This document shows positions 1-64,000 of a DNA stretch of 64,000 nt, in pieces. The stretch is taken from assembly GCA_001567115.1 (NCBI GenBank), contig LMZT01000003.1:1-64000 (forward strand), given 5' to 3'. How positions within the stretch are numbered: position 1 is the first letter of the stretch; each line of letters starts with the position of its first letter. The DNA is from Candidatus Hinthialibacteria bacterium OLB16 (GTDB lineage: Bacteria > Hinthialibacterota > Hinthialibacteria > OLB16). The translations under genes and the position numbers were made by a program. The notes below the pieces were generated by a model that worked only from the letters and a program-made list of their open reading frames with translations, made no database searches and was not told where the DNA came from.

Positions 1-512
1 GGGCATTTTTCTGGAATGTTCAAGGGCCCTCTATCGGTGGAATTCGATGCCAACGGCAGGAAACGCAGACCTCCGCCAGACCCCATCAACTCCTGTCTGT
101 CACTCGCGTACTCGATGTTGACTCACGAATGCGTGGCGGCGTTTACGCCTCGCAAGGCTGGAGCCATCTATCGGCGGATTTCACGTATCGAAGCCGGGGC
201 GTCCCGCGCTCGCGCTCGATCTCATGGAACCGTTTCGGCCACTGATCGCGGATTCCGTCGCGATCACATGCTTCAACCGGGGCGAATTGACCGAGGGGCA
301 TTTTCTTCGCACCGCATCCGGATGTTCGCTCACAGACGCCGGAAGGCGGAGTTTTTTCAATTGCTCTTGGCAGAAGAATGGATACAGAGGTCACCCATCC
401 GGTCTTCGAGTATCGATTGAGCTACCGGCGCATGATCGTTTTGCACGCGCGGATGATCGCGGCTTGGCTAACGGAAGACGTCCCAACACTTGCGTTCCTG
501 ACCACGCGCTGA
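1..512 (+). pseudogene. cas1: Cas1 remnant, CRISPR adaptation integrase, frameshifted and cut by window edge
   Basis: The C-terminal two thirds of a Cas1 integrase can be read in three successive frames. Frame 1 to about 141 gives the RRPPPDP-(I/V)N segment and LTHECV. Frame 2 from about 140 to 370 gives GRPALALDLMEPFRPLIADS, GELTEGHF and LTDAGRRSFF. Frame 3 from about 372 gives RRMDTEVTHPVFEYRLSYRR and ends LAFLTTR-stop at 510-512. The Cas1 metal-site His (in GGFHV) and the acidic residues of DLMEPFRP are still visible. Each frame change equals one extra base (or loss of two). The family is DNA integrase, forming a complex with Cas2 to insert new spacers. The stop is 16 nt before the cas2 ATG, the usual cas1-cas2 order. 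The upstream part lies outside the window, so a Cas4 fusion cannot be judged. The wording of the conserved core looks like Cas1 of I-C/I-U (I-G) systems, which is an impression only. Confidence 0.82.
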
Positions 513-528
513 CTTGAGGGAGGCGACT

Positions 529-820
529 ATGCGTCGATGCTTCTTGGTTTGCTATGACATAAGAGATCCGAAACGATTGCGGCGCGTCCACAAGGTGCTC
601 AAAGGGTACGGTGAAGCCTGGCAGTTCTCGGTCTTCTTTTGTGTGCTCAAAGATATCGACCGCGTGCGGTTACAGACCGATCTTGAGGAGCAAATGAACC
701 AGAAGGAAAGACCAGGCGATGATTCTGGACCTTGGCCCTAACGAGAAGGAGGCACGGGAAGCGGCCACGATTATCGGCCAACCTCTTCCCGCGCAGGACA
801 GCGGGATCGTTGTAGTTTGA
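529..820 (+). pseudogene. cas2: Cas2, single-base frameshift
   Basis: ATG at 529 follows a good GGAGG ribosome site. The first 60 codons give a Cas2 start: RCFLVCYDIRD with the conserved Asp after the first beta strand, then KRLRRVHKVLKGYG and WQFSVFFCVL. The frame then breaks in the A-run at 707-709. Removing one A continues as DQAMILDLGPNEKEAREA and ends at 818-820. The repaired protein would be 96 aa, the normal Cas2 length, so a one-base insertion is the simplest reading. As it stands the protein stops at 739-741 with a meaningless tail. Cas2 is the dimeric partner of Cas1 in spacer integration. With cas1 also broken and no array in view, the module looks dead, unless the indels are sequencing errors. 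Confidence 0.85.
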
Positions 821-1233
821 CTTTATGACCGTCGAAAGGTATATTCTTATATTGCCTCTACAGGAGGCGAGAAGGCCACGGTACGTGTCTTCCCCTTCAA
901 TGGGCTTGGCACCGTGGAGTCGATCAGTTTTGTTCCGACGAGGGAGCGGATTCCTCAATCGCCTCCGCGAGCGCGGAGGTGGTGAAGGGGGGGGCAGGGG
1001 ATGCTCGAACCCCTTGAGATTCCTTGAAATGAAGGGAGTTGGAGCCACTTGAAAGTGCCCGTCGCAAGGTGCAAATCCACCAGTGTCTGGCCATGCTCGC
1101 ACAGCGGTTCGAAAACGCAGTGCCAGCAATGGGTTGGAACGGCGGCGGGGTACCGACGTCAGAACCAACCTGATCGACGGACACAGTAGATATCGCCAGA
1201 GAAAGCAACCCTCTTTCTGTAAAAGTTGAAAGA
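821..1233. other. Unassigned stretch between cas2 and transposase fragment
   Basis: I recognise no gene here. One plus frame (about 826-966) reads YDRRKVYSYIASTGGEKATV and on to a stop, and another (about 1047-1172) reads LESARRKVQIHQCLAML and on. Both are open for only 40-45 codons, have no start or ribosome site and match nothing I know. They could be degraded coding sequence of the same decaying island. A G-run at 984-991 and a weak GGGG/CCCC hairpin at 998-1014 are present. There is no repeat/spacer periodicity, so the CRISPR array expected next to cas2 is not here. Confidence 0.4.
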
Positions 1234-1434
1234 TCAGAAGGGGAGGTCGGTGTCGGTCTCCTTGATGTTGAGATTGATATTACTGGATTCCCATTCGTCG
1301 CTGAGTTCAGCGACAACGCCGGAGACGAGCCGCAGGAGAGAGTCTTCGTTGGGGAAGAGCCCGGCGACCTGTGTGCGGCGTTTGATTTCCTTGTTAACGC
1401 GTGCAGAGCCAGCATGGTCAAAGCCTGGTGACAA
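1234..1434 (-). mobile_element. IS256-family (mutator-type) transposase, C-terminal fragment
   Basis: The reading frame contains RVNKEIKRRTQVAGLFPNED followed by SLLRLVSGVVAELSDEW and a short polar tail. This is the typical end of IS256/mutator transposases (pattern VNxEIKRRTxVVxIFPNExxxLRL, then EEW). Only about 66 codons remain. The catalytic DDE core and N-terminus are absent, and I could not find matching terminal inverted repeats. Its position beside broken cas1 and cas2 fits a mobile-element graveyard. The nominal ATG at 1434 is just the first ATG in the surviving frame, not a real start. Confidence 0.78.
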
Positions 1435-1768
1435 AGTGTGACGAACATTAGCAGGCCCGAATGGATCGAATCCAATTTTATTGGATACCCCTCGGATTCA
1501 TCTATCGGTTGACAAATTCAACATCCATCAAACGCGATGATATCATTTCAACCATTGAGGTTGGATAACCCAATCAATGTGGAGGATATCAAGCCCAGTC
1601 ATAGGGTCATCGTACACTTTTCATCTCTGGCAGGTAGGGTGGACTGCATTTTGGAGAAAAGTAAACTCAGTTTGAAACCAGTGAGATTGGTCCCGCCGGC
1701 AGCATCGATCCGCTGATCCTCACTTCCCCTTCCAGCCACGGGAAAAGTGGAATTTCCTTCGCACTCTG
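1435..1768. other. Non-coding stretch upstream of argD
   Basis: No convincing gene. It is more A+T-rich than its surroundings and contains a TTGACA at 1510-1515 without a well-spaced -10. It probably marks the join between the decayed island and the conserved arginine genes. Confidence 0.4.
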
Positions 1769-1797
1769 TTGAAGCCTCGCAACTGCTGCGTTATAAT
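1769..1797 (+). promoter_or_regulatory. Sigma-70-like promoter for argD-argF
   Basis: TTGAAG at 1769-1774 and a perfect TATAAT at 1792-1797 are separated by 17 bp, the optimum. Transcription would start near 1804, giving a leader of about 40 nt before the argD ATG. No ARG-box-like palindrome was seen by eye. Confidence 0.65.
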
Positions 1798-1844
1798 TTT
1801 CGTTTCCCGAAATTATCCCTTCTTCGAAGAGGAATCAGGATTTC

Positions 1845-3056
1845 ATGGCATACACGACTCCAGAATTAGCTCAATTGGCCGGCCAGGTCCTTGCGCCAAA
1901 CTATGGAAAACGAATCGGAATGGACATCGCCTTCAGCCACGGGAAAGGCCCCTGGCTTTATACCCTGGAGGGCGAAAAGTATCTCGATTTCCTCGGAGGG
2001 ATCGCTGTCTGCTGCCTCGGGCACGCCCATCCGAAAGTCACTCAGGCCATTCAGGAGCAGGCCGGCAAGCTGCTTCATGTTTCCAACTTCTTTCTGATTG
2101 AATCCCAGGTGCGCCTGGCCAGCCTTCTGACCGAACATTCCTTCGCCGACCAGGTGTTTTTCTGCAACAGCGGAGCAGAAGCCAATGAAGCGGCCCTCAA
2201 GCTCGCCAAGAAATACGCCCAGGATCGCGCCCAGCCCCAGCGTTACGAGGTGGTCAGCCTGCAGGATTCCTTCCATGGGCGAACCATTGCCACACTTTCC
2301 GCCACAGGGCAGAGCAAACTGCATGAAGGCTTCAGACCGCTTCTGCCCGGGTTCAGTTATCTCCCGGCCAATGATGTCCAGGCAGCCGCGGAACTGATCG
2401 GAGAACGGACCTGCGCGGTAATTGTCGAAGCGATCCAGGGTGAGGCGGGTGTTCGCCCGGTCGCGGATGAATACATCCGCATGTTGCGCGAGCTGTGCAC
2501 CGAACGCGGCGCATTGCTGATCCTGGATGAAATCCAGACCGGCATGGGGCGTACCGGAAAGTTCTTCGCACATGAACATGCCTGCATCGAACCGGATATC
2601 GTCACACTCGCCAAAGGGCTGGGGAATGGGGTCCCGATCGGTGCAATGATGGCGCGCAAAGAAATCATGGAGCACCTGACTCCGGGCAGCCATGGCAGCA
2701 CCTTCGGTGGCAACCCCCTGGCCACAGCGGCGGCTGTCGCCACGCTCGAAACTCTCTTCGAAGAAGATTATCTCACCCGGATTCAGGAACTCTCCGAGGC
2801 ACTGCTCAAAGGCCTCAAGGATCTGAAGAAAAAATTCCCCCGCAAAATCAAAGAAGTGCGCGGGCGCGGACTGATGGTGGGCATCGAATTTGAGGAAGCG
2901 ACTGCGATTCATGAAGCCTTATTGCAGAGGAAAATCATTACCAACTGCATCCGCGGCAAAGTGCTTCGCCTTCTTCCACCTTATGTGATCACGCGAGCGG
3001 AGATTGACCTGTTTGTGGGCGAGCTGGGCGCGGTCCTCAAGGAGCAGGGATCATGA
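1845..3056 (+). CDS. argD: Acetylornithine aminotransferase
   Basis: A 403-aa class-III PLP aminotransferase, the usual ArgD length. It converts N-acetylglutamate 5-semialdehyde plus glutamate to N-acetylornithine in the cytoplasm (arginine synthesis), and in many bacteria also acts on succinyldiaminopimelate. Visible motifs are GGIAVCCLGHAHP, the PLP-phosphate site NSGAEANEAALK, SFHGRT, LILDEIQTGMGRTG, the Schiff-base lysine in TLAKGLGNG (about K257) and GSTFGGNPLA. The start ATG is preceded by AGGA. The stop overlaps argF by 4 nt (ATGA), so the two are translationally coupled. Ornithine- or 4-aminobutyrate aminotransferase is possible in principle, but pairing with argF makes ArgD much more likely. 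Confidence 0.95.
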   Translation: MAYTTPELAQLAGQVLAPNYGKRIGMDIAFSHGKGPWLYTLEGEKYLDFLGGIAVCCLGHAHPKVTQAIQEQAGKLLHVSNFFLIESQVRLASLLTEHSFADQVFFCNSGAEANEAALKLAKKYAQDRAQPQRYEVVSLQDSFHGRTIATLSATGQSKLHEGFRPLLPGFSYLPANDVQAAAELIGERTCAVIVEAIQGEAGVRPVADEYIRMLRELCTERGALLILDEIQTGMGRTGKFFAHEHACIEPDIVTLAKGLGNGVPIGAMMARKEIMEHLTPGSHGSTFGGNPLATAAAVATLETLFEEDYLTRIQELSEALLKGLKDLKKKFPRKIKEVRGRGLMVGIEFEEATAIHEALLQRKIITNCIRGKVLRLLPPYVITRAEIDLFVGELGAVLKEQGS

Positions 3057-3982
3057 ATGCGCTGTCCGGCAAGGATCTGCTCTCGATTCTCGATCTGACT
3101 CCGGAATCGGCAGGGGACCTGCTTGATCTCGCGGACCAGGTCAAGGGCACTCCCCGTGCTTTCTCCACCGCTTTGAGCGGCAAGGTCATGGCCATGATCT
3201 TTGAAAAGCCCTCTCTGCGCACCCGTGTCACTTTCGAAAGCGGCATGTTCTCGCTGGGGGGCATGGCCATTTATCTTTCCCAGGATCAGGTCCGCATGGG
3301 GGACCGTGAGCCGGATTACGATGTTGCACGCAATCTGACACGCTGGGTGCAGATCATTGTCGCACGGACCTATTCGCACCAGACTCTGCTCGACCTTGCT
3401 CAGGAAGCCACCATCCCGGTGATCAATGCCCTTTCTGACTGGGAACACCCCTGCCAGGCGCTGGCCGATTTCCAGACCATCCGTGAGAGTTTCGGGAAAT
3501 CAAAGGTGACAGTCACTTTTGTGGGTGATGGCAATAATGTCTGCCATTCCCTCCTTCTCCTGGGAGTGATGCTGGGTTACCGGATGCGTGTGGCCTGCCC
3601 GAAAGGGTATGAACCCCGCCATGAAATTGTCCGCCAGGCACAGAGCCTTGCTGAGGCCTCCGGGGGAAGTGTGACCATTGGCCATGACCCATGCGCTCTG
3701 GCGAAAGACTCGCAGGTTCTCTACACCGATGTATGGACCAGCATGGGGCAGGAGAAAGAACATGAAAAACGTCTCCGGGATTTTCAGGGCTTTCAGTTGA
3801 ACCGGGAGCTGCTCGCACTGGCGGCTCCGGAAGCACGAGTCATGCACTGCCTTCCCGCACACCGTGGGGAGGAAATTACCGATGACATCATCGAGAGTGA
3901 GGCTTCGGTTCTGTATGACCAGGCTGAAAACCGCCTGCACTCCCAGAAGGCCCTTCTGCTGCGTGTTTTAGGAGAGGTGTGA
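3053..3982 (+). CDS. argF: Ornithine carbamoyltransferase
   Basis: A 309-aa protein that joins carbamoyl phosphate and ornithine to make citrulline. The carbamoyl-phosphate loop is present as EKPSLRTRVTFE (STRTR becomes SLRTR, a change seen in some OTCs), followed by HPCQALADFQT, the DVWTSMGQE ornithine-side loop, and MHCLPAHRGEEI with the catalytic Cys. It overlaps argD by 4 nt and its stop overlaps the ATG of the next small ORF by 1 nt. The DVW-SMG loop favours ornithine as substrate; acetyl- or succinylornithine carbamoyltransferases normally differ in this loop. Confidence 0.93.
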   Translation: MNALSGKDLLSILDLTPESAGDLLDLADQVKGTPRAFSTALSGKVMAMIFEKPSLRTRVTFESGMFSLGGMAIYLSQDQVRMGDREPDYDVARNLTRWVQIIVARTYSHQTLLDLAQEATIPVINALSDWEHPCQALADFQTIRESFGKSKVTVTFVGDGNNVCHSLLLLGVMLGYRMRVACPKGYEPRHEIVRQAQSLAEASGGSVTIGHDPCALAKDSQVLYTDVWTSMGQEKEHEKRLRDFQGFQLNRELLALAAPEARVMHCLPAHRGEEITDDIIESEASVLYDQAENRLHSQKALLLRVLGEV

Positions 3983-4098
3983 TGTCCGACTGGAAGACTT
4001 ACCGCCCGAAGAGGAATCTGATCAGGCTTCTGTGGCTGACCGCTTGCACCGCCTGCATGTACCTCTGGATCAAGGTGTCCGGAAAGGTCAAAGCCTGA
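3982..4098 (+). CDS. 38-aa membrane peptide coupled to argF
   Basis: An ATG sits inside the argF stop (TGATG) behind GGAGAGG, so translation can restart. The peptide has a basic N-terminus (KTYRPKRN), one hydrophobic stretch (LIRLLWLTACTACMYLWI) and a lysine-rich end. It looks like a single-pass membrane peptide with the N-terminus in the cytoplasm. I do not recognise a family. Coupling and the ribosome site argue that it is real; lack of visible conservation keeps confidence moderate. Confidence 0.5.
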   Translation: MSDWKTYRPKRNLIRLLWLTACTACMYLWIKVSGKVKA

Positions 4099-4109
4099 TT
4101 GCCCGAGGA

Positions 4110-4766
4110 TTACCGGAACCGGGGAGGTGGATAGTAGCCGCGTATATGCTGCCAGCCATCCAGGCAGTAGCTCCCTGAACGATACTCACCGCCCAGCTGA
4201 ACTATGTCCCCCACCGAACTGGAGCCATTGGTGGGATTATACTGGACCACTCCCATACCTCCCGGACAGGGAAGAGCTTCTCCATAAGGCCAGGAATCAT
4301 TCCCGCTGAAATTGTCCCTCCCATCCGGGCCATGGCTGTAAACTGCGAAGGCATGCACTTTCGGTTTCCGCTGAGCGGCCACGAAACGGCTATAGCCGGT
4401 CGAAGCCATTTCAAAAAAAGGTTCACCCCCGGCTATTCCCGAATTCGGCTGATTGAAAACATCATACGGCACAATCGAAAGGTACTTGATCGGAGAAGAG
4501 AGCTGGTACAGCCCCTGTTGATTCCGGTCATCGGGATCATGGTCGGGCGGATAGATTTTGAAATCCTGCAGATACATGTTCATGGCCAGATCGACCGTTC
4601 TCAGGTCGCCCCTGACCCGTACCACCTTGGCGCGAATCTGGGCTTCCAGGAAGTTCGGCATGGCGATGGCAATCAGGATGAGTATGATTGCGATGACAAT
4701 CAGCAGCTCGATCAGGGTGAATCCCCCCTTCCGATCGAATCTCCGATAATATTTCCTCAGATTCAC
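4110..4766 (-). CDS. Type II secretion pseudopilin-like protein (prepilin N-terminal methylation motif)
   Basis: The 218-aa protein begins at GTG with a GGAGAAAT ribosome site. After a basic leader comes KGG-FTLIELLIVIAI: prepilin peptidase would cut after G15, leaving Phe1 to be methylated and Glu at +5. One long hydrophobic helix is followed by a variable soluble domain with Gly- and Pro-rich loops (YPPDHDPDD, GPDGRDNF, YYPPPRFR end). This layout is the GspG/major-pseudopilin-like class that is heavily multiplied in Sumerlaeota, Hydrogenedentes and Planctomycetes-like genomes. No pilus assembly genes are nearby, so it is probably one of many stand-alone copies. The exact role is unknown. 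Confidence 0.85.
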   Translation of the reverse strand: MNLRKYYRRFDRKGGFTLIELLIVIAIILILIAIAMPNFLEAQIRAKVVRVRGDLRTVDLAMNMYLQDFKIYPPDHDPDDRNQQGLYQLSSPIKYLSIVPYDVFNQPNSGIAGGEPFFEMASTGYSRFVAAQRKPKVHAFAVYSHGPDGRDNFSGNDSWPYGEALPCPGGMGVVQYNPTNGSSSVGDIVQLGGEYRSGSYCLDGWQHIRGYYPPPRFR

Positions 4767-4909
4767 AATTATTTCTCCATCATAGATATCAGCACCAGGC
4801 CCCGATTGCCGGAATGACCTGGCCCTGGACAGAACCTTAACCCAGATTCCGATTCAATAAAATCGAAATCTGTCGAAATTTTAAAAAAAACATACGGGGC
4901 AGTCGCCAT

Positions 4910-5713
4910 TTATCCCTTCAAAATTCTTTCGAGCAACTCCAGAAGATCTTTGGAATCCACACGCCCTTCAACTGGAACCAAATCCCAGTTCAGGTCCATC
5001 GGAGTCTCTTCCTGCCATTCCAATGAAAAATCGAACAGGGAAGCTGCAAAAAACTCAGGCACAGAGGTGGTTGCGGAAAAATCATCCAGGTACCCCTTGC
5101 CCTGGTTGGAGGTCTCGATATCGATCCCGCTCAGTTGATTGATGGAGTTGTCTTTGAAACCGAATGTTTGTGGATTCCCCTGAGGAACCTGTTGGCCATC
5201 GATATAAAGAGTCCAGGTGTGTGTGGTGTAATTCTGGCGGATGGTGATGCGCTGGAAGGAGGAATTGGACACCATCACACCAGTTGAAATCCACTCCCCA
5301 CCCCCACTCCCATCACCATCGAGGGCAAGGATGCCATCTGTTCCATGGAAGAGCAGCAGCGAGCTGCCGAGATCCATGTCCAACGGGTTGGGTTTGGAAT
5401 TGACAGTCGGTCCCCGGTAATATCCATCGATGGTGACCTCTTTCCCTGCGGGGCTTGTCAAAGAACGAGACACAACACCAGTTTCAAGAACCTGGAGGGA
5501 TTGGCTTCCGGTGCGAACTGCGCCTGGGGTTGCATTCTGGATCGCTCCCTCACCGACCCAGCCATCCTTTCCCGCTCCAAGTGGGCCTGGAGTGAAAACA
5601 GGCGCTTCGAATGAGGTTCGATAGGGGATCTCCTGGGCGGATGCCAGGAATGGCAGCAGGAGCATCACGATGACAGCCATCTGTGTTTTCGGTGACAAAT
5701 GGTGGGCTTTCAT
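4910..5713 (-). CDS. Exported protein with jelly-roll-like body and dockerin-like C-terminus
   Basis: I place the start at 5713 and not at the ATG 24 nt upstream, because GGAGAGG lies 8 nt before it. The 267-aa product has a signal peptide (MLLLPFLASA-Q). The body looks like a beta-sandwich of the LamG/concanavalin kind: SFEAPVFTPG, QSLQVLETG, GEWISTGVMV, WTLYIDGQQV, GYLDDFSAT. This is the layout of proteins that describe a feature by a YIDG strand and an LDD calcium-like turn. The last 25 residues (MDLNWDLVP, then GRVDSKDLLELLERIL) resemble one half of a dockerin repeat, like the tail of the haloperoxidase near 61 kb. Function unknown; probably secreted or cell-surface. Confidence 0.6.
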   Translation of the reverse strand: MKAHHLSPKTQMAVIVMLLLPFLASAQEIPYRTSFEAPVFTPGPLGAGKDGWVGEGAIQNATPGAVRTGSQSLQVLETGVVSRSLTSPAGKEVTIDGYYRGPTVNSKPNPLDMDLGSSLLLFHGTDGILALDGDGSGGGEWISTGVMVSNSSFQRITIRQNYTTHTWTLYIDGQQVPQGNPQTFGFKDNSINQLSGIDIETSNQGKGYLDDFSATTSVPEFFAASLFDFSLEWQEETPMDLNWDLVPVEGRVDSKDLLELLERILKG

Positions 5714-5807
5714 TCGAAATAACCTCTCCTCTTTCAATAAATAGCCCCCAGACCATCCTCCAGGGAGACGCTTTGAAAGAGATCGTAGCCTGATTTAAAA
5801 AAAAATG

Positions 5808-6662
5808 TCATTCATCAATATGGCTTTGTATCCCTCGTGAGCCAGCCGCTCCGAGCGGGGCACCAAATGGAAAGAGATATTTCAGGAGAGGCGGGCCAGT
5901 CACAGGATCACCGGCAAAAAAGGGCAGCACACGATCTTCGAAAGGGCCATGGTAATGGTCATGGCACAGCAAAGGCCCCCCTTCGAGGTTTGAGACAATC
6001 CCCCCTGCTTCCCCAAGGATAACCACCGCTGCGGCGACATCATGCAGTTTCACCGAGAGATCGACACACCCCCGCATTTTCCCGGCGGCAATCAGGGCTG
6101 CGTGGTAAGCAATCGCTCCAAAACCCCTTCCACAGTACTTAAAGCAGGTGCGTTCCAGGTGGTCAGGAAACGGGTTGAGACGAATCCGGGATTGAATTCC
6201 AATAATCGAGGTTTCACAGAGTGGAGTTGTCTTTACCTTGAGGGGATGGCCATTCTGCCAGGCTCCGCCACCTCTCTCAGCCCATTGAACCCGCTGCTGA
6301 GTTGGAAAATCAAGCACCCCCATGATCGGTTCACGACCCTCATCGAGCAGGGCGACCGAGCAGGCCCAGGCGGGGATTCCCTCGGAGTAGTTGTGTGTTC
6401 CATCGAGTGGATCGACCACCCAGGTAAACCCGCTCCGGCCAGGATGATAACCGGTTTCCTCCCCGCAGAAGCCCGAACCTGGCAGCAGGCGCAGGAGGAG
6501 GTCATGCAGCAGGGCCTCGCTGGCACGATCCGCTTCGGTGACAATTTCCTCGGCCCCTTTGATGCCAACTTCGATTTCGGTTTCGAATTTTTTAAGGAGC
6601 AGATCCCCGGCCTGGCGGGTGATCTCGATGACTTTCTGAATTTCAACAGGTGATTTTGACAT
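5808..6662 (-). CDS. Inositol monophosphatase family enzyme
   Basis: A 284-aa protein of the Mg-dependent, lithium-sensitive sugar phosphatase family (IMPase, SuhB, CysQ or histidinol-phosphatase HisN types). Motifs in order are EADRASE, GEETGY (metal Glu), DPLDGTHNYSEG (metal Asp pair) and a weakened last motif HDVAAAVVI, where the usual Trp before D-x-AA is His. I begin at ATG 6662, which aligns with the family N-terminus; the longer frame would run into the upstream gene. The stop is followed on the minus strand by a run of nine T. The substrate cannot be assigned. Company with O-acetylation genes hints at surface-sugar metabolism, but this is inference. Confidence 0.85.
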   Translation of the reverse strand: MSKSPVEIQKVIEITRQAGDLLLKKFETEIEVGIKGAEEIVTEADRASEALLHDLLLRLLPGSGFCGEETGYHPGRSGFTWVVDPLDGTHNYSEGIPAWACSVALLDEGREPIMGVLDFPTQQRVQWAERGGGAWQNGHPLKVKTTPLCETSIIGIQSRIRLNPFPDHLERTCFKYCGRGFGAIAYHAALIAAGKMRGCVDLSVKLHDVAAAVVILGEAGGIVSNLEGGPLLCHDHYHGPFEDRVLPFFAGDPVTGPPLLKYLFPFGAPLGAAGSRGIQSHIDE

Positions 6663-6681
6663 GAGGGCAATATTACCCCAA

Positions 6682-7713
6682 TCAGTCGATCCGGGCCACA
6701 CCAGTTGGGTGCAGCTTTTCAGTGAGGACTGCTGCCAGTGCAAGAGAAAACTTCTCGGCATCCCGGTAATCCAGGTGGGATCCATCCGGAGCGACAAATC
6801 CAGCCAGTTTTTCGTAGTCCTGGAAGTGAATCGTCAGACCCTGAGTCTGGCGGGCGAAGGCATCCCAGTATTGTGTCCGAGGAAAGAGATTTTCCTCCAT
6901 TTCAAGGAATTCCCCGCTGACTGGAAAGCGGACAAACACCACACGCCCGCCCCGTGCCTGGATCAGAGACACATCCTGCTCAATTTCCTGAAATCTGTCC
7001 CCGAGCCGGTCTGGTGGTATTGGGATTGGAGTCCGGGTGATGTCCATGCGGAATTCCTTTTTCCGGGGATCAACCCGTGAATAATCGACCCGGCGGAAAC
7101 GGTCCGGCCCGAACTGCATGGAAGGGGGTTCAAATTCTCCCTTCTCGATTCGTGTCGAGACCTGTTTGAAGGGGCGGAAACGGCTGTTCAGGCAGGCGAA
7201 ATTCATCTCGAAAAACAGCTTCATGCGCCGTTCGATCAGCATATTCGCCGGACGTGCAAGATAAGCCTGGACATGCTGCTCGGCGATCATGCGGTTTTCT
7301 TCATCATCACTGCGGAATGCAACCAGAGGAAACAGATCGCAGACCACCAGGCCGCACATGCCGGTCTGATGCGCGAGGTGGTTGAGCACCGGGATGGGTG
7401 AGCTGCCTGTAATCGCCAGCTGCAGGGCATCTTTTGTCCCGAACTGGCTCGCGAAGGTATCGGGATCCAACCCCAGCTGCATGCGTGAAGATCCAATGAA
7501 TGCCACCTGCGAGGGATCCTGCTCCCGCAATCGATGGCGCACCAGGCACCACAGCCCACGATCATCTGCCGGCATGCCACTGAAGCCCGACAGGCGCGCC
7601 AGGGATTCGAGCAGCAGCACCGCTGCCACAGTCATGGCAAGCGCCCATCCCCAGATTCTCCCATAAAGAAGCGCTGGTGCCTGGATTTCAGAACTGGAAA
7701 TAGATGAAGCCAC
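6682..7713 (-). CDS. Membrane-anchored SGNH-like protein, partner of MBOAT O-acetyltransferase (AlgJ/DltD-like)
   Basis: A 343-aa protein with GTG start, GGGGGA ribosome site, one N-terminal membrane helix (WGWALAMTVAAVLLLE) and then a soluble domain. SGNH hydrolase blocks are visible: IGSSRMQLG (block-I Ser) and DGSHLDYRDAEKFS near the end (block-V Asp-x-x-His). The first 26 nt overlap the preceding MBOAT gene. In alginate, cellulose and teichoic-acid systems an MBOAT passes an acyl group across the membrane, and an SGNH-type protein outside moves it to the polymer. This pair fits that scheme. The target polymer is unknown. Confidence 0.75.
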   Translation of the reverse strand: MASSISSSEIQAPALLYGRIWGWALAMTVAAVLLLESLARLSGFSGMPADDRGLWCLVRHRLREQDPSQVAFIGSSRMQLGLDPDTFASQFGTKDALQLAITGSSPIPVLNHLAHQTGMCGLVVCDLFPLVAFRSDDEENRMIAEQHVQAYLARPANMLIERRMKLFFEMNFACLNSRFRPFKQVSTRIEKGEFEPPSMQFGPDRFRRVDYSRVDPRKKEFRMDITRTPIPIPPDRLGDRFQEIEQDVSLIQARGGRVVFVRFPVSGEFLEMEENLFPRTQYWDAFARQTQGLTIHFQDYEKLAGFVAPDGSHLDYRDAEKFSLALAAVLTEKLHPTGVARID

Positions 7714-9109
7714 GGCTGTCCCCCGAAGAATTGAGAAACAAGGTCAACAAAAGCGCTGCCAGCAGGATGGATATCATCCACCAGCGCAATCGCCCGGCCA
7801 GATTTGCCAGGGATGATTCACGCATGAACCAGCTGAACACGAGCAGGCCGGCTGACAGCGCCATGACACGCTGGATATGGCTGCCGGAACAGAGATTGCT
7901 GTGCTCCGATCCGAGAAACATGGCTCCCAGAATATGGCCGGTAGCCGCCATGTCCTGGGCACGAAAAAAGACCCAGGTCACCAGAACCAGCAGATAAGTG
8001 AGCAACGCTCCAGGAATCATCCAGAGCGTTCGGGCCGGTCCGGCTGAAGCCCCGAAACGCTCCTGTATGAATTTTTCCACTGCGAGGTAGGAACCATGCA
8101 GCCCACCCCAGATGACAAACCGCCAGGAAGCCCCATGCCACAATCCTCCCAGCAGCATGGTCAGCATCAGATTGACATAGGTCCTTTTGGTCCCCTTCCG
8201 GTTCCCCCCCAGCGGAATGTAAAGGTAATCGCGCAACCAGCTGGAAAGAGAAATATGCCAGCGTTTCCAGAAATCCGAAAATCCTACCGCTGCATAAGGA
8301 AAGTTAAAGTTCTGGGGCACCACAAAACCCAGGCACAAGGCTGTCCCGATAGCGCACAATGAATATCCGGCGAAATCGAAATAAATCTGTCCGGAAAAGG
8401 CCAGGACCCCGGTCCAGGCATCCAATGTGCTCGCCCTGCCTGAAAAGCTGAACACTTCATCCGCCACCGGACCGAAAGCCCAGTCAGCCAGGATCACTTT
8501 CCCGAAAACTCCCAGGGAGAGCAGCATCAGCCCCCAGCTGAACTCACGGGGTGTCGCACGCCGTGGAGTCAGGCACTGTGGGAGAAAGTGCTTGACCCGC
8601 AGAATCGGCCCCGCCACCAGCTGCGGAAAGAATGCCACATACACCCCGAAATCCAGGAAAGATTTCCAGGGCTGAACCGCCCTGCGATACACATCGATGG
8701 TATATGCCATGGTGTGAAATGTGTAAAAAGAAATACCGATCGGCAGCACCACCTCCAGGTGGGGAGGGCTCCAGGCGATTCCAAACCAGGCCAGCAGCAC
8801 ACTCGCCGAATCCAGAAGAAAGGAGCTGTATTTGAATAAGGCGAGCAGCCCCAGGTTGGCAATCAGGCTGAACATCAACAGCCCGAATCGGAGCCGCTCA
8901 TTCTGGAGCCGCCCGAGCGCCGAACCCACAAACCAGTCCAGCAGATTCACGAACCATAACAGAAACAAAAAGGGAGGATTCCAAGCCCCATAAAAGATGT
9001 ATGAAGCAATCAGCAGGTTGAATTTCTTCACATTCCATGGGAATGGCATGTGATGGAGGATCAGCACCACCGCAAAGAAAATGAAAAAGGAGATTGAGTT
9101 GAATACCAT
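7688..9109 (-). CDS. MBOAT-family membrane O-acyltransferase (AlgI-like)
   Basis: A 473-aa polytopic protein with about 10-12 membrane helices. Characteristic pieces are FNSISFFIFFAVVL at the N-terminus (AlgI/DltB start), YIFYGAWNPPF, LPIGISFYTFHTMAYTIDVY, FFPQLVAGPILR, FWKRWHISLSSWLRDYLYIPLGG and GGLWHGASWRFVIWG, which holds the conserved membrane His. The function known for the family is transfer of an acetyl group to a secreted polysaccharide together with an SGNH partner, here the next gene with 26-nt overlap. AlgI-type proteins also appear in peptidoglycan (PatA) and other polymers, so the product is not defined. Confidence 0.93.
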   Translation of the reverse strand: MVFNSISFFIFFAVVLILHHMPFPWNVKKFNLLIASYIFYGAWNPPFLFLLWFVNLLDWFVGSALGRLQNERLRFGLLMFSLIANLGLLALFKYSSFLLDSASVLLAWFGIAWSPPHLEVVLPIGISFYTFHTMAYTIDVYRRAVQPWKSFLDFGVYVAFFPQLVAGPILRVKHFLPQCLTPRRATPREFSWGLMLLSLGVFGKVILADWAFGPVADEVFSFSGRASTLDAWTGVLAFSGQIYFDFAGYSLCAIGTALCLGFVVPQNFNFPYAAVGFSDFWKRWHISLSSWLRDYLYIPLGGNRKGTKRTYVNLMLTMLLGGLWHGASWRFVIWGGLHGSYLAVEKFIQERFGASAGPARTLWMIPGALLTYLLVLVTWVFFRAQDMAATGHILGAMFLGSEHSNLCSGSHIQRVMALSAGLLVFSWFMRESSLANLAGRLRWWMISILLAALLLTLFLNSSGDSRGFIYFQF

Positions 9110-9148
9110 GGCGAGTGTGCTTTAATAAAAAGCCAGCTGTTTCTTCTG

Positions 9149-9601
9149 TCAACTCAGGATCGGAATGAAAGGGTCATCGCCAGAGGGTTCCTCATCGTTC
9201 GGCAGGGTCTGAAGATAACTCACAGTCTCCCGGATAAAGGCTTCCAGAAGATCGATCTGCTCCTTTTCGTCTCCTGAGAAAAAAGGCTCCTCGAGAAGGA
9301 ATGACCTTTCATACCGGCGTTGATCCAGGCGCCTCAGCCGGCTGAGCGGGCAATCTGCGGGGATTTTCCGGTCCTGGATGAGATAGAGAATTTCACGGGG
9401 ACGGTCATAGTGATAACCCACCCAGTCCACTGGTGATTGGGGAGCAACCTGCAACGAAAACCCGCTGAAGGTCAACCCACCCCCCGCACGCACCACTTTC
9501 AATCCAATGCCGGCGAGAAGTGTCTGCAGATGAACCAGCAGGTTCAACAGGTCGCACATCCCCTGAAACAGAGTGCTGTGGACTCGATTATCCGAGGGCA
9601 T
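9149..9601 (-). CDS. Uncharacterised 150-aa protein
   Basis: ATG at 9601 lies inside the end of the PII-like gene (14-nt overlap), so it is probably coupled. The sequence has an amphipathic N-terminal part (MCDLLNLLVHLQTLLAGIGL), a beta-rich middle (VDWVGYHYDRPREILYLI) and an acidic helical end. It has no signal peptide and no membrane segment. I do not recognise a family. Being in one operon with EIIA-like and PII-like genes suggests a cytoplasmic regulatory role, by association only. Confidence 0.6.
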   Translation of the reverse strand: MPSDNRVHSTLFQGMCDLLNLLVHLQTLLAGIGLKVVRAGGGLTFSGFSLQVAPQSPVDWVGYHYDRPREILYLIQDRKIPADCPLSRLRRLDQRRYERSFLLEEPFFSGDEKEQIDLLEAFIRETVSYLQTLPNDEEPSGDDPFIPILS

Positions 9602-9944
9602 CCCGTTTGTAGCGGATACGTGCGCCGCGAACCTCGGAAACCGGAACAGCAATGGAAAATGCGCTGCCCGTGCTGCCATCGGCATTCATGTGCCGATCGA
9701 TGAAATCCAGCACCTCATCGAGTTTTTCATCCCGGTCAACCAGCGAAAGCAGCACTTTGCTGTTGGGGCGATTTCCGGCAAACAGGGATCGGAACCCGGC
9801 GAAAATGGGGATTTCCCGGCCCAGAACACTTCCCATCCCGACTGAATCCAGGATGGTCGCGCCGGGGATTTCCAGTTCGATGAAACCTTCCAGCAATTCT
9901 TCCAGCTTCTCGGGATGGTTAAGAACCACTATCAGCAGGTGCAT
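9588..9944 (-). CDS. PII-like small regulatory protein
   Basis: A 118-aa protein starting MHLLIVVLNHPEKLEELLEG, with internal ATILDSVGMG and KVLLSLVDRDEKLDEVLDFI, and ending SEVRGARI. The order beta-alpha-beta, an exposed loop with GMGS, and a second beta-alpha-beta matches the ferredoxin-like fold of PII/CutA/DUF190-type trimers. It lacks the exact T-loop Tyr and the PII signatures, so this is a fold-level call. It sits directly after an EIIA-Ntr-like gene, a plausible nutrient-sensing pair. The upstream long frame would overlap the EIIA gene and is not used. Confidence 0.55.
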   Translation of the reverse strand: MHLLIVVLNHPEKLEELLEGFIELEIPGATILDSVGMGSVLGREIPIFAGFRSLFAGNRPNSKVLLSLVDRDEKLDEVLDFIDRHMNADGSTGSAFSIAVPVSEVRGARIRYKRDALG

Positions 9945-9996
9945 GGGGTCATTGGCCTCGATGGGTAATTTCCAGCTTTCAGACTGGTCTGGCTGC

Positions 9997-10458
9997 CTAA
10001 AACAACGCTTCCTCTTCCTGAATGCAACCAAAAACATCTGCGGGGGTTTCCATCCCCAGCAGCCGGTCGCGAAATTCCGCCTGCTTGAGCAGGCGTGCGG
10101 TCCGGGAGAGGATCTTCAGCTGTTCTTTATCCGCACTTTCCGGCCCCGCGATGACGATAAACAGAAATACTGGCTCTCCATCCAGGGCGTCAAAATCCAC
10201 CCCTTTCTTACTGCGAGCGAGAATAATGAAAAGTTTTTCCGGCCCCGGGTAACGTGTATGGGGGATTGCAATTCCTCCACCGATCCCGGTGCTGATCAGA
10301 TCCTCCCGTTCGGCTAATCCGCGGAACAGGGCATTCCCATCCGGAATCAGCCCTTTCCCGTAAGCAAAGTCGGCAACTTCTTTCAGAACCTCGATCTTGG
10401 TGGTGGCTTTCAAATCCATCACAATCTGTTCATCGGAAAGGTAATCCATCAATTTCAT
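9997..10458 (-). CDS. PTS EIIA-like protein (PtsN/fructose type)
   Basis: A 153-aa single EIIA-2 domain. The phosphorylation site is H67 in GIGGGIAIPHTR, with STGI just before it and the later LIVIAGP-type strand (VFLFIVIAGPES). The start MKLMDYLSDEQIV at 10458 fits the family; the longer frame adds an unrelated Pro/Arg-rich piece. No EIIB, EIIC, HPr or EI is in the window, so a regulatory PtsN (nitrogen-PTS) role is likelier than sugar transport. Its downstream partner is the PII-like gene. Confidence 0.85.
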   Translation of the reverse strand: MKLMDYLSDEQIVMDLKATTKIEVLKEVADFAYGKGLIPDGNALFRGLAEREDLISTGIGGGIAIPHTRYPGPEKLFIILARSKKGVDFDALDGEPVFLFIVIAGPESADKEQLKILSRTARLLKQAEFRDRLLGMETPADVFGCIQEEEALF

Positions 10459-10847
10459 GGCAGTTAATCCCCGAGGCGCCGCTGGTCTGTCCATCCGGTG
10501 GGGTGCAATCCTCTCCCACCTTGACCTTCCAAAAGCCTGCCGACTTTCCAGAGACAAGGCCCTTTCAAGACCTCAGAATCCGCCTGAAGTGACAGGATCT
10601 CACGATACCTCTGCAATTTATTTACTGTATCCCATACATGGATATCTCAAACTGATGAGAACCAGGCAACCGGCATTGAACAGGGGGACCGAAGGAATCG
10701 GGAATGACGAGAGAGTTTTCTACCCGAATTAAGTCATTTCCACCCGGGCGGTTTTCGAGTTCTCAAAATGCCCTGTTTATCCGCACATTGATGATGCCAT
10801 GGACAACATATAATCAAAGAAGAGGTCGATTCTTCTGTCAATAGGCC
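10459..10847. other. Gap between EIIA gene and DUF2325 gene
   Basis: About 390 nt without a supported gene. The only plus ORF here (10457-10732) is low-quality and antisense to the EIIA leader. AT-rich patches around 10615 and 10805-10830 might hold the promoter of the EIIA operon, but no well-spaced -35/-10 pair stands out. Confidence 0.35.
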
Positions 10848-12848
10848 TTATTGAACTTTCTGAAGATAATGATACAGCGAAATCAGCCCCGAGGAGAGAT
10901 GCTCGACCACCGGACAGTTGATTTCTTCAGCACTCTGGCGAAGCCGGAGAATGCCCGGCTCATTGACCGCACGGCCAAACACCACAACCGCATCCGCTTC
11001 AGATAAACAGATTTTCAACCCCTTTTTCTCGAGCTGCAACAGGCTCGGAAAATAAGTCAGCCCCGCTTTCGCCATCCCGAACAGGTGCTGGTAATCTGAC
11101 AGGAAGCGCTCATCCCCACCCACCAGCAGCACCCGTTTCCCATGGAAATAGTCCAGTTTCTCACCGGTTATTTCCGGATAGGGAAAAGGCATGTCGGAGC
11201 CTGAAGGGGTGGCCGGAGAGGGATCCGCGAGACCTGCAGAAGGGGTTGGCGCGGGTGCTGAAGGGGCTGCTTCAATGGGTTTGGAAGGCTTTGACAAACT
11301 TTCCAGGATTTCATCGAGGTCCATATCGTCCTCTGGTCCGGAGTCCAGCTTCGAGAACATTCTGGAAAGCACATCGCTGGCGGATTCCAGGCCGGAAGGC
11401 CGTTGGGCTTCCGCTTCGCTTCGAGGCGGAGACTCAGTCTCTGATTCCCCCGGAAGCTCAAATGGTTCCGAAAGGATCCCAGAGGCAGGCAGGGATGGTT
11501 TGCTGAGATCTTCAAGCCCCAGTTTTTCATCCCGGGGTGTGGATAAAGGTTCCAGCAGGTCCTGGGAGTCTTGTTCAAAGGCTCGGTCGAGGATATCTGC
11601 GGGGGATTCTTCCCCTCCCCCTTCGGCCAATTGTTCCGGTGGATCGGGAGGCATGATTGAAGGAGTGGGGCCATCACTGATCTCGACGGGACGGGAGTCG
11701 AACTCTTCCGGCAGGTGTGGAGCTTCTTCCACCCTGCTTTCAACTGTGTCCGGCGCAGAAGGTGGATCATCCGGGAAGGGGAGAGTTTTCACGGCTTCCG
11801 GTTCAGGCGCTATGGGTTTGTTTTCGATCCCATCCATGTGCAGTTCTTCTTCACGAAGGACCAGCGAATCAATTTGCCCGGACCCGGCCTGAAATTGCAG
11901 GAGATCCGCTTCGGACAAAGTGTCTTGGAAAGGAAATGCATCCGAGGAGAGTTCGGTTGAAATATCTTTGAGATCTGGAAAATCGGATATCGGAGTTTCC
12001 ATGGCTTCCTGAGGTTCATGGGGCAGGGATGGTTCGGGACTGCTCTCAAATGATTTTTCAACCCGACTTTCCGGGATTTCCGCTTTCGGCTCATGACCTC
12101 CAGTGGCAGGCAGCCCCTGCAGGGCTTTTTCCAGCATGGCGATGCGTGATTCCAGCTCGCGATGGTGCTGCCGGGACTGCTGGTGAGCCTGTTCAGTTGC
12201 CAGCAGAGAGGCTTCAGCACGGGATTTGTCTGCTTCAGCCTGAGACAGGGCCTGCTGCAATTCTTTTGCCTGAGTCTCCAGGCGGCTGATGGTTTCGATG
12301 TGGTAGGCTTCCTGCTGGGCCTGGTAGGCCTGGTCTTCCTCGAGCCTCCGGAATCGCTCCTGGAACTCGGCCAGCTGCCCTTCATGAGACATGATCTGGG
12401 CGAGCGCCGAGGTTCGCTCCAGGTCCATCTGGGCCTGCTGTGAACGGAGCCTGGCTGCTTCAGCCTCCTTCGCACCCAGCTGCTCCTTCAAATTCGCCTG
12501 GGCCTGATCGAGGAGGATCACCTGCTCAGTGAAGCGCGCCAGCTCGGATTGGAGAGAATGGCACTCTTTTTTCAGGCTTTCATTTTCCTGCAGCGAGCCG
12601 ACCAGTGTTTCAAACAACTGGGAAAAATGCCTGAAGAGAGCGCTGAAGGAACCCGCAATATCTCCGACACTCAGATGAGAAGCTGCATCATCGGACTGGC
12701 TTGCGGTTTCCGGCTGGTTTTCCAGCCGATCCATCACCCGGTTCCAGTCTTCTGAAAGTGAACGGTTTTTTTCAGACAGATTGGTGAACAGAAACTGGCA
12801 ATCTTTGACAAGCTGTTTCAGATTCGGCTTCAGGGATGACTCTTCCAT
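10848..12848 (-). CDS. Coiled-coil protein with acidic linker and C-terminal DUF2325-like domain
   Basis: 666 aa in three parts. (1) Residues about 1-270: helical coiled coil rich in Glu, Gln and Lys (LQSELARFTEQVILL, LEEDQAYQAQQEAYHIE). (2) About 270-560: Pro/Glu/Ser/Asp-rich linker with almost no hydrophobic core. (3) The last 100: KRVLLVGGDERFLSDYQHLF, then SEADAVVVFGR and CPVVEHLSSGLISLYHYL. This Rossmann-like unit matches the pattern of DUF2325 (GGxxxxxxxY, then aDxVV, then PV). The usual SH pair after DxVV is replaced by NE. The upstream membrane protein stop overlaps its start by 19 nt. No function is known; a cytoplasmic scaffold or regulator is a guess. Confidence 0.7.
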   Translation of the reverse strand: MEESSLKPNLKQLVKDCQFLFTNLSEKNRSLSEDWNRVMDRLENQPETASQSDDAASHLSVGDIAGSFSALFRHFSQLFETLVGSLQENESLKKECHSLQSELARFTEQVILLDQAQANLKEQLGAKEAEAARLRSQQAQMDLERTSALAQIMSHEGQLAEFQERFRRLEEDQAYQAQQEAYHIETISRLETQAKELQQALSQAEADKSRAEASLLATEQAHQQSRQHHRELESRIAMLEKALQGLPATGGHEPKAEIPESRVEKSFESSPEPSLPHEPQEAMETPISDFPDLKDISTELSSDAFPFQDTLSEADLLQFQAGSGQIDSLVLREEELHMDGIENKPIAPEPEAVKTLPFPDDPPSAPDTVESRVEEAPHLPEEFDSRPVEISDGPTPSIMPPDPPEQLAEGGGEESPADILDRAFEQDSQDLLEPLSTPRDEKLGLEDLSKPSLPASGILSEPFELPGESETESPPRSEAEAQRPSGLESASDVLSRMFSKLDSGPEDDMDLDEILESLSKPSKPIEAAPSAPAPTPSAGLADPSPATPSGSDMPFPYPEITGEKLDYFHGKRVLLVGGDERFLSDYQHLFGMAKAGLTYFPSLLQLEKKGLKICLSEADAVVVFGRAVNEPGILRLRQSAEEINCPVVEHLSSGLISLYHYLQKVQ

Positions 12849-13366
12849 AGTGGAGCGATCTTACTCCTTTCAGCCCGATTTGCGAAATGCCCAATTACAT
12901 TCGGATGGCATAAAAGCCAGAGAAGGAATCCCTCGAAAAAAACCACAAGAATTTCGAGGAGGATCTGTTCCCTTGCCAGCGTGAAATCTGTTTGCGTGAG
13001 AATATAACGCAGCGCATGAAGAAACCAGATCCCCATATCCAGGCCGAGCGCCCCGATCAGCCCGTAGCGTGCCCAGGCCTGCAAAGCCAGGCAGTGATAC
13101 GCCAGCACCAGCAGGGCAATCGATATCGAATAGCGGTACAGCAGATGGGGCCAGGAAAGCGGTTCGCCGCCACGAAATCTGAGGGTGATGCTCTCACTCA
13201 GCGACTCGAGGGAAGGTTCTGATCCCCGCAGGTCATACGCAGTGTAGCACACTGTTTCCAGCAGGAGTGTCGCAGACAGAACCATCAGGATCCCCAGCAG
13301 GATAAACAGGAGAATTTTCGAGTGGGCGGGAGATAAAGCGAGTTCTTTCATCCCAGGGATGCCCAC
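12830..13366 (-). CDS. Four-helix integral membrane protein
   Basis: 178 aa from GTG at 13366, chosen because GGAGG lies 7 nt upstream (an internal ATG at 13351 has a weaker site). Hydrophobic segments are ILLFILLGILMVLSATLLLE, a second around SISIALLVLAYHCLAL, a third around GLIGALGLDMGIWFLHAL and a fourth EILVVFFEGFLLWLL. The arrangement recalls PsiE-like phosphate-starvation membrane proteins, but I see no diagnostic motif. It lies 16 nt after ftsH and overlaps the next gene, so it is in the ftsH operon. Confidence 0.6.
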   Translation of the reverse strand: MGIPGMKELALSPAHSKILLFILLGILMVLSATLLLETVCYTAYDLRGSEPSLESLSESITLRFRGGEPLSWPHLLYRYSISIALLVLAYHCLALQAWARYGLIGALGLDMGIWFLHALRYILTQTDFTLAREQILLEILVVFFEGFLLWLLCHPNVIGHFANRAERSKIAPLWKSHP

Positions 13367-13382
13367 TCAGAATCCTCCAGTT

Positions 13383-15410
13383 TTATGCTGGAGAGGGTGC
13401 AGGGTTTCCCAGGCTCGAAGGGAGGTCTTCGATACGCTTTTCCCCGCCGCTCTGAGACTGCGGCGAATCATCCACCAGAGCCGGGGTTTTTGAGTTATTG
13501 TCGAAGGGTGGCAGCTGGCCCTCGAAGAGCAGCTCCACCTGCTGTTTATCGAGCACCTCGCGTTCGAGCAGCGCACTGGCAAGCATATCCAGCTGGTTTC
13601 GATGCGTTTCCAGCAGGTTGCGGGAGCGTGCATAACACTCATCGACAATCCGCCGGATTTCCTTGTCGATTTCGAAAGCGATTTCTTCGCTGTAGCCCCG
13701 ATCCTTGGCGATATCCCTGCCGAGAAAGACTGTGGATTCATTCTTACCGAAAGTGATGGGCCCCAGACGGTGGCTCATTCCCCATTCACACACAATCCGG
13801 TGAGCCAGCGCAGTGGCGCGTTCCAGGTCATTGCTCGCTCCAGTCGTAATCTCACCCAGGGCGATTTCTTCGGCCACTCGACCGCCGAGCAGGGCGGTGA
13901 TGGTGCCGAGCAGTTCATTTCTGCCGGTCAGGAACTTGTCATCGGTCGGGAGGTGCATGGTGTATCCCAGCGCACGGCCACGCGGCAGGATCGAGACTTT
14001 GTGAAGTGGATCGAGCTCTTCGAGGAAATGGTACATAAGAGCATGGCCGGCTTCATGATACGCGACAATCCGCTTCTCTTTTTCGGACATGGCCTTGGAG
14101 CGCTTTTCGGGTCCGGCCATGACTCGATCCACAGCATCCTCGAAGTCCTGCATATCGACACGGTCCTTGTTGCGCCGCGCTGCCAGCAGCGCCGCCTCGT
14201 TCACCGCATTGGCCAGATCCGCTCCCGAAAATCCGGGGGTCCGGCGCGCAAGAACTTTGAGGTCGACTGATTTGTCCAGAACCACATTCCGGGTATGCAC
14301 CCGCAGGATTTCCTCACGCCCTTTCACATCGGGGGGATCGACCGAAATCTGCCGATCAAACCGCCCCGGCCGCAGCAGCGCCGGATCGAGAACATCCGGA
14401 CGGTTCGTGGCGGCGACCAGAATCACCTCTTCCGTGGCGCTGAATCCATCCATTTCCACCAGCAGCTGGTTGAGGGTCTGCTCACGCTCATCATGGCCAC
14501 CCCCCAGTCCCGCAAACCGCTGCCTTCCGACCGCATCGATTTCATCGATGAAGATGATGCAGGGGGCATTTTTCTTTCCCTGTTCGAAGAGATCACGGAC
14601 ACGTGCCGCGCCAACACCGACAAACATCTCCACGAAATCCGATCCACTGATGCTGAAAAAGGGGACATTGGCTTCACCCGCCACCGCCTTGGCCAGCAAT
14701 GTTTTACCAGTGCCGGGAGCGCCGAACAACAGCACCCCTTTGGGAATTTTTGCCCCTAACCGTTGAAACTTCTGGGGGTCTTTGAGGAATTCGACCACCT
14801 CGCGAAGTTCTTCTTTAGCTTCATCACAGCCAGCGACATTATCGAAGGTGACTTTATTATCATTATCGCTGTTGAGGCGTGCGCGGCTCTTTCCAAAGGA
14901 CATGGCGTTCCTGCCACCGGCCTGCATCTGCCGCAGGAAGAAGATCCACAATCCGACAATCAGCAGGATCGGAAAGACTGTCGACAGGGCGGTCAAAATC
15001 CACCCGCTCTGTGGATTTTCACGAAGCTGAATCAGTTTCGGTGCGTTAGCTGATTTGCGTCCGGAGGCATTCAATTCATCAATACGCCGGGCGATCGCGG
15101 AAGCATTGGCTGTCAGATTGGGGCAGATGAAATCCTGTGAGGGATTGAGGCTCCCCAGGCTGCGTTGGATCGAGTTGCGCGTTTCTCTTGAAAGCAGGTG
15201 CTCGATATCATCGATTCCATCCAGGTTGAGTGTCCCTTTGGCCTGAGTTTCCGAAAGGCGGACATCACGGATACGGCCATTTTCCAGCAGCGTGATGAAA
15301 TCCGTGGTGGTCAGGTTAATGGTCTGCTGGCGGCGGAAACCGACCACAACCAGCATGAGGACAACCAGCAGGATGATCCAGAACAGGCTTGTACGAAGAT
15401 ATGAACTCAA
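13383..15410 (-). CDS. ftsH: ATP-dependent zinc metalloprotease FtsH
   Basis: 675 aa, normal length. It starts at TTG with GAGGAG 7 nt upstream. The order is membrane helix (about 8-25), periplasmic domain, second helix (about 139-157), AAA domain with Walker A GAPGTGKT, pore [13 protein letters not shown], Walker [13 protein letters not shown], second region of homology [18 protein letters not shown], then the zinc protease HEAGH and the third ligand in the [12 protein letters not shown] helix. It degrades membrane and regulatory proteins from the cytoplasmic face. The C-terminal tail beyond the protease is short and polar. The operon continues with two unknown proteins. Confidence 0.97.
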
Positions 15411-15439
15411 GAAAGAACTCCTCTGTGTGACTTTAACGT

Positions 15440-15448
15440 ATTATAACA
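15440..15448 (-). promoter_or_regulatory. Extended -10 promoter for ftsH
   Basis: On the minus strand TGTTATAAT occupies 15448-15440, a perfect TATAAT with the TGn extension that can replace a good -35. No good TTGACA sits 17 bp upstream. Initiation would be near 15433, leaving a leader of about 23 nt that carries the GAGGAG site. Confidence 0.5.
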
Positions 15449-15514
15449 ACGAAATCGATTCTGTCTCTGTAACACTTTATAAATTGTACCCGATCCCGGC
15501 CATACAGATAGAGG

Positions 15515-16804
15515 TCAGATTTCCTTGAAAGCTTTCTCGGCCACATCCAGCGTTTTGCGGATATGCATATCGGCATGAGCGCCCGATACAAACCAGGCCT
15601 CAAACTGAGAGGGAGGAAGCAGGATGCCGCCATTCAGCATTTCAGTAAAAAAGCGTGAAAAAGCCCCCAGGTCGCTCTTTTTCGCCGTGCCAAAGTCAAC
15701 CACTTCATCCTCGGAGAAAAAGACGGTCATCATGCTTCCGACCCGGTTGATCCGGATGGGAAGACGCGCAGCCTCAGCCCGCTGCAGGAGGCCTTTTTCA
15801 AGGTCGGCAGAAAGATTCTCAAGGATCTCATACAGGTTGCTCACCCGCAGCATCTGGAGGGCTTTCAAACCCGCTGTCATTGCCATGGGGTTCCCGGAGA
15901 GGGTGCCGGCCTGGTAGATCGGGCCGAGCGGGGAGAGCCGTGACATGATTTCGCGACGGCCGCCGATGGCCCCTACAGGCATCCCTCCGCCGAGGATTTT
16001 CCCCAGCGTGGTCAGATCCGGTTGGATTTTATAGAGCGCCTGAGCGCCACCCCGGTCCACTCGAAAGCCGGTCATAACCTCATCGAATATCAACAGAGTG
16101 CCATGCTCATCACACAGTTTCCGCAGCCCCTCCAGAAATCCTGATAGAGGCGCCACCACCCCCATATTTCCCGCGACCGGCTCGATGATCACCGCGGCAA
16201 TATCATGGGGGTATTCATGAAAAATCGTTTCGAAGGAAGCGAGATTGTTAAACTGCGCGACTTCGGTCAGATGCGCCAGACGTTCCGGGATCCCCGGGCT
16301 GGAAGGGTGCCCGAAGGTGGTGGCCCCGGAGCCTGCCTCCACCAGCAGCGAATCCGCATGGCCATGGTAGCAACCGGCACATTTGATCACCCGGTCCCGG
16401 CCGGTAAATCCTCTTGCGAGGCGCAGGGCGGTCATGGTTGCCTCGGTTCCGGAGTTGACCATCCGGATCATCTCGATCGAGGGAATCAATTCACACACCA
16501 GCTCCGCCAGCTCACATTCGATGGGAGTCGGCAGCCCATAGGAGGTGCCATATTTCACGGCCTTCTGGAGGGCCTGCACAATTTCATTATTCGCATGTCC
16601 CAGGATCATCGGGCCCCAGGATCCGATATAGTCGATATACGATTTCCCTTCGACATCGAAAACCTGGCACCCCTTGGCATGGGAAATAAACACAGGGGGT
16701 TTGCCAACCGACTGGAAAGAGCGTACCGGGCTGTTGACACCGCCCGGGATGACTTCACGGCTGGCACGGAAAAGGTCCATATTAGTGCGGTTTTGGTATC
16801 TCAT
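15515..16804 (-). CDS. hemL: Glutamate-1-semialdehyde 2,1-aminomutase
   Basis: 429 aa, class-III PLP fold. It converts glutamate-1-semialdehyde to 5-aminolevulinate, the second step of the C5 heme route. Motifs are SREVIPGGVNSPVRSF at the start, MVNSGTEATMTALRLAR, CYHGHAD, EPVAGNMGVVAP, LLIFDEVMTGFRV, the lysine of LGKILGGGMPVGAIGG and AGTLSGNPMAMTAG. The ATG at 16804 gives the family N-terminus; the longer frame adds Cys/Val-rich nonsense. Its C5 partner HemA and HemE, HemN and HemH are 31-36 kb away in the window, so heme genes are split into two sites. Confidence 0.96.
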   Translation of the reverse strand: MRYQNRTNMDLFRASREVIPGGVNSPVRSFQSVGKPPVFISHAKGCQVFDVEGKSYIDYIGSWGPMILGHANNEIVQALQKAVKYGTSYGLPTPIECELAELVCELIPSIEMIRMVNSGTEATMTALRLARGFTGRDRVIKCAGCYHGHADSLLVEAGSGATTFGHPSSPGIPERLAHLTEVAQFNNLASFETIFHEYPHDIAAVIIEPVAGNMGVVAPLSGFLEGLRKLCDEHGTLLIFDEVMTGFRVDRGGAQALYKIQPDLTTLGKILGGGMPVGAIGGRREIMSRLSPLGPIYQAGTLSGNPMAMTAGLKALQMLRVSNLYEILENLSADLEKGLLQRAEAARLPIRINRVGSMMTVFFSEDEVVDFGTAKKSDLGAFSRFFTEMLNGGILLPPSQFEAWFVSGAHADMHIRKTLDVAEKAFKEI

Positions 16805-16818
16805 GGTTGTCGAGACAC

Positions 16819-16846
16819 AAACTACCAAAGCGCTTACGGCTGTCAA
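16819..16846 (-). promoter_or_regulatory. Candidate promoter of hemL with very short leader
   Basis: On the minus strand TTGACA (16846-16841) and TAGTTT (16824-16819) are 16 bp apart. The start would be near 16812, only about 8 nt before the hemL ATG, and there is no ribosome site there. Either hemL is close to leaderless, or the real start is the ATG at 16780. Confidence 0.35.
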
Positions 16847-16884
16847 GCAGAACTCTTTTCTTACAGAACTCTTTCCGGCGCATG

Positions 16885-16914
16885 TTGCCGAAGTCAAAAA
16901 GGGGTTGCTATGAT
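16885..16914 (+). promoter_or_regulatory. Candidate promoter for the amidase-like/GerMN/uvrA run
   Basis: TTGCCG at 16885-16890 and TATGAT at 16909-16914 have an 18-bp spacer. They lie 49 nt upstream of the ATG at 16963 and face away from hemL, giving a divergent promoter pair with the candidate at 16819-16846. Confidence 0.35.
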
Positions 16915-16962
16915 GACTGCGAGGAGAGGCAGAGAGAAAATTCCGTCTGGCTGAAAAAAAAC

Positions 16963-18003
16963 ATGATGTCCATCCACAAACATTTCATTCTCCTGGCCGG
17001 CCTGATCGGGGTTTCTCTTCTTGTCCCTGTGCCTCCCTGCTCTGCACAGAAGGCCCTCGATAGTTTGCTGGAGAAGGTCATACCAGAGGAACAGGCAGGG
17101 GATCTGAATGTCTATTCACTGACCGATATCCAGGCGGTGCTGGGCGCATCCCTGTCCTGGAATGCACTCTTGAGGCGTGCGGTCCTGATAGAGCCTGAGG
17201 GCGGATTGAGTTTTTCACTGGTGGTTGGTTCTCCGCTGGGGCGGTGTGGGCCGGATATTGTCGAATGGCCCCAGGCCCCCATTCTGCGCAATGGGGAAGT
17301 TTATGTCTCTCGAGGGCTTCTGGAGACTGTTTTCAGCCGTTACCCCAATTACAAGCTGCCCGGCCAGGAGGAAGAGCCACCCGCCGAACCGCCCCTGGCA
17401 GAACAGGGGTCAGAGGGCGAACCCGAAGAACCGCCACCCTCCTCTTCGGGTGATCTTCAGATCAAAAGTGTCATGGCGATCCTGCTGCCATCACAAAATG
17501 CCATCGCTTCAGCGACCGGGCAATCGGCCAGCCCGACTGCACGCCTGGTCGAGGAACTGCGCCGCATCCTCGAAGGGAATGGCATTAAGCTGAAAAGTGT
17601 CTCCTGGAATCCGAAGACACCGGAAAAAACATACATGGACACCGATACACTGCTCGCTTTCCGGATTGAATCGGCTTCGCCGGTGATGAAATCTTCATTT
17701 TGTTATTACGATGCTCCATCGCCGGGTGCAAAAGGGTCCGAACTGGTCGAGTGGAACCGGGTCAGCCAGAATTACAAACGGGACAGCCGTGCCATCGCCG
17801 ACCTGATGTGCAGGAATTTCGTCAGCACTTTCGGCGATAACCGAAGCATTGGGCTGCGTGGCGGACCCTATCAGGTTCTCCAGGGGAGAGAAGCACCGGG
17901 TGTTTTGATTAACCTTGGGATATCACCCTCCCAGTCGGATGAGGAAATCAAAAAAACGGCCGAGATTATCGGGTCCTCTCTGGCCCAGATTCGGAAAGGA
18001 TGA
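16963..18003 (+). CDS. Exported degenerate N-acetylmuramoyl-L-alanine amidase-like protein
   Basis: 346 aa from ATG 16963, which starts a clean signal peptide (FILLAGLIGVSLLVPVPPCSA-Q). Residues about 30-125 look like a copper-amine-oxidase N-type stalk (LTDIQAVLGASLSW, RNGEVYVSRGLLETVF). An acidic, Pro-rich linker follows. The rest follows the plan of Amidase_3: a long helix LVEELRRILEGNGI, then SRAIADLMCRNF, and the end strand GPYQVLQGREAPGVLINLGI before a helix. The zinc ligands of real amidases (DPGHGG, the Glu, and the SIHAN His) are not there: the corresponding places read LLPSQN and LAFRIES. I infer a non-catalytic cell-wall or amidase-binding protein. The GerMN gene follows. Confidence 0.6.
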   Translation: MMSIHKHFILLAGLIGVSLLVPVPPCSAQKALDSLLEKVIPEEQAGDLNVYSLTDIQAVLGASLSWNALLRRAVLIEPEGGLSFSLVVGSPLGRCGPDIVEWPQAPILRNGEVYVSRGLLETVFSRYPNYKLPGQEEEPPAEPPLAEQGSEGEPEEPPPSSSGDLQIKSVMAILLPSQNAIASATGQSASPTARLVEELRRILEGNGIKLKSVSWNPKTPEKTYMDTDTLLAFRIESASPVMKSSFCYYDAPSPGAKGSELVEWNRVSQNYKRDSRAIADLMCRNFVSTFGDNRSIGLRGGPYQVLQGREAPGVLINLGISPSQSDEEIKKTAEIIGSSLAQIRKG

Positions 18004-18021
18004 CAGCCCAGCTGTCGTTGA

Positions 18022-18681
18022 TTGTTCACTGTGGCGCGTAATGAGTTTCTTTTCGCCTGGATGATGGTGGTGACCCTGCTGCTGATGGTCATCCTCGCGG
18101 TAACAGCGGTCTTTGTCTGGAAATCGGGCCTGCTTTCCGGCCAGGTGCCGCTGGTGGAGGCTACCTCCGAATCCGGATCATCCCCCCAGAATATCGATGT
18201 CACCGGCACCGAACCACTGCTCAAGGCCACAGATTCATTCAATGCCCAGATTTTCTGCCTCGATCCATCGACATTTCTTCTGGTTCCTGAAAATCGGACC
18301 ATTCCAGGAGCCATTCATCTGATGGGGCGGGTCATGAATGTTCTCGAAGCGTTGCGGGCCACCCCTTCATCCCCCAGCCTGCAGCCCGCAGTCCCGCCGG
18401 AAATCCAGTTTCGGACTGCCTTCTTTGACCGTGACAATCGCACGATTTATATCGATCTGGTGAATGTTCCGGAATCCTGGCAGAGTGCCGATCCGCTCCA
18501 GGTTGGGGCTTGCCTGTATGCCATTGTGCATACACTCTCCTCGCTGGGGTCGGAATTTCAATTCACACGTTTTCTGATTGATGGCCGTGAGCCAGAAATC
18601 AGCCCCGGAGGATTCCTCCTCTCCGAAGTCTTTTCCCCTTCCGAGGACTGGATCGGCGGGCAGGCCAATCCATCCGGGTGA
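18022..18681 (+). CDS. GerMN-domain membrane-anchored protein
   Basis: 219 aa from TTG 18022; GTG 18031 is equally possible and neither has a strong ribosome site. One N-terminal anchor (FAWMMVVTLLLMVILAVTAVFVW) is followed by a linker and a single GerMN-like domain: FCLDPSTFLLVPENRTIPG, MNVLEALRATP and RTIYIDLVNVPESW near the end. GerMN domains occur in sporulation GerM and in many non-spore-formers next to amidases and Gmad1 lipoproteins, probably binding cell wall. It lies directly after the amidase-like gene and 12 nt before uvrA. Confidence 0.7.
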   Translation: MFTVARNEFLFAWMMVVTLLLMVILAVTAVFVWKSGLLSGQVPLVEATSESGSSPQNIDVTGTEPLLKATDSFNAQIFCLDPSTFLLVPENRTIPGAIHLMGRVMNVLEALRATPSSPSLQPAVPPEIQFRTAFFDRDNRTIYIDLVNVPESWQSADPLQVGACLYAIVHTLSSLGSEFQFTRFLIDGREPEISPGGFLLSEVFSPSEDWIGGQANPSG

Positions 18682-18693
18682 TACTTTCTATCA

Positions 18694-21651
18694 ATGTCTC
18701 AGGATAAAATTGTTATTCGCGGCGCACGCGAACATAACCTCAAGAATATCAATCTCGAAATTCCCCGGAACAAGCTCGTGGTTTTCACTGGTGTGTCCGG
18801 GTCAGGGAAATCCTCCCTGGCTTTCGACACCTTGTATGCCGAAGGGCAGAGGCGTTATGTCGAATCCCTTTCGGCCTATGCCCGGCAGTTCCTGGGGCAG
18901 ATGGAGAAGCCTCGTGTGGATTACCTCGGTGGATTGTCACCGGCCATCTCCATCGAGCAGAAAAGCACCAGTAAAAACCCCCGTTCGACAGTCGGCACTG
19001 TCACCGAAATTTACGATTACATGCGTGTGCTGTGGGCGCGCATCGGAACCCAGCATTGCCACAAATGCGGCAAACCGGTCGGCGCCCAGTCTACTGAGCA
19101 GATTATCGAACGAATCACCCATTTTCCTTCGGGCACACGGATGATGCTGCTGGCTCCGGTGATCCGTGACCGCAAGGGGGAATATCGCGATCTCTTCGAA
19201 GATATGCGCCGGGATGGATTCGCCCGGGCGCGAGTCGATGGAGAAATTTATGAGCTCGACCGCCTGCTCCCGGCGGAAGGCAAAAAAAACGCTGAAGTCG
19301 AGCTCGACAAACGCCTCAAGCATACCATCGAAATTGTGGTGGACCGCATTATCCTGCGCGATGGAATCGAATCCCGTCTGGCGGATTCGGTTGAAACCAC
19401 ACTCGAAAAAGGGGAAGGCCTGCTGCTGCTCAAAGTGATCGATGGCGAAGAGATTCTGATGTCTCAGCGCAGCGCCTGCATCGATTGCGGCATCAGCTAT
19501 GACGAGCTCACCCCGCAGCAATTCTCATTCAACAATCCCAAGGGCATGTGCGGCGAATGCGATGGTCTTGGACGCAAGCTCGAGTATGACCCGGATCGAA
19601 TTGTCCGTGACCCTTCCCGTTCAATTCGCCAGGGAGCAATCGGCCCTCTGCGCAGTGTGTTCGAGTCGGGGAAACAGTCCCACTGGTCCCGTTCTCTCCG
19701 CCAGCAGCTCAAAGAACTTGCCGAGTATGCTGAGTTCGACCTCAATGCCCCCTTCAGCAAGCTGAAGAAAAACCAGAAGGATCTGATTTTTTATGGCCCC
19801 GGATCCAGAGAGAAAGGGCAGGTTTCCTGGAAAGGGGTGATTCCCCTGCTGCGCAAGTGGTTTGAAAACACCTCCAGTGAAGGAATGCGATCCTGGCTCC
19901 TCGAACAGTACATGACCCCTGTTCCCTGCCATTCCTGCGGAGGAGGGCGGCTCCGGCCGGAAAGCGCCGCGGTCCTGCTGGGATCCCGCTCGATTGTCGA
20001 TGTCACCCGCATGACAGTGGAGCAGGGATTGCAGTTTTTTGATGCGCTCGCGGGGGAAACATCATTCGCAGCAGTGCGCCCTTCCCCGTCGGGCACCAAT
20101 AACCGCAAGAATAACCTGCATGGCATCGGCTTCATCACCCACCCTCTCGACCAGGTCCCGGAAAAGCTCCCTGACCTTTCACTGACAATCGGCGGAGAGG
20201 TGTTGCGCGAGATTCGTGGCAGGCTCCGGTTTCTGCTCGATGTGGGGCTTTATTATCTGACACTTGAACGCTCCGCACCTTCCCTTTCGGGCGGTGAAGC
20301 CCAGAGAATCCGGCTGGCCAGCCAGATCGGCTGTGGATTGATGGGTGTCCTCTATATCCTCGATGAGCCCAGCATCGGCCTGCACCAGCGTGACAACCAG
20401 AAGCTGATCGACACCCTCTGCCGGCTGCGCGATCTGGGCAACACAGTGGTCGTGGTCGAGCATGATGAGGAGACCATGGAAAGGTCCGACTGGATTGTCG
20501 ATTTCGGACCCGGCGCAGGTGCTGCGGGCGGAGAAATTGTTGCGGAAGGTCCAGGTGAAGAGATCAAAAAACATCCGGAATCCCTCACCGGCCAGTACCT
20601 TTCAGGCCGGATAAAAATCCATGTTCCTCCCAGCCGCCGCAAAGGCAATGGCAGGAAGGTGGCTGTCATCGGAGCGGCGGAAAACAATCTCAAAGGGATC
20701 GATGTCGAAATTCCACTGGGGACCTTTACCTGCATCACCGGTGTTTCCGGCTCGGGCAAATCGAGCCTCATCAATGAGGTGCTCTACAAGGCCCTGGCCT
20801 CACGGCTCAATGGAGCTTCCGATATTCCCGGGAAGCATGAGGATATCCTGGGATTGGAAAACCTCGACAAGGTGATCGATATCGACCAGAAACCGATCGG
20901 CCGGACACCACGGTCCAATCCGGCAACCTACACCAAGGTCTTCGATCCGATCCGCAGCCTGTTTGCCGAGCTGCCTGAAGCCAGGCAGCGGGGATATCAG
21001 GCCGGCCGGTTCTCCTTCAATGTCAAAGGCGGCCGTTGCGATGCCTGTGATGGCGATGGAGTCAAGCGGATCGAAATGCATTTCCTGGCGGATGTGTTCG
21101 TCACCTGCGATGTCTGCAAAGGCACCCGTTTCAAGCGGGAAACCCTCCAGGTCAAATTCAAAGGGCATTCCATCGCAGATGTGCTTGACCTGTCTGTCAG
21201 CCAGGCGATCGAATTGTTCAGTGAAATTCCAAAAATCAAACGCATCCTCCAGACACTGATGGATGTCGGGCTGGGATACATCCATCTGGGCCAGAGTGCC
21301 ACCACTCTCTCCGGAGGCGAGGCCCAGCGTGTCAAACTGGCCAAGGAACTCTGCAAGATCGAAACCGGCCGCACCCTGTATATCCTCGATGAACCGACCA
21401 CCGGGCTGCATTTTGCTGACATTGACCGCCTGCTCTCGGTTTTGAACCGACTGGTCGAAAAAGGGAATACTGTGGTGGTGATCGAACACAACCTCGACAT
21501 CATCAAAAGCGCCGACTGGATCATTGACCTGGGACCCGAGGGCGGCCTGGATGGCGGAACAGTTGTTGCCACAGGTTCCCCCGAGAGTCTGGCGCGCAAC
21601 AGGCAATCCTATACCGGGCGGTTCCTCGCAAAGATTCTGAATGGCGCCTGA
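18694..21651 (+). CDS. uvrA: Excinuclease ABC subunit A
   Basis: 985 aa, full length. It is the damage-recognition ATPase of nucleotide excision repair, loading UvrB on DNA. Two ABC units are seen: Walker [10 protein letters not shown] at about residues 33-41 and again near 684-691, and signatures [12 protein letters not shown] (about 530) and [12 protein letters not shown] (about 871). Zinc CxxC pairs are [15 protein letters not shown] with CGECDGLG, and CDACDGDG with CDVCKGTR. No classical ribosome site precedes the ATG and it may depend on the upstream genes. The class looks ordinary, with no truncation. Confidence 0.98.
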
Positions 21652-21682
21652 AGCGCCCGGCAGAGAGAGCCTTTACAGCCAG

Positions 21683-23143
21683 CTATGGCCTGAACTGCAG
21701 GGAATACAGATCCGCATCCTTCATCACGAAACGCAGACGAACCGGCTGTGAGGCCAGTGCTGAGAGATCCGATCCCCCTTTCCAGGAAGCCACCGCATCG
21801 ATCTGATCACCGACAAATTCATGGGCATCCGCCAGGCTGTATCCCGCCAGTGGAGTCCCAGCTGCATCCTGTATCTCAACACGAATCCCGCCTGCGGCCG
21901 AGGTCGCGGCATTCAGGATCAGCCTGCTGCCTTCAAAGCGAATCGGCCGGGTGATCATCTCTCCTCCGGTGTATGAGGCATGAACCGAACTGAAACCATC
22001 GGTCCGCAGCAGCATCCGCTGAAGGTAGTGGCTGTCCTGCCCATAATGGCGCTGGATGTAGAAGGCAATATGATCCGGCCCGGAGGGGATGATCCCTCGC
22101 GAACAGTAATTGGTTCGTGAGGTCCAGTTTTCCAGCCCCAGGCCTGGCCGCACAAAAGCCTCCATGAAAGTGCGATCATACTGTTCGCCACCCCGGCTGG
22201 TCAGAAGTACTGTATCGGAACAATCACCGGAGTACCTTTCATCCACTCCGATCGCACCCGCCTGATCCGAAGCGACAACCCGGCGCCCCGGCATAAAGCG
22301 GGCTGCAAGGCTGATCAGAAGGTGCGGGGCACGGAAATAGGCCAGTGTCTGATTGGTATACAGATGCTCCAGGGGAGTTTCTCCAAACCCCATCTGCCTG
22401 GGCGCGCTCCAGTTCTGAAAGTCTTTTGAAGTGCTGCGGCTGATGGTGCGAATCCCTTCAAAAGCCCCTGTGGTCCAGGTCCTCAGATAACACACATACT
22501 GCTGCTCAGTCTCCGACCAGAATGAAACATTCTGGGAATCGAAAGCTCCCTCTCTCATGACAGGTTCCTGAGAATGCTTCCGCCAATGGATGCCATCCGG
22601 TGAGACGAAGGAATACAGGCCGGTTTCGGATGTTCCTGCCAGAGCCTTGTATCGCTCCTCGGCGGGAACTCCCTCGCGGGAATCGAGAAACGGGCTGAAA
22701 TTGTGAGAGAACGGGGCCATGCCCGACAGGATCACATTGTTATCCAGGGTGCCACCCACCTCGAACAGGCGCAGGTTCGGACGTTCCCAGGCCAGCCCAT
22801 CCCGGCTCTCGGCATAACAGGTGACTTCGGCATCGGAGCCATCTTTCCCGGCTGTGGGCAGCCCACGGTAATACATCTGGAAGAAATCGCCATTCTGAAG
22901 AACGGACACATACCCACAAAAGCGCCCTTCCCAAGGGCGATCGAATGCCAGGACATGCTCTCCCTGGACCGGTTCGGCTTTCTGGAGAGAAGTTCCTTCA
23001 AAACGCTCCACAAGATATGTGTCGACAAACAACTCGAGCCGGCCACCGATGTCTCTGGCCTCTATTTCCGCGTTGACCGCAACAGGAATCAAGGCCACCC
23101 AGACAGCGAGAACAGAAAGAATGGATTTGTTCATGAAAGACAT
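21683..23143 (-). CDS. Exported sialidase/glycosidase-like beta-propeller protein
   Basis: 486 aa with GGAGGT 5 nt before ATG 23143. Signal peptide LSVLAVWVALIPVAVNA-E. The first residues are typical of predicted five- or six-bladed propellers of planctomycete-like genomes: LELFVDTYLVERFEG, then W-E-G-FCGYVSVLQNGDFFQMYY, ESRDGLAWERPNL and SPDGIHWRKH. The SPDGxxW repeats are Asp-box-like (sialidase/GH43/GH32 style). Catalytic residues cannot be assigned. The last 100 residues form a separate beta domain (LILNAATSAAGGIRVEIQDA). It is the last gene of the gpsA-direction run, 28 nt after gpsA. Confidence 0.65.
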   Translation of the reverse strand: MSFMNKSILSVLAVWVALIPVAVNAEIEARDIGGRLELFVDTYLVERFEGTSLQKAEPVQGEHVLAFDRPWEGRFCGYVSVLQNGDFFQMYYRGLPTAGKDGSDAEVTCYAESRDGLAWERPNLRLFEVGGTLDNNVILSGMAPFSHNFSPFLDSREGVPAEERYKALAGTSETGLYSFVSPDGIHWRKHSQEPVMREGAFDSQNVSFWSETEQQYVCYLRTWTTGAFEGIRTISRSTSKDFQNWSAPRQMGFGETPLEHLYTNQTLAYFRAPHLLISLAARFMPGRRVVASDQAGAIGVDERYSGDCSDTVLLTSRGGEQYDRTFMEAFVRPGLGLENWTSRTNYCSRGIIPSGPDHIAFYIQRHYGQDSHYLQRMLLRTDGFSSVHASYTGGEMITRPIRFEGSRLILNAATSAAGGIRVEIQDAAGTPLAGYSLADAHEFVGDQIDAVASWKGGSDLSALASQPVRLRFVMKDADLYSLQFRP

Positions 23144-23171
23144 GGCTTACCTCCTGGTTTTCTGGAAACGA

Positions 23172-24206
23172 TCAGAGAATCTGTACTTCAGGTTTCGGGT
23201 CACGCAGCATCAGGGCACGCACCGCTTCTTTGACCGGCACACCCTCGAAAAGGGTTTCAGCAACCTGGACGGCAATCGGCATCTCCACCCCATAACGCTG
23301 GACCAGCGATTTGACCGAACGGGCCATTTCGACTCCCTCCACCACCATGCCAATTTCCTTGAGGGCTTCATCAAGTGTTTTTCCGGCAGCCAGCGCGATC
23401 CCGAGGCGGCGGTTCCGGCTGTGGCGGCTGGCGCAGGTAACCACCAGGTCCCCCAGGCCTGAAAGCCCGGAAAAAGTCAGGGGATCGGCGCCCATCGCGA
23501 CTCCCAGGCGGGTGATTTCCGCCAGGCCGCGTGTGACCAGGGCTGCCATGGTGTTATCACCGAATCCCATTCCAGCTGCAGCGCCCGCGGCAATCGCCAC
23601 CAGATTTTTCAAAGCCCCTCCCAGCTCGACCCCAAGGACATCTTCTGAAGTGTACACCCGAAAACTGGGCGCCATGAAAAGAGACTGGGCACGGCAGGCG
23701 GCTTCCATCCGCCGCGATGCCGCGACAACAGTGGTGGGAAGACCGAGAACCACCTCCTCGGCATGAGTGGGGCCGGAGAGCGCAACCAGGCTGGGGGTAT
23801 CGAGCTCCTCACCAAGCACTGTGGACATGGACTTCAAGGTCTCCATCTCAAACCCTTTTGAGGCCGACACGACACAACAGCCCCTGGCTCGATCCCCAAG
23901 GGCCTGGCCGACCTGCACAGCGGTCGAGCGGGTGAAGCAGCTCGGGACAGCGAACACCAGCACAGTGGCATTTTCCAGCAGCAGATCCAGTTTGCTTGAG
24001 ATGACAATGTCTTTGTGCAGGGAAAAACCCGGCAACTTCGATGGAAGGGTCCTCTCCTGGCTGAGCTGGCAGGCTTCCTGTTCGCTGAAGCTCCAGATGC
24101 TGGTGGGCACACCTTTGCTCGCCAGCAGGTGCGCCAGGGCCGATCCCCAGCTGCCTGCTCCGAACACCACCGCTCGCTCCGATAAATTCGATCGATCCTG
24201 GTTCAT
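23172..24206 (-). CDS. gpsA: NAD(P)-dependent glycerol-3-phosphate dehydrogenase
   Basis: 344 aa, family length. It makes sn-glycerol 3-phosphate from dihydroxyacetone phosphate for phospholipids. The NAD site is VVFGAGSWGSALAHLL. Further marks are SASKGFEMETL, VALSGPTHAEEV, the catalytic lysine in ELGGALKNLVAIAAG, GDNTMAALVTRGLAEI, LSGLGDLVVTCASRHSRNRRLG and VVEGVEMARSV. The start overlaps the plsY stop (ATGA). The pair gpsA-plsY supplies and uses glycerol 3-phosphate. Confidence 0.96.
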   Translation of the reverse strand: MNQDRSNLSERAVVFGAGSWGSALAHLLASKGVPTSIWSFSEQEACQLSQERTLPSKLPGFSLHKDIVISSKLDLLLENATVLVFAVPSCFTRSTAVQVGQALGDRARGCCVVSASKGFEMETLKSMSTVLGEELDTPSLVALSGPTHAEEVVLGLPTTVVAASRRMEAACRAQSLFMAPSFRVYTSEDVLGVELGGALKNLVAIAAGAAAGMGFGDNTMAALVTRGLAEITRLGVAMGADPLTFSGLSGLGDLVVTCASRHSRNRRLGIALAAGKTLDEALKEIGMVVEGVEMARSVKSLVQRYGVEMPIAVQVAETLFEGVPVKEAVRALMLRDPKPEVQIL

Positions 24207-24831
24207 GGCTGCACCTTTTCAGTGGGTGTGATTGTGGATTCCCGTCCGGCCAGCAATCGGGAGATATTTTCACGGTGCCTGAGGGTGACGATTCCTGCGG
24301 CGGCCCATACCAGCATCACCACCCACCGGTTGGGGTGATCACCGATAGCCAGGCAGGCCTCGGCGCTGATCGCCAGGGGAAGAATCAACGCGCAGGAAAG
24401 CGATGCGATCGAGGTCTTGCGGGTTATCTTCAGCAGAGTGAAAAACAGGATGGCAACCAGCAAGGTGGCACGCGGAGACAAACCCGAAAAAGACCCCACC
24501 GGCAGTTGCAACCGCTTTGCCGCCCCGAAATTTCAGGAAGGGAGAAAATACATTCCCGAGGATCGCCATGCACCCGCACAGGGCTGGAAGCCAGCCGGGT
24601 GGATCCTGGACCAGAAGCGGCACGGCATGCACCCGCAAACAACCCCTTTCCAACATCGAGCGCCATCGCCAGGCCTCCCCAGCACGGCCCAACAACTCGA
24701 ATGGCATTGGTCGCCCCGGGATTTCCACTCCCGACTGTCCGCAGGTCGATTCCTTTCAGAATCCTCACCAGCAGCCATGAGAAGGGGATGCTCCCCGCAA
24801 TGAAAGCGGCCAGAAGCAGAATCAGGCTCAT
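24203..24831 (-). pseudogene. plsY: Acyl-phosphate:glycerol-3-phosphate acyltransferase PlsY, two frameshifts
   Basis: Three pieces in three frames make one PlsY. N-terminus: LILLLAAFIAGSIPFSWLL and RTVGSGNPGATNAIRVVG (motif 1). Middle: ILGNVFSPFLKFRGGKAVAT (motif 2). End: RKTSIASLSCALILPLAI and LRHRENISRLLAGRE (motif 3). The first break lies between about 24615 and 24640, the second near 24484-24492 next to CCCG and A5 runs. Each is one extra base; removing both gives 208 aa, the normal length. It is a membrane enzyme that acylates glycerol 3-phosphate using acyl phosphate. Since it is usually essential and all motifs survive, sequence error is at least as likely as true decay. Confidence 0.88.
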
Positions 24832-26550
24832 GGGAAGAATATCCCGGATTTCTTTTTCAGCGTGAAGACTGTCAGTTCCTGCTCCAGTGCGCCTGGCAGC
24901 CCAGCCCCCTGAACACCGACTCGAATTCGCGTTGTCCCCGCTGGGACACCCTTGTAAACCAGGTATTCGATTTCATCCACGACATGCAGCCCACGCGGCC
25001 AGTGGTTCACCGGGAATTTTCCGATCAGTGGAAATGGGCGCATCATCCCAAACCGACCCAGCCCATCCTGTTCGAGGAAGGCATGGTATTCCCCAGCCTC
25101 GGGGATCTCCTTGCGGCAGGACCAGAACAGCCTGAGAAGGAACCTCTGTCCAGGTGCGATCTCTTCAGAGGGAATGGTCCACAGCCCGAGTGGGCCAATT
25201 CGACGGAGTTCATACCCCTCCAGCCGAAGCGAGGGGCCGAATTCGAGGGGAAATCTTCCTGCCAGCTGAATCGGATCGGAAGTTGGGCCGACACGCCAGG
25301 GGAACGAGGTCTTGAGGTCATGATTCCAGGGATTTGCCACCGCCAGCACCGGCAGCAGGCTCAACAACGGGATCCGCAGCCACTTCCCCTTGAGAGAGAG
25401 GATCCATTGCATCACCTGGCAGGATGCTGTGGTTGCGAGCAGGACTGCAAAGGGAATGGCGGCCTGATAAAAACGGAGATCCCGCCCCCCGGGGATGTTG
25501 TAGGTCCAGATCGTCCCCGCCAGCAGCACAAACGGAGCCAGCGGCAGCTCCCATCGCCTGCGATAGAACTCCAGGGCAATCCCCAGCATTGTCAGCAGAC
25601 CCACAATCCCCACCTGATTGGGAAGGGCATCCAGGCGATAAACGCCAGTCATGAAGTTTTTGACGAGAAAATGCAGGTACCCCCTGCCAAAAACGCCTGG
25701 CGGTTTCCTCCCAGCCCAGAATCGAACCGAAATAGGTCCAGGCCGATATCGGTTCACCCACCCGCAGGTTGTTGTCCACCTCCTCGATGGATGGAAATCC
25801 GGGTTGGCCTTTGAATTCCAGATTGGCCCAGTAACGAAAGGTCTTTTTGTCCTTATCCACAAAATAGAAGGGATCCTTTTTTCGCATCCAATTGGCCGGC
25901 AGAACCACCAGCAGGAGGAGAAAAAAAACAGCCAGCGCGGGGAACACTCTTTCCGGCTCCCGCCACTCGCTGCGACTGATCAGCGCCAGCCCGCCCATCA
26001 CCCCCAGGGCCAGGCAGGCATCCACCCGTGTCAGAAATACCAGCATGGCAAGGCCGCCCACCCTGATTCCATGCCCCCAGGCCCTTCTGTTCCCGGCTGG
26101 AAGATGAAACAGCTGGTCGAAAAGCAAAACCCACAGGCAGGCATAAAGATCCTCCCGGATTCCACTGTCGCTGGAGGCGATCAGAATCGGAGAACTGGCC
26201 ACCAGATAAGCGGCAAACACGCCTCCCCAATCCCCGCAGCGTTTTCGTGCGCACCATCCCACGATGCCGATCAACCCCACCGACAACAGAACAGTCCCGA
26301 AACGCTGAATTTCCGGGCGATGCGAAGTCAATCCAAACAGGACACGATTGTATAACGCATAAGGGAGGTATCCCCGGTAAACCGCGAACCAGCTGGAGGG
26401 TTCTTTGAGATGGATGTCTTCGGCTGCCAGGAAATGGCGAAGAGAGTCCGGGTGGTTAAAATCCGGATTGGAGAGCAGCCGGTCGATTCTCAGCAGCGCG
26501 CCATACACCAGGATCAGAGCCAAAGCCCATCGGGCTGCCCGGCTGGTCAC
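24828..26550 (-). pseudogene. Polytopic membrane glycosyltransferase-like protein, one frameshift
   Basis: GTG start at 26550 in a GTGA overlap with the VKOR gene. The N-terminal 290 residues show an early helix (ALALILVYGALLRIDRLLSN), then HPDSLRHFLAAEDI, GVFAAYLVASSPILIASSDS-IREDLYA and several membrane helices. This resembles PMT/ArnT-like (GT39/GT83) enzymes with an acidic residue after the first helix. The frame breaks in a C5 run at 25680-25684 (G5 on the coding strand). Removing one base continues as WQGYLHFLVKNFMTGVYRLD, three or four more helices and a soluble C-terminal domain. The repaired length is 573 aa. Donor and acceptor unknown. Confidence 0.7.
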
Positions 26551-27773
26551 CGTTTTTTATAATCGCCCAGAGTCAGCCCCTTGCTGGCCAGCTCGGCTTT
26601 GATGATCTTCACCAAAGCCCATTCTTCCACATAACCCTGGATGCGGATTCCATTCAACAGAGTCATCGGCAGACCTGGGAAGTCCAGCACATGCGCAATC
26701 CGGAGGTGGTTGTCGAGGCCTTTCGGATGGGCCGCCTGCTCTTCCGCTGCCTTCATCTGCTCCTCGGTAAGGCCCGCCCGCCTTCCAATCTCACGCAGCA
26801 GCTCGGGGGTCAGCTTCTGGCCATTCTTGTAAATCTCGCCATGCACCCTCCAGAAGGCTTCATCACCCTGCGCCTGCAGCACATAGAGCGCCAGTGAGGT
26901 GGCACGGCAGGCCATGGGGTGGTTGGTATTGTTGGCCGCCGCCGGGTTGCAGTCCGAATTGAGCGGGTATTCAACCGCGGTCATGCGGATCAGAGAAGGG
27001 TATTTTTCCAGCAGATGGTTCCAGGTTTCTTTCATCATGTCACAGAAGGGGCACTCGTAATCTCCAAAAGAAACCACCTGGATGGGGGCATCGACCGGCC
27101 CTCGTGTGGGAAAAGCCTGGGTCCAGGGGGTGTCGATCCGGTTGATCTTGTTTTCCAGAATCAGGTGGAAACCACGCATTCGCATGTAATACCAATGCTC
27201 GAACCGGACCACCATCGCTCCCAGGATGATTAGAAGAACCACCATCAGGACAGTCTGGAAACGCCCTTTGGCAGTTCCGAACAGCGATTTCATATCCCAG
27301 GCAAACAGGGATTTGTATGGAGGTTTCAATCTCCAGCAGGCATAGGCAGTGGTTCCGGCAATGCTCAGATTGATCAGGTAATCTCCGACACACAACACAC
27401 ACACAGTCTGCACGACAAAAAACAGCGCCCAGGCGAAATACGCTGTGGCCAGCAGGAGCGGAACCGAGAACAGAGCCAGATGAAAAAGGGAAGCGAGCAG
27501 GTAAGGACCGCCATTGATCAGACCCACAACCGCCATGGAGGTGGCCAGGAAATACGCCACTGCCCCATAGACCGATATCGGCCTGCCAAAAAGGACTGAG
27601 TAGTCGCTCTCGAAGGCTTTTTCACAGCTCGACAGCTCCCCGAAGCTGCACCAGGTTCCCTCACCCATCATGGCCTTGCCGAATTCACGGTAAGACTCGA
27701 TCGACAGGCCGAACCCCAGGATTCCAAGGGCTGCGATGATCCACAATGAACGGCGTGCCAGGCGGCGTTTCAT
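26547..27773 (-). CDS. VKOR domain fused to DsbA/thioredoxin-like domain
   Basis: 408 aa from ATG 27773. The first half is vitamin K epoxide reductase-like: membrane helix 1, then the loop cysteine pair GTWCSFGELSSCEKAF, FGRPISVYGAVAYFL (quinone-site Ser/Tyr region) and the active CxxC in TVCVLCVGDYLI. The second half, after a further helix, is DsbA/thioredoxin-like: VVSFGDYECPFCDMMKETW with CPFC, and cis-Pro region GLPMTLLNGI. Such fusions form a self-contained disulfide machine: DsbA oxidises exported proteins and VKOR re-oxidises it using quinone. The extended upstream frame is not supported. It is coupled to the next gene by GTGA. Confidence 0.9.
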   Translation of the reverse strand: MKRRLARRSLWIIAALGILGFGLSIESYREFGKAMMGEGTWCSFGELSSCEKAFESDYSVLFGRPISVYGAVAYFLATSMAVVGLINGGPYLLASLFHLALFSVPLLLATAYFAWALFFVVQTVCVLCVGDYLINLSIAGTTAYACWRLKPPYKSLFAWDMKSLFGTAKGRFQTVLMVVLLIILGAMVVRFEHWYYMRMRGFHLILENKINRIDTPWTQAFPTRGPVDAPIQVVSFGDYECPFCDMMKETWNHLLEKYPSLIRMTAVEYPLNSDCNPAAANNTNHPMACRATSLALYVLQAQGDEAFWRVHGEIYKNGQKLTPELLREIGRRAGLTEEQMKAAEEQAAHPKGLDNHLRIAHVLDFPGLPMTLLNGIRIQGYVEEWALVKIIKAELASKGLTLGDYKKR

Positions 27774-27813
27774 GGGGGTGATTGTGACCTGTTTCAGGCC
27801 GTCCGAACAGCCT

Positions 27814-28461
27814 CTACCCGAGATGGAGGAAAGGATTGTTTTCCATCTCGAAACCAATCGTGGTGGCGGGTCCATGCCCCGGATAAACCACAGTTTCGGG
27901 AGGAAGGGTCATCAGCTTTTCCCGGATGCTTTTATGGAGCTGGTGCAGATCGCATCGCGGGAAATCGGTTCTGCCGATCGACCCCCGGAACAGCACATCT
28001 CCGCAGATCACCCACCCGTCACAGGAAAAACTGACCGATCCGGGGCTGTGCCCGGGTGTCCACAGGACATCGATCGGGGGGCCGCTCCATTCAATCTGCT
28101 GGCCATCCTCCAGCAGGATATCCGCCGGAGGAGAAGAAGCCGGCTCGAAATAAGCACTCAGGTTCAGCAGGGGATCCGGCAGGCACTCGGCATCTTCACG
28201 GTGAATCGCGATCGGGACTTCATATTTCGCTTTGAGAATTCCATTGGCCCCGATATGGTCGCCATGCCCATGGGTGTTCAGGATCAGAGTCACTTCTGCA
28301 CGATGCAGCCGGCACCAGTCCATGATCCGTTCGGAATCAGCACCCGGGTCAACCAGAATCCCTTTCCTTGTGGCTGATTCCACCACCAGGTAGCAGTTCG
28401 ATTCCAGCAGGCCGACAGCCAGAACATAAACTTCTGTCCGCGCCGATGATGAAAGGCTCAT
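27814..28461 (-). CDS. MBL-fold hydrolase, glyoxalase-II-like
   Basis: 215 aa with the zinc motif THGHGDH, followed by the later metal ligands in TPGHSPGS, ICGDVLFRGSIGRTDF and YPGHGPATTIG. GDVLF-x-GSIGRTD is typical of the hydroxyacylglutathione hydrolase/YcbL-like group. The start overlaps the preceding gene by ATGA. Cytoplasmic (no signal). Probable thioester or related hydrolase; substrate unknown. Confidence 0.88.
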   Translation of the reverse strand: MSLSSSARTEVYVLAVGLLESNCYLVVESATRKGILVDPGADSERIMDWCRLHRAEVTLILNTHGHGDHIGANGILKAKYEVPIAIHREDAECLPDPLLNLSAYFEPASSPPADILLEDGQQIEWSGPPIDVLWTPGHSPGSVSFSCDGWVICGDVLFRGSIGRTDFPRCDLHQLHKSIREKLMTLPPETVVYPGHGPATTIGFEMENNPFLHLG

Positions 28462-30604
28462 GGAACTGTAAACAGGAGATAACCCGCGCCGGCATTGCCT
28501 TCTTCATCCTCCGCCAGGAGTGAGATGGAATGCTCGCCGGCAGCGAGATCTCCTATATGAACCTGGAATGTTTCCTCGATGCTGTCGAGTATCCCATCCT
28601 CAGGCAATAACGATAAGCGTTCATCCACCCTGCCATCCAGAATGACCTCGACCGCAGTGAGCCGGGAGGTTTTATCCCGCACCAGGACACGGACATCAAA
28701 GGTGTTTCCTTCGACTTTCTGGCCGGTCCATTCGGCCACCTCGGGCGCGGTCTTATCAAGCAGGATCGGTTCACTCTGGCAGCTGTCCTCCCCCACCTGG
28801 CCGGGTGGATTCGCCAGACGGTCAGAAGCAGTCAAACGAACCTCATATTTTCCATCCGGCAGATTGCTGACATCCCAGGAATGCTTGGCGGCTTTGAGGT
28901 CTTTTTCGATTTCCTTCCAGAGGGTTTCCTGAACCCGGCGGTACTCCAGACGGTACACCAGGGTGTCTCCATTCGGATCTTCGGCTTTCCATGAAAGAGG
29001 TATGGAATCCTTCTGGGCCGAGCTGGAACTGGATTCGGATGAGCTGCTCTTGGAGGCTGTGCTGCCCGATTTGGATGCGGCGCCATTGGATTTGCTGGTA
29101 GAATTCGAGGAGCTGCTTTCGGAAGAACCGGCGGAATCGCCCACCTGCAGGGTTTCGATGCGTGGGGGACGATTGAGGGACTGGTAGACAATCTCGGCCT
29201 CCTGGATAACCGCCGAATCCCCGCTGGCAGTTCCCCCCATTTTCACACGCCACTGCAGGTAGCGTGCAGCCGGACTGGTGACTTTGCCCGGCTTCGGCAT
29301 GGCTGCCGACCATTTGCTCCAGCTCTCTCCCGGGTCTTTTGAATTTCCAGAGCGGGTTTCAAAAGCCAGGCTGGCTCCTTCGGGAACCGATGCGACCCAG
29401 TTGAGCTCTCCCCACAGGCTGGCAGTTTCGGCATCCAGAACCTTCGAAGCATAGGTTCCACCCTTGTCGGTGGCCGGAGAGAGAATGAACACTTTGGCCG
29501 GATTTCCAGTGATCATCCAGACACCATCGTTCTGGCGGGGAAGCAGGCCGAGAATTTCGCTGACCTGCAGATCTGAAACCAGGTCCAGCTCATCCCGGTA
29601 TCCCACTCGGAAAAGTTTCCCTTCATCACCGCTCCCCACAAGCAGCCCCTGATCGGCAACCAGCATGGCATTGGCGGCGGCGCCGGGTGTTTTATCGAGC
29701 AGCGCGCCAGCCCATCCGGGGTGATTTTCACAATTTCAGAAGACTTGTCGGTCTTGGGCGATGGGGGTGCTGGAGTGGGTTGAGGGACATCACGCTTGGC
29801 ATCGACCTGCACAGTCGGGATGATCCCGGCATACAGGGTTCCATCCGGGGCCAGGGCCAGCGATTTGACCTCGCCCAGATCCGAATCATATAAAACCCGA
29901 AAGTCTTTCTCGTTGACCAGCTCCGCCACCCAGCCATTCGAGGCGGTGCCGAAATAAATTTTCCCATCTGCATTCTTTACCAGTGACAGGATGTGTTTCT
30001 CGCCGGTCTTGACCAGTGTTTTTGTTTTTCCATCCAGGGCCATGCGAAGAATCTGCCCTTTATCTCCAGTGGCCAGGATCAGGTCTCCGGTTGCATCCTG
30101 AACCATGGCCCAGATATAGTCCTGCCCACTGGCCCCGATCAGCGTGACAGCCCCTTCATCGGAAATCTTGTACACACTGCCGCCCGGTGAGACCCCGGCA
30201 TACAGCGCTCCATCGGAACCGATCAGCAAGGCATGCACTGTATTGCCATCCAGGTCGGCAAACAGGCGGGCTTCCGCGGTCGCTGTCCCGGGTGTCCCGG
30301 CAATCCTGTAAATCTTGGCGCTGTTCCCGGTGCCGGCATACAAGGTTCCTCCATCCGGGCTGGCAGCCAGGCTCCAGATGGCCGATTCCTTGACCTCGGC
30401 AAAGGGCTGGATCGAAGGCGCCAGGCGAATCTCGCCGGGGTGCTGGATCGATACCCTCTCTGACTCACCATCGGAAAAATCATTGAAGGTGCTGATGCGC
30501 CAGGTTTGTGGTGAAACCGCACCGGCGGCCATCGCCAGCAGTGTGATTCCGATCCATCCGGCCAGGAAATTCCGCAACTTATGAGATGTCTGGTTTAGAT
30601 TCAT
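28458..30604 (-). pseudogene. Exported beta-propeller protein with C-terminal fibronectin-like domain, one frameshift
   Basis: I start at ATG 30604, which heads a signal peptide (FLAGWIGITLLAMAAGAVS). WD/NHL-style blades repeat with LYAGTGNSAKIYRI, LYAGVSPGGSVYKI, LILATGDKGQILRM and IYFGTASNGWVAEL. The frame breaks near 29701-29706 (one missing base); with it restored the text runs PDGLARLLDKTPGAAANAML and continues. Next come a Ser-rich stretch (SSESSSSNSTSKS) and an FnIII-like domain with PLSWKAEDPNGD, DGKYEVRLTASD and DGRVDERLSLL. The repaired length is 715 aa. It lies 17 nt after the S55 gene (ending 30621), so the two may act together on the cell surface. Confidence 0.75.
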
Positions 30605-30620
30605 CGAGCCGAACCCCATT

Positions 30621-32642
30621 TCAATTCAATCGATCAGCCTGTGAGGGCTGCACATTCACCAGAATCATCTGGCTGCCGGAAACCGGGAGCGATGCCTGGA
30701 TCGTTTCAGTCAGCAGTGGGCGATTGGCCAGGAACTGCCCGGTGCCGCGTTCGGTCGATTCAGCCATCACCCGCAGAACCGAAGAGGGCAGGTTCGGCAT
30801 CTCGCGTCCGTTGAAAGATGCCCCGGGAGCCAGGGCCGACAGGGTGACAAAAACCTGGTCATTGCGGTAGACCTCATTGAGCAGCCGCAGGAGGTCATCC
30901 ATCGAGCGAGGGCGGAAACGGTCCGGGTTGCGCCTCTGCATCTCACCGATATGGCCGGCGGCGTCATTGACAGTCACCAGCAGTGGCCCGACCGGAAATT
31001 CCTTCGGGATGGCAATCGCCTTCTCGAATGTCTGCAGCTCACCCATCCAGGGGCGCACCGCCATCTGCAGCTTCAGGCTCTGGCCCAGCTCGACCTCCTG
31101 GCGGTCCATCTGGATCCATTCGAGAGTTCCCTTTTTCAGCCGGTCGACCGATTCCGTTTTCAGCTCGATCGCCTCGATCGTGGCCTGCTCGTAGGGATTC
31201 TTGAGCACCAGATCCACCGCCGCGCTGAAGGTCATCGCCAGCTCGAAGGAGGTCCCCATGGCGGAGGACACCTGATCCCGGATCACGACCGGCGCACGGC
31301 CCTTGAGATGGATGGTGAGGGTGTAATCGGTGGTGGTGTCACGCATGGCGCGTGTGGCGGCATCGAAGGCATCCAGCACACACATCATTCCAAAACGGGG
31401 GGTGAAGAACCGGTGGAGAATAATTTCGTAAGTGAAATCCCGGTCGATTCCAGCTGCCTGGTTGCGGATATTGACTTTGAATGGAACCAGGGTGGGTTTG
31501 GCTCCAATCACTCCGCCGACCGCTGGAAAGCGGTCTTGTTCCAAAGCCCCCACGATCTCGATCAGGCCGCCCATTTTGAAAGAGTTCATGCTCGATGGCA
31601 TGACTGTGGTGATGTAGGCGGTGGTCATGGGGAGATCGGTGGGGCCATCCTGAAACATGGGATGCCCGAATCCGATCACTTTCTCCCCATCCATGTAGGT
31701 GGTGGTGCCGATGGCGGTGGCATTCAGGTCCCCGGTAATGAGGGCCACACCCAGTGAAGAGCCAGGCTCCAGATGGACCGGTTCGCTGACCGCCGAGATG
31801 GCAGTTCCCCCAAGACTCGGTTGCAGGCCGGCCGCCGGGAAAAGACCCGCGACCTGGTCGAAAATTTCATTCGACACCCCACCAAGAGACAGGGGTGTTG
31901 CCAGGGGAACCCAGCCCCCTTTCGCATTCCCGGAAAGGCGATGTTTGAGTGGCGCCTGCCACCAGTCGGTCCAGGAAGAATGGGCTGGAAGAATCGCGGG
32001 CTGGAATTGCGGAAATTCCGCTGCCTGCAGGGCCGGTTTACCGGCAATCCCCAGTGCACCCTGGGCATCTTTGCGCAGAAAGGCACTCAATCTTCCCTCC
32101 CAGTTTTCGAGCGGCGGATTGACCTGAGATTGCGGGATATCCCGGCTGTTCAGTGTGTTCATTTGTGCCGCTCCAGCCGGGAAAGCCCGCTCGGTCGGCG
32201 CCAGATCGATCACAGGGAGCATTTTTTCGATGGGGGTAATCCCGGCGATCGAGTCGGTTGAAAAGGTCCAGGCATAGGCGACCGCCCCGATCAACTTGGC
32301 CTTGGCACCCTGCTCGATATAGACCGGAGAGCCGCTCATTCCTGCAATGACACCGGTTTTGGCCAGTGGCCCGCCGGTGCAGCGCCCCAGGATCATGTCG
32401 CTGCCGGAATACTCATTCCTCAACACCCCGAGAATTTCCACCTCGAAACGTTCGATCCTGGTTCCCTGGAAGACAGTCAGCCCATACCCCTTCATCCCCT
32501 CACGGATATCGGCTGATGACATGAATTTGTCTGCATCGAAACGGGAAGGTGGGGAGGTTTGTCCTTCAGCTGGTATCGCTGGGCCAGGAAGGCCCATCAA
32601 CACCAGCAGGACAATTAAGACAAAGCGGCTGCCTGGATTCAT
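30621..32642 (-). CDS. SpoIVB-like S55-family serine peptidase, exported
   Basis: 673 aa from ATG 32642 (AGGA upstream), signal peptide FVLIVLLVLMGLPGPAIPA. The S55 Ser motif GMSGSPVYIE lies about residue 102-109, followed by AKLIGAVAYAWTF and GITPIEKML. A GFGHP motif follows much later, near residue 340 (VIGFGHPMFQDGPTDLPMTTAY). The order Ser then His differs from SpoIVB, where His comes first. The second half is beta-rich, like a PDZ or carrier region. SpoIVB cleaves a sporulation signalling protein; homologues occur widely in non-spore-formers with unknown targets. The beta-propeller gene starts 17 nt further on. Confidence 0.82.
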   Translation of the reverse strand: MNPGSRFVLIVLLVLMGLPGPAIPAEGQTSPPSRFDADKFMSSADIREGMKGYGLTVFQGTRIERFEVEILGVLRNEYSGSDMILGRCTGGPLAKTGVIAGMSGSPVYIEQGAKAKLIGAVAYAWTFSTDSIAGITPIEKMLPVIDLAPTERAFPAGAAQMNTLNSRDIPQSQVNPPLENWEGRLSAFLRKDAQGALGIAGKPALQAAEFPQFQPAILPAHSSWTDWWQAPLKHRLSGNAKGGWVPLATPLSLGGVSNEIFDQVAGLFPAAGLQPSLGGTAISAVSEPVHLEPGSSLGVALITGDLNATAIGTTTYMDGEKVIGFGHPMFQDGPTDLPMTTAYITTVMPSSMNSFKMGGLIEIVGALEQDRFPAVGGVIGAKPTLVPFKVNIRNQAAGIDRDFTYEIILHRFFTPRFGMMCVLDAFDAATRAMRDTTTDYTLTIHLKGRAPVVIRDQVSSAMGTSFELAMTFSAAVDLVLKNPYEQATIEAIELKTESVDRLKKGTLEWIQMDRQEVELGQSLKLQMAVRPWMGELQTFEKAIAIPKEFPVGPLLVTVNDAAGHIGEMQRRNPDRFRPRSMDDLLRLLNEVYRNDQVFVTLSALAPGASFNGREMPNLPSSVLRVMAESTERGTGQFLANRPLLTETIQASLPVSGSQMILVNVQPSQADRLN

Positions 32643-32702
32643 CGCATATTCCTGAGACTGACAAATAGAGGATAGTCGGTTGCAGAATCGCTTCCGGATC
32701 AT

Positions 32703-33070
32703 ATCGCTAACCTTAATGGGCCGCCTCTCAGTGTGTCAAGGATGAGATTGGTGAATGGCGGCCATGATCCGGCTGCCGGATCCCCTCAGCCCCACACAGG
32801 CAATAATAAATACCGGTATACCCCCAATGGCAATGCCGGCAGCCCATTGAAACAGGGGCACACCGAACCATCCCACTGCAGTAAATCAGCATGACCCATT
32901 GCCTGTTCTTCAGCCGGAGAATTATTTCAGATCGTTACCTTGCGGCCATCCGGATCGATAAATAAACTGAAGGGCGAAGCGGGAAGAGCCGGAGATCCGT
33001 CTGTTTACCTTCGGCCGATGGGTCCCGTATCCCTGACCTCACAAACCTCAATCAATCAAAGGAGAAAAGA
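32703..33070. other. Upstream region between S55 operon and superoxide dismutase
   Basis: A non-coding divergent region of about 370 nt. I see no clear -35/-10 pair. The sod start has a good AAAGGAG site 6 nt upstream. Two short hydrophobic-looking frames on the minus strand are not supported by a ribosome site. Confidence 0.4.
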
Positions 33071-33847
33071 ATGAACGAAAGCCGGCGTGAATTTCTGACT
33101 GTTGGTGCAGCTTCCGCTCTGGGTGGAGCGCTTTTGAGCGGTGTGCTGAATGGAAAAGCCGAGGCCGCCGAAGGTTCCGGCCATGAGGGTCATCCGGGCC
33201 ATGCCAATGCCATGAAGGGCCTGTTCCCGGGTGCTGTGGATGCAGATGGGAAGTATGCCCTTCCACCGCTGCCTTATGCCTATGATGCCCTGGCTGAAGT
33301 CATCGATGAGCAGACCATGAAACTCCACCATGACAAACATCATGAAGGTTATGTCAAAGGACTCATCAAAGCTGAGGAAGAACTCGCCAAGGCACGCCAG
33401 TCTGGAAACTTCGAGTTCATTCAATACTGGTCCAGGCAGTCCGCTTTCCATGGGGGCGGCCATTTCCTGCACACCATGTTCTGGGCCTGCATGGCTCCTC
33501 CGGGACAAGGTGGGGAACCGGGCGAATCCTTCAAAAAGGGGATCGAAAAAGATTTCGGGTCGGTCGATGGAATGGTGGCTCAGCTCAAAGCCGCCACCAA
33601 ATCAGTCGAAGGCTCCGGGTGGGGGTTGCTGGCGTATTCGATCGCTGCCGGCAAGCTGGTGATCCTGCAGGCGCAGAACCAGCAGCTCCTGACCCAGTGG
33701 GCAAGCATCCCGCTGCTTGGAATCGATGTCTGGGAACATGCCTATTACCTCAAGTACCAGAACAACCGTGGCGCCTATGTGGATGCATTTCCAAAGATCA
33801 TCAACTGGAAGGGAGTCTCCGAGCGTTATTCCATGCTGGCGGGATAA
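33071..33847 (+). CDS. Tat-exported Fe/Mn superoxide dismutase
   Basis: 258 aa with a strong AAGGAG site. The N-terminus is a twin-arginine signal: SRREFLTVGAASALGGALL, then a His/Gly-rich linker. The body is Fe/Mn SOD: LPPLPYAYDALAEVID, LHHDKHHEGYV (first His ligand), FHGGGHFLHTMFW (second His), GWGLLAYSIAAGKL and IPLLGIDVWEHAYYLKYQN (Asp and last His). It converts superoxide to peroxide and oxygen outside the cytoplasm, which is less common than cytoplasmic SodA/SodB. The His/Gly stretch after the signal may bind metal. Confidence 0.94.
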   Translation: MNESRREFLTVGAASALGGALLSGVLNGKAEAAEGSGHEGHPGHANAMKGLFPGAVDADGKYALPPLPYAYDALAEVIDEQTMKLHHDKHHEGYVKGLIKAEEELAKARQSGNFEFIQYWSRQSAFHGGGHFLHTMFWACMAPPGQGGEPGESFKKGIEKDFGSVDGMVAQLKAATKSVEGSGWGLLAYSIAAGKLVILQAQNQQLLTQWASIPLLGIDVWEHAYYLKYQNNRGAYVDAFPKIINWKGVSERYSMLAG

Positions 33848-33850
33848 AGG

Positions 33851-33870
33851 GGGCTGTGTTCGCACAGCCC
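33851..33870 (+). terminator. Hairpin after sod
   Basis: An 8-bp perfect stem GGGCTGTG/CACAGCCC closes a TTCG tetraloop just after the stop. There is only a weak T-rich tail (TTCTG). It is a likely intrinsic terminator or mRNA 3-prime stabiliser. Confidence 0.65.
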
Positions 33871-33890
33871 TTCTGATGCCAGGGCTGTAA

Positions 33891-33926
33891 ATCACCCTGG
33901 ATGGCTGGCCGCACATCCAGGGTGAT
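33891..33926. terminator. 13-bp hairpin between convergent sod and PSP1 gene
   Basis: ATCACCCTGGATG and CATCCAGGGTGAT pair perfectly over 13 bp around a 10-nt loop. The plus side is followed by GTTTATT. It ends two bases before the PSP1 gene stop, so it may stop transcription from both sides. Confidence 0.65.
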
Positions 33927-33928
33927 GT

Positions 33929-34943
33929 TTATTGTCCCTCTGAGCGGGGTGGTTTGTGTTTCCTGTGGTTCTGGGGCCTCGAGGAACGGCCTTCCTCGAG
34001 CGACCGGATGTCTTCGTTGCTGGGATCTTCCAGCTCCACCAGAGACTCATCCAAATCCGATCCAGGGGCCTCTGGCCGGCCGGAATTGCCCTGCGGGCCA
34101 GACATCTGGCTGAAGCGGGGCGCATTCCGCCAGTCCGGATTTGAACGCTTGAATTCTTCGAGTGGAATTTCGAGGATCTGGTTTTCCACCTGCAAGCTGA
34201 CACTCTCTTTGATGATGTTGTAACCGATCACCTTGTAATTGCGGTCTCCCTGGCGTCCGGCTGTCCCCATCCTCGGGTAGTGGCGCTGCGAATCGACATA
34301 GTTCTGATGTTCGTACTTCAGGCAGCACAGCAGCCTGCCGCAACAGCCGCTGATCTTGCTTGGGTTCAGCGCCAGGTTCTGGTCTTTGGCCATCTTGATG
34401 GTTATCGGATCAAAGCCTTTCAGAAAACGGCTGCAGCAGAGTTCCTGCCCGCACAAACCAAATCCACCAACCATTCCGGCAGCATCACGAACACCAATCT
34501 GGCGCAGCTCGATGCGTGCGTGAAACAGATGCGCCAGGTCTTTGACCAGTTCGCGAAAATCCACACGGTTGTCCGAGCTGAAATAGATTTTCATCTTGTT
34601 GGAGCGGAAGAAATAAAAACGCCGAAACCAGCTTGATGTCGAGGTTGTGGTGGCGGACTTTCTCATAAGCCTGGCCGATGGCATGAGGCTCACGCTCCTG
34701 GCGCAGGGTCTGGGCTTTCTGGATTTCCTCACTGCCGGGGATCCCGATCACCCTGGGCAGTTCGATTTCTTCCCATATTTCGGATATCGGAACAGGCCGT
34801 GAAACAAGGGTCCCAAGGTCCTCGTCTTCCTCCACCGGGACAACCACCCAGCTGCCCTGCTGGACCTCCAGCCCTTCGGAAAGAACATAACGCCGGGGTT
34901 TCTGGCCCTCACGCAGCCGTACCTGCACCATCAGATCAGACAT
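33929..34943 (-). pseudogene. PSP1-domain protein (RicT/YaaT-like), one frameshift
   Basis: The N-terminal piece (from 34943: DLMVQVRLREGQKPRRYVL, SWVVVPVEEDEDLGTL) joins KIYFSSDNRVDFRELVKDLA, IELRQIGVRDAAGMVGG, CGQELCCSRFL and CCGRLLCCLKYE, the signature of the PSP1 family with its cysteine clusters. The join needs removal of one A from the A3 run at 34625-34627 (DIKLVRRFYFFRSNKMK), giving 337 aa. RicT in Bacillus binds Fe-S with RicA/RicF and assists RNase Y processing; here that role is only family knowledge. The C-terminus is a disordered Pro/Arg/Ser tail. Note the good family fit despite the shift. Confidence 0.8.
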
Positions 34944-34991
34944 AATTTATATATTGGGTAAACCTTCTTTATTTCTGCTTCTAACCTCAGC

Positions 34992-35927
34992 CTAGATGAC
35001 TTTCGAGAACCAGTCCAGAGTCCGTTGCAACCCTTCGTGGAGTTTAATCTTCGGCTCCCATCCCAGAAGAGTGTGTGCCAGTGTGATATCCGGCTTGCGC
35101 TGGCGGGGGTCATCGGTGGGAAGTTCGGAGAATTTTATCGGCAGCTGTTTGCCGACCAGCTCCGAGAGCTTTTCGGCCAGCTCGAGGATGGTGAATTCAT
35201 CCGGATTGCCGATGTTGACCGGCCCGGAATAATCGCTCGCGGCAAGCCGCAGAATCCCTTCGATGAGATCGGAAACGAAACAGAACGAGCGGGTCTGGCG
35301 GCCATCACCGAAGACAGTCAATTCTTCCCCGCGCAGGGCCTGGGCAATGAATGCCGGGACAACCCTTCCATCATGGAGCCTCATCCTCGGTCCATAGGTG
35401 TTGAATATGCGCACAATGCGGGTCTCCACCCCATGGGTGCGGTGGTAGGCCATAGCCATCGCCTCGGCAAACCGCTTGGCTTCATCATACACACCGCGCG
35501 GCCCGACCGGGTTGACATGCCCCCAGTAGTCCTCGGTCTGCGGATGCACATTCGGATCTCCATACACCTCCGAGGTCGAAGCCAGCAGAAAGCGTGAGTT
35601 TTTCGCCTTTGCAAGCCCCAGGGCATTATGGGTGCCGAGCGAGCCGACCTTGAGGGTCTGAATCGGGAGCTTGAGATAATCGATGGGGCTGGCAGGGGAT
35701 GCAAAATGCAGCACCAGATCGACCGGGCCATCGATCGCCAGGAATGTCGTGACATCCTGTTTGATGATTGTCAGATGATCCTGGGGGAGCGCTGCCAGGT
35801 TGTCCGGGTTCCCGGTAATAAAATTGTCGAGAACCACCACCTCATTGCCTCGCCGCAACAGTTCCTCCGCCAGATGGGAGCCAAGGAATCCCGCTCCGCC
35901 GGTAATGACAATTCGTTGACTGGACAT
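34992..35927 (-). CDS. NAD-dependent sugar-nucleotide epimerase/decarboxylase (UDP-glucuronate decarboxylase-like)
   Basis: 311 aa from ATG 35927. Extended short-chain dehydrogenase: [15 protein letters not shown] (NAD), [62 protein letters not shown] (YxxxK) and [19 protein letters not shown]. The [15 protein letters not shown] and [10 protein letters not shown] wording is that of UDP-xylose synthases (Uxs), which make UDP-xylose from UDP-glucuronate for surface polysaccharides. Epimerase activity cannot be fully excluded from sequence alone. Confidence 0.9.
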
Positions 35928-36050
35928 ATCCGCTGGTCTCTCATTCTCTGGAATGTGAAATGGCTTCACCTGGAAAAAAGTTTTTCCGCTCTCCCTCTTC
36001 CGGGGCCGAGGGAAAAAGTATGGTTTGGTTATCGATTTTTGTGGAGGGGA

Positions 36051-37217
36051 TTACCAGACTGCGGCAAGCCGCAGGGTCACTGTGGTTCCCTGCCCCAGCC
36101 CCGGGCTGGTGATCTCGATGGTTCCATTCATTCTTTCCATCATCGAACGGGAGATCGACAGGCCCAGGCCGGTGCCGCCATGCTTTCGGGTGGTGGACGA
36201 GTCGATCTGCCGGAATGGTTCAAACACCAGCTTGATTTTCTCCGGATCGATCCCATGGCCGGTATCGATGACCCGGATCTCAGCACGATCATCGGCAACT
36301 CCGGCCCGTTGAACCACCACACGGATGGAACCTGAATCGGTGAATTTGATGGCATTGTCGAGAACATTGATCAGGACCTGTTTGAATTCCTCATAGTCAA
36401 CCAGGACCGCCAGTTCGAAGTCCTCCATTTCGATCGCAAAATCCAGCCCCATTTTTTTGATTTCCGGGTGGATGCGGGCCTGCACCTCCGAAAGAACTTC
36501 TCCCAGGTTGACCGGACGAAGGTTCATTTCAAATTTGCCAGCCTGAATTTCCGCGGTTCGCAGGATGTTGTTGATCGAATCCAGCAGGTGTGTGGCGCTT
36601 TCACGGATATTGGAAAAAAAGGCTTTTTCCTCCTCTTCCGATTCCGCCAGGCCATTCTCGAGCAGCTCCACGAAACCGAGGATGTTTGTGAGTGGTGTGC
36701 GCAGCTCATGGGAGGTATTGGCGAGGAAATCTGTTTTGACACGGTTGGCTTCTTCAAGCGCTTTGTGTGCAATCGCAAAGCTGCGGTTAAGGTTTTCAAG
36801 GTCTTTGAGGCGGATCACCCGTTCGGTGACATCATGGATCAGGATGCACACCGCCGCCACTTCCCCCTCGATGTCGAACAGCGGGCGGAATTCGGTATCC
36901 TGGATCATGGAACGGATCCGGCTCTGATTGGGGACCTGGCTGAAATTGAGGAACTGTTCGGCTACTTCCGATGAAAAGATAAACTTTTTCCCCTGCTCAA
37001 AAACCCGCGCAATGACAGGAAGCATCTCACGTTCACGGTGTTCCGGCAAAAATTGGGATATCTCTTTCCCCTGGACCTGGATTCTCAGAAGGCCTGTATT
37101 TTTTTCCATCCAGAAGTTCCAGTCGATGATCCGGAAATCCCGGTCGACAGCCATCACGCCGAAAGGGAGATCGCGAATGATCTGGTGATTCAGGAGATGA
37201 ACTGGATTTATTTCCAT
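36051..37217 (-). CDS. Soluble PAS-sensor histidine kinase
   Basis: 388 aa. No membrane helix. Residues about 15-130 look like a PAS domain (GVMAVDRDFRIIDWNFWMEKNTGL, IHDVTERVIRLKDLE). HisKA has the phospho-His in ANTSHELRTPLTNILGFVE. HATPase has N-box LINVLDNAIKFTDSG, G1 IDTGHGIDPEKI and G2 GGTGLGLSISRSM. A cytoplasmic two-component sensor. No response regulator is adjacent, so its partner is elsewhere. Confidence 0.93.
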   Translation of the reverse strand: MEINPVHLLNHQIIRDLPFGVMAVDRDFRIIDWNFWMEKNTGLLRIQVQGKEISQFLPEHREREMLPVIARVFEQGKKFIFSSEVAEQFLNFSQVPNQSRIRSMIQDTEFRPLFDIEGEVAAVCILIHDVTERVIRLKDLENLNRSFAIAHKALEEANRVKTDFLANTSHELRTPLTNILGFVELLENGLAESEEEEKAFFSNIRESATHLLDSINNILRTAEIQAGKFEMNLRPVNLGEVLSEVQARIHPEIKKMGLDFAIEMEDFELAVLVDYEEFKQVLINVLDNAIKFTDSGSIRVVVQRAGVADDRAEIRVIDTGHGIDPEKIKLVFEPFRQIDSSTTRKHGGTGLGLSISRSMMERMNGTIEITSPGLGQGTTVTLRLAAVW

Positions 37218-37286
37218 GCAGAACCTCGATGCGAGTGATGCGCGGAGTCCTGGAGCTGAGCCAGCACCAGAAAAAACGCCTTGGGT

Positions 37287-37316
37287 AAAGTAACACTACT
37301 TTGCAGTTGCTTTCAA
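37287..37316 (-). promoter_or_regulatory. Candidate promoter for the histidine kinase
   Basis: On the minus strand TTGAAA (37316-37311) and TACTTT (37292-37287) are 18 bp apart, about 70 nt upstream of the kinase ATG, in the region divergent with the MFS gene. Confidence 0.3.
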
Positions 37317-37375
37317 CTTTATTCACCAATTTTTCCTGATGAAAAACCTCTGGAAATCATTCATGATCCCACATT

Positions 37376-38662
37376 ATGAAAAGCAAGCGAGAAATATTTG
37401 GCTGGGCCATGTTCGATTTTGCCAATTCGGCCTATACCACGAATGTGGTGACTGTCATTTTCTGCAACTATTTCACCCAGGGAGTTGTCCCGGATGGAAG
37501 CAGCGCCAACACTTACTGGGGATTTGGAAACACGCTCTCCAATCTGCTGATCATCCTGACCGCTCCGATCATCGGGGCCATTGCGGATTTCTCGAGCTGC
37601 CGAAAGAGGTTTCTTGTCATCAGCTGCCTGCTGTGTGTCGTCACAACCGCCGGGCTGTTCTTTGCGGTGCCTGGCGCAGTGAAGCTGGCTCTGCTCTTTT
37701 TCGTGGTGTCCAACTACTTTTTCCTTGTCAGTGAGGCGCTGTGTTCGAGTTTCCTGCCGGATCTGGCCGAACCTCACGAAGTCGGCCGAATCAGTGGATT
37801 TGGCTGGAGCCTGGGTTATCTCGGAGGATTGCTCGGCCTGGTTCTCTGTTTCCCGTTGATTTCGAAAGGCGGTTTCGGGGCGGATAACAGCTGGAATCTG
37901 CGCTTGACCAATCTGGTCACTGCCGGACTTTTTCTTGTCGCTGCAACTCCCACCTTCCTGTTTCTGAAGGAGCATGCCCATGGGAGGGTTCTTCCACCTG
38001 GAAAAACCTATGTCGGCATTGGTTTCGAAAGAGTCAAGGAAACCCTTTCGAACCTGCGCCAGCTGGCCGATCTCTCTCTTTTTCTGGTTGTTTTCTTTCT
38101 GACCTCGGTCGCATTGATGACGGTTTTTTCATTCAGCTCGATCTATGCCGCTCAGGAAATGGGGTTCCAGACTTCGGATCTGTTGATGCTGTTCATTTGC
38201 CTGCAGCTGAGCGCTGCTCTGGGTGCCTTTGCTTTTGGATTCCTGCAGGACCGTATCGGGCTAAAAATCAACTTCCAGGCGCTCCTGATTGCCTGGGGGA
38301 TTCTCCTGATTGCAGTGTATGCGACTCACTCGGTGAAGATATTCTGGGTTCTGGTGCTGGTTCTGGGAACTCTGCTCGGATCGGTGCAATCGGCGGCACG
38401 CGGCATTACCGCCATGTTCGCGCCACCCTCCAAGAGTGCGGAGATATTCGGCTTCTGGTCTTTGACCTACAAGCTGGGAGGAATGATCGGACCATTGCTG
38501 TATGGCGCCATTGCCGATTCGCGCGGCCACCGCATCGCAATGCTGTGTGTGTCGCTGTTTTTCTTTGCCGCTTTTGTGGTCAATCTTCCGGTTGACATCC
38601 AGCGCGGCAGGCAGGCCGGCATGGATTTCGAAAAGTCTCTGTCTAAATCATCCCCCAGCTGA
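37376..38662 (+). CDS. MFS transporter, UMF1/Atg22-like
   Basis: 428 aa and about 12 membrane helices. The N-terminus IFGWAMFDFANSAYTTNVVTVIF is the diagnostic start of the UMF1 family (bacterial relatives of yeast Atg22). Other marks are GFGNTLSNLLIILTAPIIGAIAD, the loop DRxG-like QDRIGLK and the second-half PPSKSAEIFGFWSL. Substrate unknown; Atg22 exports amino acids from the vacuole. No ribosome site is visible, so the start could be later. It overlaps the convergent cNMP gene by 20 nt. Confidence 0.9.
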   Translation: MKSKREIFGWAMFDFANSAYTTNVVTVIFCNYFTQGVVPDGSSANTYWGFGNTLSNLLIILTAPIIGAIADFSSCRKRFLVISCLLCVVTTAGLFFAVPGAVKLALLFFVVSNYFFLVSEALCSSFLPDLAEPHEVGRISGFGWSLGYLGGLLGLVLCFPLISKGGFGADNSWNLRLTNLVTAGLFLVAATPTFLFLKEHAHGRVLPPGKTYVGIGFERVKETLSNLRQLADLSLFLVVFFLTSVALMTVFSFSSIYAAQEMGFQTSDLLMLFICLQLSAALGAFAFGFLQDRIGLKINFQALLIAWGILLIAVYATHSVKIFWVLVLVLGTLLGSVQSAARGITAMFAPPSKSAEIFGFWSLTYKLGGMIGPLLYGAIADSRGHRIAMLCVSLFFFAAFVVNLPVDIQRGRQAGMDFEKSLSKSSPS

Positions 38663-39110
38663 CATTGTCGAGGATCCTCTGGTTGGCTGAACGGACTCTT
38701 TGGCTGACCAGGCGGACCATATTCCGCATAATTGTGAAACCCAGGTCGTGGTCCGATTCCATCAGCCCATCCAGGTCCGCTTTCTCGATCACCAGGAACT
38801 CACAGTCGGTCAGGCAGCGCGCAGTTGCGGAGCGCGGGGATTCATCCACCACCGCCAATTCTCCAAAAACATCACCCTTTCTGAGGGTCACCAGTGGCAT
38901 CGCATCTTCTTCGCTGGCAAGCTCGAGGGTGATGGAAACCTCCCCTTTGAGGATGATGAACAGTTCCGATCCCTCAGTATGCTCGATAAAGACAACATCA
39001 TCCTCATGACAGGTCCGTGAAGTGCAGATCAGGGATGCCTGCGCCAGGGCTTTCTCATCGAGGCCAGCGAAGATGGAAACATTTTTCAGAATCTCCGTGT
39101 AATTGATCAT
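38643..39110 (-). CDS. Cyclic-nucleotide-binding (cNMP) domain protein, no DNA-binding domain
   Basis: 155 aa with GGGGAGGGAGC upstream of the start. One cNMP domain: helix ILKNVSIFAGLDEKALAQAS, DVVFIEHTEGSELFIILKGEV, and phosphate-binding cassette DVFGELAVVDESPRSATARC with the conserved Glu and Arg, so cAMP-like binding is possible. After the domain there is only a short helical end and no helix-turn-helix, unlike Crp/Fnr. It may act as a regulatory subunit or membrane-recruited sensor. Its mode of action is not known. Confidence 0.9.
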   Translation of the reverse strand: MINYTEILKNVSIFAGLDEKALAQASLICTSRTCHEDDVVFIEHTEGSELFIILKGEVSITLELASEEDAMPLVTLRKGDVFGELAVVDESPRSATARCLTDCEFLVIEKADLDGLMESDHDLGFTIMRNMVRLVSQRVRSANQRILDNVSWGMI

Positions 39111-39129
39111 GGCAGCTCCCTCCCCTTTC

Positions 39130-39921
39130 TCATGGTTTGACTTCCGGAGCAGCCGATGGGGCTGCCGGTGCCGACGGGCTGGCTCCCTGGGCCGGTGGCG
39201 CGGAGGGCTGCTTTGACTGAACCTTCGACTTGAGCGACATCCCCCAGGCTTCTGTTTCGGGAACGGTCTGATCGCGATAGGTCAGCGCCTCTCCGCGATC
39301 ATCCTCTTCCCAGTACACCACAACCGCCACATCCTGAAGCCCCTGTCCATTGCCCAGGTTCTGCATAACTCCATTATAACCCGGAACGACCCTCGCCGCC
39401 TGGTCAAGCCCCATATCCACATGGTATCCATCGAACACCGCCACCAGTGTTCCTCTTGAGTTGCCATAACGGATCGGCACATTGCGCGGGAGGTCTTCCA
39501 GCAGAGTGAAAGAGGTCGGCTTGACACGCTCCCTGCCGAAGAATTCATATCCCCTTCCTCCGACTATCTCTACAAAGACTTTCCTTCTCCCTGCGCCAGG
39601 ATAAGGATCCGGAGCTGGTGCGGGACCTGGTCCAGGCCCGGAGGGTCCGCCGCTGTATCGGCGCTCCCCGACTTTGACCTCACGCCACCAGTAATCGCTC
39701 AGGATATATTCGCCATCATTGGCCTGAGTAAAGTGATAATTCCCTGGCTCCCGGACCATGCGCAGTTCGGTAATTGGAATCGGACGATTGGTGGGGCGGA
39801 TCCTTTCTGAAGAAAAAAACTGGTCCGCACAGACCGGCAGACAGGAACACACCAGAAGCACCAGCAGCAGCAATCCCTGCATTTCCCATCGCGGGCAATG
39901 ATAACCACTGAGCAGTTTCAT
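39130..39921 (-). CDS. Exported uncharacterised protein with Pro-rich spacer
   Basis: I start at ATG 39921 (GGAGGAGG before it), giving a signal peptide QGLLLLVLLVCSCLPVCA-D. The body has two halves separated by a Gly/Pro linker (GPSGPGPGPAPAPDPYPG), each with FFxxERIRP/FFGRERVKPT-like phrases (QFFSSERIRPTNRPIPITEL and FFGRERVKPTSFTLLEDLP). That suggests a duplicated small beta domain. The tail is Ala/Pro/Ser-rich. No family recognised. Next to two other low-complexity exported proteins, it may be a cell-envelope component. Confidence 0.6.
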   Translation of the reverse strand: MKLLSGYHCPRWEMQGLLLLVLLVCSCLPVCADQFFSSERIRPTNRPIPITELRMVREPGNYHFTQANDGEYILSDYWWREVKVGERRYSGGPSGPGPGPAPAPDPYPGAGRRKVFVEIVGGRGYEFFGRERVKPTSFTLLEDLPRNVPIRYGNSRGTLVAVFDGYHVDMGLDQAARVVPGYNGVMQNLGNGQGLQDVAVVVYWEEDDRGEALTYRDQTVPETEAWGMSLKSKVQSKQPSAPPAQGASPSAPAAPSAAPEVKP

Positions 39922-40055
39922 GGGAGCACATCCTCCTCCTTGACCGCTTTCCCGCCTGGTGATCCCGCATGGGAAATAAACCTTCGCTTGAAAGAAAGGG
40001 TCTGGTAACATGTTCGCTCGAACCTTCATTCCGGTCAAGAAAGGAATCTGATTCC

Positions 40056-40826
40056 ATGCAGAACAATATCAAGATCGGCATTGTGACCTATAACATCGCC
40101 AAGGATTGGACCCTCGATGATATTTTCAGGAACCTCCCGGAAGCGGGTTTCCAGGGAGTCGAGTTGCGGACCACTCATGCCCATGGGGTGGAGGTGGCCC
40201 TGAGCCGGGAACAGCGAGAGAATGTCCGGAAGCGGTTTGCGGACTCCCCGATCGAACTGGTCCAGCTGGGGAGCGCCTATGAGTTTCATTCCCCCTCGCC
40301 GGAAGAGCTCCAGATGAACATCCAGGGAGCCAGGGAGTATGCTCAACTCGCTCATGATGTCGGGGCCAAAGGGATCAAGGTCCGTCCGAATTCTCTTCCC
40401 CAGGGGATTCCGGAAGAGGCTGTGCTCGAACAGATCGGCCACTCCCTGCGCGAGGTTGGAAAAACAGCCGAGGGTCTCGGAGTCGAGGTCCGGCTCGAAG
40501 TTCATGGCAAGGAGACCTGCCGCCTCCCGCGAATCCGGAAGATCATGGATTATGCCGATCATCCCAGTGTTGTTGTGAACTGGAACTCCAACAAGGAAGA
40601 CCTGATGGATGGAGGATTCGATGCCGGATTCGACCTGGTCAAAGACAGAATCCGGCATGTCCACATCAATGAGCTGCACAATGAAGAGTATCCCTGGCGC
40701 CGGCTCTTCGAGCGGCTTCAGGAAATCGGCTATAACGGCTATTGCTGCGCTGAAATCCCCGGCAGCCCGGAGCCTGCCAGGTTGTTGAAATACTACCGTG
40801 CTCTTTTCCTGGCATACCAGGAGTAG
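40056..40826 (+). CDS. Sugar-phosphate isomerase/epimerase-like TIM barrel
   Basis: 256 aa from ATG 40056 (AAAGGAA upstream); the longer frame is not family-like. AP-endonuclease-2-type barrel: IKIGIVTYNIAKDWTLDDIFRNL, GFQGVELRTTHAHGVEVAL, RLEVHGKETCRLPRI, VVNWNSNKEDLMDGG and VHINELHNEEYPWRRLF. Metal-type Glu, His and Asp positions are conserved. Such enzymes act on xylose, inositol or hydroxypyruvate-type substrates; this one is not assigned. Cytoplasmic. Confidence 0.83.
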   Translation: MQNNIKIGIVTYNIAKDWTLDDIFRNLPEAGFQGVELRTTHAHGVEVALSREQRENVRKRFADSPIELVQLGSAYEFHSPSPEELQMNIQGAREYAQLAHDVGAKGIKVRPNSLPQGIPEEAVLEQIGHSLREVGKTAEGLGVEVRLEVHGKETCRLPRIRKIMDYADHPSVVVNWNSNKEDLMDGGFDAGFDLVKDRIRHVHINELHNEEYPWRRLFERLQEIGYNGYCCAEIPGSPEPARLLKYYRALFLAYQE

Positions 40827-40864
40827 GCCCCGAAAACCTGATTTCAAAAAACCCGAACCGGATT

Positions 40865-42562
40865 TTACCTGGGAGGTGCCGGGAACTGGGGCTGGCCATT
40901 CATCATCGGGACCATCATGGTCTGATTGCCCGATTGCGAGTAACCGCCCATAGGCATCTGGGGTTGCTGCTGTTGCTGCTGCTGGCGGCCGCCGCCGAAC
41001 AGGCGCGAGAGGAAACCACCGCCGGATCCTGAAGGCTGCTGTTGCTGCATCTGAGGTTGAGCCTGCATCGGCATGCCCTGCTGGATATAGTTCTGCTGAT
41101 AGGGTTGGGCTGCGCCCTGAGCCTGGCCATATCCCTGAGGAACCATCTGCTGCTGCCCGGCATAAGGGGCGGAATAAGCCTGCATCTGTTGGCCCTGCAC
41201 CGGATAACCACCCTGCTGCTGCTGGGGTGCAGCCCCGTATGCCGAAGGTTGCTGCTGATAGTATCCCTGGGGCGCCGAGGGTTGCACTGCGCCCTGAGCC
41301 TGGCCATATCCCTGGGGAACCATCTGCATCTGCTGCTGTTGCTGTTGCCCCCCTGAATACTGGGGCGCATTCCCCGATGGGGCGACCGCCTGCCCGCTCA
41401 TCAGCTGGTTCACATTTCCCGCGACCATGTCAGTGATATCCACCCATGTGGTTCCTTTTGGGACCTTCATTCGAAGGGCCTGGGCATCCAGCCCCTTGTT
41501 GGGCTGGACAGTGGTCACCGCCATGGCCAGAAGAGCGGTCCCATTTGGCAGAAAGCTTTCCATGCGCCGTTGGATGAGGTCATCCTTTCCGATCCAGTTG
41601 CGGATATGCCCGATGGTTTGCGCCAGCTGCTGGCGCACAGTCGCCTGGATATCCGGCGGGTAACGCCGGCATTGGGTATCGATGACTTCCGGGGTGTAAC
41701 GGGTTTCCAGAACCCAGCAGTCATGCCCTTCGATGACCTCTGATCCGAGGATTTGAGTATTCCGGGCGAAGGGCTGGAGCAGGGTTTCATCGGTGGCTGT
41801 GCCGGCAAACCCATACTGGAAGGATTCCATCGAGCGTGCCATCGCCTGGCGCTCGATGCGGCTGGCATCCATCTTAAGGTACTGAATCGGCTGGTTGGGG
41901 AGTTTGGCAACCTGCCAGAGGGTATCCCGTGCGCGATAAACATCGTATTCGACCTCCCCACCCTGGGGCATCTGCTGGTTGGGGGCAATCACGGTAATCA
42001 TTTTGGCGCGCATGTAATTGGGAGGAATGATCCGTGCAATGGTCCGTGTTTCCGTGCTCTGGCCATTGGCAAAAGCGCGCTGGGAATACCCGATCTCGAG
42101 ATCCCGCCAGCGCGACTGCATCTCTGCATTGGCCCGGATGATGTCATAGGCGGTGGGCATCTGCCCGGATGGGAGTGCATTCGGTGTAAAGCTGGACACG
42201 GCGGGCTGCGATGGCGGAGGGGGAACGAAGCTTCCCGGAGCCGATGGGGCTGCTGCGGATCCGTCTTCAGCCGGCCATGCGCCGCCTCCTCCTGCCACCG
42301 GGACTTCCTGAGGCGGCAGTTCCGGTGCCGGCTGGCCTGGAACAGCCGGTGCCACTGGCCCGCTGTTGGGGTCAGCAACCACCTCGCGGATATCCGACTT
42401 GTTCATAATGCGCTGCCCGAAGGGGCCTTCAATCGTGACAGTCGTCCCGGTCTCGGCAATCACCTTTCCTTCGAGGACATCCCCGTAAATCAGGACAATC
42501 CGGTCGGCCAGGGCGGGTGGCAGCGAAACCATCATCACCAGCACAGCTAAAAATGGACGCAT
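40865..42562 (-). CDS. Exported protein, LolA-like N-terminal half and Gln-rich C-terminal half
   Basis: 565 aa from ATG 42562 (GAGGT 11 nt upstream), signal peptide FLAVLVMMVSLPPALA-D. The first part has a small IxxGDVLEGKVI domain and then a Pro-rich linker. The central 250 residues look like an outer-membrane lipoprotein carrier (LolA-like: AYDIIRANAEMQSRWRDLEIGY, YRARDTLWQVAKLP, VWVDITDM-type end). The last 170 residues are Gln/Tyr/Gly-rich with repeats of VPQGYGQAQGA and QQQQQ. Low complexity is like prion-type or adhesive sequences. Function unknown; the core suggests lipoprotein- or membrane-related binding. Confidence 0.7.
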   Translation of the reverse strand: MRPFLAVLVMMVSLPPALADRIVLIYGDVLEGKVIAETGTTVTIEGPFGQRIMNKSDIREVVADPNSGPVAPAVPGQPAPELPPQEVPVAGGGGAWPAEDGSAAAPSAPGSFVPPPPSQPAVSSFTPNALPSGQMPTAYDIIRANAEMQSRWRDLEIGYSQRAFANGQSTETRTIARIIPPNYMRAKMITVIAPNQQMPQGGEVEYDVYRARDTLWQVAKLPNQPIQYLKMDASRIERQAMARSMESFQYGFAGTATDETLLQPFARNTQILGSEVIEGHDCWVLETRYTPEVIDTQCRRYPPDIQATVRQQLAQTIGHIRNWIGKDDLIQRRMESFLPNGTALLAMAVTTVQPNKGLDAQALRMKVPKGTTWVDITDMVAGNVNQLMSGQAVAPSGNAPQYSGGQQQQQQMQMVPQGYGQAQGAVQPSAPQGYYQQQPSAYGAAPQQQQGGYPVQGQQMQAYSAPYAGQQQMVPQGYGQAQGAAQPYQQNYIQQGMPMQAQPQMQQQQPSGSGGGFLSRLFGGGRQQQQQQQPQMPMGGYSQSGNQTMMVPMMNGQPQFPAPPR

Positions 42563-42621
42563 AAACTCAATTACCTCGATTCTGTTCTTTGTCGACCGAC
42601 TGTCAGGCAAACTGAAATTCC

Positions 42622-44747
42622 TCAGTTTGAAAGCAATGACTTCGGCTGCCTGGCTTCAATCCATTCCGCCACTGTCATCGGGTGGAAATCTTCAAGTCGG
42701 GTGAAGGCGCGATTCATCGCCACCGAGCGGGCCGCAAGATCAAGCACATCCACCTTCGGGTACAGCCGGCGTGTGACCTGGACCTTCTCCTGGGCCTGGT
42801 TTTCCATGGTGATATCCAGGTGCAGCTCTCCGGGAACTGTTGTCCGTGAAAGTGCGATGCCCAGCCGTGCCGGTTCAAAGATATAAGCGGCGTTCGACAG
42901 GCGCTTCGGCTTCTCAACCTCATACACCCGCACCCCCAGTTCATCCACTGCGGATTCGATCTGGTCAAGGATCTCATCCGGAATCAGCAGGGCTTTTTCA
43001 AATGCTTCATGGATTCGATGCCGCCGGCCGGAGTACCAGCCCTCAAATCGAGCGGCTGCATGATAATGTCACGGACAATCTTTTCCATCGGGCCGGTCCC
43101 GATCAGCAGCTCCGGTGAAACTTCAATCCGGAACAGATCCGGTGTCAGCTGGATGGTTCCCAGCCGGGCACTGACCATCTGATCCTTATTGAGGCGTTTG
43201 AGGCCGCCGGTGATATCCATCGTCACATCCACCAGATAACCGGGGGGGCCTTGCGGCTGGGGAGGACGGAAGGTTGCGTAGTAGTACAAGTCAACAACCA
43301 CATTGCGCTGCACCCAGGCGGTGGATCCCTTGAAACGCTCTTCGGCGATCAATTTGTTCCCATCGGCGCGGAAACGGGTGTCAAATCCGAAAAATGACGG
43401 GTCACTCTGGTCAACAATCTCATAACTGAAGGGAGTCGAAGGTGTCGGCATGGCCTCATTGATCCATAAAAAGGCATTGGCCGGCATCAGTGTCTTCCCG
43501 AGATGGTCGGAAAACAATCCGACCGACAGCTCCAGGTTTTCATGGCGATAGATGGTTTTCGCCATCTGGATATGGGGCAGAGGGAAACCTGAACGGATCA
43601 GCCCGAAAGCATCCAGCTGATTGTTCAGAAACATTTCAAACAACCGTTGCTTGTCGGTCTGGGCTGTGGATTGTTCCTGTTCGTAGGCCATGCGGCTTTC
43701 ACACCAGAGGCGCTTCTCGTTTGTATCAGCCAGTGGCATCAGGCGGGCCATTTCAGCGGTTTCACGGTCTGCACGCCCTTTTTCACGTCCGATCACTTTG
43801 AATATCTCAGCCTCGAAATCAACCTTGACTGCATAAACCTTGAGCTGCGATGGGGGTGTCAGAATGAAAATCATTCCCGGGATGAGCGAGGTCACCTCGA
43901 GATGATCGACCATCTTGCCATCCACCAGGCAGTCAACCTCCCCGCCGACCAGGTCATTCAGCCACAGCTTGCCCTTCTGCCACACCACACAGTTTCCCTG
44001 CGGAGCCGGTGCCTTGGGTGCCGCGGCATCCACTTCAACAAACAACCGCAGGTTCAAACGCTCGCTGCCGATCGATTCGGGTTTGTCACGGCGCTCCCGG
44101 CCTTCATGGATGGTGGGGACCTGGACCCGGTTGACACCATCCCGGAAGCTGTGAAAGAAGTTCCCGGAGATTTCATAGTGAGTGGGTGAGAGGTGGATTT
44201 CGGTGGATCCATAGGCCTCGAGAATCCGCCAGTCGGTGTCGCGTGAATAACGCCAGCGCAACCGTTCACCCGACTGAATCACCAGGTCTTTCACCTGGCG
44301 CGGGGTGTATTGCCCTCCGGAAGCCTGATGTTCGACCTGGATGCTCACACTGGCCACTTCCCGCTTCTCGATCACCGGAGGTGTGGAGGTTTCCGGAACC
44401 AGCCTTTCCGAATGGATCACTTCGCGGCTCTCGACAGGCGGAGCCGGGATCGGCGTGGATGTCGGAGCCGGTTTCAACGGAAGCGGAGTTGCGGTCGGCG
44501 CCGGTTTGGGAGCGGTTGTCGGACGGGCCTCGAGTGCAGGTGGAGGCGAAAGCGGTTCAAGGACTGGAGGCTGGCGTGGCTCCTCAATTTCTCCCAGATC
44601 CGGGCCTTCGATAATTGAGCTCCCGCTGGAAGGCTTGCTCTCATCCGATTTCGGGACAAATTGAATAGAAAGGCCATCGTCTTCCGCCCTGGCTGCCGAA
44701 AATAGAGCCACGGCGAAGATAAGCGTAATTAACAGGCGAATTTTCAC
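42622..44747 (-). pseudogene. Exported uncharacterised protein with Pro-rich spacer, one frameshift
   Basis: GTG start, signal peptide LLITLIFAVALFSAARA-E. A Pro/Thr/Ala-rich stretch (residues about 45-115) precedes a globular region of about 500 residues (RYSRDTDWRILEAYG, HYEISGNFFHSFRDGVNRVQVP, FEMFLNNQLDAFGLIRSG). The frame is lost near 43007-43010 (one base missing). With it restored the text goes ESMxEAFEKALLIPDEILDQI and continues to the stop at 42622 as 708 aa. No family recognised. It may work with the next exported protein downstream (40865-42562), 59 nt away. Confidence 0.65.
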
Positions 44748-44766
44748 TGCCTTTCAATACTCCTTC

Positions 44767-44784
44767 GAGGAATTGAGATTCCTC
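44767..44784. repeat. 7-bp inverted repeat before the 44747 gene
   Basis: GAGGAAT/ATTCCTC closes a 4-nt loop. On the minus strand it sits in the 5-prime leader of the 44747 gene, right before the GAAGGAG segment, so it could hide or expose a ribosome site. No regulator known. Confidence 0.4.
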
Positions 44785-44878
44785 CCAGCCCGTTTTTATT
44801 CAATTCGAACCTTTTCCCTCTCTGCGATGATAACCCGCTTGCCCCCCAAAGGCAAAGACTATTCATAAATGTTTCAAT

Positions 44879-45499
44879 TTATTCCTTTTTTTCCACGATA
44901 GCATGGTGCCACCAGAAACGGTCCGGATACCACGAGACCCGTGACGGAAAAAACTCCGCCGTAAAAGTTTCCAGGCCCAGTTGATCGATCGCCTCGCGAA
45001 CTCCCCGATCTTTCTCCCTTAAGTCGGCAGCATAAGAGGCTACCGGAAAAAGGTCTCCAACTCCAATGAAAAAGAACTCGAGGATGTCCCGTGAATCAAT
45101 GAAATCATCAAAATCCCAGCCGGAATGAGCCTCTGGACGGGTCGCGAAAGCGGCCTGATAGGAGCGAAGCAGAAACGGCAAGGCTTCATCAAAAAGGCCC
45201 GCCACTTCATTCCAGCATTTCTCCAGCCAGAGGTCCAGCTCCCGGTCGGTATCTTCGATGAAGGCCACAGTCTGCGGATCGATGGCAGAGTGGTTTTCTT
45301 CGAGCAGCTGCCGGAAAAGAATCACCTTTCCCCTTCCCGCGAAGACCAGAAAGGCCGCTCTCCAAGGCTGATCGAAACCTGGTTCCGAACCTTCCTCTTC
45401 GATTTCGCCAGCCGCCCAGCTTAAAAAACCACAGTACCCGGCCACTGCTTCAGTGAACTGGTCTTCAATTTCTTTCAGCACTTCCGGTTTCAGGGTCAT
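44879..45499 (-). CDS. Uncharacterised acidic cytoplasmic protein
   Basis: 206 aa from ATG 45499 (the upstream frame is Arg-rich and not convincing). Mostly helical: VLKEIEDQFTEAVAGYCGFLS, FLVFAGRGKVILFRQLLEEN, ELDLWLEKCWNEVAGLFDEALPFL. The last part is Trp- and Tyr-rich (SRVSWYPDRFWWHHAIV). No signal and no membrane segment. Not recognised. Confidence 0.6.
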   Translation of the reverse strand: MTLKPEVLKEIEDQFTEAVAGYCGFLSWAAGEIEEEGSEPGFDQPWRAAFLVFAGRGKVILFRQLLEENHSAIDPQTVAFIEDTDRELDLWLEKCWNEVAGLFDEALPFLLRSYQAAFATRPEAHSGWDFDDFIDSRDILEFFFIGVGDLFPVASYAADLREKDRGVREAIDQLGLETFTAEFFPSRVSWYPDRFWWHHAIVEKKE

Positions 45500-45645
45500 G
45501 GGTTCAGTTCCAGCTCCATACACGCGGCCTCGGGCCGCCTCTCTCCCTCTCTTCACAATCGGCCCGTATCATAGGGAAATAAAATAATAGGCCATATCCG
45601 GCAAAAATGATATTTTAATCGATAGAATTCAATTACATTCCAGAA

Positions 45646-46938
45646 ATGACCCGATCCATTTCCTGCCTGTTGCTGGCCCTGTTTTATTCTGTTGCTGTCC
45701 AGGCACAACTCCAGTTCAAAACTCCGGGTGCGGTCCTTCTTCAGAATCCAATCGGGGGAGCCTATTCCCCCACGCTGAGAGATGGCGAACTGGAACTGTT
45801 TTTCGAATCAGCCGGGGATCTTTACCATGCTCAGCGCAGCAGCTCCGATATCCTTTTTCCCACAGTCCTGCGAGTCGATGAGCTTTCCACAACCACCTTC
45901 ATCGAGGAAAACCCGTTTCTTTCGGTCGATGGGCTGCGTCTTTATTTCACCCGGCGCAGCCGCACCTCTCAAAACCGGGACATTCTGGCCGCTTCCCGTG
46001 AGAATTTCACATCTCCTTTCGGCGCCCCCGGGGCGGTTGGACCTGTCACGAATCCACCTTTCCGGGGCAGGCTCGGCTCCCTGACCGGGGATGAATTGAA
46101 AATTTATCTCGAAATTCCACGCTCGATTCCCCCCGGATCGGGAACACCCTTGACCGAGCATACCGACATCGCCACCGCCACACGGGAAAACACCTCCCAG
46201 CGTTTCGGGATGTGGCAGTTCCTCCCCCATGTCAACACACTGGATTATGAGCGTTCTCCCTCGATCTCCCGGGATGATCTGGTCCTTGGATTCAGCCGTG
46301 TCGGGCCGCTTTCGAATCTGCCGGGGACCTTGTTTTTTTCAGCCCGTGAAAACCCAGCCCACCCGTTTCCAGCAGGCGAGGCTGCAGCGGGTGTAGTGAG
46401 CGGGAACAAAGCACTCAGTGACCCTTTTCTGGTCTATCCGGGAACACGGCTGTATTTCAGCCGGGATGACACCCTGTGGGCTGCGGACCGGGAAATTCAT
46501 GCCTCTTACCGCCTCCCGAGAATCAGCGGTTATCCAGGGCGTTCGGCTTATTATCCAATCGAGGTTTCCACAACCGAAGCAGATGCACGCTCATTTGAAT
46601 TCAAACTGATATTCGACTCCCTCTTCCTCCAGTTTCTCCAGGTTCTGCCTTCATCGGAACTGGGGATAGAATCTATAACCATCATACCCGAAGCGACCGG
46701 CAGAATCGCAATCCAGGTTTCGACCCAATCAGCGCTCCCGGATGATGGACTTCCTCACACCATTCTGTTCTTTCGTTTCCTGATCAGCGAGAATGCTTTT
46801 CCGGGGCAGGTGCGGGTGATCCGGTTCAGCGGGAACCCAAAGGTCAATGGGATTGCTGTGTCACGCCCATCGGATGGTGGAATTCAGATTCTCCCTCCGG
46901 GGCCATTCTCCCCCGCCAGCCTGATAAGGCTTTTCTAA
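45646..46938 (+). CDS. Exported beta-propeller with cohesin-like C-terminal domain
   Basis: 430 aa. Signal peptide CLLLALFYSVAVQAQ. Residues about 20-290 are TolB/PD40-like blades: SPTLRDGELELFFESAG, LSVDGLRLYFTRRSR, SISRDDLVLGFSRV. The last 130 residues start GYPGRSAYYPIEVSTTEAD, then FEFKLIFDSLFLQFLQVLP, GRIAIQVSTQSALPD and LFFRFLISENAFPGQV. This pattern (V-x-V, FxLxFD-LxxLxVxP, A-F-x-V) is that of cohesin-type modules. It ends at 46938, 10 nt before fmt. If the cohesin call is right, it might bind dockerin-like tails seen in this window. This is an inference. Confidence 0.65.
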   Translation: MTRSISCLLLALFYSVAVQAQLQFKTPGAVLLQNPIGGAYSPTLRDGELELFFESAGDLYHAQRSSSDILFPTVLRVDELSTTTFIEENPFLSVDGLRLYFTRRSRTSQNRDILAASRENFTSPFGAPGAVGPVTNPPFRGRLGSLTGDELKIYLEIPRSIPPGSGTPLTEHTDIATATRENTSQRFGMWQFLPHVNTLDYERSPSISRDDLVLGFSRVGPLSNLPGTLFFSARENPAHPFPAGEAAAGVVSGNKALSDPFLVYPGTRLYFSRDDTLWAADREIHASYRLPRISGYPGRSAYYPIEVSTTEADARSFEFKLIFDSLFLQFLQVLPSSELGIESITIIPEATGRIAIQVSTQSALPDDGLPHTILFFRFLISENAFPGQVRVIRFSGNPKVNGIAVSRPSDGGIQILPPGPFSPASLIRLF

Positions 46939-46948
46939 GGAAAAGGCG

Positions 46949-47959
46949 ATGCGACTGATTTTCTGTGGAACCCCGGAATTTGCTGTCCCTGCACTGGAAA
47001 CACTCTGCCAGGGGGGATATCTCCCGGCACTGGTGATCACCCAGCCGGATCGCGCGCGTGGCCGCGGGCAGAAGATCTCTGCCCCGCCGGTCAAACTGGC
47101 CGCCTTGCAAGCGGGTCTCGAGATTTACCAACCGATCCGGTTCAACTCGGAGGAATGCCTGGACAGACTTCGACAGGTCCAGGCGGATCTGGCTGTGGTG
47201 GTGGCTTATTCGGCTAAAATCGGGGCAGCCGCGCTGGCAATCCCGGCCTCGGGCTGGTTGAATCTGCATCCTTCGCTGCTGCCCGCATACCGGGGCGCGG
47301 CTCCGCTGCAATGGGCTTTGCTGGATGGATTGCCGGTCACAGGAAACACCACCTTCTTTCTGAATGAGAGATGGGATGCCGGGCCGGTCTGTCTTCAGGA
47401 AACCCTCCCACTCGACACTCAGGCCAGATATGGGGAAATCATGCCCCTGTTTGCCCGGAGAGGCGCCGACCTGCTGCTGCGTTCGGTGCGCCTGATTGAA
47501 CAAGGGTGCGCTCCCCGCATCCCTCAGGATGACAGCCAGGCGACCTTCGCACCCTTGCTGCGGGCTGAAGATTCGTTTCTCGACTGGTCGCAAAGCGCCT
47601 TGAGGATCCATAACCGTATCCGTGCGCTCTATCCCGAGCCGGGGGTGTTCGCCTGTCTGAAGGGAAAACGAATCCGTATTCAACAAACCCGCCTTCACTC
47701 GGCTGCTGCGAGCGGCCTGCCGGGTGAGGTGATCCAGTGTGATAAACAGGGGCTGGTGATTCAGACCGGGGAGGGTGGGCTGGAAATCCTTGAGCTGCGC
47801 CCTGAAAACCGTGGCAGCATGAAGGCACTCGATTTTATCAATGGCGCGCGGCTTCGCCCGGGGGATCGTTTCGAGAATGGGGGATACTGCGAACCAGCTC
47901 CACCAGCCACTGAACCCTCTCCCAGGGAGTCTCCGCCAGCAGGCCATGATCCAGATTGA
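46949..47959 (+). CDS. fmt: Methionyl-tRNA formyltransferase
   Basis: 336 aa with GGAAAAGG upstream. It adds a formyl group to initiator Met-tRNA. Marks: IFCGTPEFAVPALETL (N-terminus), QPDRARGRGQKISAPPVK, NLHPSLLPAYRGAAPLQWALLDG, and the C-terminal domain up to NGARLRPGDRFENGG. The last 28 residues are Pro-rich and unlike the family, and run 122 nt antisense into hemE. The tail could be real, or a lost stop. Confidence 0.94.
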   Translation: MRLIFCGTPEFAVPALETLCQGGYLPALVITQPDRARGRGQKISAPPVKLAALQAGLEIYQPIRFNSEECLDRLRQVQADLAVVVAYSAKIGAAALAIPASGWLNLHPSLLPAYRGAAPLQWALLDGLPVTGNTTFFLNERWDAGPVCLQETLPLDTQARYGEIMPLFARRGADLLLRSVRLIEQGCAPRIPQDDSQATFAPLLRAEDSFLDWSQSALRIHNRIRALYPEPGVFACLKGKRIRIQQTRLHSAAASGLPGEVIQCDKQGLVIQTGEGGLEILELRPENRGSMKALDFINGARLRPGDRFENGGYCEPAPPATEPSPRESPPAGHDPD

Positions 47960-48902
47960 GGATATGGCCCTGTGATTTTCCGCTGGCGATGCAGGCCCGC
48001 ACAGCTGTTTCGACCTGGTCCAGAGGCCCTTCTGCAAACAGGCGGTTGTTCAGGTTCCCCTGAATGGTGAACTGATCCCCGAGGATTGTTCTCGCATCCT
48101 GGATGCTGCAATGGCTGTGGATGCTAATTGCATCCGCACCGGAGGCCGCCAGCTCACACAGCTGTGTTTTCCCTTTTGCGAACAGGATCAGTGGAAGCCG
48201 CCCTTTCAGGCGCTGAAAAATCTCTTTCTGGCTGGGAAGCGCAAAAGAAATATATTCCTCATCGGTGGGAAGATCGGCGATCGATTCAAACAGCTGGATC
48301 ACCTCTGCTCCCGACTCGATCTGGTATTCCAGATAATCGATCGTCATCCGGGTCAGCTTCTCCAGGAGTTCCTGTGCCAGAGCGGGTGATTCCTGAAGGA
48401 ACTTTCGCGCATTTTCGCCTCTGCCGGGCGAGCCTCCTTCAATCAGAAAAAACAGCAGGGTCAGTGGCGCTCCGGCGAATCCCAGCAGTGGAACTTCGCT
48501 GGTGAGTGTCTTTCGGAGTGTTCCCAAGGTCCCGGCGATGAAAGGCATCTCGATTGCGGGGTCATACTCATGAAGTGCGTGGATCGCCTGAGCATCCCGT
48601 ATCGGGTGCTCGAGAATCGGGCCGGGGCGGAAGACAAAGGGCGCCCCCATCGGCGCCAGCGGTGTCAGAATATCCTGGAAAAAAATTATCCCATCCACAC
48701 CGGCACGCTTCGGCAGCAGGGATATCTCCACCGCGGCATCCACATCCCGGAAAAGCTGCTCGAGCGGCCATGGGTTTCTTTCACGGTATGCGCGATACTC
48801 CGGATCCGATCGGCCCGCCTGCCGCATCAGCCACAATGGAGTTCTTTCGGTATGTTCTCCACGCAGCGCCCGGAGCAGAATGGGATCATTCTTCACGATC
48901 AT
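47838..48902 (-). CDS. hemE: Uroporphyrinogen decarboxylase
   Basis: 354 aa. It removes four acetate carboxyls from uroporphyrinogen III to make coproporphyrinogen III. Marks: RTPLWLMRQAGRSDPEYR (substrate Arg), IIFFQDILTPLAPMG, GFAGAPLTLLFFLIEGG, QLFESIADLPTDEE and ILNLDHGLLAETPWE. It overlaps the convergent fmt gene by 122 nt. First of the downstream heme genes, reading hemH, hemA, hemN and hemE on the minus strand. Confidence 0.97.
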   Translation of the reverse strand: MIVKNDPILLRALRGEHTERTPLWLMRQAGRSDPEYRAYRERNPWPLEQLFRDVDAAVEISLLPKRAGVDGIIFFQDILTPLAPMGAPFVFRPGPILEHPIRDAQAIHALHEYDPAIEMPFIAGTLGTLRKTLTSEVPLLGFAGAPLTLLFFLIEGGSPGRGENARKFLQESPALAQELLEKLTRMTIDYLEYQIESGAEVIQLFESIADLPTDEEYISFALPSQKEIFQRLKGRLPLILFAKGKTQLCELAASGADAISIHSHCSIQDARTILGDQFTIQGNLNNRLFAEGPLDQVETAVRACIASGKSQGHILNLDHGLLAETPWERVQWLVELVRSIPHSRNDPPGEAARH

Positions 48903-48934
48903 GGGTTGGCCTTTTCAAAGTCGATCACCCGGGA

Positions 48935-50353
48935 TTACGCGCTCACCGAGTAGTAGTAACGGTCACCCATCTTGAAGGCATCAGGGTCGAGGTAGGCATC
49001 GAAAACTGCGCCGATATTCCGGAGCAGAACCCTTCCGAGCGGATGGGTCACCTGAACAATTCCCTCTGCCGGAAGCTCCACCAGCCCATCCTGTTCGAGC
49101 TCCCGCAGGTTCTCCCACTCCCTGGCAAAATACTCCATCGGATCGATTCCGAACCGGCGGCCCACCTGCCTGAGATCCGCACGGCCATAACAGTAGATCT
49201 CCGAAAGGGCCTCCTGCCGGATACGGTCATCCTCGGAGAAATGCAATCCTCTCTCGATCGGCATCCGGCCATTCATGACAGATGCCTGGTAGACTGGAAT
49301 ATCCTTGTGGGACTGCCAGTATCCCAGCCCCATGAGGTGTGAAATCGATGAAGCCCCCAGGCCAATCAGATCAAGCCCGCGCTGGGTGGTCATTCCCTGG
49401 AAGTTCCTCTGGATGGTTCCCTCATCGAGGGAAATTGCCAGCTGGTCATCAGGAAGCGCAAAGTGGTCCAGGCCGATGAAGACATATCCGCCAGCCGGGA
49501 ATTTTTCGAGCGCATTCAGGAACATGGCGAGTTTTTCTTCGCTGGAGGGCAGGTGTTTATAGTCCATGCCCCGTTGAGTCGCGATCTTCTCCGGAATTTG
49601 CGCATAGTGATAAAAAGCGATCCGGTCCGGACACAGCTGGAGGGTCTTCTCAACCATGTCCGCCACTGTTTCGAGGGTCTGGTAAGGCATCCCGTAGATC
49701 AGGTCATAATTGACCCTGCCGATTCCGCGTTCACGAATCGCCTCTGTCACATCTCGGACCATCTCGAAGGGCTGGATGCGATGGACATGGCTCTGAACAA
49801 CCGCATCGAAATCCTGAATTCCCATCGAAATCCGGTTGAAGCGGGCCTGTTTCAGGCAGTCCAGCAGATGGGGTGTTGTGTGGCGCGGGTCAATCTCGAT
49901 CGACACTTCGGCATCATCCGCCAGAACGAAATGCTCCCGCAGAGCCGCCTGGATGGCGATGATCTCTTCTCCCTCGAGGTACGATGGGCTTCCTCCCCCC
50001 CAGTGAACCTGGCGGACCGGACGGTTCATCCCTCTGGCGGAAGCGGCCAGTGCAATTTCCCTGAGCAGAGCCTCGATATAGGCCTGTTTTTTTTCAGCGG
50101 ACTCGCGCAGTTCCTTCTTCAGAATGGTTTTGCTGCATGCACAGAATTTGCACAGTGATTCACAGAAAGGGATATGGATATAAATCGACAATCCCGGAGA
50201 ATCCGGATCCTTCTCATGCAGCGCGCAGTGATCCCGGAAATCCTTTTCATCCAGGTTCGACCAGGCGGTCGGCATCGGATAGGACACATGCCGGGGCAAT
50301 GCCAGCCCGGCATAACGGCGAAAGACTTCGAGCGGGAAACCCTGTGGAATCAA
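48935..50353 (-). CDS. hemN: Oxygen-independent coproporphyrinogen III oxidase
   Basis: 472 aa starting at TTG, which overlaps the hemA stop (TTGA). Radical-SAM enzyme that turns coproporphyrinogen III into protoporphyrinogen IX without oxygen. The cluster motif is IHIPFCESLCKFCACSK (CxxxCxxC plus the fourth Cys). Others: WGGGSPSYLEGEEI, MGIQDFDAVVQSHVHRIQ, NYDLIYGMPYQTLETV, FYHYAQIPEK. Length and CxxxCxxCxC fit HemN rather than HemW. Confidence 0.95.
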   Translation of the reverse strand: MIPQGFPLEVFRRYAGLALPRHVSYPMPTAWSNLDEKDFRDHCALHEKDPDSPGLSIYIHIPFCESLCKFCACSKTILKKELRESAEKKQAYIEALLREIALAASARGMNRPVRQVHWGGGSPSYLEGEEIIAIQAALREHFVLADDAEVSIEIDPRHTTPHLLDCLKQARFNRISMGIQDFDAVVQSHVHRIQPFEMVRDVTEAIRERGIGRVNYDLIYGMPYQTLETVADMVEKTLQLCPDRIAFYHYAQIPEKIATQRGMDYKHLPSSEEKLAMFLNALEKFPAGGYVFIGLDHFALPDDQLAISLDEGTIQRNFQGMTTQRGLDLIGLGASSISHLMGLGYWQSHKDIPVYQASVMNGRMPIERGLHFSEDDRIRQEALSEIYCYGRADLRQVGRRFGIDPMEYFAREWENLRELEQDGLVELPAEGIVQVTHPLGRVLLRNIGAVFDAYLDPDAFKMGDRYYYSVSA

Positions 50354-51537
50354 TTCATAGCTCCAACTGCATCGGCATTCAGGCAGGGGGCCGCCCCATC
50401 AGATTTCAGTTTCGCCATCTCAAGCACAGTGGCAATGAAAATCTCGATCTCGGCTGCAGCTTCGCGAAAACCAGGACGGGTCTGCATCCTTTCGGCATAT
50501 CTCTGAACTTCCTTCTCGAGCGCCTGGGCATCCAGAAAGGTGATCTTCCCGTTGGAGTTGAGATCCTGTGTCGATCCCAGCGTGTTGAAATCGAGCAGGG
50601 CGATGGGGTGGTCTGCCCCCTTGCGAAGGGATGCGAGTTCATCCCCGGACAGAATGGGCTGGTTGCGGTCGATTCCGAAGATCACCAGGGTGGAATGGGC
50701 GATGGCTTCACGCACCTCCTGGCTGTCATAATCATCCACCTTGCGCCGATGGCACCCCATGCTTGCTCTCCGAATGGATTTCACAGTGCCATTGCCTTTC
50801 TGGCAGCGATGGAAAAAAGTGATCTGGCCGGGATTGACTCCGAAGTGGCCCTCGAGGTGCTCAACACAGCTGCGTGAGGTATTCGAAGAGCCGATGATGG
50901 TGACCGGTCCAGACAGGATCTGGCCACGGTCGGTTCGTGCAAGTGCTCCCTCCAGTGCTGCGAGGCAGTAGCTTGGTGTGAAATCCGACCAGTGGGTCTG
51001 AAACCGTGCGGATTTAGCCACATCCATAATGCACTCAAGGGCAGATAAGGTTTCTTCCCGGATGGTCTGGCAGGCTTCAGCCACCTTGAGTGAGCATTCA
51101 AACTGCCCTTCGACATCGGTTTCACCAGGTAGTCCGCTGTTCAGCCCTGAGAGGGTGCGCAGCAGGTGGTGAATCACCTCTTCGCCATGCAGGATGTTCA
51201 AACAGTCCGCATCTCCGGGCAGCTCATCAAAAAAGGCTGCCAGCAGGCTTTCTTCACAGGATTCGGTGTTTCCTTCGGTGACTGCATATACTTCGAACCG
51301 GTTGCAGGTGTTCCAAATCCAGCAATCACGGATCTCGCTCTGGCCATGAACCCTTTTCAGGCAGGCCACCGCTTCCGGGTGGGGAATTTTGACCAGCCGC
51401 AGCTGCTCAGGAGTTGCATAGACCAGCGATGGCCCCTTGCCGGAGCCGATTGAATTCTTCAGACAGAGTCCGACCATCATCAATCCGCGGGTCAGACTTC
51501 CGTTGATATCGATCGAATTCATGACATCATCTTTCAT
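50350..51537 (-). CDS. hemA: Glutamyl-tRNA reductase, divergent
   Basis: 395 aa from ATG 51537 (GGAGG 9 nt upstream), with ATGA overlap with hemH. It reduces glutamyl-tRNA to glutamate-1-semialdehyde. The catalytic cysteine is in WNTCNRFEVYAV; GLNSGLPGETDVEGQF and SALECIMDVAKSARF match the family. The nucleotide domain is unusual: VTIIGSSNTSRSCVEHL instead of the standard GAGEMG-type loop, and LVIFGIDRNQPIL instead of ISSTGAPH. The C-terminal dimer domain is present but short. NADPH binding may be changed. Translation is coupled to hemN downstream. Confidence 0.88.
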   Translation of the reverse strand: MKDDVMNSIDINGSLTRGLMMVGLCLKNSIGSGKGPSLVYATPEQLRLVKIPHPEAVACLKRVHGQSEIRDCWIWNTCNRFEVYAVTEGNTESCEESLLAAFFDELPGDADCLNILHGEEVIHHLLRTLSGLNSGLPGETDVEGQFECSLKVAEACQTIREETLSALECIMDVAKSARFQTHWSDFTPSYCLAALEGALARTDRGQILSGPVTIIGSSNTSRSCVEHLEGHFGVNPGQITFFHRCQKGNGTVKSIRRASMGCHRRKVDDYDSQEVREAIAHSTLVIFGIDRNQPILSGDELASLRKGADHPIALLDFNTLGSTQDLNSNGKITFLDAQALEKEVQRYAERMQTRPGFREAAAEIEIFIATVLEMAKLKSDGAAPCLNADAVGAMN

Positions 51538-52574
51538 GAGAGAGTTCCTCCAGATATTCGCAAAACCATGGACTTCAGACAATCAATAAAGCAGGGGGAA
51601 TCATTCAGAGCCGGAACCAGGAACAATGTCCCTCCCAGCTCGTTTTCAAACAAACGCCGATATTCGATTCCGATCTCATGGCTGGTTTCAATGCAGTCAG
51701 CAGTGAAACTGATCGGACAGACCACCACTTTCCGGCAGCCTTTTTCAGCCAGGCCGCGAAGCGTGTGCTCGGTCGAAGGGCCAATCCATTCCACCGGTCC
51801 GAGGCGGCTCTGGTAGGCCACCGAAATCTTTTCCTTTGGCCAGCACAGACAGGCGTGGATCCCTTCCAGGCTGGACTGGATTTCGTTCTGATAGGGGTCA
51901 CCTTTCTGGATGTAGGAAACCGGCAGGCTGTGAGCCGAGAACAGCAGATGCGTATCTTCAGCAGAAAGGCCATGCGCTGCGGTGTAGTCACGGATATGCC
52001 GGGCCTGAGCCTGATGGTAGGACGGTTCATCATGCCAGGAAGAAAACAGATGGGCTTCCCAGCGAAGGCCTTTGCGCTCAAGCAGGCGATAAGCCAATGC
52101 CAGTGCAGTCCCGGTGGTCGGACGCGAGAAATGAGGGTACATCGGCAGAATCAGAAGCCGGCGGATCCCTTTTTCCAGAAGGCGGTCAAAGACCCCTTCC
52201 AGGCTGGGCTGGCCATAACGCATGGCCACTTCAACACAATAGCCATCCCCCAGCTGCTCCTCCAGCAGCGCTGCCTGCCTGCGGGTGATCGCCAGCAGCG
52301 GAGAACCTTCTTCGGTCCAGATCATCCGGTAATTGGCCGAGGAAGGCTTCGCACGGAAGAATGCGATCAGATGAGCCAGCAAGGGTGTGGCCCATTTCAT
52401 TCCACCAGGCAGGCTGATGACCTCGGGATCCCCGAGAAATTCGGCCAGATATTTCTGCACCGATTTCGGGTCCGGGCTTTCAGGGGTTCCGAGGTTCAAC
52501 AGCACAACCGCAGTGGTTGTGTGAGAATCACCTGCCGGGAGACCTGTATTGTATGGACTGGATGTTGCCTGCAT
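51534..52574 (-). CDS. hemH: Ferrochelatase
   Basis: 346 aa with AGGAAG upstream of the start. It inserts ferrous iron into porphyrin as the last step of heme synthesis, or the coproporphyrin route in Gram-positives. Marks: AVVLLNLGTPESPDPKSVQKYL, RMIWTEEGSPLLAIT, AMRYGQPSLEGVF, LPMYPHFSRPTTG, LLFSAHSLPVSYIQKGDPY (metal His) and FTADCIETSHEIGIEYR (Glu). First of the four-gene heme operon. Confidence 0.96.
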   Translation of the reverse strand: MQATSSPYNTGLPAGDSHTTTAVVLLNLGTPESPDPKSVQKYLAEFLGDPEVISLPGGMKWATPLLAHLIAFFRAKPSSANYRMIWTEEGSPLLAITRRQAALLEEQLGDGYCVEVAMRYGQPSLEGVFDRLLEKGIRRLLILPMYPHFSRPTTGTALALAYRLLERKGLRWEAHLFSSWHDEPSYHQAQARHIRDYTAAHGLSAEDTHLLFSAHSLPVSYIQKGDPYQNEIQSSLEGIHACLCWPKEKISVAYQSRLGPVEWIGPSTEHTLRGLAEKGCRKVVVCPISFTADCIETSHEIGIEYRRLFENELGGTLFLVPALNDSPCFIDCLKSMVLRISGGTLS

Positions 52575-52706
52575 CTTCCTCTCGATCGGTCTGGATACGT
52601 CGTCTGCCTGGATCGGAAGGAGAGAAGGGAGTGGATGGCTCTTCAGAGCTCAGTCCGTTATGGAATTCCTTCTGGTATCTGGAATCCGGAACGGTTTCCT
52701 GACCCC

Positions 52707-53258
52707 CTATTCCTTCCCGTGTGGGATGGAAGCAGGTGGCCCGCGATGGGATTGGGTATGGCTGTGATCCTGCTGAATCCGGGGGGAAACAACAGGTTCC
52801 CTGGCCCTGGCCAGCAGTCGGATATCAGGATAAGGGTCAAGTATGCGCTTCCCGGCAACCGGGACCATTCCAAAAAGAAGGAGGAGAGTTCCACCCCATA
52901 ATGCAAGGATGACCGGACCGAAAAACACAGCGGCCAGGCTGGAATCCATCCCCGGCAACAGGTTGTATTCCACCAGGACTCCGCTATGTAAAAGGAGAAT
53001 GATCAGGCAATACACCAGCATTCGATCGAAAGAAGGATCCACCTTCCAGAATCGAACACCGGCCAGTTTCAGCAGAAAATAGACGACCGACAGGAGGAGG
53101 AAAGCATATTTGGCCAGCAGGACAGCCTCCCAGGGGTTGTCCAGAAGCCGTCCTTGAACTGCAAACAGGGCGGGCAGGTGGCCCACAAGCATGACAGCCC
53201 AGAAGAGGCGTGAAATCCCCTTGAGCACCAGGTCTATCTGCTTTCGATTCAGTTGCAC
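52707..53258 (-). CDS. Small integral membrane protein
   Basis: 183 aa with four predicted helices: LFWAVMLVGHLPALFAV, FLLLSVVYFLLKL, MLVYCLIILLLHSGVLVEY and AAVFFGPVILALWGGTLLLLFGM. The soluble end is His-rich (QQDHSHTQSH). The His may bind metal or heme, which would fit the heme genes next door, but no family is recognised (CopD/HemJ-like topology was considered and has no conserved motif here). Confidence 0.55.
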   Translation of the reverse strand: MQLNRKQIDLVLKGISRLFWAVMLVGHLPALFAVQGRLLDNPWEAVLLAKYAFLLLSVVYFLLKLAGVRFWKVDPSFDRMLVYCLIILLLHSGVLVEYNLLPGMDSSLAAVFFGPVILALWGGTLLLLFGMVPVAGKRILDPYPDIRLLARAREPVVSPRIQQDHSHTQSHRGPPASIPHGKE

Positions 53259-53321
53259 TCACCTGACCTCGATGAAAAATTCGCTGCAATACTGGTAAGA
53301 TTATTCAAATATACCAACTCC

Positions 53322-53348
53322 GGCCGTCAAGGTCAACGGATGACGGCC
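53322..53348 (-). terminator. Hairpin after the 1204-aa gene
   Basis: An 8-bp perfect stem GGCCGTCA/TGACGGCC with an 11-nt loop, six bases beyond the stop on the minus strand. No T-run follows, so it may be a weak terminator or 3-prime mRNA protector. Confidence 0.5.
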
Positions 53349-53353
53349 ACATT

Positions 53354-56300
53354 TCAATAATCCTGCCAATGCCCGACTGCGGCTGGAGGCACACCGATGG
53401 AAATCGTATGGGAAGCCTGGCTTTGAGGAACTCGGATCAGAATATAGGGGTTCTTTTTTCGCCATCCCTGTGAGGCAGCATCGATATCATTCACCTGCTC
53501 GAGAGGAATTCCATCCACCCATACCCCGCCGGCGGCAGGCATCACAAATCCAGCCACCAGGATTCGGCTGGTTTCCCCGATTGGGTTGCTGATTTCAATC
53601 GACACGAACTGCCGGGGAATGAACTGGGCTGTGCCGAGGTGGTCACAACGGGATGTGGCCAGCACAGTCCCGCTGTCCGAAGCATTCGGGCTGCCCATCT
53701 GAAGGGTTGTCAGATTCGGATTGCGGCCCTCCATGTAAAAGATATTTTTGAGGATGTTTTCAGGATTGATATACACCGGCTGGGGATAGTTCCCCACCAT
53801 ATTCCAGCCATCCGGATAGGTTCCGGAAAGCGGCCCAGGCTCGGCCACCTGCTGGTGCAGAGCGCTGACCGTGATGCCATCGGCTATCTGCTTCCAGGGA
53901 TAACTGGAGTCATGTTCCGCCAGCATGTTGAGGGCATGGGCATAGACCAGCCCATTCCACTGAACCGCTCTTCCGAACCAGGAACCCGTGTAAAAAGTCG
54001 CGCCGAAAACCGGCACACTGCCATATCGCATGGTGACCCACTCCGGGGGATTCCAGAACCAGACAAAAGGAAGCCCGGCCCGTGCCCAGTAGATGGCCGC
54101 ATAAAGATAATCGAGGCGTTGGAATGCCTCGTATCCCGCCACATAGGCCTCAACCGCTTGAGCGGCCGCCAGGATATCAGGCGTGTGCTGAGGAATCTCC
54201 CAGGTCTGCGCGGCGCGTGGGACTGAAAAGGTTTTCATGTGATCCAGAGATTTTTTCCCATTGGTCAGAAAGTCCGAACGTTTCAACTGCCGTCCAAGCG
54301 AGACCAGGCTGTAAGCACGGCGGGCTGTCCAGCCCAGTTCCCTCCCATTCGGGTCGACCAGGCTGGCATCTCCGAATGGGGGATAGGATCCATCGGATCG
54401 CATCTGCAGGGAGAGTCCAACTCCATAACTCACCATGCTGTCGATCGACCCATGCCAGTCCCCAAACACGAAGGGAGCCTGCCATCCGAAAATGTGCATA
54501 TTGGTCTGGCTGGACAAAATGCCCGGCGAGTTGTTGGCGCGATAGTAAGTGACTGCATCCAGGGCGCGATCCCTGGCTGCGGTACTCCCGGTTTCGAGGT
54601 AATCCAGCCACAGCAGGTAAGCAAGCCCGGGTGTGGGGCTGCAGGCAAATCCGGTCGCATGCTGCCAGCATCTGGTTTCACTTCCCCAGAGTGTGGTCAG
54701 CAGAGCCTGGCGGGATATTTCAATACTCTTTTCGAGGCTCTGGTTTATCGGGTAAGCAGCGGGCTGATGGCCATGCAGATCGAGCCAGTGATCCACCAGG
54801 CTGATGGTGTCTTTTGGAGCGGCATCCAGGATGATCCTGGCCTCGAGGTCCATCCAGCTGTTTTTCAGAAGGTCATAAGGGAGGCTGGCGGTCAGCTGAT
54901 TGGGGAGAACATGGTCCGGAATCGAGGGAAGAAACAGGCTCAGATAATGATTGTTCTGGTTTTCCAGAAAATTCGGCGAAGCAAAAGCGGCGGCCGGCAT
55001 GATCTTTCCAGGCGCCCACTCCTGGGTGGCCTCCCATGCCAGTCCGCACAATAACCCGTCATTGGAAAACACCCCCATGGAGGGAACTGTGATCCAGTGT
55101 GGATCCGGGGCAAATCGGATGTTGCCAGGGGCCGCGATATCCAGTGTCGAAGAAGAGACTTCCCCGCTGACCAGCCACTCGACACCCGGAAAGAGCGCCT
55201 GTTTCTGCTGGCTCCCGAAAGATCCCTCCCCCACTTTGAAGGTCAAAGGAGCAAATCGGCAAATCTGGAAGTCCTGCTGGTTTCCAGCCCCCAGACGGGC
55301 TGTGCAGTCGATTGTGCGCCCCTCTCTGGTTATCGAAAAATCCAACTGACAGGAGAGACCGGCATCTGAAAATCCGGAAACCTGCGGAGAGAGGCGGATT
55401 GATGAAAGATCCGGTTGATCCATCAGAATGCTCGCACTTCCGGGAAGCACATCCGCCAATACCGGATTGGACTGGCCCATCTGTTTGAGTGTAAGTGGTT
55501 CAAGGGTTGCCAGGACACCCGCCAGTTTCCATGGGGATTCCAGTGTGGTTCTGGCATACAGCATGACCGGTGAGTGTCCACCCGGATTGGCCAGCGCCAC
55601 GAGCCGTGCAAAGGCGGACTGAAGGACCAGGTTGCCACCCGCATCAAAGAAAGCGGTGGCATGGGAAGTCGATGGAATGCTTTCCACCGCGGGAGCCGGA
55701 TTGGAAATGAAAATGCGTTGTGACATCCGGTTATGCGCCGGATTGCCGATGAGATCGATGGTCAGTGTGGCTGTGTGAATGCCGGCGCTGGTGCCAGCCG
55801 ATACATTCCAGGTTGCGGCTGCCTCGCCTCCTTCATTCGGGATGTTTTCGAGGGAAGCGGGTCGCAAGGCTCCCGAAAGGGCCATTCCTGGGGACAGTTC
55901 GATCGAGAGAGTGGCCATGGGTATGGTTGCAGTCCCCATGTTTTTTACCCGGGCATGAATGGCAAAGGAGGAGTTTTTCGGAATCAGGGTCCGGTCGGGT
56001 CCAAAGGATTCGATCGCCAGGTGATTCCGGGAAGGAAGCAGCCAGATCGAATCGAACCGCACCTGGCTGCCGATCGAGCTGCTGTCGGTCGGATCGATAC
56101 GCATCCGGGTGACAGTTCCTTTCCAGGATGGATGCCCTTCGAGCACCACCTCATAAGGGTGCAAACTCCCATCCGCGGTCATCGGAAAGGTTTTCGATTT
56201 GGTTTCATTCCAGACAGGATCATCCGAGGTGATCCAGAACACCTGGGCCAGATTTCCGGCATGGACACGCATGTTGACAGCGATTGACCCGACCGAGAGT

Positions 56301-56968
56301 GCATTCAACGAAATTTGAGGCGAATGCATATAGGGATCCACTCCGGTCAGGCTGGTCTGGAGCAGCCCTCCACCTGTGGAGAGAGGCGCCAGGCTGTGGA
56401 TCGCGGTCCAGCCCTCCACATCCCCATTCACTCCAAAATCCCACATCAGAGCAGGTGGAGCTGATAGCGACACAAAATTATCGATCTGGATGGTCCCCCC
56501 ATTCGGGCCTCCACTGGCGGGATCGAGGCGGTAACGGGTTATCGTGCCGGTCCACTTCGAGTTCACACTCATATCGATGGTGTAGGTGTGCCACTGCCCA
56601 TCCGCTATCACTTCAAAGACGACACTCTTTTTCGCATCGATCGTGGGTTTGCTGCTGGTGGCAAAAAATATCTCACCGTTGCGATCGCCGGCAGTGGATT
56701 TCATGCGCAGGCTCAAATAACGGTAAGTGGAGGCGCTGAAAGAAACCACTGGGCTGGTCATGTAAGGGTCATTGTCTGTTATCTGGGTGGTCAGGACTCC
56801 CCCGCTGACAGAAAAAGGACTCAATGAGTGGGTGGGAGCCCAGCCTTGAGCATTTCCATTGGTGCTGAAATCAAAGCGTGAGGTTTCACTGGGGATAGCG
56901 CACTGGCCTCCAGCCGCGATCAGGCAGAGGGCCAAAAAAATCGATAATCTATGTGTGAACAAGGACAA
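53354..56968 (-). CDS. Large secreted protein, duplicated beta-sandwich, CARDB-like and alpha/alpha-barrel domains
   Basis: 1204 aa starting at TTG behind GGAGGGG. Signal peptide IFLALCLIAAGGQCA. Residues about 30-165 and 170-310 are a tandem repeat: FDFSTNGNAQGWAPTHSLSP / WDFGVNGDVEGWTAIHSLAP, then DPYMTSPVVSF / DPYMHSPQISL, which are CBM-like sandwiches. Residues about 315-430 are CARDB-like (FAIHARVKNMGTATIPMATL). The C-terminal 450 are helical with Trp/Tyr-rich turns (ATGFACSPTPGLAYLLWLDY, SDGSYPPFGD, LPFVWFWNPPEWVTM), like an alpha/alpha-barrel glycosidase or lyase. Catalytic residues cannot be named. Confidence 0.7.
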   Translation of the reverse strand: MSLFTHRLSIFLALCLIAAGGQCAIPSETSRFDFSTNGNAQGWAPTHSLSPFSVSGGVLTTQITDNDPYMTSPVVSFSASTYRYLSLRMKSTAGDRNGEIFFATSSKPTIDAKKSVVFEVIADGQWHTYTIDMSVNSKWTGTITRYRLDPASGGPNGGTIQIDNFVSLSAPPALMWDFGVNGDVEGWTAIHSLAPLSTGGGLLQTSLTGVDPYMHSPQISLNALSVGSIAVNMRVHAGNLAQVFWITSDDPVWNETKSKTFPMTADGSLHPYEVVLEGHPSWKGTVTRMRIDPTDSSSIGSQVRFDSIWLLPSRNHLAIESFGPDRTLIPKNSSFAIHARVKNMGTATIPMATLSIELSPGMALSGALRPASLENIPNEGGEAAATWNVSAGTSAGIHTATLTIDLIGNPAHNRMSQRIFISNPAPAVESIPSTSHATAFFDAGGNLVLQSAFARLVALANPGGHSPVMLYARTTLESPWKLAGVLATLEPLTLKQMGQSNPVLADVLPGSASILMDQPDLSSIRLSPQVSGFSDAGLSCQLDFSITREGRTIDCTARLGAGNQQDFQICRFAPLTFKVGEGSFGSQQKQALFPGVEWLVSGEVSSSTLDIAAPGNIRFAPDPHWITVPSMGVFSNDGLLCGLAWEATQEWAPGKIMPAAAFASPNFLENQNNHYLSLFLPSIPDHVLPNQLTASLPYDLLKNSWMDLEARIILDAAPKDTISLVDHWLDLHGHQPAAYPINQSLEKSIEISRQALLTTLWGSETRCWQHATGFACSPTPGLAYLLWLDYLETGSTAARDRALDAVTYYRANNSPGILSSQTNMHIFGWQAPFVFGDWHGSIDSMVSYGVGLSLQMRSDGSYPPFGDASLVDPNGRELGWTARRAYSLVSLGRQLKRSDFLTNGKKSLDHMKTFSVPRAAQTWEIPQHTPDILAAAQAVEAYVAGYEAFQRLDYLYAAIYWARAGLPFVWFWNPPEWVTMRYGSVPVFGATFYTGSWFGRAVQWNGLVYAHALNMLAEHDSSYPWKQIADGITVSALHQQVAEPGPLSGTYPDGWNMVGNYPQPVYINPENILKNIFYMEGRNPNLTTLQMGSPNASDSGTVLATSRCDHLGTAQFIPRQFVSIEISNPIGETSRILVAGFVMPAAGGVWVDGIPLEQVNDIDAASQGWRKKNPYILIRVPQSQASHTISIGVPPAAVGHWQDY

Positions 56969-57019
56969 AACAGCCCCTCCTTCTCCCGCTCCGGTGTTGT
57001 TGCCTTTTCAGACAGTGTA

Positions 57020-57892
57020 TCAAAGACAGGTGGAATTTCTCAGGGAGGCTTCCGGCTCGATCTGGTCAGGCTGCGCGGTTCCCACCCAGCAGGAGTCCAG
57101 AGGCATGAGGCGATGGAAAAATCTTTCCAGGCCTGCCGGATCATCTGAGACAAAATAGCGGAACATCGGGTGGCTGCCAGACGGAGCTGTCAGCTGCTTT
57201 TCTTCCAGCAGGGCGGCAACATATTCAGCGGTGGATTCAGCACTATCGACCACACTGACTTCCGGCCCAACCACCTGCTGGATGGTGTCACGCAGCAAGG
57301 GGTAATGGGTGCATCCGAGGATGAGAGTGTCGATTCCCTGGTCAAGCAGAGGTTTCAGATAGTCCTGAGCGATCAGGCGCGCCGCCTGGTGGTTCTCCAT
57401 GCGTTCTTCGGCCAGTGGAACAAACAAGGGGCAGGCAGTGCTGTAGACACAGACTCCGGGGAGTTTCTCCGCCAGCAACCTTTCATAAGCTGCGCTGTTA
57501 ATGGTTGCCAGTGTGCCGATCACTCCGACACGACGATTGCGGGTTCGTGAAAGAGCGGCTCTGACACCCGGCTCGATCACTCCCAGGATCGGCCCATTGA
57601 ACTCCCAGGCGACACATTCGAGAGCGGTGGCAGTGCAGGTGTTGCAGGCCACCACAATCATTTTGACCCCCTGGCGGTTCAGAAAGCGTGTGATTTCCCG
57701 GGTAAAACGGCGGATGGTTTCACTCGATTTCGGGCCATAGGGGACTCGTGCGGTGTCCCCGAAATACAGGATCGATTCATTCGGCAGCTGTTTTCGAAGG
57801 GCGCGCACCACTGTCAGCCCCCCCAGACCGGAGTCAAACACCCCGATCGGCAGGCCTGGCTTTGCATCTCTGTCTTCCTGTGGCTGGCTCAT
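57020..57892 (-). CDS. murI: Glutamate racemase
   Basis: 290 aa from ATG 57892 (GGAGAGGATGG before it). It makes D-glutamate for peptidoglycan. Marks: IGVFDSGLGGLTVVRAL, YFGDTARVPYGPKS, catalytic VVACNTCTATAL and the second Cys in LILGCTHYPLLRD. The longer frame (322 aa) is not family-like. Clear single-domain family member. Confidence 0.96.
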   Translation of the reverse strand: MSQPQEDRDAKPGLPIGVFDSGLGGLTVVRALRKQLPNESILYFGDTARVPYGPKSSETIRRFTREITRFLNRQGVKMIVVACNTCTATALECVAWEFNGPILGVIEPGVRAALSRTRNRRVGVIGTLATINSAAYERLLAEKLPGVCVYSTACPLFVPLAEERMENHQAARLIAQDYLKPLLDQGIDTLILGCTHYPLLRDTIQQVVGPEVSVVDSAESTAEYVAALLEEKQLTAPSGSHPMFRYFVSDDPAGLERFFHRLMPLDSCWVGTAQPDQIEPEASLRNSTCL

Positions 57893-58015
57893 CCATCCTC
57901 TCCGATCCTGCAAATAAAAGCAAAGAAAGGGGCTGTTGTCATCCCGGAGCTGGTTTACACTCACGCTGTTACCCACCACCTGGCACATATTCTGTCAAAG
58001 GAGAATGCCCCTCTC

Positions 58016-59260
58016 ATGAACTCGATTCGCCGATATGCGGTTTCGCTCATTTTCATGCTTCCTGCTGCTTTCTTCTCTCCGTGGGCCTGGTCCGAGCGTG
58101 AATGCCCAATCCTTCCCAGTGAAGCTGAGGTGATCATCGATCCGACCTCTGAGGCGAAGGTGATCTTTGTCACAAACCACCTGAGCGAGGAGAGCAACCT
58201 GTACTTCCATCAGGGGTCCTGGCTGGCGGATGGTTCGCTGCTGGTGTTCTGGAGTGAGCGCAGCGGAAAGAGAAAACTGTATGGCTTCCTGGAATCGACT
58301 GGCGAGCTGGTCCAGCTCCAGGAAGACAATACCTCGATTCTCTATGATCCCTCCTGCAGCCGTTTCAAGAACAGCATCTACCTGGTCATGCCGGATGGAT
58401 TCCATGAGTGGAAAGTCACTGTTTCTCCCGCATCCGGGGAAGCAGCCTCGCAGGTGGCCATCGAGGACCGCCTGTTTGCACCGCTTCCCGAAGATTTGGA
58501 AGGCATTGCCGGAATCACTGAAAACAGTGATGGGAATGCCATTGTGGCGGGATTCAACAGCAAAGGCCCGGCAGCCTCGCGGATCATTCTGGTGGATACC
58601 CGCAGCGGTGAGATCCGCGAAGTCGCCGCACTGGATGCGGAGATATCCCATATCCAGGCCAGCTGGGCCACCCCGGACCTGATCATGTTTGTAAAGGGAA
58701 GGCGTGGGAGCGACCGGACTGTGCCGGACGATCCATCCAGGGAGGTCCTGGCGCGCATGTGGCTGGCGGATCTGTCGGATAAAGAGCCTTGGCCCCTGTA
58801 CCCGCAGGAGCAGGGAGAACTGGTCACCCATGAATGCTGGTGGGTGAAAGATCAGATCACCTTCTGTTCAGGGCAAAAAGCCCGGGGCTATGCCGAAGAG
58901 GCGCATGTCAAAGTCCTCGATCTCTCCACCGGGATCACACGCATCATCGGCGCAGGCGCCTGGTGGCCGAGTGGGGCTCCGGAAGAGGTTTCAAAATACA
59001 ACTGGTGGCATGCCTCGGGGTCCCCCGATGGCAGGTGGGTTGCTGCAGACAACTGGCATGGCTGCATCGGCATCTTCAGTGCCCTGACCTCCCGGACACG
59101 CCTGCTGGTACAGAACCACCGGACCTATGGAAAAGGCCTTCACCCGCATGTCGGCTGGGATCCCTCCAGCACAAAAGTGGTTTTTACCTCAAACCTGCGT
59201 GGGAATGCGGATGTATGTATCGGCATCCTGCCGGAAAAATGGCTGGCTCAGGCCTGGTAA
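58016..59260 (+). CDS. Exported oligogalacturonate-lyase-like beta-propeller
   Basis: 414 aa. Signal peptide LIFMLPAAFFSPWAWS-E, with GGAG upstream. Seven-blade-like repeats: LADGSLLVFWSERSGKRKLYG, VTHECWWVKDQITFCSGQ, GSPDGRWVAADNWHGCIG and HPHVGWDPSSTKVVFTSN. The H-x-x-W and HPHxGWDPSxxxVVFTSN features match the PL22 oligogalacturonate lyase family, which cleaves unsaturated pectin oligomers. No signal of a PL22 operon is nearby, so substrate use is not proved. Confidence 0.7.
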   Translation: MNSIRRYAVSLIFMLPAAFFSPWAWSERECPILPSEAEVIIDPTSEAKVIFVTNHLSEESNLYFHQGSWLADGSLLVFWSERSGKRKLYGFLESTGELVQLQEDNTSILYDPSCSRFKNSIYLVMPDGFHEWKVTVSPASGEAASQVAIEDRLFAPLPEDLEGIAGITENSDGNAIVAGFNSKGPAASRIILVDTRSGEIREVAALDAEISHIQASWATPDLIMFVKGRRGSDRTVPDDPSREVLARMWLADLSDKEPWPLYPQEQGELVTHECWWVKDQITFCSGQKARGYAEEAHVKVLDLSTGITRIIGAGAWWPSGAPEEVSKYNWWHASGSPDGRWVAADNWHGCIGIFSALTSRTRLLVQNHRTYGKGLHPHVGWDPSSTKVVFTSNLRGNADVCIGILPEKWLAQAW

Positions 59261-59573
59261 GCCCTTGAAACAATCGGGAAGTTCCTGATCTCGTGTGCTC
59301 TCTCCTTGAAGAAACAGGGGGTCGTGCCAAAGGCGAGACCGGCACGACCCCCGGAGAGAGATGCGTGCACAGTCTTGAGGTGCAGTCCCCATGCCAACCT
59401 CGAAAATATCAGGATTCAGATGAATTGTGGGATTTACCAATATTGTGGATCCGCATAAAACCAGACATGACTAAATGTATGTCGATTATGACATACACTA
59501 AACCAGATCATAATTGCCATCATGCCCCCCCGGTTGAATGGAGGAGATACGGGCTGAGCTCACTTTCCGGGAT
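59261..59573. other. Intergenic region with hairpins between convergent genes
   Basis: About 310 nt without a gene. It holds a strong hairpin (separate entry) and a second inverted repeat, TGTATGTC at 59476-59483 and GACATACA at 59490-59497, which could be an operator or a small terminator. A run of C at 59525-59531 is followed by GGTTGAATGGAGGAG. Confidence 0.5.
59298..59360 (+). terminator. Strong nested hairpin after the propeller gene
   Basis: The inner stem GGGGGTCGTGCC/GGCACGACCCCC is perfect over 12 bp (59317-59328 with 59341-59352). An outer CTCTCTCC/GGAGAGAG (59298-59305 with 59353-59360) can pair as well, with unpaired bases on the 5-prime side. There is no T-tail. The sequence is symmetric, so it may act in both directions. 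Confidence 0.6.
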
Positions 59574-61001
59574 TTACCAGATTCCAATCAGGGCTTCAGG
59601 GTGCCGGAGCCTTTCCGGCATCACAGGAGGGTACGAAATCAGCTGGTTTGGTTTTCCATCCGGCGGTTTGACCAGGTCAAAACGGTCATAAAGATCGCCT
59701 GCGGCAGTAAAAGCCTGGTATGAAAGGGTATTTCCATCGATCCGGATGATCTGAAACAGCTGGGTGTCTTCCGCGGCGCGAACCATCCAATCCATCCGAT
59801 GGAGATCATACATTTTAGGCCCACTGATCGAGGTCACATAAACAGTTCCTGATGTCGCGCACTGGACTGTGGTCCCGCCAGCCACATTCTGGCAGATCTG
59901 CTGGCCGCTGCGTGAATAACAATGCTCATGCCCCTGCAGGACCAGATCGACCTTGTAGTTGTCGAGCACTGGCAGCCACCTCTCGCGCAGGGCTGGATAA
60001 TCCCGATTGGATGAAGAGGGAAAGATCGGGTGATGGAAGGTAACCAGGGTCCATCTGGCGGGATTATCCGCCAGGACTGTGCTGAGCCATTCAGCCTGCC
60101 GCCTGAGCAGCCGGTTCGAATCCAGTGAGATGATTCGGACTCCCTGATAATCGAAATAGTATGCTGTTTCCTCAAGGTCGGGAGGCCCATTGAGGGGAAG
60201 GGTGAACTGGGCGCGCCAATGGGGGGTGAGCAGGCTGGCTTCGGAACCTTCGTTCCGATAATACTCATGATTCCCGGGGGTCACCACACTGGGGAAAGAA
60301 CCATTCAACCAGGCCCCGGCGGAGAACCACTGGCCCCATTCCACATCCCGCCACCAGTTGTTGACCAGGTCGCCGGCATGGAGCAGAAAACGGGCCTCCG
60401 GAGCTTTTGAAAAGGCCAGGCGGATCACCCGGGACCACAGGCTCCGGATATCGTTCTGGGAATCTCCCAGGTAGATGAATGAAAATGGGGCGGATTGATC
60501 GGAAGCTGTTGTGAACTGAAACCATTCCGACCAGTTCAGGCCATCCCCGACCCGGTACACATAACCTGTTTCAGGCAGGAGGTCTGTGAAGATAACGCTA
60601 TGATAAATAGCCGCTCCGGTTTCGGTCGAGAGGCTGGTGGTGGCGGAGGGAATTTGCAGGGCTTTCGAAACAAATCCCGGGCCATGTTCCGCACGTGCGA
60701 TCTGGGCATACCCCTGGGGGGCGGAGGTGTCGCTTCGCCAGGTGACAGCCATCATCCGGGAAGGATCTCCGACCGGGGTCAGGATAATGCGATCCGGAAC
60801 CGGTGATGGTTTGTAGATAATTTCATCGGGAACTTTGACCGGCTCTGACCGGCAGGGCATGGCCGTGAAGACCCCAGCCAGGAACAGGGCCATAAACACC
60901 TGCTGGATAATCACCAGAACACGAAGGCCTGCGCCCCGTGTCCGTTCACTGTGGAAGGAAGGGTTTGTGTGGAGGCTGCCTGTATCCCGATCAGTTTCCA
61001 T
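59574..61001 (-). CDS. Exported purple-acid-phosphatase-like metallophosphoesterase
   Basis: 475 aa. Signal-like helix about residues 25-50 (VLVIIQQVFMALFLAGVF). Then an N-terminal FnIII-like domain (DRIILTPVGDPSRMMAVTWRS, typical of purple acid phosphatases), then the catalytic core: FSFIYLGDSQNDIR (D), LLHAGDLVNNWW (GD), PSVVTPGNHEYYR (GNHE), TFHHPIF (H) and LVLQGHEHCYSRS (GHxH). Metal set complete. It releases phosphate from organic esters outside the cell. No SD is seen; the start overlaps the haloperoxidase stop by 11 nt. Confidence 0.88.
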   Translation of the reverse strand: METDRDTGSLHTNPSFHSERTRGAGLRVLVIIQQVFMALFLAGVFTAMPCRSEPVKVPDEIIYKPSPVPDRIILTPVGDPSRMMAVTWRSDTSAPQGYAQIARAEHGPGFVSKALQIPSATTSLSTETGAAIYHSVIFTDLLPETGYVYRVGDGLNWSEWFQFTTASDQSAPFSFIYLGDSQNDIRSLWSRVIRLAFSKAPEARFLLHAGDLVNNWWRDVEWGQWFSAGAWLNGSFPSVVTPGNHEYYRNEGSEASLLTPHWRAQFTLPLNGPPDLEETAYYFDYQGVRIISLDSNRLLRRQAEWLSTVLADNPARWTLVTFHHPIFPSSSNRDYPALRERWLPVLDNYKVDLVLQGHEHCYSRSGQQICQNVAGGTTVQCATSGTVYVTSISGPKMYDLHRMDWMVRAAEDTQLFQIIRIDGNTLSYQAFTAAGDLYDRFDLVKPPDGKPNQLISYPPVMPERLRHPEALIGIW

Positions 61002-62433
61002 GATGCCAGTTGGTCATGAGAAGCAGCAGGTCACTGTCATCGACCATACCATCATTGTTGATATCGCAACGCGGATCAAGCCGGGGGTTGTCATGCCCCT
61101 GAAAGAGGCCTGAAGCCCTCTGCCAGGCTGTTTTTCCAGCCAGAGTGCCGGTCGAGATGCCGTAACGGTTGGCATCCATAAAATGGATGCCGCCATACAG
61201 CCGCGAGATGCCCGCCTCTTCCGCAGCGGCGGTAAAGGTCGGCCAGAAGAGCACGATCGGAGGATCGAAGTGCCCCTGTTCGAAAGCAAGGTCAGCAATC
61301 TCGACAGAGCCGCCGAAGAAATCACTCCCGGTATAGGTGCGCATGATCTCAGCCCAGGCGGAGCTGAAAGTGCTGTGCCCGGAGGTGTATTCCGGGAAGG
61401 GCGGGGTCGGGTCACTGAATTTCTGATAGGGGTGCCATTCAGAAGCCAGGATCTGTTTGGTTCCCTGGTCCGGCCCGCCCCATGCAAGAATAGGAACATC
61501 ACCGAGATTGCGGATGGCTGTGATGGGACGGATATAGTCATAATGGAATTTCGCTTTCCAGCAGGTAATGCCGGCATCGAACATGGCATTATGAATGGCG
61601 AAGAACAGGCGGACATCATCATCGAGGCCATACCCTTTGATCTGCGAAACATAGGCGGTCAGGCCAGCCAGGAGCATCGGCGGGGTGCCTCGAGCCGGCC
61701 GCCAGTATTCAGCGATTGCTTTTTGAACTGGCGTCAATCCGGCGCTGAGGGTAATCAGCTGCTGGATCTGGTCATTCCAATGCTGGCTGCCGGGCTGGGC
61801 GGGTGGCGGCGGCAGGAACTGGCCCGGACCAGTGAGAGCGAAAGGGGTGACCAACCCCCAGTGAGGAGTCAGGGCGGTCTGGGTGACACCATTGACAACC
61901 AGGGGCTGCCAGGCATCCGGCTCAGTCGCGGGCCGTGGGGCATATCCAGTTGTATCGGCATAACCATGGGTCTGGTTGGAATTGTCATTGACCCGGAATT
62001 CCATGACAGCCTGAGCTGCCGCACGGCCGATCAGAGCTGCCTGGCTGGTGGCTGAAGGGAGGTACCCCTTCGAAGCCATAAAGTTGTTTCTCTCCTCTGG
62101 AAGCAGAGGCGCGAAGGTATTCAGAACAGAATAAATGGCATGGCTGATCGCTTCATTCCGCTCAGCCACTGTTCCACCGGTCACATCAAGGGTATTGCCG
62201 CTGTAAGCCCCCAATGCCACTGGATCATAGGCGGCCCAGGCATCATAAGCCGCACTGAAAACCGAAGACAGAACATGAGTCGAAGGGGTTGGGGCCGGTT
62301 TATTGGCGATGACTGTATCAATGATGACAGGATTCCATTCGGTGATGATAGAGATGGCACTGGCAGCCGAGATAAAGGATCCAAATTGAAGCAGCAGAAA
62401 GATGGACAGCCATGGGCGGAAATTTTTAATCAT
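60991..62433 (-). CDS. Exported vanadium-dependent haloperoxidase-like (PAP2) enzyme with dockerin-like tail
   Basis: 480 aa from ATG 62433 with GAGGAGGT 7 nt upstream. Signal peptide WLSIFLLLQFGSFISAASA. Vanadate-site motifs of the acid-phosphatase/haloperoxidase superfamily are present in order: KAKFHYDYIRPITAI (Lys, Arg-Pro), EYTSGHSTFSSAWA (Ser-Gly-His) and SRLYGGIHFMDANRYG (Arg, His). It also carries VLSSVFSAAYDAWAAYDP near the N-terminus, typical of bacterial VHPO. The last 30 residues DINNDGMVDDSDLLLLM are a classic dockerin-type calcium loop. It could oxidise halides with peroxide; activity is not proved. Confidence 0.88.
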   Translation of the reverse strand: MIKNFRPWLSIFLLLQFGSFISAASAISIITEWNPVIIDTVIANKPAPTPSTHVLSSVFSAAYDAWAAYDPVALGAYSGNTLDVTGGTVAERNEAISHAIYSVLNTFAPLLPEERNNFMASKGYLPSATSQAALIGRAAAQAVMEFRVNDNSNQTHGYADTTGYAPRPATEPDAWQPLVVNGVTQTALTPHWGLVTPFALTGPGQFLPPPPAQPGSQHWNDQIQQLITLSAGLTPVQKAIAEYWRPARGTPPMLLAGLTAYVSQIKGYGLDDDVRLFFAIHNAMFDAGITCWKAKFHYDYIRPITAIRNLGDVPILAWGGPDQGTKQILASEWHPYQKFSDPTPPFPEYTSGHSTFSSAWAEIMRTYTGSDFFGGSVEIADLAFEQGHFDPPIVLFWPTFTAAAEEAGISRLYGGIHFMDANRYGISTGTLAGKTAWQRASGLFQGHDNPRLDPRCDINNDGMVDDSDLLLLMTNWHHGN

Positions 62434-62494
62434 GGCAGACCTCCTCGAGGAGTTTTTCCTGATAAAAGCAGAATTGTCGATGCAGGGGAGGGTA

Positions 62495-62523
62495 AGATTA
62501 GAAACCCTCGGAATGGATGTCAA
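62495..62523 (-). promoter_or_regulatory. Promoter for the haloperoxidase gene
   Basis: Minus-strand TTGACA (62523-62518, perfect) and TAATCT (62500-62495) have a 17-bp spacer. They lie at the very end of the regulator gene, so the haloperoxidase can be transcribed separately, with a leader of about 55 nt. Confidence 0.6.
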
Positions 62524-63512
62524 CTTTTAATTGCATCACCTTCGGGCGGCTGGCGTTTCTTTGTGATTGTTATCTGGTTCCCTTTTTTGTTGTAAGAAAC
62601 CTCATCCATGAAACACGAGATCAGAAGAATTCCGCGCCCATGCAGCCGCGAGAGATCGGTTGGCTCGACTTTGCTGGTTCTGAGGTCGGGGGGATCGAAA
62701 CCTGGGCCGGGGTCGGTGATCCGGTAGGTGACCTGCTGCGGGGAAAGATCCATTTCAATGGTGATGGGACGAGAGGTGTATTCCGGATTCGCAAGGCGCT
62801 CATTCACGAGACGGTTGAATATGTCGCTACCAGTGTCGGTTTCCCGCAGGCCTGAAGGAACTTCCAGGCAGCCATAAAAAATGGCATTGGTCAGTGCTTC
62901 ATCGAGCGAGACTGTCACGAAGTAGCGTGCCGATTCATCGCAGATGCCGACCCCGACCAGCTTGTCGGTGAGGTAGTGGATGACCCCGGATTTGGTTTCG
63001 AGAAAAGGGGGAATATGGAACACCAGATTTTCGCTGACCAGGCAGGGCAGAACCCTTTGCGGGATTTCCCGGGCGCGTTTTCGTTTGAGAGATTTGTCGA
63101 CCACATCCAGAATCTCGACCAGGCGGAAAGGCTTGGTGATGAAGTTCGCGGCACCCAGCCGCAATGCCTCGATTGCCGTCTCGAGGCGGGCATAACCGGT
63201 GATGACCACAACCGGGATGTCTGGAAACTCATGGCGGGTAATATCCAGCAACCGTGCCCCATCCATCTCCGGCATTCGCAAATCGGTGATGACCAGATCG
63301 AAAGAGCTTGAGCGGAGTTTCTGGAGCGCCATGCGGCCATCGGAAGCGGTATCGACATCATAAGATCCGGCTTCATGGAGGGTGTCATGCAGCATTTCAC
63401 GGATAGATTCCTCATCATCCACGACCAGCAGGCGTGGTGTCCGGACTGGTGTGGGAGAGACCGGTTCCGGCAGAGGGAAAGGGTGCAGGTCTGGCTGGCC
63501 GGTCACATCCAT
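62520..63512 (-). CDS. Receiver domain fused to RsbW-like ATPase (response regulator/anti-sigma kinase)
   Basis: 330 aa. Residues about 25-145 are a receiver: LLVVDDEESIREML (acidic pair), LVITDLRMPEMDG (phospho-Asp), VVVITGYA and ITKPF (Lys). The second half (about 180-330) is a GHKL ATPase of the RsbW/anti-sigma type: SLDEALTNAIFYGCLEV (N-box), ITDPGPGFDPPDL (G1) and GRGILLISCFMDEV (G2). The family output is usually binding or phosphorylating partner-switch proteins. No partner gene is in view. Its start overlaps the GNAT gene by 10 nt. Confidence 0.9.
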   Translation of the reverse strand: MDVTGQPDLHPFPLPEPVSPTPVRTPRLLVVDDEESIREMLHDTLHEAGSYDVDTASDGRMALQKLRSSSFDLVITDLRMPEMDGARLLDITRHEFPDIPVVVITGYARLETAIEALRLGAANFITKPFRLVEILDVVDKSLKRKRAREIPQRVLPCLVSENLVFHIPPFLETKSGVIHYLTDKLVGVGICDESARYFVTVSLDEALTNAIFYGCLEVPSGLRETDTGSDIFNRLVNERLANPEYTSRPITIEMDLSPQQVTYRITDPGPGFDPPDLRTSKVEPTDLSRLHGRGILLISCFMDEVSYNKKGNQITITKKRQPPEGDAIKS

Positions 63513-64000
63513 TTCCCCAGGATGCCGCCGATGCTGAAATGCATTTCAGCGGAAAGCAGTCGGAATCCCTGTTTCTGATAAAAGTTGATTGCCTGAAAAT
63601 TGTCCAGCATGGTTTTTAGCTCAACGTAGCGATACCCGCGTTCCTCCAGCAGATCAAGTGAAGCGGCCAGCAGTGAGGATCCGACTCCCTGCCCGTGGAG
63701 ATCTGTCCGAACCACAATAAAGTCGACAATTCCGACAGTCTGTCCGAGTTTCTCCTCCTGCCGTGCCGGGCAGAGGAGCAGCGAAAATCCGAGGATCTCG
63801 TTATTTTCGCCGCAGGCTGCCAGGAGGGGCCGATGGGGCTGACCATAGCACTTTTCAAGATAGGATGGGAAAATATTCTTTTTCAGTTCCTCCGGCAGGT
63901 TGGGATCCCGGAAGAAATGGCTGTGAGTGTGATTCCTGCCTGCGAGGAGTTTGAGAGCGGGCAGATCCTCCGGGTGGGCGAAGCGGATCTGAAGAGCGGG
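63503..64000 (-). CDS. GNAT-family N-acetyltransferase, cut by window edge
   Basis: 165 residues with the N-terminus beyond base 64000. A single open frame gives IRFAHPEDLPALKLLAG, then ILGFSLLLCPAR, IVDFIVVRTDLHGQGVGSSLL (the acetyl-CoA loop Q-x-x-G-x-G) and YVELKTMLDNFQAINFYQKQGF (final helix, motif B). It acetylates an unknown amine with acetyl-CoA. The stop overlaps the next gene start by 10 nt. Confidence 0.9.
   Translation of the reverse strand, partial: PALQIRFAHPEDLPALKLLAGRNHTHSHFFRDPNLPEELKKNIFPSYLEKCYGQPHRPLLAACGENNEILGFSLLLCPARQEEKLGQTVGIVDFIVVRTDLHGQGVGSSLLAASLDLLEERGYRYVELKTMLDNFQAINFYQKQGFRLLSAEMHFSIGGILGKWM

Follow-up and report, generated by a model that had tools for sequence, protein, structure and literature searches.

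A candidate exported vanadium haloperoxidase with a lone calcium-loop tail in Candidatus Hinthialibacteria bacterium OLB16

Relation to described vanadium haloperoxidases

The closest described counterparts of the protein reported here are vanadium haloperoxidases (VHPOs) of known structure. NapH1 from Streptomyces (Protein Data Bank [PDB] entries 3w35 and 3w36) and XhnO11 (9l8x) share its two-bundle fold over 408 to 414 residues, with Z scores of 42 to 45 and 27 to 28% identity; they differ in having serine in place of its H353, and their aligned chains lack a calcium-loop tail of its kind. The bacterial vanadium iodoperoxidase (4cit and 4usz), which we take to be that of Zobellia galactanivorans, resembles it in fold (Z of about 40) and in an identical PPFPEYTSGHS stretch, but the overall identity is 22 to 24%. 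The vanadium-dependent haloperoxidase 9ptr is its best sequence match in the PDB (phmmer, E = 1.3e-47) and reads PEYPSAS where our protein reads PEYTSGH. The vanadium chloroperoxidase of Curvularia inaequalis (1vnc and variants) has the same fold (Z of about 31) but differs in its identity of about 20% and its chain of 609 residues, compared to 480. Dockerin type I (PF00404) shares one calcium loop of the D-x-N-x-D-G type with the C-terminal tail of the protein and differs in having two repeats; the tail has one, which scores below the cutoff.

The protein is encoded in the window, the whole stretch of 64,000 nucleotides that was analyzed, by an open reading frame that starts with ATG and specifies 480 amino acids plus stop (Table 1). 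The genome comprises 4.05 Mb and is 92.6% complete, and one VHPO-type gene was found in it. Analysis of the protein sequence with Pfam revealed the second helical-bundle domain of chloroperoxidases (VCPO_2nd; 65 bits, cutoff 27) as well as DUF6851 (49.8 bits) and PAP2 (31.5 bits), both above their cutoffs. The protein matched no NCBIfam family at E ≤ 0.1, and Rfam revealed no family within the window. Searching the PDB with the single sequence returned 16 sequences at E ≤ 1, with haloperoxidases at the top (9ptr, 9l8x, NapH3, NapH1, 4cit, and fungal chloroperoxidase) and four weakest matches that were unrelated or a dockerin-bearing chain. With a profile of 7 relatives, 22 sequences in the PDB were matched (E ≤ 0.001), each of them named as a haloperoxidase or NapH homologue; acid phosphatases were not among them.

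An AlphaFold2 model of the protein (37 sequences; mean pLDDT, 91.6; pTM, 0.89) was compared with known folds using Foldseek and VIA-align 2. Bacterial VHPOs ranked first with Z scores of 40 to 45 (XhnO11, 44.6; NapH3, 43.0; NapH1, 42.9; iodoperoxidase, 40.8), and the fungal chloroperoxidase reached about 31. The alignments with haloperoxidases, including the fungal enzyme, covered 367 to 414 residues. Algal and cyanobacterial bromoperoxidases scored 13.0 to 15.5, and acid phosphatases did not exceed 13.8, in alignments of about 200 residues. In the model, the double helical-bundle architecture is complete, unlike the single bundle of acid phosphatases. Sequence, profile, and fold uphold the assignment made in an earlier note on this DNA, and membership of the product in the VHPO family is virtually certain. 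The fold alone is no proof of function, and the gene most likely adds a member to an already known enzyme family.

Table 1. Features of the VHPO gene and its surroundings (window positions)
Feature	Position	Strand	Basis
VHPO coding sequence	60991..62433	(-)	Frame; Pfam; PDB relatives; AlphaFold2 model
Ribosome-binding site (GGAGG), 6 nt upstream of the ATG	62440..62444	(-)	Sequence
Probable Sec signal peptide, residues 1-26, ending in ASA	62356..62433	(-)	Read by eye; low pLDDT
Motif 1, K295-x6-R302 (W292 three residues before Lys)	61528..61551	(-)	Sequence, alignment
Motif 2, F346-P-E-Y-T-S351-G352-H353	61375..61398	(-)	Sequence, alignment
Motif 3, R411-LYGGI-H417 (H417, predicted axial vanadate ligand)	61183..61203	(-)	Sequence, alignment
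Lone calcium-loop tail, residues 457-480	60994..61065	(-)	Sequence; tail-model scores
Metallophosphoesterase with purple-acid-phosphatase N-terminal domain, probably exported	59574..61001	(-)	Pfam, sequence
TTGACA hexamer, probably the promoter claimed earlier; lacks an acceptable -10 partner	62518..62523	(-)	Sequence, consensus scan

Vanadate pocket and predicted activity

Alignment revealed a complete pocket set consisting of K295, R302, S351-G352-H353, and R411, together with the axial H417. All three vanadate motifs that had been claimed were found, and the family match is far beyond chance. The pocket residues presumably pair with K353, R360, S402, G403, H404, R490, and H496 in the fungal numbering. 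Motif 1 reads K295-x6-R302-P303 (KFHYDYIRP), and motif 2 contains PEYTSGH (residues 347 to 353). Across the 88 aligned sequences, that of the window among them, W292, K295, R302, P303, S351, H353, R411, and H417 are invariant, and G352 is conserved in 87, the exception being one G352A; these counts arise partly by construction, since 80 of the 88 loci were found with two motifs as search patterns. A scan of genome contigs with the single VHPO sequence revealed no relative; scanning with an alignment yielded 583 confirmed places, the best 80 of which were kept.

The VHPO motif strings given in an excerpt of a published study are PxYxSGHA and LxxxxAxxRxxxGxHxxxD (PMC10427571). The first is matched over PxYxSGH, with serine replacing the last alanine. 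The second is not matched literally, as its L, A, and D positions are occupied by A403, G408, and A421, which speaks against the activity predicted below. Because the solved iodoperoxidase 4cit likewise deviates from this string, at L and D, the string is not diagnostic of the bacterial VHPO branch. W292 lies three residues before K295, and tryptophan at this place is described as the state of chlorinating VHPOs in an excerpt of PMC11871015. The same excerpt states that halide specificity is not traceable to a single residue, and therefore no halide is predicted for the protein.

The N-terminus, read by eye, has a charged start, a hydrophobic run, and ASA at residues 24 to 26, and residues 1 to 10 and 16 to 21 of the model have low pLDDT. 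It reads as a Sec signal peptide, in agreement with the export signal noted earlier, and the protein is probably exported. With a probability of roughly 0.72, we consider the protein to be exported and to oxidize halide as a member of the NapH1/iodoperoxidase branch of bacterial VHPOs. After export via Sec, vanadate would be held in the pocket by K295, R302, S351, G352, and R411, with H417 as the axial ligand. The enzyme would take up hydrogen peroxide and, with H353 in the acid-base role, oxidize halide to hypohalous acid; this oxidant would act on whatever stands near the cell surface. Extracellular halogenation or oxidant formation, as suggested in the earlier note, is the best inference. 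If active, the enzyme would be a new source of environmental hypohalite, and it widens the range of secreted VHPOs with all pocket residues in place to include a class that has been sampled little (14 genomes). Aerobic life and peroxide are plausible for the host because its genome contains haem-copper oxidase genes. An iron/manganese superoxide dismutase (Pfam) with a twin-arginine-like N-terminus (by eye) is encoded 27 kb from the VHPO gene (window 33071-33847, plus strand) and is a possible exported peroxide source.

NapH3 is among the closest folds, and its PDB title names alpha-hydroxyketone rearrangement catalysis. The protein might, like NapH3, have a dedicated function in biosynthesis or redox-neutral chemistry instead of being a general oxidant maker. 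Profile alignments argue against such a role: the position of H353 is occupied by S or F in NapH3, NapH1, XhnO11, and 9ptr, whereas histidine is found in 4cit, whose PPFPEYTSGHS is identical to that of the window protein. The surface-type tail also speaks against it, as do the Pfam-scanned window proteins, in which no biosynthetic genes were seen beside the VHPO gene. Among the 27 window proteins scanned, which are part of the window's genes, no cluster for a halogenated product was seen, a point against halide oxidation as the role of the protein. No literature on NapH1 together with NapH3 was found. A NapH3-like role is highly unlikely in our view, and halide oxidation by an exported VHPO is preferred.

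Neighboring genes and the claimed promoter

The metallophosphoesterase gene lies downstream of the VHPO gene, and its ATG is located inside the VHPO frame, giving an 11-base overlap. The earlier note had linked the VHPO to this secreted phosphatase through shared metal-phosphate chemistry. The adjacency stands, but the shared chemistry is not supported. When the window phosphatase was compared by phmmer (E ≤ 1e-3) with the open frames of the window and of 84 loci, its own gene was the sole match; a search of this kind would miss phosphatases of more distant families. A similar neighbor was found at 0 of 80 loci around VHPO relatives and in neither of the stretches from two other genomes, G002 and G001 (nothing at E ≤ 1 in L121 or L122). 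Since none of the 80 related loci has a similar neighbor, a common chemistry is not indicated. A conserved linkage between the two genes was rejected, and on present evidence the phosphatase neighbor is not meaningful.

The co-directional overlap also bears on another explanation, in which the protein would be a secreted phosphatase on a VHPO scaffold that frees phosphate together with the downstream metallophosphatase. VHPO pocket residues are common to PAP2 acid phosphatases, in which one histidine attacks the phosphate and a second protonates the leaving group. Phosphate would then occupy the pocket, H417 would attack, and H353 would protonate the leaving group. The PAP2 match, the sole one in the genome, is consistent with this, as is the acid-phosphatase fold contained within the model (Z up to 13.8), and the PDB title of 3bb0 names an apo-chloroperoxidase able to dephosphorylate. 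However, the whole-length sequence and fold are those of a VHPO and not of an acid phosphatase, and the related loci described above have no similar neighbor, although the G001 gene is cut by the contig end. Phosphatase activity is therefore improbable as the role of the protein, and the VHPO reading is retained.

Purple acid phosphatases carry GDxxY with an iron-binding tyrosine. The window phosphatase has GDLVN at this position, and the iron-binding tyrosine seems to be replaced by asparagine. At a locus from another lineage (L004, genome G017), two tandem VHPO genes are followed by a gene that resembles, by eye, a twin-arginine-type metallophosphoesterase; phmmer with the window phosphatase gave no match to it. 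A 1,204-residue protein, probably secreted, is encoded at 53354-56968 (minus strand) of the window and has no Pfam match at E ≤ 0.1.

Upstream of the VHPO gene, at 62520-63512, Pfam identified a response regulator that also contains a kinase-like ATPase domain. The TTGACA hexamer overlaps the stop codon of this gene, and the sole -10-like hexamer, TCTAAT, lies 15 bases from it and lacks A at position 2. A consensus scan revealed no site upstream of the VHPO gene and 2 sites in the whole region, compared to a mean of 2.2 in shuffled sequences. The statement that the gene has its own promoter was not borne out.

The C-terminal tail and its distribution

The last 24 residues of the VHPO contain one calcium loop, after which the protein stops. 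The "dockerin-like tail" of the earlier note is real, but it is a single repeat and not a two-repeat dockerin: Dockerin_1 of Pfam scores it at 13.7 bits (cutoff, 22.9). When a model was built from ten further tails encoded in this genome, leaving out that of the VHPO, the VHPO tail scored 35.9 bits, compared to 10.0 for the best of 2,000 shuffles. The genome contains 25 Dockerin_1 places at E ≤ 1, the VHPO tail included; 14 of the 19 other places fetched lie within 14 residues of the stop codon, and five of those span two repeats. A class-wide search with nine tails gave matches in 14 of 14 genomes, at least 418 places altogether, with 150 candidates scored in each of three genomes and nearness to the stop not being a criterion. 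The matches include 23 in the window genome and 79 and 102 in two other members of its family. Among VHPO relatives elsewhere, other C-terminal ends replace the lone tail. They are two-repeat dockerin-like in L106 and L098 and of a kind that we take to be PEP-CTERM-like in L045, L052, L114, and one of the L004 pair; most of the 88 aligned VHPOs have no extension past about 20 residues.

VHPO matches were found in 3 of the 14 class genomes, all three belonging to the family of the window genome; the one in G001 is cut by the contig end. G002 has two tandem VHPO genes (L003 and L121), both with the lone tail at the end (40.8 and 19.3 bits with the tail model). A tree of the catalytic part was computed by a quick method without bootstrap and rooted at the midpoint. 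In this tree, the window VHPO and the two G002 VHPOs are placed on opposite sides of a branch with an SH-aLRT of 99, and the lone tail thus occurs on both sides of the split. This is most simply explained if the tail is a property of the host lineage that became attached to two VHPO lineages. Each side is represented by a single complete genome, and the explanation is therefore a lead and not proof. Horizontal transfer of the gene from cyanobacteria was considered as a possibility: the tree row nearest to the window VHPO by path is cyanobacterial (L037), but the window VHPO is in none of the starred sets that comprise half the tree rows or fewer. No literature was found on VHPOs in Planctomycetes and metagenome-assembled genomes or on dockerins in Sumerlaeota.

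The tail would most likely be a class-specific surface-retention or sorting element. It is conceivable, though rather doubtful, that the class uses it as a distinct signal for surface sorting or anchoring, functional in the absence of a second dockerin repeat, and that two deep VHPO lineages acquired it independently, so that oxidant would be produced at the cell surface. Alternatively, the tail could be a genuine docking module for a cohesin scaffold on the cell surface. Cohesin matches occur in 14 of 14 class genomes; the window genome has one, barely above the cutoff, and other proteins of this genome bear two-repeat dockerins. However, the VHPO tail has a single repeat that falls short of the Dockerin_1 cutoff, and cohesin-like domains are also found outside cellulosomes. 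Docking to a scaffold is thus very unlikely, and a surface-retention or sorting role is favored. The tail is the more useful lead of this work, as a testable surface element common to many proteins of the class.

The protein with the cohesin-like domain is encoded at G000:C42:33585-33914 (L035) and scores 24.8 bits (Pfam cutoff, 24.1). Near the tandem VHPO genes of G002, a large protein (L121, 3306-6353) bears a similar tail at its end.
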